In this document: in pieces, positions 1-34,564 of the stretch | Numbering within the stretch: the stretch's first letter is position 1 | How the letters are laid out: every line of letters begins with the position of its first letter | Assembly (NCBI GenBank): GCA_021731025.1 | Contig: JAKFYD010000068.1 | Coordinates: 1 to 34,564 of the forward strand | DNA: 34,564 nucleotides | DNA from: Pseudobdellovibrionaceae bacterium | GTDB lineage: Bacteria; Bdellovibrionota; Bdellovibrionia; Bdellovibrionales; Bdellovibrionaceae | Reading direction: 5' to 3' | Program-made: the position numbers and the translations under genes | The notes under the pieces: model-generated | Database searches by the model: none | What the model was told of the DNA's origin: nothing | What the model saw: the letters and a program-made list of their open reading frames with translations, nothing else

Positions 1-297
1 ATGTTCATTGGAAATAAAAAGACAGTTTTGAATCTGTTCACTGAGGAATTGTTTAAAGGTTTTATTGGCGGTCATTCAATTACAGATACTATCCAGTCGA
101 ACGAAGTCTTATTTTCCATTGGAGCAGTTTCCCCGAGAGAGGTTGATGACATGGCTCAAAAGGCAGTCGACGCGGGTGGCGCTCTTTACGCAAAACCTGG
201 CTATAAGGATGGCTGGATGTACGGGTGTGGTTTTACTGATCTCGATGGGCATCGCTGGAATGTGTTGTATATGGACATGAGCAAAATGCCTCGATAA
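1..297 (+). CDS. VOC (glyoxalase/bleomycin-resistance-like) protein, 5' partial
   Basis: This is the C-terminal part of a vicinal oxygen chelate fold protein. The segment DLDGHRWNVLYMD near the end is the usual last beta-strand motif of the PhnB/glyoxalase-like group, and VSPREVDDMAQKAVDAGG is the typical preceding helix. Family members are about 130-140 residues; only 98 are seen and the first betaalpha-betabetabeta half is incomplete, so the gene most likely begins before the window even though an ATG sits at base 1. The substrate cannot be read from the sequence. It heads a run of small accessory enzymes in the same direction. Confidence 0.75.
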   Translation: MFIGNKKTVLNLFTEELFKGFIGGHSITDTIQSNEVLFSIGAVSPREVDDMAQKAVDAGGALYAKPGYKDGWMYGCGFTDLDGHRWNVLYMDMSKMPR

Positions 298-374
298 TAA
301 TAGGAAGGACGATATCCAATAAGTTTAATAACGCTAATCTGCCGGTTTATCCTGGCGCACGGAGGAAGTTAACC

Positions 375-914
375 ATGATCAAAAAAATTCTAGCAGGCCT
401 TGGGTTTATATTGGCAATTTTTGTTATCGTCGCTGCTTTGAGACCCGAGGACTACCTCATCAAAAGAGATATTTCAATAAGTGCGAACCCAGAGATCATT
501 TTCCCGTTTCTAGTGAACGCAAAGAGTGCTGATTCATGGATGCCGTGGAAAGAGCATGATCCACAGGTCAAAAACACTTATTCTGGTCCCGAAGAAGGAG
601 TTGGATCTACATCTCACTGGGAAAGTCCTGGGCAGATGGGAACTGGAAAAGCTGAAGTTGTTGAAGCAATCTTAAATAAATCTGTGAAAACTAAAATTAC
701 CTACACGAAACCAATGGTGATGAACCAAGATTCTGAATTTATACTTAATCCAGAAGGTGACAGCACCAAAATGACTTGGACCGTGACCGGAAAACAACCG
801 TTTTTCGCAAGGTTGATGTGTACTTTGATGTTTATGAATATGGACAAGTATGTCGGTGGCATGTTTGAGCAAGGACTTGCAAAGTTAAAAGCCATCGTTG
901 AAGCGCAAAAATGA
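375..914 (+). CDS. SRPBCC family (polyketide cyclase-like) protein with N-terminal membrane anchor
   Basis: The 179-residue product begins with a hydrophobic segment (about residues 5-22, KILAGLGFILAIFVIVAAL) that should act as a signal anchor. A START-like/SRPBCC ligand-binding domain follows: I(S/K)ANPEIIFPFLVNAKSADSW near residues 34-54, then a central sheet, and a long C-terminal helix (MFEQGLAKLKAIVE). These proteins bind hydrophobic ligands; the ligand here is unknown. A strong GGAGG ribosome-binding site precedes the ATG. It is followed after 30 bases by a second SRPBCC gene and the two are probably cotranscribed. Confidence 0.8.
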   Translation: MIKKILAGLGFILAIFVIVAALRPEDYLIKRDISISANPEIIFPFLVNAKSADSWMPWKEHDPQVKNTYSGPEEGVGSTSHWESPGQMGTGKAEVVEAILNKSVKTKITYTKPMVMNQDSEFILNPEGDSTKMTWTVTGKQPFFARLMCTLMFMNMDKYVGGMFEQGLAKLKAIVEAQK

Positions 915-944
915 GTTTAAAGCGAAGATACATTCGGAGGTAAA

Positions 945-1433
945 ATGGAAATTGAAATTAAAATTGATCCGAAACTAGATTTGGTTTTTGAACGAGCAAC
1001 TACTATTCCAGTTGAAAAACTATGGAAGGGTTGGACCCATCCCGAGACTCTCATGAAATGGTTTTGTCCTAAGCCTTGGCGAGTCACAGATTGTCGAATT
1101 AATCTTCGCGCTGGAGGAGAATTCTTTAATGTCATGGAAGGACCCAATGGTGAAAAAGTGGATAACCATGGCTGTTACCTTGAAGTCGTTGAAAATAGAA
1201 AACTAGTTTGGACTGGAATGATGACTAAAGGGTTTCGACCAGCTCCGGCTAATCCAATGGGATTTCATTTTGTCGGCACAATTCTTTTCAATAAAACTGA
1301 TAAGGGCACATCATACAAAGCCATCGTTGCACACGCCGACGAAGAAGGCCGCAAGAAACATGAGACTATGGGTTTTCAAGAAGGCTGGGGCAAAGCTTTT
1401 GATCAATTGGTTGAATTAATGGGAGGCAAATAA
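945..1433 (+). CDS. SRPBCC / AHSA1-like domain protein
   Basis: The 162-residue protein has the AHSA1 (activator of Hsp90 ATPase C-terminal-like) pattern: VFERATTIPVEKLWKGWTHPE at the start, then KWFCPKPWRVTDCRINLRAGGEF, and a C-terminal GFQEGWGKAFDQL helix. The bacterial family is a stand-alone START-like domain without demonstrated Hsp90 function and is often linked to small-molecule binding. A clear GGAGGT ribosome-binding site precedes the ATG. The stop is only two bases before the DUF1428 gene, so the two are almost certainly one transcript. Confidence 0.85.
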   Translation: MEIEIKIDPKLDLVFERATTIPVEKLWKGWTHPETLMKWFCPKPWRVTDCRINLRAGGEFFNVMEGPNGEKVDNHGCYLEVVENRKLVWTGMMTKGFRPAPANPMGFHFVGTILFNKTDKGTSYKAIVAHADEEGRKKHETMGFQEGWGKAFDQLVELMGGK

Positions 1434-1435
1434 GA

Positions 1436-1795
1436 ATGTCAAAATATGTCGATGGCTACGTGATACCAATCAAAAAGAAGAACGTAAAAGCCTACATGAA
1501 AATGGCCACCCTAGGATGCAAGCTGTGGATGGAGCATGGAGCCCTTGATTACTATGAATGCATCGGTGACGACCTAAATGTAAAATGGGGACTACCCTTT
1601 CCCAAGATGTGTAAACTCAAAAAAGATGAAACTCTTGTTTTTGCTTTCGTTGTTTTTAAGTCAAAAAAACACAGAGTCTCAGTAAACGCTAAAGTTCATA
1701 AAGACCCTCGTATGAATATGGAGGAGGTTAAAATGCCATTTGATATAAAACGATTTGCAATGGGTGGATTTAATGCCCTTGTGTATGCGAAGTAG
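1436..1795 (+). CDS. DUF1428 family protein
   Basis: The 119-residue protein matches the DUF1428 pattern by eye: YVDGYVIPIKKKNVKAY at the start, MEHGALDYYECIGDDLN in the middle, VVFKSKKHRVSVNAKVHKDPR, and a terminal FDIKRFAMGGFNALV. The family has a dimeric alpha/beta barrel-like ferredoxin fold and no established biochemical role. Its ribosome-binding site (GGGAGG) lies inside the last codons of the preceding AHSA1-like gene, implying translational coupling. DUF1428 and AHSA1-like genes are often neighbours. Confidence 0.85.
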   Translation: MSKYVDGYVIPIKKKNVKAYMKMATLGCKLWMEHGALDYYECIGDDLNVKWGLPFPKMCKLKKDETLVFAFVVFKSKKHRVSVNAKVHKDPRMNMEEVKMPFDIKRFAMGGFNALVYAK

Positions 1796-1816
1796 ATCTC
1801 ATTTTGAGACTCGGCA

Positions 1817-1837
1817 GTTTCGCATGGAGAAACTTGA
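1817..1837 (+). repeat. Dispersed GTTTCGCA imperfect palindrome, copy A
   Basis: GTTTCGCATGGAGAAACTTGA reads as inverted GTTTC/GAAAC arms around a short spacer. Including the flanking CA it matches copy C (7640) at 19 of 20 positions. It lies in the 61-base gap before the VOC gene at 1857. A related right half (GAGAAACTTGAT) recurs at about 2265-2277 before the next VOC gene. It could be a recombination core site, a REP-like element or a regulatory site; the sequence does not decide. Confidence 0.55.
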
Positions 1838-1856
1838 TTTGGTTTAAGGGGCCTAA

Positions 1857-2243
1857 ATGAAAAAGTTCAAACCTGAAAGATATACCACCGTATCACCATA
1901 CTTAATTGTCAGTAACTGTGCTGGAACCATCAAGTTTTTGCAAAACGTATTCGGAGCAACCTTATTAAGAAGTTTTACTGATGCCGATGGAAGACTAATG
2001 CATGCTGAGGTTCGACTAGACGACACTGTAATTATGCTTGCGGACTCAACGCCTGAGTGGCCGCCAATACCTTCTTATGTTCATGTATACGTCGATGACG
2101 TTGACTCTATATATTCCAGCGCAATTCAGTTCGGTGCGACCTCGGTACAGCAACCGGTAAAGAAGCAAGACGAAGACAAAAGGGGTGGCGTTAAAGACAT
2201 TGGTGGGACAACTTGGTGGATTGCAACTCGTATTGGTCCCTAA
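1857..2243 (+). CDS. VOC family (PhnB/glyoxalase-like) protein
   Basis: The 128-residue protein has the VOC betaalphabetabetabeta repeat. The first half is TVSPYLIVSNCAGTIKFLQNVFGATLLRSF, continuing with LMHAEVRLDDTVIMLADS. The second half is YVHVYVDDVDSIYSSAIQFGATSVQQP. The end (DKRGGVKDIGGTTWWIATRI) fits the PhnB-like group that ends in FxDPxGxxWxIAT, although the usual DPFGH stretch is altered to DIGGT. A metal-ligand His is visible at MHAE and the usual Glu near the end is not obvious, so catalytic activity is uncertain. The ATG is preceded by AAGGGG. Confidence 0.85.
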   Translation: MKKFKPERYTTVSPYLIVSNCAGTIKFLQNVFGATLLRSFTDADGRLMHAEVRLDDTVIMLADSTPEWPPIPSYVHVYVDDVDSIYSSAIQFGATSVQQPVKKQDEDKRGGVKDIGGTTWWIATRIGP

Positions 2244-2330
2244 TAATCAATAAGGATTGAGCAAAGAGAAACTTGATATTGAAATGAAGCGGCTAGGATT
2301 GGAATCTTCCTAGATGAAAAGGGGTAAAAG

Positions 2331-2702
2331 GTGAAACGTAATTCAGTTGGATGGTTTGAGATCTATGTTGAAGATATGGACCGAGCGAAGAAATTCTATG
2401 AGTCAGTTTTTGGAGTCACACTTCAGAAACTAGAAAGTCCTGGGATAGAAATGTGGTCCTTCCCGATGGATTCAAATTCCTATGGGGCACCGGGAGCCTT
2501 AGTTAAGATGCCTGGTTTTCCAGTAGGTCAAAATAGTGTGTTAGTTTATTTTACCAGCGACGACTGTTCGATTGAAGAAAAGAAAGTCAAAGATCTCGGC
2601 GGTAAGGTCGAGAAGACTAAATTTTCAATTGGTGAATATGGATTCATTAGCTTGGTCTATGATACCGAAGGTAACATGTTTGGTATTCACTCGATGAAGT
2701 AA
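2331..2702 (+). CDS. VOC family protein
   Basis: The 123-residue protein has the pattern VGWFEIYVEDMDRAKKFYESVFGV at the start and ends YGFISLVYDTEGNMFGIHS, which is typical of the VOC subgroup annotated as glyoxalase or extradiol-dioxygenase-like. The start is GTG, supported by AAAAGGGG eight bases upstream. It lies 12 bases before the YdeI-like gene. The 87-base gap before it carries a half copy of the GTTTCGCA/GAGAAACTTGAT motif. Confidence 0.88.
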   Translation: MKRNSVGWFEIYVEDMDRAKKFYESVFGVTLQKLESPGIEMWSFPMDSNSYGAPGALVKMPGFPVGQNSVLVYFTSDDCSIEEKKVKDLGGKVEKTKFSIGEYGFISLVYDTEGNMFGIHSMK

Positions 2703-2714
2703 GGTAGGCCACTT

Positions 2715-3212
2715 ATGATTAAAACAGGTAAGAGTCTATCATTTCAATCCAAACTTGAGAATTGGGCCGAAGGCATGGACTACTGTGCCATTGCTGTTCC
2801 CTCAAAAGTCACAAAAATATTGGGAACGAAAAAGGCAGTGCTTGTAATGGCAAGTATCAATGGTTGTGAGCCATTTCAAGTGAGTCTTTTCCCGGCTGGT
2901 GAAGGTAAGCACTTCATCAGAGTGCGAGCAAAGGTTCGAAAGCAAGCTGGTCTTCAAGAAGGTGATAGGGTCAAAGTGCAAATTACAGTTCTTGATCGGG
3001 ATAAAGTAGATCTGCCGGATGATCTTGTATCGGCTTTAAAAGCTGAAGGTGCTTTGAGCGATTTTAACGCACTTACCCCGGGCAAGAAAAATTACGCTGT
3101 TAGAAAAATCAATGACGTGTCTAAGCCAGAAACAAGAAAAAAACGAATAGCTGAGGCAGTTGAATTAGCTCAACAAGAAGCAGAGAAAAAGTTGAATCGT
3201 AAGAAAAGATAA
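2715..3212 (+). CDS. DUF1905 / YdeI-OmdA-type protein
   Basis: The 165-residue protein combines an N-terminal DUF1905 beta-barrel-like domain (about residues 10-95: KLENWAEGMDYCAIAVPSKV, then FQVSLFPAGEGKHFIRVRAKVRKQAGLQEGDRVKVQITV) with a C-terminal bacteriocin-protection (YdeI/OmdA) helical tail (LSDFNALTPGKKNYAVRKIN, then KPETRKKRIAEAVELA). The biochemical role of this fusion is not established. The last 15 residues are strongly basic. It is the final gene of the plus-strand accessory set and faces the GFA gene. Confidence 0.85.
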   Translation: MIKTGKSLSFQSKLENWAEGMDYCAIAVPSKVTKILGTKKAVLVMASINGCEPFQVSLFPAGEGKHFIRVRAKVRKQAGLQEGDRVKVQITVLDRDKVDLPDDLVSALKAEGALSDFNALTPGKKNYAVRKINDVSKPETRKKRIAEAVELAQQEAEKKLNRKKR

Positions 3213-3231
3213 TTGTTTAGTTTTTGTTGGA

Positions 3232-3633
3232 TTACTTCTGCGGAGGATACCTGTCGAACTCTGGTAGCGTATGAGTATTTTTCATCCATCCAATTCGTTC
3301 GGCCACTTGAATATGAGCACGTACTTGGACCGCATCAGGATTGTCATAGGTTGCACTTTGAATATCAACAATACCTGGCAACATCTTCTCGTTGTAATAA
3401 AAAATTCCAGTCCCACAATCACCACAAAAATGTCGTCTACCATTTTCTGATGAAGCATAAACTTTTAAAGAACCTTTGATAAGTTTTGCCGCAGAGGCAG
3501 GGTACATTGTCCAGCTGACCATTGGAGCTCCTGCATGACGACGGCAATCAGTACAGTGACAAAGAGCATGAGTGATAGCAACACCCGTAACTTGATATCG
3601 GATCGCTCCGCAATGACATCCACCTTCGATCAT
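3232..3633 (-). CDS. GFA family (glutathione-dependent formaldehyde-activating-like) zinc protein
   Basis: The 133-residue protein carries the full GFA cysteine set: C6 and C8 (GGCHCGAIRY), C25, C27 and C30 (LCHCTDCRRHAGAP), and C70 and C73 (FCGDCGTGIFY). These bind two zinc ions in the CENP-V/GFA fold. Most members are not true formaldehyde-activating enzymes and their substrates are unknown. A GGGGAG ribosome-binding site precedes the ATG. It is convergent with the DUF1905 gene (19 bases between stops). Confidence 0.92.
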   Translation of the reverse strand: MIEGGCHCGAIRYQVTGVAITHALCHCTDCRRHAGAPMVSWTMYPASAAKLIKGSLKVYASSENGRRHFCGDCGTGIFYYNEKMLPGIVDIQSATYDNPDAVQVRAHIQVAERIGWMKNTHTLPEFDRYPPQK

Positions 3634-3717
3634 TTTAGACTCCCCTGTAGAAACCAGAACTCACTTTACAACTGGACGTAAAAATGGGTCAAGGATTCCG
3701 GTTGACGTAAGATCCAA

Positions 3718-3735
3718 GTTTCTCCCGTGCGAAAC
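3718..3735 (-). repeat. Dispersed GTTTCGCA imperfect palindrome, copy B (candidate island end)
   Basis: On the minus strand this reads GTTTCGCACGGGAGAAAC followed by TTGGAT, and it begins at the base directly after the integrase stop codon (3736-3738). It matches copy A (1817) apart from one substitution and one inserted G in the spacer. Inverted 5-base arms around a 6-8 base spacer are what a tyrosine recombinase core site looks like. Placement against the integrase makes an attachment-site role plausible, but this is inference. Confidence 0.5.
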
Positions 3736-5004
3736 CTATTCCAACAACTCAATCCTCTGCCGTCTCTTCTTAGCCGTCCGAACCGATTGCTCATAAATGT
3801 GTGTATATCGAGCTGTAGTCTCTGCTCGAGAGTGCCCCAACCAATATTTTGCTAAAACAAAATCACGGGTATTGCCAACGAGCTCAGTGCACCTCGTGTG
3901 ACGGCAACAGTGATAGCTTTTCTGTTTGAATTTAGTCTTCTCATAGGCCTTTCTCAGCTCTACCGCCGCCATCGTTGAGGTTAGGTCCTCAAATAAAACG
4001 TAGTCTTTCAAATTCGGACCGTACTTTTTTTGTTTAAACTTAGCTTCTTGAATTTTATATAGTTTCACCAGTGCATTGAATAAGCCCTTATCGATAATTG
4101 GAATCAGTCGGTTGTGCTTCTCGTGAATAGCCTTTTTACTTTTTAGTGGCTTTCGAGGGATTGAACCATTTGAGAGGCGATTTCTGATTTTGTAGGCAGG
4201 TTGGCTTTCTAAAACGACATATCCGCAATAATCGATCCCGTGGTCATTGAGTGCTTTGTTTAGAACCGAATCACCAATTTCACCGGTGAACAAATCGTCC
4301 ATCGAAAGGCCATAGATTTCATTGAACCTCATCCCGGTGTAATAGGCAGCTTGAAAGAAGGTGGCCACCAATGGGTTTGTATCTAGGAGAATTCCATAAA
4401 TGTTGTTGAACTCATCTTTTGAAATCAAAGCGTCAGCCGACCTCATGTTGATTTTGGAGGCCGGGAATCCAGTCATCTTGTAAACGTTGGACTTATCCAT
4501 AAGGTTCCTGGTCTTCAGAAAATCAAGAAATGTATTTAGGGTTTTGATACAGTGGTTCATCGTTGAGTAGGCAATATTTCGTTTTGGACTCGTTACCGTT
4601 TGCGCTTCTTTTTCCAGCCAATCGCGATAGTCCTCAAAGTGAAGAGACCAATTGTTTGGGTTGTTTGATTTTTTAACTTCAAGAAAAAATGGCATCACAT
4701 AATGCTCTAGATAAAACTGGGTGTTCTTCCAAGAGTTAGGTTGAGTCCTTTTGCAACTCTCAATATACCGTTCGGACAGTTCATTAAATTTATAGTACTG
4801 AGTCTTCCATTGAAGTCGGCGTAGAATGCGAGTCTTTGCACTGTCGCGAATCGCCTCATTGGCTCGATCCCACTCTTGGGCTTCTTGCAGATTTTTGAAA
4901 GTTGGGTGTGAGTCTTTCTTTAAACGAACCCGTCTTTCACCATCCCAAAATACAATTGAATAATACACTTCGCCCTGGGTTCTTTTTCTTATTTCAACAG
5001 CCAT
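3736..5004 (-). CDS. Tyrosine recombinase / phage-type integrase
   Basis: The 422-residue protein has an N-terminal AP2-like arm-binding stretch (residues 1-60), a SAM-like core-binding domain (about 75-170, ending SYSTMNHCIKTLNTFLDFLK-like) and a catalytic domain. Visible active-site residues are R226 (YYTGMRFNEI), H365 and R368 (HCCRHT), H391 (WLGHSRAET) and the nucleophile Y400 (TARYTHIYEQ). It should integrate and excise a mobile element. The ATG is preceded by GAGGT. A GTTTCGCA-type palindrome abuts its stop codon and a second recombinase lies 7 kb away (12081), marking this as a mobile region. Confidence 0.95.
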   Translation of the reverse strand: MAVEIRKRTQGEVYYSIVFWDGERRVRLKKDSHPTFKNLQEAQEWDRANEAIRDSAKTRILRRLQWKTQYYKFNELSERYIESCKRTQPNSWKNTQFYLEHYVMPFFLEVKKSNNPNNWSLHFEDYRDWLEKEAQTVTSPKRNIAYSTMNHCIKTLNTFLDFLKTRNLMDKSNVYKMTGFPASKINMRSADALISKDEFNNIYGILLDTNPLVATFFQAAYYTGMRFNEIYGLSMDDLFTGEIGDSVLNKALNDHGIDYCGYVVLESQPAYKIRNRLSNGSIPRKPLKSKKAIHEKHNRLIPIIDKGLFNALVKLYKIQEAKFKQKKYGPNLKDYVLFEDLTSTMAAVELRKAYEKTKFKQKSYHCCRHTRCTELVGNTRDFVLAKYWLGHSRAETTARYTHIYEQSVRTAKKRRQRIELLE

Positions 5005-5006
5005 AA

Positions 5007-5198
5007 GTACCTCACATTCAAATTCAATTTTATCGAGGTTCAGAGCTTTTGTACGCGGTGGAAGTTGAACCCATTGACGGCATCAATTCGGATCAGCCTT
5101 GCATCACAATGATGTGTGTTGCAGTCACCATGGATGACGTGGCTCCCGTGATCAACAGACTCAACTTTTCTGCGTACCTCGACCTACCTACAGCTTAA
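5007..5198 (+). pseudogene. Coding-like gene fragment beside the integrase
   Basis: An open frame runs from just after an in-frame TAA (5004-5006) to a TAA at 5196-5198 without a plausible start codon near its beginning. The product includes ELLYAVEVEPIDGINSDQ and CITMMCVAVTMDDVAPVINR, whose composition and codon use look like real protein. Earliest ATG codons are in the middle of the frame. I read it as the C-terminal remnant of a gene cut by integration or deletion. The family is not recognised. It could also be chance. Confidence 0.4.
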
Positions 5199-5271
5199 AA
5201 TTAGATATGTCGGAAAGTTGGTTACGCTTATCGTAAATCAGAAGAATAAACCTATTTTCAAAGACAAACTT

Positions 5272-5574
5272 ATGGAGATGAAGAAGGAAATTAAATTGTC
5301 ACAGGTTTTACAACGAGAGCTGAAAGGTAAAGTCATATCTCGTGTGGCCAAAGAAGTTGGTATCAGCGTGAGCATTCTTCATGACTGGTATTCTTCTTCA
5401 AGAAAGCCATCGGCTAAAAACATGTGGCATCTTAAAAAGCTAGCCGACCATTTAGGAATGACTTTGGAGCAGATATTATTTGATGAAAAAAGTGAAAAGC
5501 AAACGATCAGCACGACAACCTTCAGCGATCGTGGGGTTCAGTACCGGGTCAACATTGAAAAGATAAAGGGGTAA
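5272..5574 (+). CDS. Small helix-turn-helix (Cro/XRE-like) regulator
   Basis: A short DNA-binding protein with a lambda-repressor-like helix-turn-helix: GKVISRVAKEVGISVSILHDWYSSSRKPSAKN, then HLKKLADHLGMTLEQILF. The start is uncertain: the frame is open from a TTG at 5218, but ATG at 5272 or 5278 places the domain at the usual distance from the N-terminus and no candidate has a good ribosome-binding site. The stop is followed after three bases by the secreted-protein gene at 5578, and the ribosome-binding site of that gene lies in its last codons, so it probably regulates or at least heads the cargo operon 5272-8014. Confidence 0.75.
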   Translation: MEMKKEIKLSQVLQRELKGKVISRVAKEVGISVSILHDWYSSSRKPSAKNMWHLKKLADHLGMTLEQILFDEKSEKQTISTTTFSDRGVQYRVNIEKIKG

Positions 5575-5577
5575 GTT

Positions 5578-6177
5578 ATGAAGGAAATTTTACTTTTAAC
5601 ATTGTTCATTTCTCAACCAGCGTTTTGCTGGATTATAAAAAACCAAGAAGGGAAATGTTCAGATGGCGGCGAGTCTTTTAGTCCGGAAAGCTACCTAAAT
5701 TCCTCTTTGGCTAAGTGTACGAAGGTTTCTGAAGGCAAACTGAAGACCGTTTTGAATTGCAAAGCTCGTGTTGCAGCAATGGACGGGATAACATCTTTCT
5801 ACCAATCCATGGAAGACTGCAAGAAAGATGGCGGCATACATGACAGCAAGAAAAGTCAGATGGTAAAGGAGAAGTGGAAGAAGAATTACGACTCCAAATT
5901 ATGGTCGCTAACAAAGTTGAGTTGCCCAAAGACAGAAACTGACTGTAGCCAAAGTGCGGTAAAGACCAACGAGTTCATTCAGACTATGAAGCCGGTTTAT
6001 GAAGGAAAGGGTTATAACTGCGCCAGTACGTTTGATGTAATATTGAATACGGAAACACCTCCAGATAGCTTTAAGATGTCATTCATTTGCATGAATCCAA
6101 CCGACATATGTACATCCTCGGTCTTTTGGTTTGAAACAGAAAAGGAATGCCGGGAATTTAAGAAAGAGTCGAAGTAA
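5578..6177 (+). CDS. Secreted Cys-rich hypothetical protein
   Basis: The 199-residue product starts with a short signal peptide (MKEILLLTLFISQPAFC, likely cleaved near residue 17) and contains about a dozen cysteines spread along the chain (for example KCSDGG, KCTKVS, LNCKAR, DCKKDGG, LSCPKTETDCSQ, CASTF, FICMNPTDIC, KECREF). That spacing suggests a disulfide-bonded periplasmic or extracellular protein. No family is recognised. It has a good AAGGGG ribosome-binding site, is tightly linked to the upstream HTH gene, and is followed by the outer-membrane protein gene after 39 bases. Confidence 0.75.
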   Translation: MKEILLLTLFISQPAFCWIIKNQEGKCSDGGESFSPESYLNSSLAKCTKVSEGKLKTVLNCKARVAAMDGITSFYQSMEDCKKDGGIHDSKKSQMVKEKWKKNYDSKLWSLTKLSCPKTETDCSQSAVKTNEFIQTMKPVYEGKGYNCASTFDVILNTETPPDSFKMSFICMNPTDICTSSVFWFETEKECREFKKESK

Positions 6178-6216
6178 GATTTTTGGTTGAGAAATAATGA
6201 GTGGAGGAATTTAAGC

Positions 6217-7329
6217 TTGAAAGTAAGGTTATTCACTCTACTTATGTTTATCTTCGCAAGCGCAGCCCACGCTCAATGGTTGTGTCGAGATGCTTCGTCA
6301 ATAAGATCCGGACAAACTATTACAGCCTGCGGAGTAGGCCAGTCCCAGTCATTAGAAGATGCCAGATCTAAATCTAGAGAAAGTGCCATTGAAGAGTTCA
6401 AGCGAATCTGCAATGAGTCAGCTGATTGTTTTGAATTTGACTACACCATCAATCCAAAGCGAACTGACTGCGAAATCAAAAGCAACATTCATACTTGCTA
6501 CCGTGCTTTAGATTTTGAAATTGGCACCAGGAAAAGAAAGTCAATTTCACTTGATACCAATGAGCTTGAGTCTGAGCTCAAGAATCGCAATCAAGAAATT
6601 CAAGCTATCCAAAACCGCATTGAAAAGATAAATCAAATAAAACAGTCAGAGCAAGAAGCTGAGTCAAAAAAGCAAGAGCTTCGGGAACTCGAATCAAGTT
6701 TAAATAAAAAGGAAGCTGAAGCTGTTAAGCTCGAAGACTTAAATTCTAAGGATACCATTGAGTCCGGTGGTTATAGATACCTTCACCAAATCTATAAAAA
6801 TAGCATCAAGGTTTCATTTCATTATTGGGCATCTAAACTCACATCGACATCACAAAACGACATCATGTGGCTGGCGGCCTACGAGAAAAGGCCATACGGC
6901 TGGCTCGGGTTTCAAATTTATGGTGGATTTGGTAGAGGTAATCTGCCCGATCAAAAGACGGATGATTCGGTGCCGACCATGGGTCCATCCAGCTCAACCC
7001 AGAACTACAATGGATCCGTGGCATACTTGGATCTAGGCTTGGGCCTTTTGGTGTATCCTGGGTGGCGTGGGGTCTATTTAAAATCAGATCTGGGCATCAT
7101 CAACGGTCGCAAGGAATCCTACACGGTGAGCTATAACGGCGCAGGTGTTGGTACTCCTCAAAAAAATGAGTCCAAATTCTCAGCAAGTTACGTCGGTGCT
7201 CATATTGGATTTGATACTCGTGATGATAAAAAAGGTTGGGGTGTATATTTCGAGTTGGGTGCTAGAAAAGTAAGTGACCAATCAAATCCAGGATTCATGG
7301 GCGGCCTTGGGGTCAATTATGGATTCTAA
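6217..7329 (+). CDS. Outer-membrane protein: periplasmic coiled coil plus C-terminal beta-barrel
   Basis: I chose the TTG at 6217 because GGAGG lies nine bases upstream and it gives a clean signal peptide (MKVRLFTLLMFIFASAAHA/QW). An in-frame TTG at 6187 would put extra polar residues before it. The mature protein has a Cys-containing N-terminal domain (to about residue 110), a Glu/Lys/Gln-rich coiled coil (about 115-185; LESELKNRNQEIQAIQNRIE), then alternating amphipathic strands (GWLGFQIYGGFGRGN, VAYLDLGLGLLVYPGW, ASYVGAHIGFDTRDD) ending GGLGVNYGF with the terminal Phe typical of beta-barrels. Family not recognised; lipoprotein features are absent. Confidence 0.8.
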   Translation: MKVRLFTLLMFIFASAAHAQWLCRDASSIRSGQTITACGVGQSQSLEDARSKSRESAIEEFKRICNESADCFEFDYTINPKRTDCEIKSNIHTCYRALDFEIGTRKRKSISLDTNELESELKNRNQEIQAIQNRIEKINQIKQSEQEAESKKQELRELESSLNKKEAEAVKLEDLNSKDTIESGGYRYLHQIYKNSIKVSFHYWASKLTSTSQNDIMWLAAYEKRPYGWLGFQIYGGFGRGNLPDQKTDDSVPTMGPSSSTQNYNGSVAYLDLGLGLLVYPGWRGVYLKSDLGIINGRKESYTVSYNGAGVGTPQKNESKFSASYVGAHIGFDTRDDKKGWGVYFELGARKVSDQSNPGFMGGLGVNYGF

Positions 7330-8014
7330 ACCATTTCAATATTTTCTAGTTCATGAGCACAAGCGGATCCTTTTGTTTGAAAGCCAGTTCCAGTTTTTCA
7401 CACAACGGGATTGCTTAAGACACTACGAAAAAGGTATCGCCAAAGGCATATTTGGCTTTGATCGCTCCCGGGTCGGCCAGGTCTGGGCTAGCTTGGCTCT
7501 ATGGGGATTGATTGGTCGAGTGAATCCGGTTGAGGTGGTGAGAGCCCTGTGCGCGTTTGGATGTGAATTGCAACGGAACCACCAAGGCGAAGTCATCGTA
7601 CTTCAAAAGTCATTTTATCCCGTCACGTATTATCTTCCAGTTTCGCAAGGAGAAACTCCTGGCTTGAGACATCATTTTCATAAATCCTTAGTCAAGGGCG
7701 ACGAAGATCACATTCCGCTCTTGTTAGAACTCAAAGACCGACTGGTGTTGGGGCATTATTATTCGACTGAAGAATTGGATGCGGATCAACAGCTTCCGGC
7801 CTTTTGCTCCAAGTTGGAAAACGACCTGTGCTTTGTGACCGGAATATATCAATCAATGTTATCGACGCTATTTTATGAAGGCCTAGAAATTCGAGCTGAG
7901 ACCCATGGAAAGAACATCCTGCTTGCTAGAAACGATTTGAGTAAAAATACTCTGACCGGAATTGAAGGTGAGCAAACCCTATTTTTCGTAGGTCAAGCCA
8001 AGAGAGCAGCATAA
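7319..8014 (+). CDS. Hypothetical protein, coupled to the outer-membrane protein gene
   Basis: The ATG at 7319 overlaps the end of the preceding gene, so the two are translationally coupled; an ATG at 7274 is less likely. The 231-residue product has no signal peptide and no clear membrane segment. It is rich in aromatic residues and His (FQYFLVHEHKRILLFESQFQFF; LRHHFHKSL). The segment GIFGFDRSRVGQVWASLALWGLIGR (about 38-62) may be helical. No family is recognised. It contains copy C of the GTTTCGCA palindrome within its coding sequence (PVSQGETP). It converges with the nuclease gene, with three bases between them. Confidence 0.65.
   Translation: MDSKPFQYFLVHEHKRILLFESQFQFFTQRDCLRHYEKGIAKGIFGFDRSRVGQVWASLALWGLIGRVNPVEVVRALCAFGCELQRNHQGEVIVLQKSFYPVTYYLPVSQGETPGLRHHFHKSLVKGDEDHIPLLLELKDRLVLGHYYSTEELDADQQLPAFCSKLENDLCFVTGIYQSMLSTLFYEGLEIRAETHGKNILLARNDLSKNTLTGIEGEQTLFFVGQAKRAA
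7640..7657 (+). repeat. Dispersed GTTTCGCA imperfect palindrome, copy C
   Basis: GTTTCGCAAGGAGAAACT lies inside the 231-residue hypothetical gene, where it encodes VSQGET. With its preceding CA it differs from copy A at one base in 20. Its presence in coding sequence argues that the match could partly be chance or that the gene has taken up the element. Confidence 0.4.
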
Positions 8015-8017
8015 GAA

Positions 8018-8848
8018 TCATTTAAGTTCTTTCGCCAACTCGCGCTTAACTTTGACTGGACATTTCGAATCCAAGAATAAAGTGTGTGCTTCATCTACCA
8101 AAGCTAGGTTCAAGCCAAACTTTTCAACAACAAAGGTATCGATTTCTTTAAGAGTCATATTACAGGCTATTGTTTTGCACCATAGCGCACGTTTTGTTCG
8201 ATGAATCTGTTTGTCGAGAGCGCCAGATCGTTTGCGAGTCATGGATTTCATCGCTTTATAAAGAAACTGTAAGTCAGTCGATTTTTCATTCGGTATAGAA
8301 ATGGGATATAGTCCAAGGCTTTCAAAATGAGAATACGTGATCATATCTTTTTCCAGTTTGTTGACATGGGAATCACCATCAATCTCAATGACCAATCCAG
8401 AATAACCATTCATTTTTAAGCCGAAGATAACGTAATCGGGTAAATGACATCCAACGACTAACTTTCGGTTCAATTGCTTCGAGTAGTGGTCGGTCGGATA
8501 TATATCAGCATTCTTAAATTCGATATGGGTCTTGGTGAGCTCTTTGAAGGTCTCGAGGAATCTTCTTTCAGCTGGAGTCGATTGAAAACCAGTATGTTCA
8601 AAGCGAGCACTGCACCTATCAAAGTAGAGTTGGCTTGCATGACTGAAAAGGGCGGTGATCATTTCATCAGTGATTAAAGGAAGCGATACGGTCAAGGACT
8701 TCTCTATTTGAGCTCTTCTTAAAACTGTCTTCTTTCTATAGAACTCATTGAGGGTTCGTTGAAGAATAAAGTGGTGACATCCTTTGTTCCATTGTTTGAT
8801 CTTCCTTTTGGTTTCATCCTTTATGTCTTGTTCAAATTGAATATTCAT
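8018..8848 (-). CDS. DUF559/Vsr-like PD-(D/E)XK endonuclease
   Basis: The 276-residue protein carries the DUF559 nuclease pattern in its second half. TPAERRFLETFKEL (E94) corresponds to the family's N-terminal Glu helix. LPDYVIFG gives D138, GLVIEIDGDSH gives E155 and D157 with H161, and KDMITYSHFESLGLYPISI is the usual end of the domain. This fold is related to Vsr and other PD-(D/E)XK nucleases that cut DNA. The N-terminal 85 residues are basic and unrecognised, and about 90 residues follow the domain. It is on the same strand as the C5 methyltransferase but separated by a terminator-like hairpin, so it has its own promoter. It is the candidate restriction or mismatch-repair nuclease of this module. 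Confidence 0.75.
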   Translation of the reverse strand: MNIQFEQDIKDETKRKIKQWNKGCHHFILQRTLNEFYRKKTVLRRAQIEKSLTVSLPLITDEMITALFSHASQLYFDRCSARFEHTGFQSTPAERRFLETFKELTKTHIEFKNADIYPTDHYSKQLNRKLVVGCHLPDYVIFGLKMNGYSGLVIEIDGDSHVNKLEKDMITYSHFESLGLYPISIPNEKSTDLQFLYKAMKSMTRKRSGALDKQIHRTKRALWCKTIACNMTLKEIDTFVVEKFGLNLALVDEAHTLFLDSKCPVKVKRELAKELK

Positions 8849-9061
8849 AAATAATCCATCCTAGAATCACATGTGGTGTGAATCTTGAAAAAGTGTTTTG
8901 TTTTAAAAGCTTAATCAGAAGTGGTGATAAAACTGGAATCAAACTTCTTACAATCCAATTCATCACTCGCAAACTGACTACATTTTTATTTTAACAAGAA
9001 CTTTTGAAAGGTGTTTTTAGGATATGACCTTTTCTAAAAAAATATTCTGACTGGATTTCTA

Positions 9062-9092
9062 AGTAAAAGGAAGGGGGCCATGATAGGCCCCC
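9062..9092 (-). terminator. Rho-independent terminator-like hairpin
   Basis: GGGGGCC at 9073-9079 and GGCCCCC at 9086-9092 form a perfect 7-bp GC stem with a 6-base loop. On the minus strand it is followed by TTCCTTTTACTT. It lies 12 bases after the stop of the 246-residue gene, and should end the methyltransferase transcript before the nuclease gene. Confidence 0.75.
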
Positions 9093-9104
9093 GCAAGGAT
9101 CGCA

Positions 9105-9845
9105 CTATGCTGCTTCAACTTTCTTTGTGTCACTCGAAACAAGCTTGACTGGTTTATCCCTGGTCGGCCTTGTTGATAGCTCTTCAAGAAACAACTTGGC
9201 TTCATTGAGTTGCTCTTCAGAAAGTTTACTCACGATTTGGTAGACTTCCGCTTTCACAAGTTGATAACTTGAACTCTGAGGCGCATGGACTTTCTCCTCT
9301 AGTTTTCCCTCGATTTTTGAACTTGGTTTCCCGAGAAGCTCATCGACTAACTTTCTAGTGGCTGGGCGGGACATACTTGCAAGATTATTTTCTCTTGCAA
9401 TTTCAGCAATCACATCTGGATCACCTACTTGAGCTATAATTGCTAGCTTTTCTCGATCTTTGACTACGCCGAGCTCGGGGTTAGTTTCTAACAGTTCTCC
9501 AGCTGAAATCAGTTTGCTAAAATATGATTTGCTAAATTCTTTGCCAAAAGCTTCATGCAGCTTTGACTTTAACTCCTCATATGTTTTTCCAGTTATCTTT
9601 TTCAAATTGTACACAGTGATTTCAATTCTCGTGCTTAGTGCGGTTTGCTCAGCCTGATGGTCGAACAAATTCTTCACCTCAAATTGAAAGTCACTTGGAA
9701 AGTGAAGAAGCTTTTCAGCGTTTGATAATTTTGAAAAGCTTTCTTTTTCGTCGTGACTAGCATTTGTTGTAAGCTCGATCCATTTAGGATGAAGTTGAAT
9801 CACGTGGCTAAGATATTTGTCATAGTTTAAGTTCTGGTTATTCAT
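9105..9845 (-). CDS. Hypothetical DNA-binding-like protein coupled to the methyltransferase
   Basis: The 246-residue protein is predicted to be mainly helical. Residues about 70-115 (RIEITVYNLKKITGKTYEEL, then FSKSYFSKLISAGELLETNP) resemble the helix-turn-helix arrangement of ParB/KorB- or DUF3102-type proteins, and residues 120-165 continue helical with ASMSRPATRKLVDELLG. The C-terminus is Lys-rich. The start ATG lies one base after the methyltransferase stop and its GGAGGG ribosome-binding site sits in the last methyltransferase codons, so the two are translationally coupled. Function is not established; a specificity, partition or regulatory role is a guess. Confidence 0.65.
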   Translation of the reverse strand: MNNQNLNYDKYLSHVIQLHPKWIELTTNASHDEKESFSKLSNAEKLLHFPSDFQFEVKNLFDHQAEQTALSTRIEITVYNLKKITGKTYEELKSKLHEAFGKEFSKSYFSKLISAGELLETNPELGVVKDREKLAIIAQVGDPDVIAEIARENNLASMSRPATRKLVDELLGKPSSKIEGKLEEKVHAPQSSSYQLVKAEVYQIVSKLSEEQLNEAKLFLEELSTRPTRDKPVKLVSSDTKKVEAA

Positions 9846-9846
9846 A

Positions 9847-10938
9847 TTATTTTCCCTCCGTTAAAATAGTTAAAAGACTTCTCGCTAAAACTTCTGCAAA
9901 CATAGGCGGTACTGCATTTGCTATTTGATGATATTTTTCCTCCATATTCTTTCCCAAGAACTCAAAGTCATATGGGAATGTTTGAATTGTTGCGGCCTCT
10001 CGAACAGAAATTGCTCGATCAAGCCAAGGGTGCCAATGAACGTTTGTGCCTCCATTAAAACTCATCGTTGGCGCAATTTTCGCTGGATTTAGACGCTGAA
10101 CATCCTGCCCTCGCTGTGGAATTCTAATTTTTCCATTTTCACGAGGGATTTTTGGATCATTCATAAGTCCTTTTTCAGCAAGGCGTTTATGCAACTCAAC
10201 TTCACTGAGCTTTTTCAGCGTCTCGAGATTTTCTCCGGGCGCTAAGATTGGCCCAAATATTTTCTGGGTTACATTTGGTGTGATTGATTCACTTCCAGTT
10301 AAATTTCCTGGAATACTCTTAAAAAGCTCATCCACCGTCTGTGCTTGAGCAAATATTTTCTTCGGAAACAGCCTTTTGAGAACAGTTGGATCACCGATCT
10401 TTTTTCCAAAGAATATTACTCGCTTTCGTCGCTGGGGAATTCCAAACTCAGACAGATCAAAAAGTCGATACTCAACTTCATATCCAACTTCTTTGATAGC
10501 ATTTAGCAGAATAGGAAGTGGGTTATCTGGTTGATCTGGTTTGTTGGGATCTTTTTCATCTTTGAAAGTTAATATACCTTGTACGTTTTCAAGAATGAAA
10601 AATCTTGGCTGAATTTTTTGAAGATTCTGAATTGTCTTTAGAAACAACCGACCATTTTCAGATTGCAGAGCGGTGCGAGGACCTGCCGTACTGTAACTCT
10701 GACATGGGGGCCCCCCAATCAATATGTCTGGATGCTTAGGAATTTCATCCCAGAAATGATTTACATCACCTTCTTTTAAATATGAAATATCATGCAGTTT
10801 TCCAAAATTGAGACGGTAAGTTTCGCATGCGCTACTTTCCAGTTCGCTTGCGAACACAATGTCAAAGCCAGCTCGAACAAAACCAAGGTCTAGGCCGCCA
10901 GCACCGGTGAAAAGTGATACTACTTTAAATTTCCTCAT
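9847..10938 (-). CDS. DNA (cytosine-5) methyltransferase
   Basis: The 363-residue protein has the ordered C5-MTase motifs: motif I FTGAGGLDLGF (10-20), motif IV GGPPCQSYS with catalytic C79, motif VI ENV (117-119), motif VIII QRRKRV (169-174), the target-recognition region (about 185-300), motif IX SVREAATIQTFP (311-322) and motif X QIANAVPP (338-345). It transfers a methyl group from SAM to C5 of cytosine in a target site that cannot be read from the sequence. AAGGGGG precedes the ATG. The divergent HTH gene at 11239 and the separate nuclease gene suggest a restriction-modification or solitary-methylase unit. Confidence 0.95.
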   Translation of the reverse strand: MRKFKVVSLFTGAGGLDLGFVRAGFDIVFASELESSACETYRLNFGKLHDISYLKEGDVNHFWDEIPKHPDILIGGPPCQSYSTAGPRTALQSENGRLFLKTIQNLQKIQPRFFILENVQGILTFKDEKDPNKPDQPDNPLPILLNAIKEVGYEVEYRLFDLSEFGIPQRRKRVIFFGKKIGDPTVLKRLFPKKIFAQAQTVDELFKSIPGNLTGSESITPNVTQKIFGPILAPGENLETLKKLSEVELHKRLAEKGLMNDPKIPRENGKIRIPQRGQDVQRLNPAKIAPTMSFNGGTNVHWHPWLDRAISVREAATIQTFPYDFEFLGKNMEEKYHQIANAVPPMFAEVLARSLLTILTEGK

Positions 10939-11238
10939 AACAACCCCCTTTAAAGGTTTAAAAAATTTGAAATACTGAATTAAATGATGGACTTAGACCT
11001 TTGTTGCCTCTGCGATCACGCCCGAGTGTCTGCCATCCTTCTGCTCATTCTTAGTTGCACCAGGGCTGATGGGCCCTTGTTATTAAGTTTTTGTTTTTTT
11101 GATTACTACTCACTGTTACTTGTAATTAATAATAATGCATAGCGGCAAATAAGTCCAGATTAGTAATTATTATTAGCAATTAGGTAATAACTATTTAATA
11201 TTAGTAGTAATTGTTTGTCTCAAAGGGGGATTCAGTTT
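10939..11238. promoter_or_regulatory. Divergent intergenic region between methyltransferase and HTH regulator
   Basis: This 300-base gap holds: a coding-like minus-strand fragment (10993-11079, product ending GVIAEATKV, no start codon); a 5-bp hairpin AGGGC/GCCCT at 11062-11077 followed by a T-rich run to 11100, terminator-like on the plus strand; and an AT-rich block 11101-11215 with repeated ATTACTAC (11102-11109), TTAGTAATTA (11160-11169) and GTAGTAATT (11204-11212). These last are inverted or direct copies of one TAGTAAT core and are good operator candidates for the HTH protein encoded just downstream. No gene is called here. Confidence 0.5.
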
Positions 11239-11595
11239 ATGAGCAGCAAAGCAAAACGATTTGAGGGCAAAACTGATGAGGATAAAAAGAAGAACGTGAT
11301 TGAGTTTCTTGAGTCGGTGAGTTCCAAATTGGGAATCAAAAGAGACGACCTAGCGGTGAAGCTAGGTATAAGTCACTCAGCATTTTACGGCTGGATATAT
11401 AGGAGAGAAATTCCTGGCAAAGCTTATGAAAAGCTTTTGATGATGTTGGATGGTACTTACAAAGACGAGCCCATTTCTGTTGGTGCCGAAATAAAAAGCT
11501 TAGCTAAGCAAGATTTGTCTCAAGTGTCTCTTGATGATCTTGTCGCTGAGATTGAAAAAAGAAACTGGGTTGTTAAGATCGAAAGAAAGGCTTGA
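11239..11595 (+). CDS. Helix-turn-helix regulator divergent from the methyltransferase (possible controller)
   Basis: The ATG at 11239 is preceded by AAAGGGGG, which sets the start; the frame is open 24 bases further up but lacks a ribosome-binding site. The 118-residue product has a lambda-repressor-like helix-turn-helix at about residues 36-66 (GIKRDDLAVKLGISHSAFYG, WIYRREIPGKAYEKL), followed by an acidic linker and a C-terminal helix (DLVAEIEKRNWVVKIE). Its position opposite the methyltransferase with repeated TAGTAAT sequences between them resembles controller proteins of restriction-modification systems, which is inference. Confidence 0.75.
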   Translation: MSSKAKRFEGKTDEDKKKNVIEFLESVSSKLGIKRDDLAVKLGISHSAFYGWIYRREIPGKAYEKLLMMLDGTYKDEPISVGAEIKSLAKQDLSQVSLDDLVAEIEKRNWVVKIERKA

Positions 11596-11651
11596 TCTGG
11601 ACTCAACTTTCTTAAGAAAATAGCCGAAGTCTGTTCATCAACGAGGTATCA

Positions 11652-12077
11652 ATGAAAGACTTCAATCCACAGCTAAACAAAATCTACACTCTTAAAGAAA
11701 TTCAAGAATCATATGGCTTGTTAAGATCGTTTGCGTTCTGGAACAAGAAAAAAGAAGTAAGTGCATTTACACTTAATCCGGATATGAACCCCTCAATAAA
11801 AGATTATAACAATGCTGAGACTCTAAAAATTCTTGTCGCAAAAGGTCCACTAAGAGAATCAAACCTGAAAAGAGTTTTATTGAATCGACTGTATCCTGTC
11901 TTCATTAAACAAGGAACCAATCAGTGGAAGTACATTGGTGCATACAACTATTGTGGCTTCACTACGAACAGACTTGAGATCGCACCTTCACTCAAGGGTC
12001 TAGAGACAAGATTAGATGAAATAGTTTGTGTCATTACTCTTGAGAAAGAAGCTGTTGCTATTAAGAAGGCAGCATAA
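11652..12077 (+). CDS. Hypothetical protein with a WKYIGAY segment
   Basis: The 141-residue protein is not assigned to a family. The segment YPVFIKQGTNQWKYIGAYNY (about residues 72-92) resembles the W-x-Y-x-G-x-Y strand of SRA/YDG-like and DUF6697-like modules that read or accompany DNA modification; this is weak motif similarity only. No signal peptide or membrane segment. GAGG precedes the ATG. It follows the HTH regulator by 56 bases, is probably cotranscribed, and converges with the small recombinase (three bases between stops). Confidence 0.6.
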   Translation: MKDFNPQLNKIYTLKEIQESYGLLRSFAFWNKKKEVSAFTLNPDMNPSIKDYNNAETLKILVAKGPLRESNLKRVLLNRLYPVFIKQGTNQWKYIGAYNYCGFTTNRLEIAPSLKGLETRLDEIVCVITLEKEAVAIKKAA

Positions 12078-12080
12078 ATT

Positions 12081-12692
12081 TTAAAACAAATCCTTCACTT
12101 TGTCCCTATTAGCTTGGGTCAGGTGAAGGTACTGACTGGTAATTGAAATATTAGAATGCCTCAAGTTGTCCCGAACAAAAGTAAGAGACAAGCCCCTGTC
12201 TAAACACAAAGTACCATAGGTGTGCCTAAGTGAATGTATCGAAAGCGTAGCTGGAAGTTCAGTCTGCTTGATCCAAAACTTGAATCTTGAGTGCATGTAA
12301 CATCTGGTGGCCACTCGGTCATTAACGCTAAAAAGATAGTCAGTGGATGTCTTCATCAAGATTGGTTTGGTCGTTTTTAATTCGTCCAGTAGAGCACGTG
12401 ATTTTTTACCAAAATAAACGGAACCTTTTTTACCATTCTTGCTGATTTCAGCTCTGACAATAAGAAAATCTTCGTGTATATCATCCCAGGTCAATTTTAA
12501 CGCTTCAGAAATTCTAAGCCCAGTATTTGCGATCAACGTGAATAAAAAATAGTCCATGGCAACTCTGGTCTCTTTTGGAAGTGGTTTAGATGAGGCTTGA
12601 ATCGCCAACAATGATTTTGCTTTTTCATTTTGGAGTCTTTTGAGAAACCGACTCAACTGGACTTCCGAAAGCACTTTATCCGCATTAATCAT
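12081..12692 (-). CDS. Short tyrosine recombinase lacking a full N-terminal domain
   Basis: The 203-residue protein is nearly all catalytic domain: R60 (NTGLRISEALKLTWDD), K87-region beta-hairpin (EISKNGKKGSVYF), H153 and R156 (IHSLRHTYGT), H179 (NLRHSNISIT) and nucleophile Y188 (SQYLHLT). Only about 45 residues precede it, far less than the usual core-binding domain, so it is either a genuinely small recombinase or a truncated one that regained a start. CGGAGGG precedes the ATG, so translation as annotated is credible. It sits inside the island opened by the larger integrase. Confidence 0.88.
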   Translation of the reverse strand: MINADKVLSEVQLSRFLKRLQNEKAKSLLAIQASSKPLPKETRVAMDYFLFTLIANTGLRISEALKLTWDDIHEDFLIVRAEISKNGKKGSVYFGKKSRALLDELKTTKPILMKTSTDYLFSVNDRVATRCYMHSRFKFWIKQTELPATLSIHSLRHTYGTLCLDRGLSLTFVRDNLRHSNISITSQYLHLTQANRDKVKDLF

Positions 12693-12868
12693 ATTTTTTC
12701 CCTCCGAGATAACAAAACATGATTAATTTTAAGTTGGGTTAAGGATTTCGCAAACGTAAAAATCCAGTAGAGGGCTATATTATTCTAGGAATTAAGAAAT
12801 GTTCAGCGGTACCAAGCGCTTGAGCTCAATTCATCAAATCGAAGCGATGTAACAAAATCTCCGAATTG

Positions 12869-13405
12869 TTAACTGGAACTGTTTGAATTCGATGCAAGTG
12901 TTGAAAGGTCAACCAGGTTTAGACCCCAATTGGTCAGCGCAATAAGATCCTTCGAATGGAAAAGTCTGATTTGAGCTCTTCCTAGCCATATTGTTGCGAA
13001 GTCGATAAATCCAGTTTTGTCTCCGGTGTGAATTAAGCCGTGTTCAATCGTTTTCCCTGGAACTAGAAAATTTACGTTTAGGAAAAACGAATTCTTAGAT
13101 TTCACCTTAAAAGTCACAAGAACTGGTTTTAGATTTGTCAGATCAATCCCTACTAAGCTTTCGACTCTAGAAGATTCAGGCAACGCCCAAAGAAAGCGAG
13201 TGTTGTGCTCATTCAGAGGAAGAATGGGCTCATCGATACTATTCGGTTGCTGGTAGGCTTGCCGTCTTCTAAAATTTCGACATTCTTTGCAGCAAGGATT
13301 GTATCCATCTGGGGAAAGCATGCGAACCCCAAAGAAGTTCAAAGGCAACTGACGCTTGCAAGAAAAGCACAACTTAACTTTTTGATTTTGTGATTCGGTA
13401 CTCAC
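12869..13405 (-). CDS. Zinc-ribbon hypothetical protein
   Basis: The 178-residue product has a four-Cys zinc ribbon at residues 13-46: CFSCKRQLPLNFFG, then YNPCCKECRNFRRRQAY. This resembles the N-terminal CxxC-CxxC knuckle of HNH/endonuclease VII-like proteins, but no HNH catalytic triad is visible after it, and the remaining 130 residues (FLWALPESSRVESLVGIDL, LIHTGDKTGFIDFATIWLG) are unrecognised. The start is GTG with no clear ribosome-binding site, so its exact N-terminus is uncertain. It is the last gene before copy D of the GTTTCGCA palindrome. Confidence 0.6.
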   Translation of the reverse strand: MSTESQNQKVKLCFSCKRQLPLNFFGVRMLSPDGYNPCCKECRNFRRRQAYQQPNSIDEPILPLNEHNTRFLWALPESSRVESLVGIDLTNLKPVLVTFKVKSKNSFFLNVNFLVPGKTIEHGLIHTGDKTGFIDFATIWLGRAQIRLFHSKDLIALTNWGLNLVDLSTLASNSNSSS

Positions 13406-13487
13406 AAAGAGAATTATATCAACTCCGTCAAGGCGAACAGACTCAAAATGAGATCAAAGGGGGGTCTATTTCACAAGTATCGGGCAA

Positions 13488-13503
13488 GTTTCGCATGAGA
13501 AAC
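13488..13503 (+). repeat. Dispersed GTTTCGCA imperfect palindrome, copy D (candidate island end)
   Basis: GTTTCGCATGAGAAAC has the same GTTTC/GAAAC arms with a 6-base spacer. With copy B it shares the direct-repeat form CAAGTTTC-spacer-GAAAC on the plus strand. It lies between the last island gene and the toxin-antitoxin operon. A role as the distal attachment site is a hypothesis. Confidence 0.4.
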
Positions 13504-13573
13504 AATATGGCATCGAATGAGCTTCAGATCGATGCAAGGGCTATAAATTGGATACTTTCGACTGTACTTTTAC

Positions 13574-13592
13574 GTTATACGTATGTTATAAC
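13574..13592. promoter_or_regulatory. Inverted repeat upstream of the toxin-antitoxin operon
   Basis: GTTATA at 13574-13579 and TATAAC at 13587-13592 form a perfect 6-base inverted repeat about 20 bases before the antitoxin start. AbrB-type antitoxins bind such sites to repress their own operon; here this is inference. Confidence 0.4.
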
Positions 13593-13612
13593 TAATGTAG
13601 TACGGAGGATTT

Positions 13613-13834
13613 ATGAGAAAAAAGCTCTCTGCAGTCGGTAATAGCTTTGGTTTGGTCATTGAGAAGCCCATTCTTGAGCTCTTGAAGATTGATCGCGATA
13701 CCGAGCTTGAAATGAGCACAGATGGTGACCGGTTGATTATTGAGCCCATTCGCTCGGGCAAAAAGGGTCTTCGGGCTTCAGCTGAAAAAGTTATGAAGAA
13801 GCATGACTCTTCTTTTAGAAAGCTCGCTAAGTAA
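13613..13834 (+). CDS. AbrB/MazE-type antitoxin
   Basis: The 73-residue protein begins KKLSAVGNSFGLVIEKPILE and continues LKIDRDTELEMSTDGDRLIIEPI, the swapped-hairpin SpoVT/AbrB DNA-binding domain. The C-terminal tail (KVMKKHDSSFRKLAK) resembles the Doc-binding tail of Phd-like antitoxins. GGAGG sits four to five bases before the ATG. It overlaps no other gene and precedes the Doc-family gene by five bases, as expected for an antitoxin-first operon. Confidence 0.88.
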   Translation: MRKKLSAVGNSFGLVIEKPILELLKIDRDTELEMSTDGDRLIIEPIRSGKKGLRASAEKVMKKHDSSFRKLAK

Positions 13835-13839
13835 TTCCA

Positions 13840-14223
13840 ATGGAGTTTCGATTTCTATCTTTAGACGATGTTTTAGAGCTGCACGAAATGCAGCTTGAAA
13901 GTTATGGCGGTGCGACTGGTATTCGTGATCGTGGACTTCTTGAATCCGCGGTCATGATGCCCCAAGCTTCATTCGGTGGTGAATTTGTTCACAAAGGTGT
14001 ATTTGAAATGGCTGCGGCCTACGCATTTCATATTGCAGAAAATCAGCCCTTTGTGGATGGAAATAAAAGAACTGCACTTGCTTCGGCCCTCGTATTTTTA
14101 GACTGGCACGACATTGAGATCAATGATCCCCAAGAAGAACTCTACAGCGCGATGATTGGTTTAGCTCAGAAGACTTTAGACAAAGCAGGGCTTGCTACCC
14201 TATTTCAGAAGCTATCGAAGTAA
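13840..14223 (+). CDS. doc: Doc (death-on-curing)/Fic-family toxin
   Basis: The 127-residue protein has the Doc fold signature: LELHEMQLESYGGATGIRDRGLLESAV near the start and HIAENQPFVDGNKRTALAS (residues 64-82), the Fic loop. Doc proteins phosphorylate EF-Tu and stop translation. Canonical loops read HxFxxGNKR-like with a catalytic His; here the matching residue is Gln69 (NQPFVDGNKR). Such Q variants may be inactive, altered or normal for the subgroup; this cannot be decided here. The Phe, Asp, Asn and Arg of the loop are kept. No separate ribosome-binding site is seen, consistent with coupling to the antitoxin. Confidence 0.88.
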   Translation: MEFRFLSLDDVLELHEMQLESYGGATGIRDRGLLESAVMMPQASFGGEFVHKGVFEMAAAYAFHIAENQPFVDGNKRTALASALVFLDWHDIEINDPQEELYSAMIGLAQKTLDKAGLATLFQKLSK

Positions 14224-14304
14224 CCAGACATAGCTCAACGACTTATCTTTTCTATTCCCGAAAATTCTAGATCGAAAATAGTTGATACAATTGATTTATC
14301 TTCT

Positions 14305-14323
14305 AACGCATTTCTGCGTTTTT
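14305..14323 (+). terminator. Terminator-like hairpin after the toxin gene
   Basis: AACGCA and TGCGTT form a 6-bp stem with a TTTC loop, followed by T residues (five in a row counting the stem). It lies 80 bases after the Doc stop and probably ends that operon. The stem is short, so efficiency may be low. Confidence 0.55.
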
Positions 14324-14432
14324 GAATCCCAATGACAAGTCACTAAGTATGTAGTTAATATGAGTGGAATCCGCGGTGTCGGCGACGGCCGCCTCCACCA
14401 TTAATCTTCGTATATACCCAGGTCTAAATCCT

Positions 14433-14481
14433 GATATCGAGATATCAAGATATCCGATATCTAGATATCAGGTCAGATATC
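14433..14481. repeat. Array of six GATATC palindromes
   Basis: GATATC occurs at 14433, 14441, 14449, 14456, 14464 and 14476, that is, mostly every 8 bases with 1-2-base spacers (6 bases before the last). The first CTGATATC and the fifth GATATCAG also pair as the arms of one larger palindrome. The last copy overlaps the stop of the four-helix-bundle gene. It could be a protein-binding array, a hairpin that ends transcription, or a small expanded repeat. The 249-base stretch 14224-14472 otherwise contains only the terminator-like hairpin. Confidence 0.85.
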
Positions 14482-14829
14482 TGAAGGTCCCCGCAGACTC
14501 TTTGCGCGCCGAAAATTCGGCGAATTCTTCAAATCCGAATTCACAAGTCTATACAAACAGCCACCCAGCTGATCTGCGGTCTGTGCTGCTTTGCTACTTG
14601 TAATTTTCAAAAGCTTCAAAATAGTCTGGCATTCGCGGAGAGAGGCATAAGCCGTTTGGAAAAAATGTCTTTTTTCATTTAATGAGGCCTTCGCGTTACC
14701 TTCAGCAATGTTTAATGAGATCGACGAAGCTGAACGGTGGAGTTGATCTTTTAGATTACCGGTAGCATCGATTTCCAAAACTTCTTCGTAGAATTTGATA
14801 GCTAGATCCAAAGTTATAAATCTTTTCAT
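14473..14829 (-). CDS. Four-helix bundle (bIVP / S23-like) protein
   Basis: The 118-residue protein matches the family of small helical proteins first found inside 23S rRNA intervening sequences: LDLAIKFYEEVLEI, LKDQLHRSASSISLNIAEGNAK, RHFFQTAYASLRECQTIL and a final helix. RSASSISLNIAEG is the diagnostic stretch. Function is unclear although related proteins bind nucleic acid or partner proteins. AAGGAGA precedes the ATG. No rRNA lies nearby, so this is a stand-alone copy. Its last codons are part of the GATATC array. Confidence 0.9.
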   Translation of the reverse strand: MKRFITLDLAIKFYEEVLEIDATGNLKDQLHRSASSISLNIAEGNAKASLNEKRHFFQTAYASLRECQTILKLLKITSSKAAQTADQLGGCLYRLVNSDLKNSPNFRRAKSLRGPSDI

Positions 14830-14872
14830 TCTCTCTCCTTCATTCAGATTCGAACGCCATTACAAAAATGGA

Positions 14873-14887
14873 GCCGTTCTGAACGGC
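14873..14887. promoter_or_regulatory. 15-base palindrome upstream of the four-helix-bundle gene
   Basis: GCCGTTC-T-GAACGGC is a perfect inverted repeat with a one-base centre, about 45 bases before the start of the minus-strand gene at 14829. It may be an operator for that gene. The rest of 14888-15072 shows nothing recognisable. Confidence 0.45.
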
Positions 14888-15072
14888 CTGTGAAGTTACA
14901 TTACGGAAGTTGAAAAACGGCTTGATAGAAAGTATTTGGTTGGCGAGGAATGTCTGACTGATTAGGATGAATCAGCTTCGTTAGCGGGTTTCGAGCTAAG
15001 GGCTTAATTTGATTGCAGCTGTCAGTTTATTTTCAGCAAACAATGTGGCCGTTTTTGGAGATAACTGTTGTC

Positions 15073-15486
15073 ATGAACGAACTAATTAAAAGATCACTAT
15101 TAATATGGCTCGGCCTCTTCGCATTGGCCTTTGTCAACGGCGCGATCCGAGAGATCGGGCTCAAGAAGTTCATTGGCGAGCCGTGGGCTCATCATATATC
15201 AGCCATAACCGCTTTTTTTATCTTTGGAGTTTATGTTTTGCTTCTTTGGAATAAGAGCAAAATCAAAACGTCTAAAGATGCTCTCTTTGTGGGAGGAATG
15301 TGGTTTCTACTTACAATTTTGACAGAAACCTTTGTCTTAAATAAATGGATTTCAAAGCTCAGTTGGGAAGAGATTATTCAAACCTACAACTTTTCGCGCG
15401 GAGAACTTTGGCCCTTGGTTCTAGTTTGGATTGGGGTCTTGCCATCGGTAGTAAGATTTTTTCGGGGTCCAGCAAGAAATCTTTAG
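15073..15486 (+). CDS. Four-helix integral membrane protein of unknown function
   Basis: The ATG at 15073 is preceded by GGAG at a workable distance; in-frame upstream starts would add polar residues before the first helix. The 137-residue product has four hydrophobic helices (about 7-26, 38-59, 71-92, 115-132). The patterns LAFVNGAIREIGL, FLLTILTETFVLNKWI and YNFSRGELWPLVLVWI match a widespread unnamed family of small bacterial inner-membrane proteins. No role is known. Confidence 0.75.
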   Translation: MNELIKRSLLIWLGLFALAFVNGAIREIGLKKFIGEPWAHHISAITAFFIFGVYVLLLWNKSKIKTSKDALFVGGMWFLLTILTETFVLNKWISKLSWEEIIQTYNFSRGELWPLVLVWIGVLPSVVRFFRGPARNL

Positions 15487-15564
15487 TTTAAATCTCCTTT
15501 TCAAAGACACAAACATGTTACAGTTTAGCTTTGCAGTTCAGTGAAATTATAAAGGAGCTCATCG

Positions 15565-15810
15565 ATGTCTTACGAAATATTAAAAACGTTTTTTATGTGG
15601 AGCACGATCATTCATTTTTCAATTCTCATGCTTTGGGTGATTTTGTTGAAATTTGCCAACGATAGGTTTCGTAAACTGCAAGAGTGGTGGTTTCCACTTC
15701 CAAAGGAAAATTTCATGTCTCTGAACTACCTGATGTATGGATTGTATAAATTGATGGCCCTTGTGTTTTCTGCTGTCCCCTATATGGTATTAATTATCAT
15801 GGGCAAATAG
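15565..15810 (+). CDS. DUF6868-like small membrane protein
   Basis: The 81-residue protein has two to three hydrophobic helices (LKTFFMWSTIIHFSILMLWVILL and LMALVFSAVPYMVLIIMG) separated by a polar segment with FANDRFRKLQEWWFPLPKENF. That arrangement matches DUF6868 by memory of the family. Function unknown. AAAGGAG precedes the ATG. Confidence 0.78.
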   Translation: MSYEILKTFFMWSTIIHFSILMLWVILLKFANDRFRKLQEWWFPLPKENFMSLNYLMYGLYKLMALVFSAVPYMVLIIMGK

Positions 15811-15923
15811 TGCAGCTAAGGTCTAAATACGAAATAGCGTGATGCAAAATTAACCTTCGTGTTTTGACTCTCCAGCTGATGTATTTATAAAGTTGATTGG
15901 TCACCGAAAAATCGAGGTAGCTT

Positions 15924-16197
15924 ATGAATTTTTTGTTTTGTGTTTTGATTTCTTTGATTTCTGTGGGCGCTCAGGCAGGAGAAGCATCCTATTACCAGTG
16001 TGCAATCGCTTCTGATGAACTTCAAAGACTCGAAGTGAAACAAGTTGCTACAAATAATAATGGAACGGTCATTTCAACCTTCAAAATTGATGTTACCAAA
16101 TATTAAAGTTCCGAGCTTTCCTGATTTCAAGCCAGCAATTAGTACTCTTACCGATGGGCCTAGTGTTTACCAAATGAGTTGCGTTCGCCTTAGGTGA
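15924..16197 (+). pseudogene. Small secreted protein interrupted by a frameshift
   Basis: A signal peptide (MNFLFCVLISLISVGAQA) and GAGG ribosome-binding site begin a frame that stops at 16106 after 60 residues. Immediately at the stop the +1 frame continues with coding-like sequence (IKVPSFPDFKPAISTLTDGP, SVYQMSCVRLR) to a TGA at 16195-16197. Joined, they would make a 90-residue Cys-containing periplasmic protein (YYQCAI at one end, MSCVRLR at the other, a plausible disulfide). I read this as a frameshift near 16098-16104, or a sequencing error. No family is recognised. Confidence 0.6.
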
Positions 16198-16354
16198 TAG
16201 CTAACCTAAATAACTTTAGATTGTTAAAGACCATAGCAACACTGCAGACGATCGGGCACTAAAAATCCTTGCACATATAGTCTTAATTTTTTCATATCTT
16301 ACCTCTAATAAATAAATTAAAGTTTATCGTATCGACTTACCTAAGGAGTAATTA

Positions 16355-16639
16355 GTGAAAACATTTATTTTATCTGCAATTTTGATTTGCTTAACCCATA
16401 TTTCTTTTGCTGAAGAAAAGGCACCACCGAAAGCTGCCGATCAAAACCAACATATTCAGATGCATGAGCAAATGGCAAAAGCTCACCAGCAGGCAGCAGA
16501 CTGCTTGAAATCTGGAAAGCCAGCAGAAGAATGCAAAAAAGCTTTTCATGAGATGAATAAAGAGATGGGCGAGCACGAAAATTGTGGACATGGGATGAAG
16601 CACCATAAACATCATAAAATGGATAAGAAAGCTAAATAA
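16355..16639 (+). CDS. Secreted His/Met-rich, possible metal-binding protein
   Basis: GTG start with AAGGAG upstream. The 94-residue product has a signal peptide (MKTFILSAILICLTHISFA) and a mature part rich in His, Met and Cys: HIQMHEQMAKAHQQAADC, ECKKAFHEMNKEMGEHENCG, HGMKHHKHHKMDKKAK. Such composition suggests binding of Cu, Ni, Zn or Co in the periplasm. Its 3' end overlaps the 3' end of the convergent P-type ATPase gene by eight bases, and the pair may serve one metal. That is inference. Confidence 0.75.
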   Translation: MKTFILSAILICLTHISFAEEKAPPKAADQNQHIQMHEQMAKAHQQAADCLKSGKPAEECKKAFHEMNKEMGEHENCGHGMKHHKHHKMDKKAK

Positions 16640-19154
16640 TTGGAAAGCGATCTTTGAGGCTTGCTGGTCGCTGACCACGTCTTTCTAAAAATATTCTCTT
16701 CAAAGCCCACGCTATACTCAGAAGAAGCGCGACGAGGCCGCTGATTTCCAACCAATCGCGCGGGTGTAACGGCGATAATTTTAAAAACATAAGCGACGCG
16801 GACATCTGAATAAGTAAGACTGAAGACAAGACAGTGGCAATAGCCAGAAAATTAGCAATCGATGAATGAAATCTCGTCAGGTAAACTGCAACACCTGCGC
16901 TCCATAATGTCAGAAGTGCCATTGCTTTAGCGCGAGCATGGGTGAGATCGGTACCTTCACTGAGGCCCGACAAGAAACTCCAGCCCAAACCAACCGTCAA
17001 TCCTAATCCAACAATCGAGATCAGAACAATTTCGGTCGTTGAAAAGAAAGTTTTTTTATTCCCTGAATACATTTGATCGGACTTAGCTTGGGCTTGAAAA
17101 GCCAGAAGGGCCGTCGGATGAATGATAAGCTCAAGCCATACAATATGAACTGGCAGAAACACTAAGGGATAGTCTGCTAAAGGAATAATCGCTGCGGCTG
17201 ACACTAAGGGAATATGAATCAAAAGTAAGTACTCGAAGCTCATCTGCAAATTCTTAAAAAGTTGCCGTCCTTCTCGAATTGCATTCACGATAGTTCGGAA
17301 ATTGTCGTCTCCGAGAATGATAGAGGAAACTTCTTTGGCGCTCCGTGTGCCACGCTCACCCATTGCAATTCCAATATCGGCAGCCTTGAGTGCCGGCACA
17401 TCATTCACTCCATCACCAGTGACGGCAACGAGCTCGCCCGCACGCTTGAGTGCGGTCACGATTCTCAGCTTTTGAAGGGGAGTGCAGCGGGCAACGACAT
17501 TGAGGTTTTTTAAGAAGTCGGGATTTTGAGTGAGCCAAACTTCTTCAAATTTCTCTGGATGTTCTTCGGCAGAGACAACTTGAGGTGAATCTGCCAGACC
17601 TGCATCTTTGGCAATCGCTGCAGCTGTATCTGGATGATCGCCTGTTATCATTAAGACGCGAATTCCATTTTTGCGGCAGTAAGACATTGCTTCTGCAACT
17701 TCTGGTCTGGCCGGGTCCTCGAAGGCCAGTAAGCCGAGAAATTTAAAACCTGATTCAGGTTCCTGATAACTGGGCGCCGAAGGGACTTTAACCTGCGCGC
17801 AGCCTATTACTTTGTGTCCTTCTTTGGCCCAAGAAGAAATTCGTTTGTGCCAAGCCTCTCTTTCGTCTGAAGAAAGCTGACATAAAGTAAGAATTAATTC
17901 CGGAGCACCTTTTACGCAGATAAGTGTGCTCTCGCTAGACACAGCGGTAACACCAGTTTCTCGTTTCCTGTCTTCAGTAAAGGGCATTGTTTGCAATCTG
18001 ACGGGATTGCCTAGATTTCTTTGGTCTGAAACTTCGTGAATGGCGATATCGACGGGATCTGATTCAGAGCTAGATGCAACCAAGGCCGCGCGAAGAACGA
18101 TTTCCTCAGTTGTACCGTTCATGACATCTATGTGAGTCAGCTTTAGACTTCCAACTGTGATGGTACCAGTTTTATCGGTACAGATTTGGGTAATTCGTCC
18201 GATGTTCTCGACGCTGACAGCTTTCCGAACAAGAGCCCGCTTCTTAGCAAGCCTATAGATACCAACACCCAAGAAGAAAGTAAAAACCACGGGAAACTCT
18301 TCGGGTATCGCTGCAACAGCGAGAGTCGCGGCACTTAGAAGAGCATCAAGCCACCCGTGGCCCTGATAAATACGAATCCCGGCAAGTAAAAAACAAAATG
18401 CGATCGCCGCAAGAATCAGAAATTGAACCAGTTTGCTGATCGATTTTTGTAGCGGCGTACGCTCGTGAGGCATGCGCGCCACGGACTGAACGATTTCACC
18501 GTAAGAAGTTCGCGAGCCTGTGAACAGCACTCTTAAAAATCCCTGACCCGTGAGAACGCGGGTTCCAGCATAGCCGAGCGTCTGTGGCGGGATTTTCGTT
18601 TCTTGTTCGGACACGAAAGAGAAGGGATGTGCAGAGAGGGCCTTTTTGGTGATTGGCAGTGATTCACCCGTAAGCACAGACTCATCGACCTGAATATCTT
18701 TGGCCGTTTCAAAGACTCCATCTGCAGGCAACAGCAATCCGGGTTTTAAAATGACAATGTCACCTGGGACAATCTCTCGCGAATCAATTTCTATTTCCTT
18801 TGCATTGCGAAGGACCTGAACGACTGAACTGAGCTGGCCTTTTAATGACGCCGTCGAGGCTTGAGTTCGCCAGTGAAGGACAGCGTCCATCAGGAGGAGT
18901 GGCAATACCGCAACAAAGAGCGTGATCGCGTCACTGATTTCGCCGGTGATTAAGAAAATGGTTCCAATACCTACAAGGAGCCAGATCATCGGGTCCTTTA
19001 TGGTATCAATGAAAAGCTCGAGCAAAGGATGCCCGGCGACCTCAACGATATCATTGGCGCCATAGCGAGTGCGCTGGGCATCGATCTCAGTGGAGTTTAG
19101 TCCACCATCGTGCTGGTTAAGATCCTTCAGAGTTTCAAAAGAGACGGCCTTCAT
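16632..19154 (-). CDS. Cation-translocating P-type ATPase (PEEFP group)
   Basis: The 840-residue protein is a full P-type ATPase: TGES (162-165) in the actuator domain, TM4 motif PEEFP (284-288), phosphorylated D327 (DKTGTIT), KGAPE (415-419) in the nucleotide domain, TGD (504-506), GDGVND (580-585), and six C-terminal helices. It resembles P2-type (Ca2+-like) pumps, but TM6 reads ELIIHPTALLAFQ (674-687) where Ca2+ pumps have an acidic residue, suggesting a different ion. No N-terminal metal-binding domain is present. The ATG overlaps the stop of the LuxR-type gene (TAATG), so it is translationally coupled in an operon with that gene and cytochrome b561. Confidence 0.95.
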   Translation of the reverse strand: MKAVSFETLKDLNQHDGGLNSTEIDAQRTRYGANDIVEVAGHPLLELFIDTIKDPMIWLLVGIGTIFLITGEISDAITLFVAVLPLLLMDAVLHWRTQASTASLKGQLSSVVQVLRNAKEIEIDSREIVPGDIVILKPGLLLPADGVFETAKDIQVDESVLTGESLPITKKALSAHPFSFVSEQETKIPPQTLGYAGTRVLTGQGFLRVLFTGSRTSYGEIVQSVARMPHERTPLQKSISKLVQFLILAAIAFCFLLAGIRIYQGHGWLDALLSAATLAVAAIPEEFPVVFTFFLGVGIYRLAKKRALVRKAVSVENIGRITQICTDKTGTITVGSLKLTHIDVMNGTTEEIVLRAALVASSSESDPVDIAIHEVSDQRNLGNPVRLQTMPFTEDRKRETGVTAVSSESTLICVKGAPELILTLCQLSSDEREAWHKRISSWAKEGHKVIGCAQVKVPSAPSYQEPESGFKFLGLLAFEDPARPEVAEAMSYCRKNGIRVLMITGDHPDTAAAIAKDAGLADSPQVVSAEEHPEKFEEVWLTQNPDFLKNLNVVARCTPLQKLRIVTALKRAGELVAVTGDGVNDVPALKAADIGIAMGERGTRSAKEVSSIILGDDNFRTIVNAIREGRQLFKNLQMSFEYLLLIHIPLVSAAAIIPLADYPLVFLPVHIVWLELIIHPTALLAFQAQAKSDQMYSGNKKTFFSTTEIVLISIVGLGLTVGLGWSFLSGLSEGTDLTHARAKAMALLTLWSAGVAVYLTRFHSSIANFLAIATVLSSVLLIQMSASLMFLKLSPLHPRDWLEISGLVALLLSIAWALKRIFLERRGQRPASLKDRFPII

Positions 19155-19681
19155 TACGCTCTTTTATTATCTGAAGGCGCGGGAGGCAAAAGATCTTCTA
19201 AGAAAAATGCTGAAAGTTCAGACCGACCTGATATCCCCGCTTTGGCATAGACGGCCATCGATTGCACGCGCGCCGTTTTCTCCGTTGTTTCTCTTACATC
19301 TGCGACTTCTTTAAGACTAAGCCCCTTAAGTAGTAGGAAGGCGACTTCTTTCTCTGCGGCAGTCAGATTCCATTTTGTAAGTTGTTGATCGATAGCGAGG
19401 GCGAGTCCCTCGATGTATTTTCTGGATTCTAAGCGCCAGGCATCGGCGCCCTTTTTGAGGACGGCGTAATTTTCGATCTCGGTTTCAAGCCTATGTCGAA
19501 GCGTTACGGTTCCACGTAAAAGGTAGAACACGCCTGCAAGTGCAACAGCTCCGATCACACCTTCCGTGAGGACATGCCAAAGAACGACTCCTTCACGGGA
19601 ATCAGTGAAGATATCTAAGCTCACCAAAACTGCGACAGCTGCCAAGATTCCCGCAATGACGAATCGTTCACGTTGATTCAT
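19154..19681 (-). CDS. Membrane-anchored LuxR-type HTH regulator
   Basis: The 175-residue protein has two N-terminal membrane helices (about residues 7-25 and 36-56), a linker helix (RLETEIENYAVLKKGADAWR) and a C-terminal GerE/LuxR helix-turn-helix: LTAAEKEVAFLLLKGLSLKEVADVRETTEKTARVQSMA-like, read in pieces NLTAAEKEVAFLLLKGLSLK, EVADVRETTEKTARVQ, VYAKAGISGRSELSAFFLED. Membrane anchoring of a LuxR-type domain without a sensor domain is unusual and suggests direct sensing of a membrane or periplasmic signal. GAGGGG precedes the ATG. It lies between the cytochrome and the ATPase. Confidence 0.85.
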   Translation of the reverse strand: MNQRERFVIAGILAAVAVLVSLDIFTDSREGVVLWHVLTEGVIGAVALAGVFYLLRGTVTLRHRLETEIENYAVLKKGADAWRLESRKYIEGLALAIDQQLTKWNLTAAEKEVAFLLLKGLSLKEVADVRETTEKTARVQSMAVYAKAGISGRSELSAFFLEDLLPPAPSDNKRA

Positions 19682-19692
19682 AGCCCCTCTTT

Positions 19693-20388
19693 TCAGTCAT
19701 CATCCCCTTCGTTTTCTCCGAGATGGAGAGTGGTTCCAAAGAAGTTCAGAGTCTGTTTCTGACCATCAAAGTTTCTTGCGAGATGAACAGCGAAAGTAGT
19801 AACTAGCCCGACGAATAGCAGAGCAACGGCGGGCTTTGAGTTTGAAATCGTCTGAGTTTGCGGAATATCACTCTTTGCGCCGTCGATCATTGTCATCGCA
19901 ATTCCATCGCGGTGCCGAAGGGCATGAAGGGCAACTCCAGCGACGTGCAGAAGAACAACAACCAAGAATCCATTTGCCAGCAGTTCATGAATGTCCTCAA
20001 ACGTTTCTTTCTGTCCACTCGCCATTAAATATCCCGTAATACCGAGCCCCAGCGACAGTGCGAGCATGGCCAAGGTCGCCCAGCTTGAGGCGGGATTATG
20101 GCCAGCCCATTTTCGTTTATCATCTAACAAGATACCGCTGAAGTAAGCCACAAGATCTTTGGGGTGAAGTGCAAATGAAGCAAATCGGGAATGCTTACTG
20201 CCGAGGAAGCCCCACGCAATTCGCAACAAAACGGTAAATACCAGAAGAAGACCAGCTAGCATGTGATAAGAAAAGACCGGTGATTCATCATCGGCGTTCT
20301 TGGCAATCAAGAAGGCTGTGATAAAGAGTCCGGCAAAGAGCCAGTGAAAGAGTCGAGTTGGCATGTCGTAAATCAATCGGTTTTTCAT
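19693..20388 (-). CDS. Cytochrome b561-type membrane protein
   Basis: The start at 20388 is chosen because GGAG lies eight bases upstream; a longer frame from 20433 would add polar residues. The 231-residue protein has the cytochrome b561/Ni-Fe hydrogenase b-subunit layout: MPTRLFHWLFAGLFITAFL (His in TM1), FSYHMLAGLLLVFTVLLRIAWG (TM2), ATLAMLALSLGLGITGYLM (TM3) and DIHELLANGFLVVVLLHVAG plus ALHALRHRDG (TM4), giving paired heme-ligand His residues, and a fifth C-terminal helix. It moves electrons across the inner membrane. It begins an operon with the LuxR-type regulator and the P-type ATPase. Confidence 0.85.
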   Translation of the reverse strand: MKNRLIYDMPTRLFHWLFAGLFITAFLIAKNADDESPVFSYHMLAGLLLVFTVLLRIAWGFLGSKHSRFASFALHPKDLVAYFSGILLDDKRKWAGHNPASSWATLAMLALSLGLGITGYLMASGQKETFEDIHELLANGFLVVVLLHVAGVALHALRHRDGIAMTMIDGAKSDIPQTQTISNSKPAVALLFVGLVTTFAVHLARNFDGQKQTLNFFGTTLHLGENEGDDD

Positions 20389-20758
20389 GTTTGCTCCAAT
20401 CTGTGGCGCGGGTTCATGTCCGGCCTTGAGCAATACACTCGTTTCTTTTGGCTGAAATGGCTATTGGGCAAATGGCCTACATCCAACTAAATCAATCACT
20501 TAGGTCATTTGGCGCTCACGATGGTAAATCGCGAAGATGTTTAGGCACAGTGATTTTATGCGCCAAGTGGTAAAATTCGATTGCTAAATACAACGTATTA
20601 AACCTTTCATCTTCTTTCCTTTTTTTAAGTTTTGAAAGCCCTCATTAAAAAATGAAGCCAACAATCCGAAACAAAGTAGTGGAGTGTGAAACCAAGTCTA
20701 TTCTGTGAAAGAAAGTGTGAGCGGAGAAAACGCTACTAATGTCATCTTTGAAAAATAA
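20389..20758. promoter_or_regulatory. 370-base gene-free region upstream of the cytochrome b561 operon
   Basis: No open frame here looks coding. An inverted repeat AAATGGCCTA (20470-20479) / TAGGTCATTT (20501-20510), matching at 9 of 10 positions with a 21-base loop, lies about 80-120 bases before the cytochrome start and could bind the operon's regulator. A T/A-rich stretch at about 20610-20650 is unremarkable. I see no convincing terminator after the deacetylase gene. Confidence 0.4.
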
Positions 20759-21661
20759 TTACTCCCAAGCCCCTTGCTTCTCCAACTCCTTTTCGATTTC
20801 TGATTCTTCATTCCAGTTTGAATACCAAGGACCTTTATAGCCAGCTTCTTTTGCGAGGGCGAATACTCGGCCCTGACTCAGCTGAGTTGATGCCGAGGGC
20901 TCAGTGAAAGCAATCGGATCTTGATAGGCGATATCAGGAGAAATAATTGACCAATTTCCTTTTCTTAATTCTTTCACAAGATGGCCAAGACAAAGTGCAT
21001 TTAAATCTGTTTCATGCATTAAAATAACGTGCTTTGGAGAGCGCCCAAGCGCCCCTATAGACATGTTATCAAAAAATTGAGCATCATCGGAGATTATACG
21101 AGAGTAACTTTGGCAAAGGCGATTTTTGTTAAATCTTTTTTTCAACAGAATTTTTTCTCTGAGCAGATCATCAACGTACCAATCTTGAGAATCAATTGTT
21201 ACATAACCGTTGAGGTAACCTATTTTCTTTAAGTGGGATCGAACACTTTCAACATCTTGAGCGGTTTTCCCCTCATGAAGATAGGGAAATCGAAACCATT
21301 TACGAAAATTGGAAAAGGACTTCAGCTCAGCGTCGGCTTGGTCAATGTTCATTATGAATTGATCCACTGATGCTTTGTTCAAGTCTGGATGATTGGCACT
21401 GTGGTTGGCGATAATATGACCATGGCTAGCGAAAAACTGAAGACGTTCGCTTCCTTTAACATCTCGGCTGGGTGAATTACAAAAAAAGGCAGCTGTAATT
21501 CCTTCTTTTTTTAAAGTCGCTACAAGTTTTTTAGCGCGTTCCATTGGTTTGAAAATTGGCCCGGATTTTCGAGGACAATCATCAAAGGTGAGCGCGATTT
21601 CTCGTGCGTGGAGTTCGGTATGTAAAAGTAGAACGGCAGCAATGATTAAAATGTATTTCAT
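20759..21661 (-). CDS. Secreted polysaccharide deacetylase (NodB family)
   Basis: The 300-residue protein has a signal peptide (MKYILIIAAVLLLHTELHA) and a NodB fold: TFDD (25-28) supplying the catalytic base and metal Asp, NHSANHPD with metal ligands H87 and H91, WFRFPYLHEG (122-131), and LMHETD near the C-terminal part. It should remove acetyl groups from N- or O-acetylated glycans such as peptidoglycan or chitin in the periplasm or outside. In Bdellovibrio-like predators, peptidoglycan deacetylation marks the prey wall; whether this enzyme does that is not shown. No strong ribosome-binding site is seen. Confidence 0.9.
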   Translation of the reverse strand: MKYILIIAAVLLLHTELHAREIALTFDDCPRKSGPIFKPMERAKKLVATLKKEGITAAFFCNSPSRDVKGSERLQFFASHGHIIANHSANHPDLNKASVDQFIMNIDQADAELKSFSNFRKWFRFPYLHEGKTAQDVESVRSHLKKIGYLNGYVTIDSQDWYVDDLLREKILLKKRFNKNRLCQSYSRIISDDAQFFDNMSIGALGRSPKHVILMHETDLNALCLGHLVKELRKGNWSIISPDIAYQDPIAFTEPSASTQLSQGRVFALAKEAGYKGPWYSNWNEESEIEKELEKQGAWE

Positions 21662-21712
21662 TGGAAGACGCTATCGTTTCGCTTAAATTCACGCAAGTAA
21701 CTTCGGAGGGCG

Positions 21713-22336
21713 TTAGCGCACTTCTCCAGAATTGCAGAGAATAGGTTTCTGCCCTCGTCCCTCCAAAGTCGCATGAAGTTTAGCTTTGTAAACCTCCATC
21801 AACTTCTCCCTCACGGCTTCGCCCTCAATACTCCCGAATGCGATAGCGATAGCCTCAATCGTCGAAAACCCCTTATCGAAATGTTCCTTACGTAAATGAT
21901 GTTCCCCTAAATTTTTCTCATTAATCCGAACTCGCGGCAGATGCTTCAACTCTTGGTGGCGCCGATGCAGCTTCCCGGCTTGTCGCCAATTTCCATCTGA
22001 AACAATTAGTTGTACCGGTTTCATCGGCTTGATGCTTTCAATATCCACCGCATCGTCAGAAGGGTACAGAACGTAGCTTTCATAATCCTCGGTCAACAGC
22101 GAAGACAAATCCAAAGTCTCATCCTTCAGCCCACGAATATGCATTTCCGAATTCACCAGCGCTTGTACTGCCAATCTTCCCGTGTTCGTCGTGCGTTTAA
22201 GCTCACGATGATGTACGACTAAAGTTAATTTTGTTTTTAAATCTAATTTTGGAATTAAATGACAGATGCAGCGTTCTAGGTGCAAAAAACAAACTCCGCA
22301 GGGATTCAGCGTTTTTCGCTTGCGAAGTTTATCCAA
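21713..22336 (-). CDS. DTW-domain protein, TapT-like tRNA-uridine aminocarboxypropyltransferase
   Basis: The 207-residue protein carries the zinc-type Cys set C13, C16, C23, C25 (PCGVCFLHLERCICH), the acidic YPSDDA segment and the DTW-type motif DGNW (114-117; canonical D-T-W has T, here N). The family transfers the aminocarboxypropyl group of SAM to uridine in tRNA (acp3U). The start is TTG, supported by GGAG, and it overlaps the end of the TruC-like gene by eight bases, so both RNA-modification genes are coupled. Confidence 0.88.
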   Translation of the reverse strand: MDKLRKRKTLNPCGVCFLHLERCICHLIPKLDLKTKLTLVVHHRELKRTTNTGRLAVQALVNSEMHIRGLKDETLDLSSLLTEDYESYVLYPSDDAVDIESIKPMKPVQLIVSDGNWRQAGKLHRRHQELKHLPRVRINEKNLGEHHLRKEHFDKGFSTIEAIAIAFGSIEGEAVREKLMEVYKAKLHATLEGRGQKPILCNSGEVR

Positions 22337-23054
22337 GGTGTTCGCTCCAGCCTAATTTTTCGATAAGCTCGCGAAAATCTGTGGCCAACGGAGCTTGCAC
22401 GGTACTCATTTTATTTTCTGTAGGATGAAGAAAAGAAATTTCGGTGCAGGCTAAAAGCAGGCGATTCACTTTGAAAGTTTCTCTGAAAAAGCGATTGTGT
22501 TTGCCGCTTCCGTAATTCACATCACCGATAATTGGGTGTCCTATGTGCTGCAGATGTTTTCGGATTTGGTGCTGTCGTCCCGTCTTGGGTTGCGCTTTGA
22601 CCAGCGAGTATCTCGATGTTGGAAATTTATCGACGCTGACGGGGAACTCGACATTGGTGATTGTTGAAATCCTTGTCACTGCTTCCTGGCGAGGCTTATC
22701 AATTCTAGCTTGCGAATCGGCGATGGCATCCAACTCCTCTTTCAGAGGATAGTCGATGGTGATTTCCTGCGGGGGATTTCCTCTGACGACAGCCAAGTAA
22801 GTTTTCACCACACGACCTTCGCTGAATTCTAAAGATAACTTCCGAGCGCTGCTAGAAGAGAAAGCAAAAACCAAAGCTCCCGAGGTGGGCCGGTCTAATC
22901 TGTGAACGGGAAACACTTTTCGTCCCAATTGATCTCGCACCATTTGTACAGCAAATTCGTGAGCGTGCTTATCAAGAGCACTTCGATGCACCAGGAGGCC
23001 TGAGGCTTTGTTGACCACGACGATTTCGTTATCTTGGAAGAGGATTGGGAGCAT
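22329..23054 (-). CDS. truC: RluA-family pseudouridine synthase (TruC-like)
   Basis: The 241-residue protein has the RluA signature VFPVHRLDRPTSGALVFAFS with catalytic D54, then QPKTGRQHQIRKHLQHIGHPIIGD in the motif III region. The absence of an S4 domain and the length match TruC (tRNA Psi65) or a small RluA relative; the exact target is not certain. No strong ribosome-binding site precedes the ATG. It is cotranscribed with the TapT-like gene downstream. Confidence 0.88.
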   Translation of the reverse strand: MLPILFQDNEIVVVNKASGLLVHRSALDKHAHEFAVQMVRDQLGRKVFPVHRLDRPTSGALVFAFSSSSARKLSLEFSEGRVVKTYLAVVRGNPPQEITIDYPLKEELDAIADSQARIDKPRQEAVTRISTITNVEFPVSVDKFPTSRYSLVKAQPKTGRQHQIRKHLQHIGHPIIGDVNYGSGKHNRFFRETFKVNRLLLACTEISFLHPTENKMSTVQAPLATDFRELIEKLGWSEHLG

Positions 23055-23254
23055 GGACGGAACTTAACCTAAATTGGGTCCATTTCAAATACACAATGTA
23101 AGTTTTGCCGGGAATTATTAGCGATATCCCTTGGGATGTTCCTTATGCCAAGTTCTTCGCGGATCTTTCGGCTTGAGGCTACCAGAGTGGCGGGATCGCC
23201 GGGGTAACTCTTTGTTGTATTTGATTTATCAATAGAGGAAATATTTTTATTTGA

Positions 23255-24052
23255 TCAACGAGTGGCGGTCGTTGGTTCTGAATAATCTACTTTATTAGAG
23301 CTCGGAAAACCCTCGGGACCAGAGCGAAAACGCCCGTTCCAGTCTGACTGAAATTCAGTAGGTATTAGTACGCATGCTGGAGGAAATTCATCTGGGTAAA
23401 ACTTGAAACTGTGATTAGATCCATAGATGAGGATAATATCTTTCTGCTTTGGATTTAGAGAGAAATATTTCTGAACCTGCATGAGCGCGGCCCGTTCTCT
23501 CTCGCCATAAACTAAAGTCCCTATTTCGGGTGGATAGGCCACACCACGGGACGGATTCTTATTGAGCCAAATTTTAATCGGATCGAAAATTTTATCCAGA
23601 GCATTCTGATCTTCCACGACTTTACGAAGAAGATTCACGCGTCCACGGATTAACTGGACAAAGTCGCCACCGTTATCAATTAGCTTTCGCTTTTGAGCAT
23701 TAGTCATCACGTTGGGATTTTCCGGCAAGCCCTGAGGAAAAATTTTATTAAAATGGTTTTGAAGACCAAGCCTCTTATCTTGAGGAATCATGTCCAAAGA
23801 ATAATTTTGAGCTGCGGTTTGTTCACTGAAGACAGGCACATTCGGAAAGCGTTCAATGTAATTAGCAATTTTCAATTGAGATTCGGCGACTTGAGTATTT
23901 TGGTCTTCTGAAGTTTGGGCACCGGTTAATTTGTCGGCGGCATGCGATTGAGGTAGAAAAACAATCCTATGCTTACACTCGTCCGCTTGAGCCGTAAACG
24001 CAAACCAACTGACTATTGAGAAAAAAAATGGAATCAAGCTCATTTTGAACAT
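23255..24052 (-). CDS. Secreted TIKI/ChaN/TraB-like hypothetical protein
   Basis: The 265-residue product has a signal peptide (MFKMSLIPFFFSIVSWFAFT) and two spaced motifs that resemble the EreA/ChaN/TIKI superfamily: FLPQSHAAD (H37) near the mature start, a Glu at E77 (VPVFSEQ), an Arg-rich helix GERERAAL (184-191), and ILIYGSNHSF (207-216). In that superfamily paired GxxH/QxxH and Glu coordinate metal or haem. This is a distant match. AAGGG precedes the ATG. The Pro/Thr-rich tail (PEGFPSSNKVDYSEPTTATR) is unstructured. Confidence 0.6.
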   Translation of the reverse strand: MFKMSLIPFFFSIVSWFAFTAQADECKHRIVFLPQSHAADKLTGAQTSEDQNTQVAESQLKIANYIERFPNVPVFSEQTAAQNYSLDMIPQDKRLGLQNHFNKIFPQGLPENPNVMTNAQKRKLIDNGGDFVQLIRGRVNLLRKVVEDQNALDKIFDPIKIWLNKNPSRGVAYPPEIGTLVYGERERAALMQVQKYFSLNPKQKDIILIYGSNHSFKFYPDEFPPACVLIPTEFQSDWNGRFRSGPEGFPSSNKVDYSEPTTATR

Positions 24053-24189
24053 GATGGCCCTTTATCGCTTTTGCTACTTAATCTATAATTCAACAATAGT
24101 GCCGTCTCTTGCTTGAGATTTTGGTTTTGGCACCTAGAACTTATAGGGCTGACATAATTTGTCGTTGGCTTGTTTAATATATGTTCACG

Positions 24190-24204
24190 GTCTCAGTATG
24201 AGAC
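24190..24204. promoter_or_regulatory. 15-base palindrome between the TIKI-like and Bax-inhibitor genes
   Basis: GTCTCA-GTA-TGAGAC is a perfect inverted repeat about 140 bases upstream of the TIKI-like start (24052) and may be an operator for that gene. Weak, since a 6-base inverted repeat can occur by chance. Confidence 0.3.
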
Positions 24205-24232
24205 AGATTCAACGATACCCAGTCCATTTTTG

Positions 24233-24261
24233 CGAGGATAAAAAATAGTTCGTTATCCTCG
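24233..24261 (-). terminator. Hairpin after the Bax-inhibitor gene
   Basis: CGAGGATAA and TTATCCTCG form a 9-bp perfect stem with an 11-base loop directly after the stop at 24264. On the minus strand no T-run follows, so it is a hairpin that may protect or end the message rather than a classical rho-independent terminator. Confidence 0.4.
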
Positions 24262-24263
24262 GC

Positions 24264-25010
24264 CTACCGCTTCCGCGCCTTCCCCAACAACCGCAAAATC
24301 TCTAAGTACAACCAAACCAGAGTCACCAACAAACCAAACGAAGCGTACCACTCCATATACTTCGGAACTCCTTGCTCGGCACCCTTCTCAATAAAATCAA
24401 AATCCAAAACTAAATTCAAAGCGGCAACCACAGTTATGCCCAAAGAAACCAAAATCCCCATCGTGCCGTTCTCATGAATAAAAGGAACATTCGTTCCAAA
24501 AAATCTCAACACCATATCAATCAAATAAACCAACGCAATCCCACCAGTAGCAGCAACAACTCCCAACTTAAAATTCTCTGTCGCCTTAATCCACCCAGAT
24601 TTGTAAGCCATCAGTAGGGCGAAGAAAGTCCCAAAGGTGCACATCACGGCTTGCATCACTATTCCAGGATAACGGTTTTCAAAGATGGACGATATTGCAC
24701 CTAAAGTTGCGCCTTCTAAAATCGCATACACTGGAGTCAGCATCGGAGCCGTCGTCTTTTTGAAAATTATGACCATGGCCAAGACGAAGGAAATCAAAAT
24801 CGCCGGCAAATACCAGCTTGGAATAGTAGGCGCCGTATCTGTAGACCAGCCTGTGGGATAGGCACTTTGCCAGCTGAGGTATCCGCTGACGAAGACCAGT
24901 AGGATCAAAAACAAACTTTTGTTGATGGTTCCTTGAATGGTCATCTTAGAATCGCTGGCTGCCAAATTTTGAAAGGTCTTTTCCGATAAGGCTGGATTTG
25001 CTGTTCGCAT
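24264..25010 (-). CDS. Bax inhibitor-1 / YccA-family membrane protein
   Basis: The start at 25010 is chosen because AAGGAG lies eight bases upstream; a longer frame to 25040 lacks one. The 248-residue protein opens MRTANPALSEKTF and has seven hydrophobic helices ending with MEWYASFGLLVTLVWLYLEI and a basic tail, which fits the Bax1-I family. Bacterial members are integral inner-membrane proteins, some acting as pH-dependent Ca2+ leak channels or binding FtsH. The role here is not determined. Confidence 0.9.
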   Translation of the reverse strand: MRTANPALSEKTFQNLAASDSKMTIQGTINKSLFLILLVFVSGYLSWQSAYPTGWSTDTAPTIPSWYLPAILISFVLAMVIIFKKTTAPMLTPVYAILEGATLGAISSIFENRYPGIVMQAVMCTFGTFFALLMAYKSGWIKATENFKLGVVAATGGIALVYLIDMVLRFFGTNVPFIHENGTMGILVSLGITVVAALNLVLDFDFIEKGAEQGVPKYMEWYASFGLLVTLVWLYLEILRLLGKARKR

Positions 25011-25110
25011 GTTTTTCTCCTTAACTCGATGATGATTCATCTGGCTTCTTTGCGCAAGAGGATGTGAAAATGATTGTATAAGCCTTCATTCGCGGTTACG
25101 AATTAAGGCA

Positions 25111-26109
25111 GTGAACACATTCAAATTTGCACCTCATCTTCTTGCCGTAGCGATTGCTTTTCTTTCGCAGACATCAGCCATTGGAACTCCTGCCATCGAT
25201 GAATGCCAATTCATTCGCGAAATGATTTCCGGTCTTCCTGAAACTGGTGGGGATGTTCTAATTCCTGAGGGAGTTTACACCTGCCTTCTTCCCATCGTCA
25301 TTGATCGCAGTCATGTTCGTTTGATCGGGCAAAAGGATGTCACTTTGAAATTGGGAAAGAATGTGAATGCTCCCGTTATTGTTATGGGTGATGTGGTGAC
25401 TCCGCCTAAACCTCTTCGTGATATTCATGTGATGAAAATTAAAATCGATGGAAATCGCTGGCATCAAAAGCACGAATGTTGGGGTGGCCCTTGTGATCGA
25501 GGTGGGACCTCGTACATTCGGAACAATGGCATTACCGTGCGCGCGGTCACCAATGGTCGTATTCAAGATGTTTCGATCACTAGCGCTCGCTCGGGTGGAG
25601 TTGTGACCGAAAGAGGTTGTTTTGATTTGGAAGTCGACAATCTCACTGCGGTTGATAATGAATTTGATGGCTTTGCTGGTTATGAAACTTTTGGGGCGCG
25701 GCTGACTCGAATGAATTTATCCCACAATCTGGGTGCTGGAATTTCCATGGACATTCGCTTTCATGGAAATTTGTTTAGGGATGTGCGTATCGAGAATAAT
25801 CATGATGTTGGTATTTTTATGCGCGATTCAAACTCGAATATTTTCGATAATGTTTCTATCAAAGATAGCGGCAGTCATGGTGTATTCCTAGCTCAAGATG
25901 GGGATTCGTCGACTTGTCCCCTGGGCAATGAGTTTCAAAATCTGTCGGTGTTGCGGTCTCGCGGTCAGGGTTTTGTTCTTAACAATCATTGTGAAGGAAA
26001 CCGTCTGACCGGAACTACAAAATTTATTGGCAATCGCGATGGTTGTCTGAGCGAAGGCTTTGGCGCGCAAATCATTATCGAAGGACAAGTCGTATGTCAG
26101 CATTATTGA
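25111..26109 (+). CDS. Secreted right-handed beta-helix protein (pectate-lyase-like fold)
   Basis: GTG start with AAGG upstream. The 332-residue product has a signal peptide (about residues 1-25, ending TSAIGTPA) and repeated parallel beta-helix coils: VLIPEGVYTCLLPIVIDRS, IRNNGITVRAVTNGRIQDVSI, VVTERGCFDLEVDNLTAVDN, GISMDIRFHGNLFRDVRIEN, VGIFMRDSNSNIFDNVSIKD. This fold binds or cleaves polysaccharides; no polysaccharide-lyase catalytic set is evident by eye. Its end overlaps the GH35 gene start by 16 bases, so the two act together, likely on a galactose-containing glycan. Confidence 0.82.
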   Translation: MNTFKFAPHLLAVAIAFLSQTSAIGTPAIDECQFIREMISGLPETGGDVLIPEGVYTCLLPIVIDRSHVRLIGQKDVTLKLGKNVNAPVIVMGDVVTPPKPLRDIHVMKIKIDGNRWHQKHECWGGPCDRGGTSYIRNNGITVRAVTNGRIQDVSITSARSGGVVTERGCFDLEVDNLTAVDNEFDGFAGYETFGARLTRMNLSHNLGAGISMDIRFHGNLFRDVRIENNHDVGIFMRDSNSNIFDNVSIKDSGSHGVFLAQDGDSSTCPLGNEFQNLSVLRSRGQGFVLNNHCEGNRLTGTTKFIGNRDGCLSEGFGAQIIIEGQVVCQHY

Positions 26110-28703
26110 TTTCACTTTTGTTCTTGGTGACGGTGGCCGAAGCTTCTTCACCGAGAGTCATCGAAGTGAAAGACAATCAACTGATGATCGATCAGCAGAA
26201 GCAACCTCAACTTTTTGGCGCCGAGGTTCAGTACTTTCGATTGCGCGGGGATTATGGGCCCAATGTTCCGCGGGCGAAGGTTCTGGCTTTGTGGAATAAA
26301 GCTCTGGATCATTTTGTCGACGCTAAAATGAACGCGATCAGCTTTTATATTCCTTGGGATTTCCACGAGTACGCTGAAGGAAAATTTGATTTCACGGGGA
26401 CAGCTGACGTGGATAAAGACGGGAATGCCGACTATCCTTCACGAGATGTAATTACTTTTTTTAAAATGATTGAAGCTCGAGGCATTACTCGCATCATGGT
26501 TCGACCCGGGCCTTACATCAATGCTGAATGGGGATTTTTAGGTTTCGGCGCTATCCCTTCTTGGTTTCATGACAAATATCTCAACAGTCATATGCGAACG
26601 CCCTATGGTTTACGAAGTAAACTTTATGATTATCATGACAGTGATTTGGTTCGACATTCAGCTTTGTGGTTCAAAGCTTTGAACGATCAAGTGTTGGACA
26701 AGCGCATGGGCCCAGGAAAGCCCATTGTGTTTTTACAACTTGATAATGAAACGAATTATCAATGGCAGCCCATTTACAGTCATGACTATGGACAAAATTC
26801 GATTACTCGTTATCAAAAGTTTTTGAATGATCTTTATAAAAATATCGACACTGTAAACAAAACTCATGGAAGAAAATGGGATCGTTGGACTCAGATTCAG
26901 CCGCCGATGTTTCAGGGTCGCAACGTCAGTGAAGATCAAGACTGGTATCAATTCGCTGATTATTCGATTTATACTTTTTTAAATAAGCTGCGAAATATTT
27001 GGTCGCAGCTGGGTGTTGATGAACCTAAGGTACTTCTCACTTTGGCTGAAAGTTATAATGCTCCTGTGAATGGATTGTTGCCCCACTTTGTCTTTCGAAA
27101 TGCAAAACAGTTCACCGGCTTGATGACGGTGAATCTTTATCCTAAGACTTTCGAGGAATCCCATAAACCACTGCTGAATTTTCCCTTCAAAGCCGATCTT
27201 GATGTGAAAGCGGCCGATGAGGCTAATGATAGTTATTTTGGTTCACGGCAAGAGTGGGTCATGGGACCCGAGATTCAAGGCGGTTGGTGGCGGGGCATCG
27301 ATATCAGCGATGAATCCCGACAACAAACTTATCTGACTGTCCTTGGACATGGCATGAAGGCCTTCTTTATTTACTACTTCAATGAAGGCCAAAACTGGGA
27401 TGCCGAGTGGTCATACAATCAGATTAAACCCCTGTACGATGAACTGCTGTGGGAGCGACGTCTTTCCGATACGGCAAATCTTTCCGAAGATTTTTGGAAC
27501 GAACTACAAGGGCGAACCGATCGAAGAATTTTAGTGGGCTTCGATGTTCGACGAATTATGAAGCTGGGACCTTTACACGACAAAGATCTTTTCTTTGATG
27601 CTCCACTGGATGGCGAGGCGAATCCTCGAGATCATTATCTTCTTCTGAAAAAAATTGGCGAGAATGTCGTTGCTCCTCATCAGGATTTTCTGGCGCGCTC
27701 GCTGGAAGTTCATGACGATGTGGCTTTGGTTAAAGACAGCACCAGTCACAGCCCTGTTGCTGATAGAAATATTCCTTCTGTGCAAGCAGCTTCGGATTGG
27801 TCTGGCGGTCTGCTGGGTTATTTAATGAATGCCGATATAAATCCACGAATTCTGCATGGCGAGCTTTCATCTGAGGACAGTTTCAAAGAAGCCAAAGTCC
27901 TGGTTCACTTAGATACGGGTCTGAACGCTACGCAAACCATCGAGCATTTTAAAAGAGCAGGAGCAGACCGCACTGTCATTAATTTTTTGTCCGATGATCT
28001 AGCAAACAAATTGGGGTTTACTGTGCCCTCATCAGTTTTGTTTGCACGTGAGTCCACTGCTTCAGCACTCGTGCCTTTGGAGTTTTATGTGAATGATCAA
28101 GGCCAACTGCGACCAGCTGGTGAGCTTGGCACGAAGCCGGTTCAAATTTTTTCTTCAAGGCCTGTTTATCAATATGATTTAAGCGCGCAACCTGAAGGCT
28201 GTGAAGGAATTTTATTTTCGGAAAACAAAGTCGTGGGCTACCATTGCAAAAAAGGGGAGTCGACCTTCATTCAAGTTGGCGCTCTGATATTCGAAGACTA
28301 CAACTCAGGAGCATATGCGCAGTTACCTGATCCACTTCAGCGTAAACAATTTTTGAAATCACTTGTTGCCGAAGCTAATTTAGACACAAGACTTCAGCTC
28401 TCGGATGAAGCCAAGCAAACGGTGACCTTCGCTCGTAAGGATCCTGAAAAAAGTCTTATTTGGGTTACAGTAAAATCTGGTGCGACCACTTCGCAGTCAT
28501 TTTCTTTAAAAGTCAGTGCAGGTCTTCTTCAAGATTCCTTAAAGAAAGCAAAGAACCAGCAACTGGTAGTAACAGATTTACTCTCGAAAAAATCTCAAAA
28601 ATTCTCCCGAAGAGAGTTAAGTGAAAAAGGATTCCCCATTCACTTGGCTCCCAACGGAAGTACGGTATTCACTATTTCAGTTGACCCATCTGACCGTTTT
28701 TAA
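26094..28703 (+). CDS. Glycoside hydrolase family 35 beta-galactosidase
   Basis: The ATG at 26094 is chosen because it gives a signal peptide (MSALLISLLFLVTVAEA) and an AAGGAC site upstream; a longer frame from 26043 would not. The 869-residue protein has the GH35 TIM-barrel motifs: RPGPYINAEWGFLGFG, VFLQLDNETN with acid/base E219, and WVMGPEIQGGWW with nucleophile E393. C-terminal beta domains follow. It should remove terminal beta-galactosyl residues outside the cytoplasm. It is coupled to the beta-helix gene. Its last 32 bases overlap the convergent pirin gene. Confidence 0.92.
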   Translation: MSALLISLLFLVTVAEASSPRVIEVKDNQLMIDQQKQPQLFGAEVQYFRLRGDYGPNVPRAKVLALWNKALDHFVDAKMNAISFYIPWDFHEYAEGKFDFTGTADVDKDGNADYPSRDVITFFKMIEARGITRIMVRPGPYINAEWGFLGFGAIPSWFHDKYLNSHMRTPYGLRSKLYDYHDSDLVRHSALWFKALNDQVLDKRMGPGKPIVFLQLDNETNYQWQPIYSHDYGQNSITRYQKFLNDLYKNIDTVNKTHGRKWDRWTQIQPPMFQGRNVSEDQDWYQFADYSIYTFLNKLRNIWSQLGVDEPKVLLTLAESYNAPVNGLLPHFVFRNAKQFTGLMTVNLYPKTFEESHKPLLNFPFKADLDVKAADEANDSYFGSRQEWVMGPEIQGGWWRGIDISDESRQQTYLTVLGHGMKAFFIYYFNEGQNWDAEWSYNQIKPLYDELLWERRLSDTANLSEDFWNELQGRTDRRILVGFDVRRIMKLGPLHDKDLFFDAPLDGEANPRDHYLLLKKIGENVVAPHQDFLARSLEVHDDVALVKDSTSHSPVADRNIPSVQAASDWSGGLLGYLMNADINPRILHGELSSEDSFKEAKVLVHLDTGLNATQTIEHFKRAGADRTVINFLSDDLANKLGFTVPSSVLFARESTASALVPLEFYVNDQGQLRPAGELGTKPVQIFSSRPVYQYDLSAQPEGCEGILFSENKVVGYHCKKGESTFIQVGALIFEDYNSGAYAQLPDPLQRKQFLKSLVAEANLDTRLQLSDEAKQTVTFARKDPEKSLIWVTVKSGATTSQSFSLKVSAGLLQDSLKKAKNQQLVVTDLLSKKSQKFSRRELSEKGFPIHLAPNGSTVFTISVDPSDRF

Positions 28704-29535
28704 AATCCTCGATGGCCTGATTTATCTCGGCGGGCGAGTTCATCACGAAGGGCCCGTAGCCAACGATGGGTTCTGGAATTGGTTCTCCTCCCAAAAATAG
28801 AATCTTTGCATCTTCAGAAACAGAAAGCTCCAGCTCATCGCCGCCTTTTTCAAAGATTCCAATTTCCGCATCGCTGATTTCACCACCATCTGACAGTGAA
28901 ACTTTTCCGCTAAGAACAAAGACGCAAGCTGTGTGTCCAGCTGGAACTTTGAACTTGGATTGGCTTCCTACTTTCAGACGGATGTCCCAAAGATTGATCG
29001 GTGTAAAGGTCAGTGCAGGTCCTTTTTTACCTGCGTACTCACCAGCAATAATGCGGACCGAGCCCGCGCCTTTATCAAGCTCGACAACAGGAATTTTCTC
29101 ACTGGAGATTCCTTGGTATCGGGGCTTGGACATCTTATCTTTCTTCGGTAAATTCACCCAGAGTTGAACCATCTCGAAGACTCCACCCTTTTTGGCGAAG
29201 TTGGGCCCGTGAAATTCTTCATGCACCAGGCCCGAGGCCGCCGTCATCCATTGAACGTCACCGTCGTGAATGATGCCACCTCCACCAGCGGAATCTCGAT
29301 GTTCGACTTCTCCCGAATAGACGATCGTTACCGTCTCGAAACCACGGTGAGGATGCTCGCCTACCCCGCGGCGTTCGGTGGTTGCAGGGAATTTCGCTGG
29401 GCCCGCGTAGTCCATCAGAAGAAAGGGCGAAATTTCCGGACCGACATCATTGTAGGAGAAGATCGACCTCACTGGAAATCCATCACCAACCCAGTGTGGA
29501 GTATCGCTTCTTTGTTTAGATAATAATTTTTTCAT
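28672..29535 (-). CDS. Pirin family protein
   Basis: The start at 29535 is chosen because AAAGGA lies upstream; a longer frame to 29577 lacks support. The 287-residue bicupin has the pirin signature: PHWVGDGFPVRSIFSYNDVG, ISPFLLMDYAGPAKF, GVGEHPHRGFETVTIVYSGE (metal-ligand His pair) and VEHRDSAGGGGIIHDGDVQWMTAASGLVHEE. Some pirins act as quercetin 2,3-dioxygenases. It lies 13 bases after the YgiD-like gene and overlaps the GH35 gene by 32 bases at their 3' ends. Confidence 0.93.
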   Translation of the reverse strand: MKKLLSKQRSDTPHWVGDGFPVRSIFSYNDVGPEISPFLLMDYAGPAKFPATTERRGVGEHPHRGFETVTIVYSGEVEHRDSAGGGGIIHDGDVQWMTAASGLVHEEFHGPNFAKKGGVFEMVQLWVNLPKKDKMSKPRYQGISSEKIPVVELDKGAGSVRIIAGEYAGKKGPALTFTPINLWDIRLKVGSQSKFKVPAGHTACVFVLSGKVSLSDGGEISDAEIGIFEKGGDELELSVSEDAKILFLGGEPIPEPIVGYGPFVMNSPAEINQAIEDFKNGQMGQLK

Positions 29536-29548
29536 AATAATTCCTTTC

Positions 29549-30373
29549 TTAAAGTATCTCTTTTGGCCAAAAGCCAAAGCTTCTCATTGAAATAGAAGCG
29601 TTGTGAATTTCTTCGAACTCAAAACGAAGTTCATCTTTTGAATCCGCAGCGCCCAATATGTAATGAAGCGGTAAAAAGTGATCCATGGTGGGAATGCTTA
29701 ACTTTCCCGCTTCGCTGTTGTGATAATCCTTGATCAAAGCCGGAAAATCTCGCGCTTCAATTTTTATTTTCAACCAAGCATCAAACTCGACGGCCCAGTC
29801 ATAGGGTTTTGCGTAGGTCTCCCAATCGATTTTCCGCAGATTATGAACCAGATTTCCGCTGCCAAGAATCAACACGCCTTGATCCCGCAACTTGGAAAGC
29901 TGCTGACCAATATTGAAGTGATATTCTGGCGAACGAGCCATATAGAGACTCATCTGCAGAACAGGCACATCAGCTTTGGGATATATATGTCGAAGCACAG
30001 ACCAAGTTCCATGATCCAATCCCCACATCTCGAGATCATTATTAATTCGCGGATCCGTGATACTGCTTTCGATCAGCTTTGCCGTCTGTGGACTGCCAGG
30101 CGCTGGATATTGAACATCAAAAAGCTCTTGAGGAAATCCATAAAAATCATGAATGGTCTTTGGTTTATCCATTCCAAGAACCCAAGTCCCTTCGCTCATC
30201 CAGTGTGCCGAAACCACAAGTATGGCTTTCGGTCTTTGAATTTTCGCAGCTAAGTTTTCAAGCATCTTCGTGTAGGGGTTTTTTTCAATCGCATTCATCG
30301 GAGATCCATGTCCTACAAAAAGCACGGGCATTCGCTCGCTTGAATTTTGTTTATGATTTAATTTTTCAGACAT
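29549..30373 (-). CDS. ygiD: Class III extradiol dioxygenase (YgiD/LigB type)
   Basis: The 274-residue protein has the YgiD pattern: MPVLFVGHGSPMNAIE at residue 14-29 (metal His), AILVVSAHWMSEGTWV (second metal His), FYGFPQELFDVQYPAPGSP, LDHGTWSVLRHIYPKADVPV with another His, and GSGNLVHNLR. It is the 4,5-DOPA-dioxygenase-type fold that opens catechol rings or acts on related quinones. GGAGG precedes the ATG. It is flanked by pirin and YceI in one operon opposite a LysR regulator, an arrangement common for quinone/redox stress responses. Confidence 0.92.
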   Translation of the reverse strand: MSEKLNHKQNSSERMPVLFVGHGSPMNAIEKNPYTKMLENLAAKIQRPKAILVVSAHWMSEGTWVLGMDKPKTIHDFYGFPQELFDVQYPAPGSPQTAKLIESSITDPRINNDLEMWGLDHGTWSVLRHIYPKADVPVLQMSLYMARSPEYHFNIGQQLSKLRDQGVLILGSGNLVHNLRKIDWETYAKPYDWAVEFDAWLKIKIEARDFPALIKDYHNSEAGKLSIPTMDHFLPLHYILGAADSKDELRFEFEEIHNASISMRSFGFWPKEIL

Positions 30374-30394
30374 AGCTAACCTCCATCAACTTTA

Positions 30395-30925
30395 TTAATT
30401 CTCTTTAACAAATTGTAAATCAAGCGTGATCGTCACCTCATCGCCAACCAAAACTCCGCCGGCTTCGAGCGCCGCGTTCCAAGTGAGACCGAAATCTTTC
30501 CGCTTAATTTTCGTCGTAGCAGAAAGCCCGATTTTCAAGTTTCCATAGGGGTCTTTCAGTTCATCCGTAGGTCCCTCAACATTCAGACTTACTTGTCGAG
30601 TAATGCCTTTGATCGTTAAGTCACCAACGACTTTGAGCTCTCCATCCGATAACCCAGAAACGCTTTGAGATTTAAAAGTGAGCGCCGGGAATTTATCGAC
30701 GTCAAAAAAATCGGGACTGCGCAGATGAGTATCACGTTGAGGTTCGCGGGTATTAATACTGGCGGCCTCGATGCTCGCTTCGGCGAAAGCCTTTTCAGGA
30801 TTACTTTTGTCAAAGACCAATTGGCCCGACATTTTTTCGAAGGCCCCATGCACCTTTGCGATCATCATGTGTTTCACGCTAAAGCCAGCAGTCGAGTGAA
30901 CAGGGTCAAGTTTATAAGTAGCCAT
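30395..30925 (-). CDS. YceI family protein without signal peptide
   Basis: The 176-residue protein is a YceI beta-barrel by its pattern: YKLDPVHSTAGFSVKHMMIAKVHGAF, SINTREPQRDTHLRSPDFFDV, LTFKSQSV and VGDLTIKGITRQVSLNVEG. The barrel binds isoprenoid-type lipids such as polyprenyl chains. Unlike YceI of E. coli no signal peptide is present, so it should be cytoplasmic. GGAGG precedes the ATG strongly. It is the first gene of a three-gene operon with ygiD and pirin. Confidence 0.92.
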   Translation of the reverse strand: MATYKLDPVHSTAGFSVKHMMIAKVHGAFEKMSGQLVFDKSNPEKAFAEASIEAASINTREPQRDTHLRSPDFFDVDKFPALTFKSQSVSGLSDGELKVVGDLTIKGITRQVSLNVEGPTDELKDPYGNLKIGLSATTKIKRKDFGLTWNAALEAGGVLVGDEVTITLDLQFVKEN

Positions 30926-30969
30926 AAATCCTCCTTAGTTGTTATTCATGTAATATATCGGAGTTCCAC

Positions 30970-31019
30970 ACCGTTTATTAGACGGTATTATCTGGACATA
31001 CTGTTCATTGTATTGAACA
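30970..31019. promoter_or_regulatory. Divergent YceI/LysR region with two inverted repeats
   Basis: ACCGT-TTATTAG-ACGGT (30970-30986) and TGTTCA-TTGTAT-TGAACA (31002-31019) are both perfect inverted repeats in the 101-base gap. The second ends seven bases before the LysR start codon, where a ribosome-binding site would normally lie. They are good candidates for LysR binding and autoregulation. Confidence 0.5.
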
Positions 31020-31026
31020 ATCTGCT

Positions 31027-31926
31027 ATGGATTTGAACGAAGTGGCTCTATTTATTAAGGTTATTCAAAAAGGCAGTTTCACCGGCGCTGCACTGGCTCT
31101 GGATATGCCCAAATCGACCGTCAGCACCAAAGTCTCTAATTTAGAGAAACGCTTAGGAGTTTCCCTGATTACAAGATCGACTCGCAAGATTCGTTTGACC
31201 CCCGCAGGAGAAGCTTTTTTTCTGCGTTCAACTAAAGCTATCGAAGAAATCACCGCGGCCGAGCTGGCCGTGCGCTCTGAAATTGCAGAACCCCAGGGGC
31301 GTTTCAGAATCACGGCACCCGTCGATATCGGAAACATAATTCTTCCCAGCTTAACGGCCTTATTTCTGAAAAAATTCCCAAAGGTCCAATTTGATATTTT
31401 GCTTTCAGACCGGCGAGTTGATTTTTTAGAAGAAGAGGTCGATCTGGCAATTCGCGCTGGGGAACTAAAAGATTCGTCACTGATTGCCAAGAAGGTCGGA
31501 GAAGTGGTCTTTCAAATTTACGCTTCTCCAAAATATCTAAAGGATAATGGGGAACCATCAACAATTAAAGATTTAAGCTCGCACTGTTGCGTGCACTTCA
31601 CTTCGATTTCAACGGAGGGTTGGCCCTTGAAGAATGGAAAACGCAAGGTCACTGTGCCATTGACTCGAAAGATTTTTGTTAATGATTTGAATCTTGCCCA
31701 TGGCTTGGCGGTTGAAGGCGCCGGCATTGCTTTATTGCCCTCGTTTTTTTGCGAGTCCGAGGTCAAAACTAGAAAGCTCACTCCCATTTTGCAGGAATGG
31801 AGTTCTGAGATCGCGCCAATGCATTTTGTTTACCCAGCGCAGAAGTATGTTCCGCCGGTGATCAAGGCCTTTATTGATATGTCGAGCGTGGCTTTGAAGA
31901 ATCGATTTCAATTTGTGAATGGATAA
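31027..31926 (+). CDS. LysR-family transcriptional regulator
   Basis: The 299-residue protein has an N-terminal winged helix-turn-helix (DLNEVALFIKVIQKGSFTGA, ALALDMPKSTVSTKVSNLEK, RLGVSLITRSTRKIRLTPAG) and a substrate-binding domain with GRFRITAPVDIGNIILPSL. The domain organisation fits the CrgA/AaeR-like clade that controls adjacent redox genes. No ribosome-binding site is visible; the upstream sequence is occupied by an inverted repeat, so it may be leaderless or weakly translated. It probably controls the divergent YceI-ygiD-pirin operon. Its stop lies three bases before the convergent DUF6172 gene. Confidence 0.93.
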   Translation: MDLNEVALFIKVIQKGSFTGAALALDMPKSTVSTKVSNLEKRLGVSLITRSTRKIRLTPAGEAFFLRSTKAIEEITAAELAVRSEIAEPQGRFRITAPVDIGNIILPSLTALFLKKFPKVQFDILLSDRRVDFLEEEVDLAIRAGELKDSSLIAKKVGEVVFQIYASPKYLKDNGEPSTIKDLSSHCCVHFTSISTEGWPLKNGKRKVTVPLTRKIFVNDLNLAHGLAVEGAGIALLPSFFCESEVKTRKLTPILQEWSSEIAPMHFVYPAQKYVPPVIKAFIDMSSVALKNRFQFVNG

Positions 31927-31929
31927 GTG

Positions 31930-32238
31930 TTACTCGGTGGCTTCCGCTTTTACTTCTCTTTTTTTTCTAATTCCGTGCTTAGCTAAAATTTCGATATAAA
32001 AAGAGGGCGCTTCCTTCAAAACAATCTCATCGATCTTTTTGTTGATCTCGGCGACGTGAATAACTTCCGCGCTTGCAGCATCTTTTCCGAACTTACAATC
32101 AAAGTCCCAGAAGTCGACGCCTTCGGGTAAAGCCTTGCGGCGTTCACGGCCTATGTATTTTTTAATGTCGTGCTTAACGGAATCAACTTGTCGAGCCGGT
32201 TGTTTGTTCGGTGCTGTCAGATTAAATGTTTTCTTCAT
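31930..32238 (-). CDS. DUF6172 family protein
   Basis: The 102-residue protein begins MKKTFNLTAPNKQPARQVDS and contains RKALPEGVDFWDFDCKFG, which is the pattern of DUF6172. No function is established. The C-terminal tail is basic. AGGAAA precedes the ATG. It follows the DEAD-box gene by 21 bases on the same strand and could be cotranscribed with it. Confidence 0.85.
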   Translation of the reverse strand: MKKTFNLTAPNKQPARQVDSVKHDIKKYIGRERRKALPEGVDFWDFDCKFGKDAASAEVIHVAEINKKIDEIVLKEAPSFYIEILAKHGIRKKREVKAEATE

Positions 32239-32259
32239 AAAGATTTCCTAATTATTTTT

Positions 32260-33486
32260 TTATCGCTTAGATTTTGAAACTGTTCGAGGCTTGCCCGTTT
32301 TTTTGAAAGGCGGGGGCCTTTTCGAATTTTCTTTTTCAGGAACTGATGCACGATATTTATCGGCGTTTCTTCCCTTCGGCAAAGGCTTACCTTCGATTTG
32401 TGCGATCAATCTTTCATCACGCTCGGTCACCAAATTGATAACCAAACCTGGTCGCCCAGCGCGGGCTGTTCGTCCCACACGATGAAGGTAATTTTCTTTT
32501 TGCTTCGGTAAATGATAATTAATCACGCGATCGACAGTCGGTATATCAAGTCCTCGACCCGCTAAATCTGTTGCAACCAGCAGCTTAACTTTTGAATCCG
32601 CAAATTTTTTAAGATTTTGACGGCGTTGAGTTTTATCCATTTCGCCTCGGTAAACAGCAGCCGTAAATCCATTGTCCGCAAGTTCCTTGGCCAGGTTGTC
32701 ACACTGTTCACGAGTGTTCGTAAATAAAATGGTCCCACCCTCTGCAGGCTCTTTAAGAATTTTTTCCAGCAGAGGCCAACGCTTTCCATCTTTAACAATT
32801 CGATTTTGAGTTTTCAAAGTTTTCACAACCTTGCCGCTGCCAGCACTTCTAAAAACTTCGGCATCAGCAAAAATTTCGTTAATCAAAGTTTGCACCGTCA
32901 CCGAAATCGTTCCCGAAAAAAGCGCCAATTGAATATCAGCGGGGCAGCCATCATGAATGGCGCGAGAGTCCTCGAGAAAACCTTGATCGAGCATTTGATC
33001 GGCCTCATCGAAGATAAGCATACGCACGTCGTGCAAATAGACTTTCTCGGCAGCCAAGAGCTGAGCCAATCTTCCCGGAGTTGCCAACAAGATCTCGAAG
33101 GGTCCTTCGGTATTTCTTTTAGCTTGCTCCATCGTCATGCCACCAAGAGCAGGGCGGACTCGAAGCCGAGTTTCATGAGTGAAAGTCTTAAAAACTTTAG
33201 AGACCTGTTCGCCCAACTCACGAGTAGGCACCATCACGATCGCACGAGGAGTGCTGGGCTCTGTAACGGGCGAGCCTTCCTCTTCCAAGGTTTTTAGTTT
33301 TTGCAAAACGGGCAGGGCGTAGGAAAAAGTTTTCCCGCTACCAGTTTCGGAAACTCCAACAACCGATTGCCCACCCATCATTAAGGGGATTACGTGGTGC
33401 TGAACCTCGGTGGGCTTGGTAAATTTATTAGTTTTCAGGGTTTTTAACAGAGAGGGTAAAAGTCCAAAATCTTCGAATTTGCTCAT
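32260..33486 (-). CDS. DEAD-box RNA helicase (RhlE-like)
   Basis: The 408-residue protein has the ordered DEAD-box motifs: FxxxGLLPSLLKTLKTNKFTKPTEVQ (Q motif), SETGSGKT (motif I), VPTRELGEQV (Ia), ATPGRLAQLLAA (Ib), IFDEADQM (II, DEAD), LFSGT (III; the usual SAT is SGT), VATDLAGRGLDIPTVDRVIN (V) and HRVGRTARAGR (VI). The C-terminal tail is Lys/Arg/Pro-rich (RPPPFKKTGKPRTVSKSKR), as in RhlE. It remodels RNA or ribonucleoprotein using ATP. The substitution in motif III may lower coupling of ATPase and unwinding. Confidence 0.93.
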   Translation of the reverse strand: MSKFEDFGLLPSLLKTLKTNKFTKPTEVQHHVIPLMMGGQSVVGVSETGSGKTFSYALPVLQKLKTLEEEGSPVTEPSTPRAIVMVPTRELGEQVSKVFKTFTHETRLRVRPALGGMTMEQAKRNTEGPFEILLATPGRLAQLLAAEKVYLHDVRMLIFDEADQMLDQGFLEDSRAIHDGCPADIQLALFSGTISVTVQTLINEIFADAEVFRSAGSGKVVKTLKTQNRIVKDGKRWPLLEKILKEPAEGGTILFTNTREQCDNLAKELADNGFTAAVYRGEMDKTQRRQNLKKFADSKVKLLVATDLAGRGLDIPTVDRVINYHLPKQKENYLHRVGRTARAGRPGLVINLVTERDERLIAQIEGKPLPKGRNADKYRASVPEKENSKRPPPFKKTGKPRTVSKSKR

Positions 33487-33611
33487 GGAAAGGTAATAAT
33501 ATTTTTAGGCGAATAAAAACAGAAAATTCATCTAGAAGAGTGAAATCAGGGGGGTTTTAGAAAAAAAGTAATGGGAGGGATTGGGGGCTTCATTCTACTA
33601 ACGAAGGGTAA

Positions 33612-33914
33612 TCAAGCGGACTCTAATTTAACATCGTAATGGAAGCCTTCCTTTGAGAGTGAATCGCGTAATGCCAACTGAATCAGTCCTATTTCCGGCA
33701 ACCCAAGCTTCTTGGCAATTCGTGCCGCTCGCGTTGGGGTGGGAATTCGGCGGCCTTTTTCCAGGTCATTTAGATTTTGTACTGATAGACCAACTTTTTT
33801 CGCAAAAGCTGTTTGGCTCAACTCTTCGCTTTTGCGCCAGGATTTAAGCAGAGAGCCGAAGGTTAATGGTCCATATTGCTTTTCAAGTTTTTCAAAATAC
33901 GATTTAGTAGTCAT
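33612..33914 (-). CDS. XRE-family antitoxin (HigA-like)
   Basis: The 100-residue protein has a Cro/CI helix-turn-helix: FGSLLKSWRKSEELSQTAFA, KKVGLSVQNLNDLEKGRRIP, TPTRAARIAKKLGLPEIGLI. It follows a HigB-type toxin reading frame whose stop overlaps its own start codon, the reversed (toxin-first) order typical of HigBA. GGAGG precedes the ATG and lies within the toxin frame. If the toxin is dead, this may be an orphan antitoxin. Confidence 0.88.
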   Translation of the reverse strand: MTTKSYFEKLEKQYGPLTFGSLLKSWRKSEELSQTAFAKKVGLSVQNLNDLEKGRRIPTPTRAARIAKKLGLPEIGLIQLALRDSLSKEGFHYDVKLESA

Positions 33915-34177
33915 GTTTGTGGACCTCCATTAACTCAATATGAATTCGGTCATGAATCTCTTGATAAATAGGACGGTAGGCTTGATTCATTCGTACTGAT
34001 CTTTGACCTTTTCTTGAACCCTTTAACGGTTCATCGTGAAAACCGGGAGATTTCCGCCAAGCCATTTGATTCGACTAAAAATATCCAAAACATAACTTTT
34101 TTCCTAATGAAGTCGGGCACTCGTTTGAGCTGCTTCTCGAAGTTTTTACTTCTTGAAACTACGGTGCAAACATTCAA
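33904..34177 (-). pseudogene. higB: HigB/RelE-type toxin gene broken by a frameshift
   Basis: On the minus strand, a frame from TTG at 34177 encodes FEKQLKRVPDFIRKKVMFWI and then GLAE. It would leave the family at about 34050. The +1 frame then continues WRKSPGFHDEPLKGSRKGQR, SVRMNQAYRPIYQEI and IELMEVHKHDY to TAA at 33904-33906. The two halves together match the HigB/RelE pattern, whose end is usually EVNKHxY. The shift lies near 34049-34058 (one base gained or two lost). The upstream ATG is absent, so the start (TTG, possibly higher) is weak. Likely a pseudogene, or a sequencing error, or less likely a programmed frameshift. Confidence 0.75.
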
Positions 34178-34324
34178 TCAAAGCCAGATATTACTTCAAA
34201 CTGAAGTAGATGTAAAGTTGATAAACTATAATAGCTGAGTTTTACGGCGGCCCATTCTTTGCTAACCATCGTTTTTCCTGAATCAAAATCGAATAAATAC
34301 CTAAACCCGAAAGGAAAACAAAAA

Positions 34325-34564
34325 ATGCTAACAGATCTCGAACCTATCCAATTTAATTTCGCGTCGAAATGGCTTTCTGAAATTAAGAAAATTGAAGATC
34401 GCCCTTCGATTCAATTGGAATTTTCAAATATCAAAGTTAATTATCAACAGATCGCTGAATTTAAATACGAAGAAGCTTGCGAGTGGAATAAGGAAAGGGC
34501 ACGCGCGGAATATGAGTTAGATCTGCATATCGCTCGCGTTCGTTGCGGCGAGCTTTATTGGTTA
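34325..34564 (+). CDS. Unrecognised protein, 3' partial
   Basis: An ATG at 34325 with AAAGGA upstream opens a frame through the end of the window (80 codons, no stop). The product is charged and helical (MLTDLEPIQFNFASKWLSEI, KKIEDRPSIQLEFSNIKVNY, EEACEWNKERARAEYELDL). No signal peptide or membrane segment. Family not recognised; the gene continues outside the window. Confidence 0.6.
   Translation, partial: MLTDLEPIQFNFASKWLSEIKKIEDRPSIQLEFSNIKVNYQQIAEFKYEEACEWNKERARAEYELDLHIARVRCGELYWL

Follow-up and report, generated by a model that had tools for sequence, protein, structure and literature searches.

The window, that is the whole stretch of DNA that was analysed (34,564 nucleotides), corresponds to an entire 34.6-kb contig of a 3.49-Mb genome. 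A first-pass annotation had described, as island cargo beside an integrase, four genes encoding an HTH regulator, a secreted protein with about a dozen Cys, an outer-membrane protein (OMP) with a coiled coil and a barrel ending in Phe, and a protein of unknown family. The open reading frames and their junctions confirmed four tightly packed genes at 5278-8014 adjoining a tyrosine integrase. The features of the locus are the following.

3736..5004, minus strand: INT1, a 422-aa tyrosine integrase, divergent from the cargo operon (Pfam Phage_integrase 3e-11)
5174..5243, plus strand: conserved non-coding block, probable promoter/operator (alignments of four and six elements)
5208..5216, plus strand: operator-like repeat 1, TGTCGGAAA, of a 21-bp-spaced direct repeat common to six elements
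5229..5237, plus strand: operator-like repeat 2, TATCGTAAA, of the same direct repeat
5278..5574, plus strand: gene 1, 98-aa XRE/HTH repressor-like protein (Pfam HTH_26 2.9e-5; family alignment)
5578..6177, plus strand: gene 2, exported Cys-rich protein of 199 aa with 11 Cys, in a swappable slot; its N-terminal ~85 aa are common to G065 proteins
6217..7329, plus strand: gene 3, OMP of 370 aa with a signal peptide, an alpha/beta domain, a predicted coiled coil (114-174) and a predicted 8-strand barrel (195-369) (AlphaFold, Foldseek, VIA-align, homologues)
7319..8014, plus strand: gene 4, 231-aa cytoplasmic protein, whose start overlaps the OMP stop by 11 nt
8018..8848, minus strand: 276-aa protein, possibly nuclease-like (weak DUF559, 0.04 only; homologue after the OMP in G080)
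9847..10938, minus strand: C5 DNA methyltransferase (Pfam 1.4e-63; PADLOC MTase_II 1.3e-77)
11239..11595, plus strand: second HTH protein, CI-repressor-like (Phage_CI_repr 3.7e-5; homologue in the G080 element)
12081..12692, minus strand: INT2, a second tyrosine recombinase of 203 aa (Pfam 2.2e-23; ~65% identical in the G065, G080 and G137 elements)
12869..13405, minus strand: zinc-ribbon-like protein paired with INT2 (homologues beside INT2 in G065, G080 and G137)

The HTH gene ends at 5574, only 3 nt before the start of the Cys-rich gene at 5578; the latter ends at 6177 and is separated by 39 nt from the TTG start of the OMP gene at 6217, with a GGAGG about 10 nt upstream of this TTG. The 231-aa gene starts at ATG 7319, so that it overlaps the end of the OMP gene (stop at 7329) by 11 nt. 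ATG 5278 is the more likely start of the HTH gene, rather than 5272, because the homologues from G080 and G137 begin there and because the TTG extension overlaps the conserved non-coding block lying just upstream. The regulator, the integrase and the Cys-rich protein (11 Cys, one of them inside the signal peptide) were thus as previously described, and an AlphaFold model agrees with the proposed architecture of the OMP.

A profile search for relatives of the HTH protein yielded 26 copies, spread over 23 of 369 Bdellovibrionota genomes; 16 of the copies have a tyrosine or serine recombinase within 500 nt. The family alignment displays a conserved C-terminal tail, YR[VI]xIEK. The nearest phage repressor family is RstR, whose members are likewise small HTH repressor-like proteins; the best NCBIfam subfamily match (8.6e-6) scores 26 bits, below the cutoff of 80, and the window protein differs from RstR by its distinct tail. 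INT1 has homologues of 86% (G065:C34) and 66% (G080) identity adjoining the same HTH gene, and its tyrosine-recombinase residues R226, H365, R368, H391 and Y400 are invariant in five homologues. As a side observation, the window's own genome contains a second INT1-type integrase with an adjoining divergent C5 DNA methyltransferase (L145, G000:C17, 2850-5495).

In six elements the HTH gene is preceded by a conserved block of about 70 nt, which contains two 9-bp direct repeats exactly 21 bp apart. When all lags from 8 to 44 were compared, the matches summed to 47 at lag 21 and to no more than 37 at any other lag, and 300 shuffles never reached 47; since the six sequences are related to one another, this is not a formal probability. 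In G137, ATAGGAA replaces TCGGAA in both repeats, a paired change which would be expected of a repressor operator. The repeats therefore look like a candidate operator, to which the HTH protein probably binds.

The gene behind the repressor is the variable part of the module. We counted same-strand genes starting no more than 30 nt 3' of an HTH gene, with the other tightly spaced pairs of the same loci as background. An exported protein is encoded at this place in 18 of 22 cases, compared with 23 of the 126 other tight pairs (18%; Fisher p = 1.1e-8), export being called by a simple rule rather than by SignalP and some of the loci being related. The 18 exported proteins, many of which are predicted lipoproteins, fall into 13 groups without detectable mutual similarity, and gene 2 therefore occupies a swappable slot. 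One lipoprotein family is found behind the HTH gene both in G080, an INT1 element, and in G018, a serine-recombinase element, so that the pairing of HTH gene and exported protein is not tied to one recombinase. In three related genomes (G261-G263) the slot protein is cytoplasmic and there is no recombinase nearby. In G261 (L147, G261:C152, 804-2376), pieces of an INT1-type integrase enclose a tandem of three small exported proteins that contain Cys.

The Cys-rich protein of the window matches G065 and (truncated) G060 proteins over its first ~85 residues and is divergent beyond them. It carries a type I-like signal without lipobox, a lipobox being present in several other slot proteins. No family match was obtained for it in Pfam, PHROGs, NCBIfam and PADLOC scans. 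An internal repeat, suspected by eye, was rejected since it scored no better than shuffles.

For the OMP, an AlphaFold run with four sequences (mean pLDDT 76) predicted an N-terminal beta-beta-alpha-beta-beta domain, a 61-residue helix (114-174) and a C-terminal 8-strand barrel (195-369) ending in Phe. The predicted barrel matches OprF, OmpW, OmpA and OmpX structures at Z 11-17 (Foldseek, VIA-align), with Z 15.7 for the OmpA transmembrane domain; the four family scans gave only coiled-coil noise. All six Cys of the protein lie in the N-domain and are invariant across four homologues. Whole-length homologues are 66% (G065), 62% (G080) and 35% (G137) identical, and more distant full-length relatives are encoded beside INT1-type integrases in G147 and G195. 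Many further exported proteins of the phylum contain the N-domain, some with the same domain-coil-barrel layout; it is therefore most likely, on these comparisons, that the element took up a host envelope family. This Cys-containing domain, which belongs to a family not in Pfam, is also seen fused to HEAT-like repeats or to other barrels in exported proteins across the phylum (L026, L027, L028, L080-L082). An LPP20/FlgT-like identity of the domain was considered and dropped: it relied on topology and one weak viral LPP20 match, and Pfam did not support it.

The 231-aa gene was found in only three genomes, always directly behind the OMP with the same 11-nt overlap. Its product has no signal peptide and matched no family in the Pfam, PHROGs, NCBIfam and PADLOC scans; its model, a weak one (pLDDT 62), had no structural match. 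Sequence-profile searches of the PDB with genes 3 and 4 returned only coiled coils and ankyrin-like chance matches around an LLAHG stretch. A possible relative, with weak support, lies on the opposite strand in G080 (L032, 6107-6682).

The first-pass annotation had proposed searching for the same gene order next to integrases in other genomes. We observed the order HTH gene, slot gene, OMP gene in five elements, as follows.

Window: INT1 (divergent), HTH, Cys-rich protein, OMP, 231-aa protein
G065:C19: HTH, Cys-rich relative, OMP, truncated 231-aa protein
G080: HTH, 261-aa lipoprotein, OMP
G137: HTH, 217-aa secreted protein, OMP, 201-aa relative of gene 4
G147: INT1, HTH, transposase-like fragment, 159-aa protein with a signal-like N-terminus, OMP

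The order is more than chance, as it recurs in other genomes, and the co-occurrence that the annotation asked for holds for the HTH, exported-protein and OMP genes; it does not hold for the full set, since gene 2 is exchanged and gene 4 does not follow the OMP in G080. The order HTH gene, slot gene, OMP gene is real and old. The G147 OMP may be damaged, since no ordinary start codon is present where one would be expected, and truncated copies occur in G060 and G065. The window, G065:C19, G080 and G137 elements all contain a zinc-ribbon-like protein and another tyrosine recombinase. In elements with a repressor-exported pair, a large serine recombinase likewise has a zinc-ribbon protein (100-119 aa) as its neighbour (L096, L097, L098), which parallels the pairing with INT2 in the window.

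Defence genes accompany some of these modules. A C5 methyltransferase-like ORF is recognised by sequence on the G080 contig, and in G137 a CBASS set (SMODS nucleotidyltransferase/synthase, AAA ATPase and SAVED protein) lies just 5' of the module (L024, G137:C53, 3032-6675). Behind the G137 module, a helicase-like ORF (weak ResIII match) and a polymerase-like ORF (L024, 10638-13789) are perhaps the replication module of the element; in the window, a Fic/Doc-like ORF (13840-14223) lies just past the zinc-ribbon gene, within the element or beyond it. In G220, a terminase large subunit, an integrase and a serine recombinase stand beside the repressor-exported pair (L103, G220:C86, 8468-12593), and no capsid or tail gene was recognised nearby by eye. 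Among the part of the window ORFs scanned with PHROGs, no head or tail gene was recognised near the module. The OMP matched nothing in phage and plasmid searches, and neither did the OMP, the repressor or the 231-aa protein in viral contigs. We looked for direct repeats that could serve as att sites, and for an empty site, and found neither.

Since the integrase and the repressor flank the candidate operator and the exported genes follow the repressor in the same direction, the four genes are best read as a regulatory-plus-cargo operon, the lysogeny/maintenance module of a family of integrative elements whose moron cargo is exported. This family appears to be restricted to Bdellovibrionota as far as searched. 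According to this reading, the small XRE protein would bind the two 9-bp repeats just 5' of its own gene, in the gap between the HTH gene and the divergent integrase, and would thereby control its own amount, and probably the amount of integrase as well, while the element is quiescent. The same gene string carries the exported protein in its swappable slot; one branch of elements adds the OMP, whose alpha/beta domain would stand in the periplasm, borne by the coiled coil beneath the 8-strand barrel, and a sub-branch adds the translationally coupled cytoplasmic protein. Made, on this reading, during residence of the element and located at the envelope, these proteins most likely act as morons changing or guarding the host surface. 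Exclusion at the envelope of superinfecting phages or competing elements would then complement intracellular defence cargo such as the C5 methyltransferase here and CBASS in G137. The organisation is observed; for the function, which we infer, such exclusion is the leading candidate, and we give it an even chance. In favour of this explanation we counted the spread of the HTH family, the nearby recombinases, the resemblance of the HTH protein to RstR (though below the cutoff), the export bias, the order in five elements, the operator repeats, the defence cargo, the G220 terminase and the analogy with ltp (see below). Against it we counted the simple rule by which export was called, the cytoplasmic slot without recombinase in G261-G263, the lack of head or tail genes near the module and of phage, plasmid or viral-contig matches, and the 231-aa protein, which this reading leaves unexplained.

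The second-ranked explanation is that the exported proteins help a predator, by prey attachment, prey-envelope modification, self-protection or stress resistance, without taking part in the exclusion of phages or elements. The hosts do come from a lineage of predators, and the wide distribution of the OMP N-domain in exported proteins outside islands, including some with the same domain-coil-barrel layout, implies that the family has host functions. However, the exported genes are linked to a repressor and to recombinases, not to host pathways, and they are swapped among elements; we consider this explanation rather unlikely. Another view would make the slot proteins toxins or effectors acting on prey or rivals, their release being controlled by the repressor. 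Their polymorphism, and the Cys-rich family that keeps its N-terminal ~85 residues while the remainder changes, are consistent with such a cassette, but no toxin domain or immunity gene was recognised, and many slot proteins are predicted lipoproteins rather than freely secreted, which makes it improbable.

It is still less probable that the cargo is carried by chance, with no selected joint function. The highly variable slot content and the truncated G060 and G065 copies would fit neutral passengers, whereas the excess of exported proteins over background, the tight junctions and an OMP kept across families at 35-66% identity argue against them. The first-pass annotation had suggested that the genes could form an envelope-spanning system; of the examples it gave, superinfection exclusion and surface remodelling are still leading candidates. 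A fixed machine built from the four products, e.g. for secretion or contact-dependent function, could be suggested by the tight junctions, by an OMP with a periplasmic coiled coil and by the constant 11-nt overlap of the OMP and 231-aa genes in three genomes. An 8-strand barrel of the OmpA/OmpX class, as modelled here, is too narrow for a protein channel, and there is no inner-membrane component or energiser. Moreover, gene 2 is interchangeable with unrelated proteins, the product of gene 4 is cytoplasmic, and gene 4 itself is often missing (in at least one element, G080, it does not follow the OMP); a four-part machine is therefore disfavoured, is not supported by our results and has, in our opinion, hardly any probability.

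The same repressor standing before many unrelated exported proteins suggests that these elements have in common a slot for surface proteins by which the host envelope is altered or protected. Used as a marker gene, it leads to at least 13 unrelated, uncharacterised exported families, in which proteins for exclusion or surface conversion may be sought, and the regulation can be tested directly on the predicted operator. The action of mobile elements at the surface of predatory bacteria is apparently little described, and no published description of the module was found in the open-licence literature. We tentatively propose, with less confidence than the exclusion function itself, that this Bdellovibrionota cassette, with its tail-bearing repressor family and interchangeable exported-protein slot, represents a new phylum-specific class of envelope-level exclusion systems, the OMP/231-aa pair being one elaborated branch.

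Among known systems, the predicted 8-strand barrel (Z 11-17) likens the OMP to the OmpA/OmpX/OmpW class, to which it adds an N-terminal alpha/beta domain and a coiled coil before the barrel, and whose families gave it no Pfam match. In the OmpA family the 8-strand barrel is N-terminal and is followed by a C-terminal peptidoglycan-binding OmpA domain, whereas the window OMP ends with its barrel and has no Pfam OmpA match. Lom, of the Ail/Lom family, is a prophage-encoded OMP; the Ail/Lom (OmpX) model gave no Pfam match to the window OMP at E up to 1, the similarity being one of fold only. With integrative elements and phage satellites carrying defence cargo, the window family shares recombinases, a repressor and restriction-modification or CBASS cargo, but here an envelope-protein operon stands behind its own repressor. 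The nearest experimentally characterised analogue that we found is ltp of phage TP-J34, which encodes an exported superinfection-exclusion lipoprotein within the lysogeny module (PMC3952083). Ltp is made in the resident state from a gene placed in an integrase and repressor module, and the same placement is found here in the order INT1, HTH gene, exported-protein gene. Unlike Ltp, which is lipid-anchored, gene 2 has an ordinary signal peptide and no lipobox; in addition, TP-J34 is a Gram-positive phage whereas the slot protein of the window is followed by an OMP, and the two are likened by layout, not by sequence.
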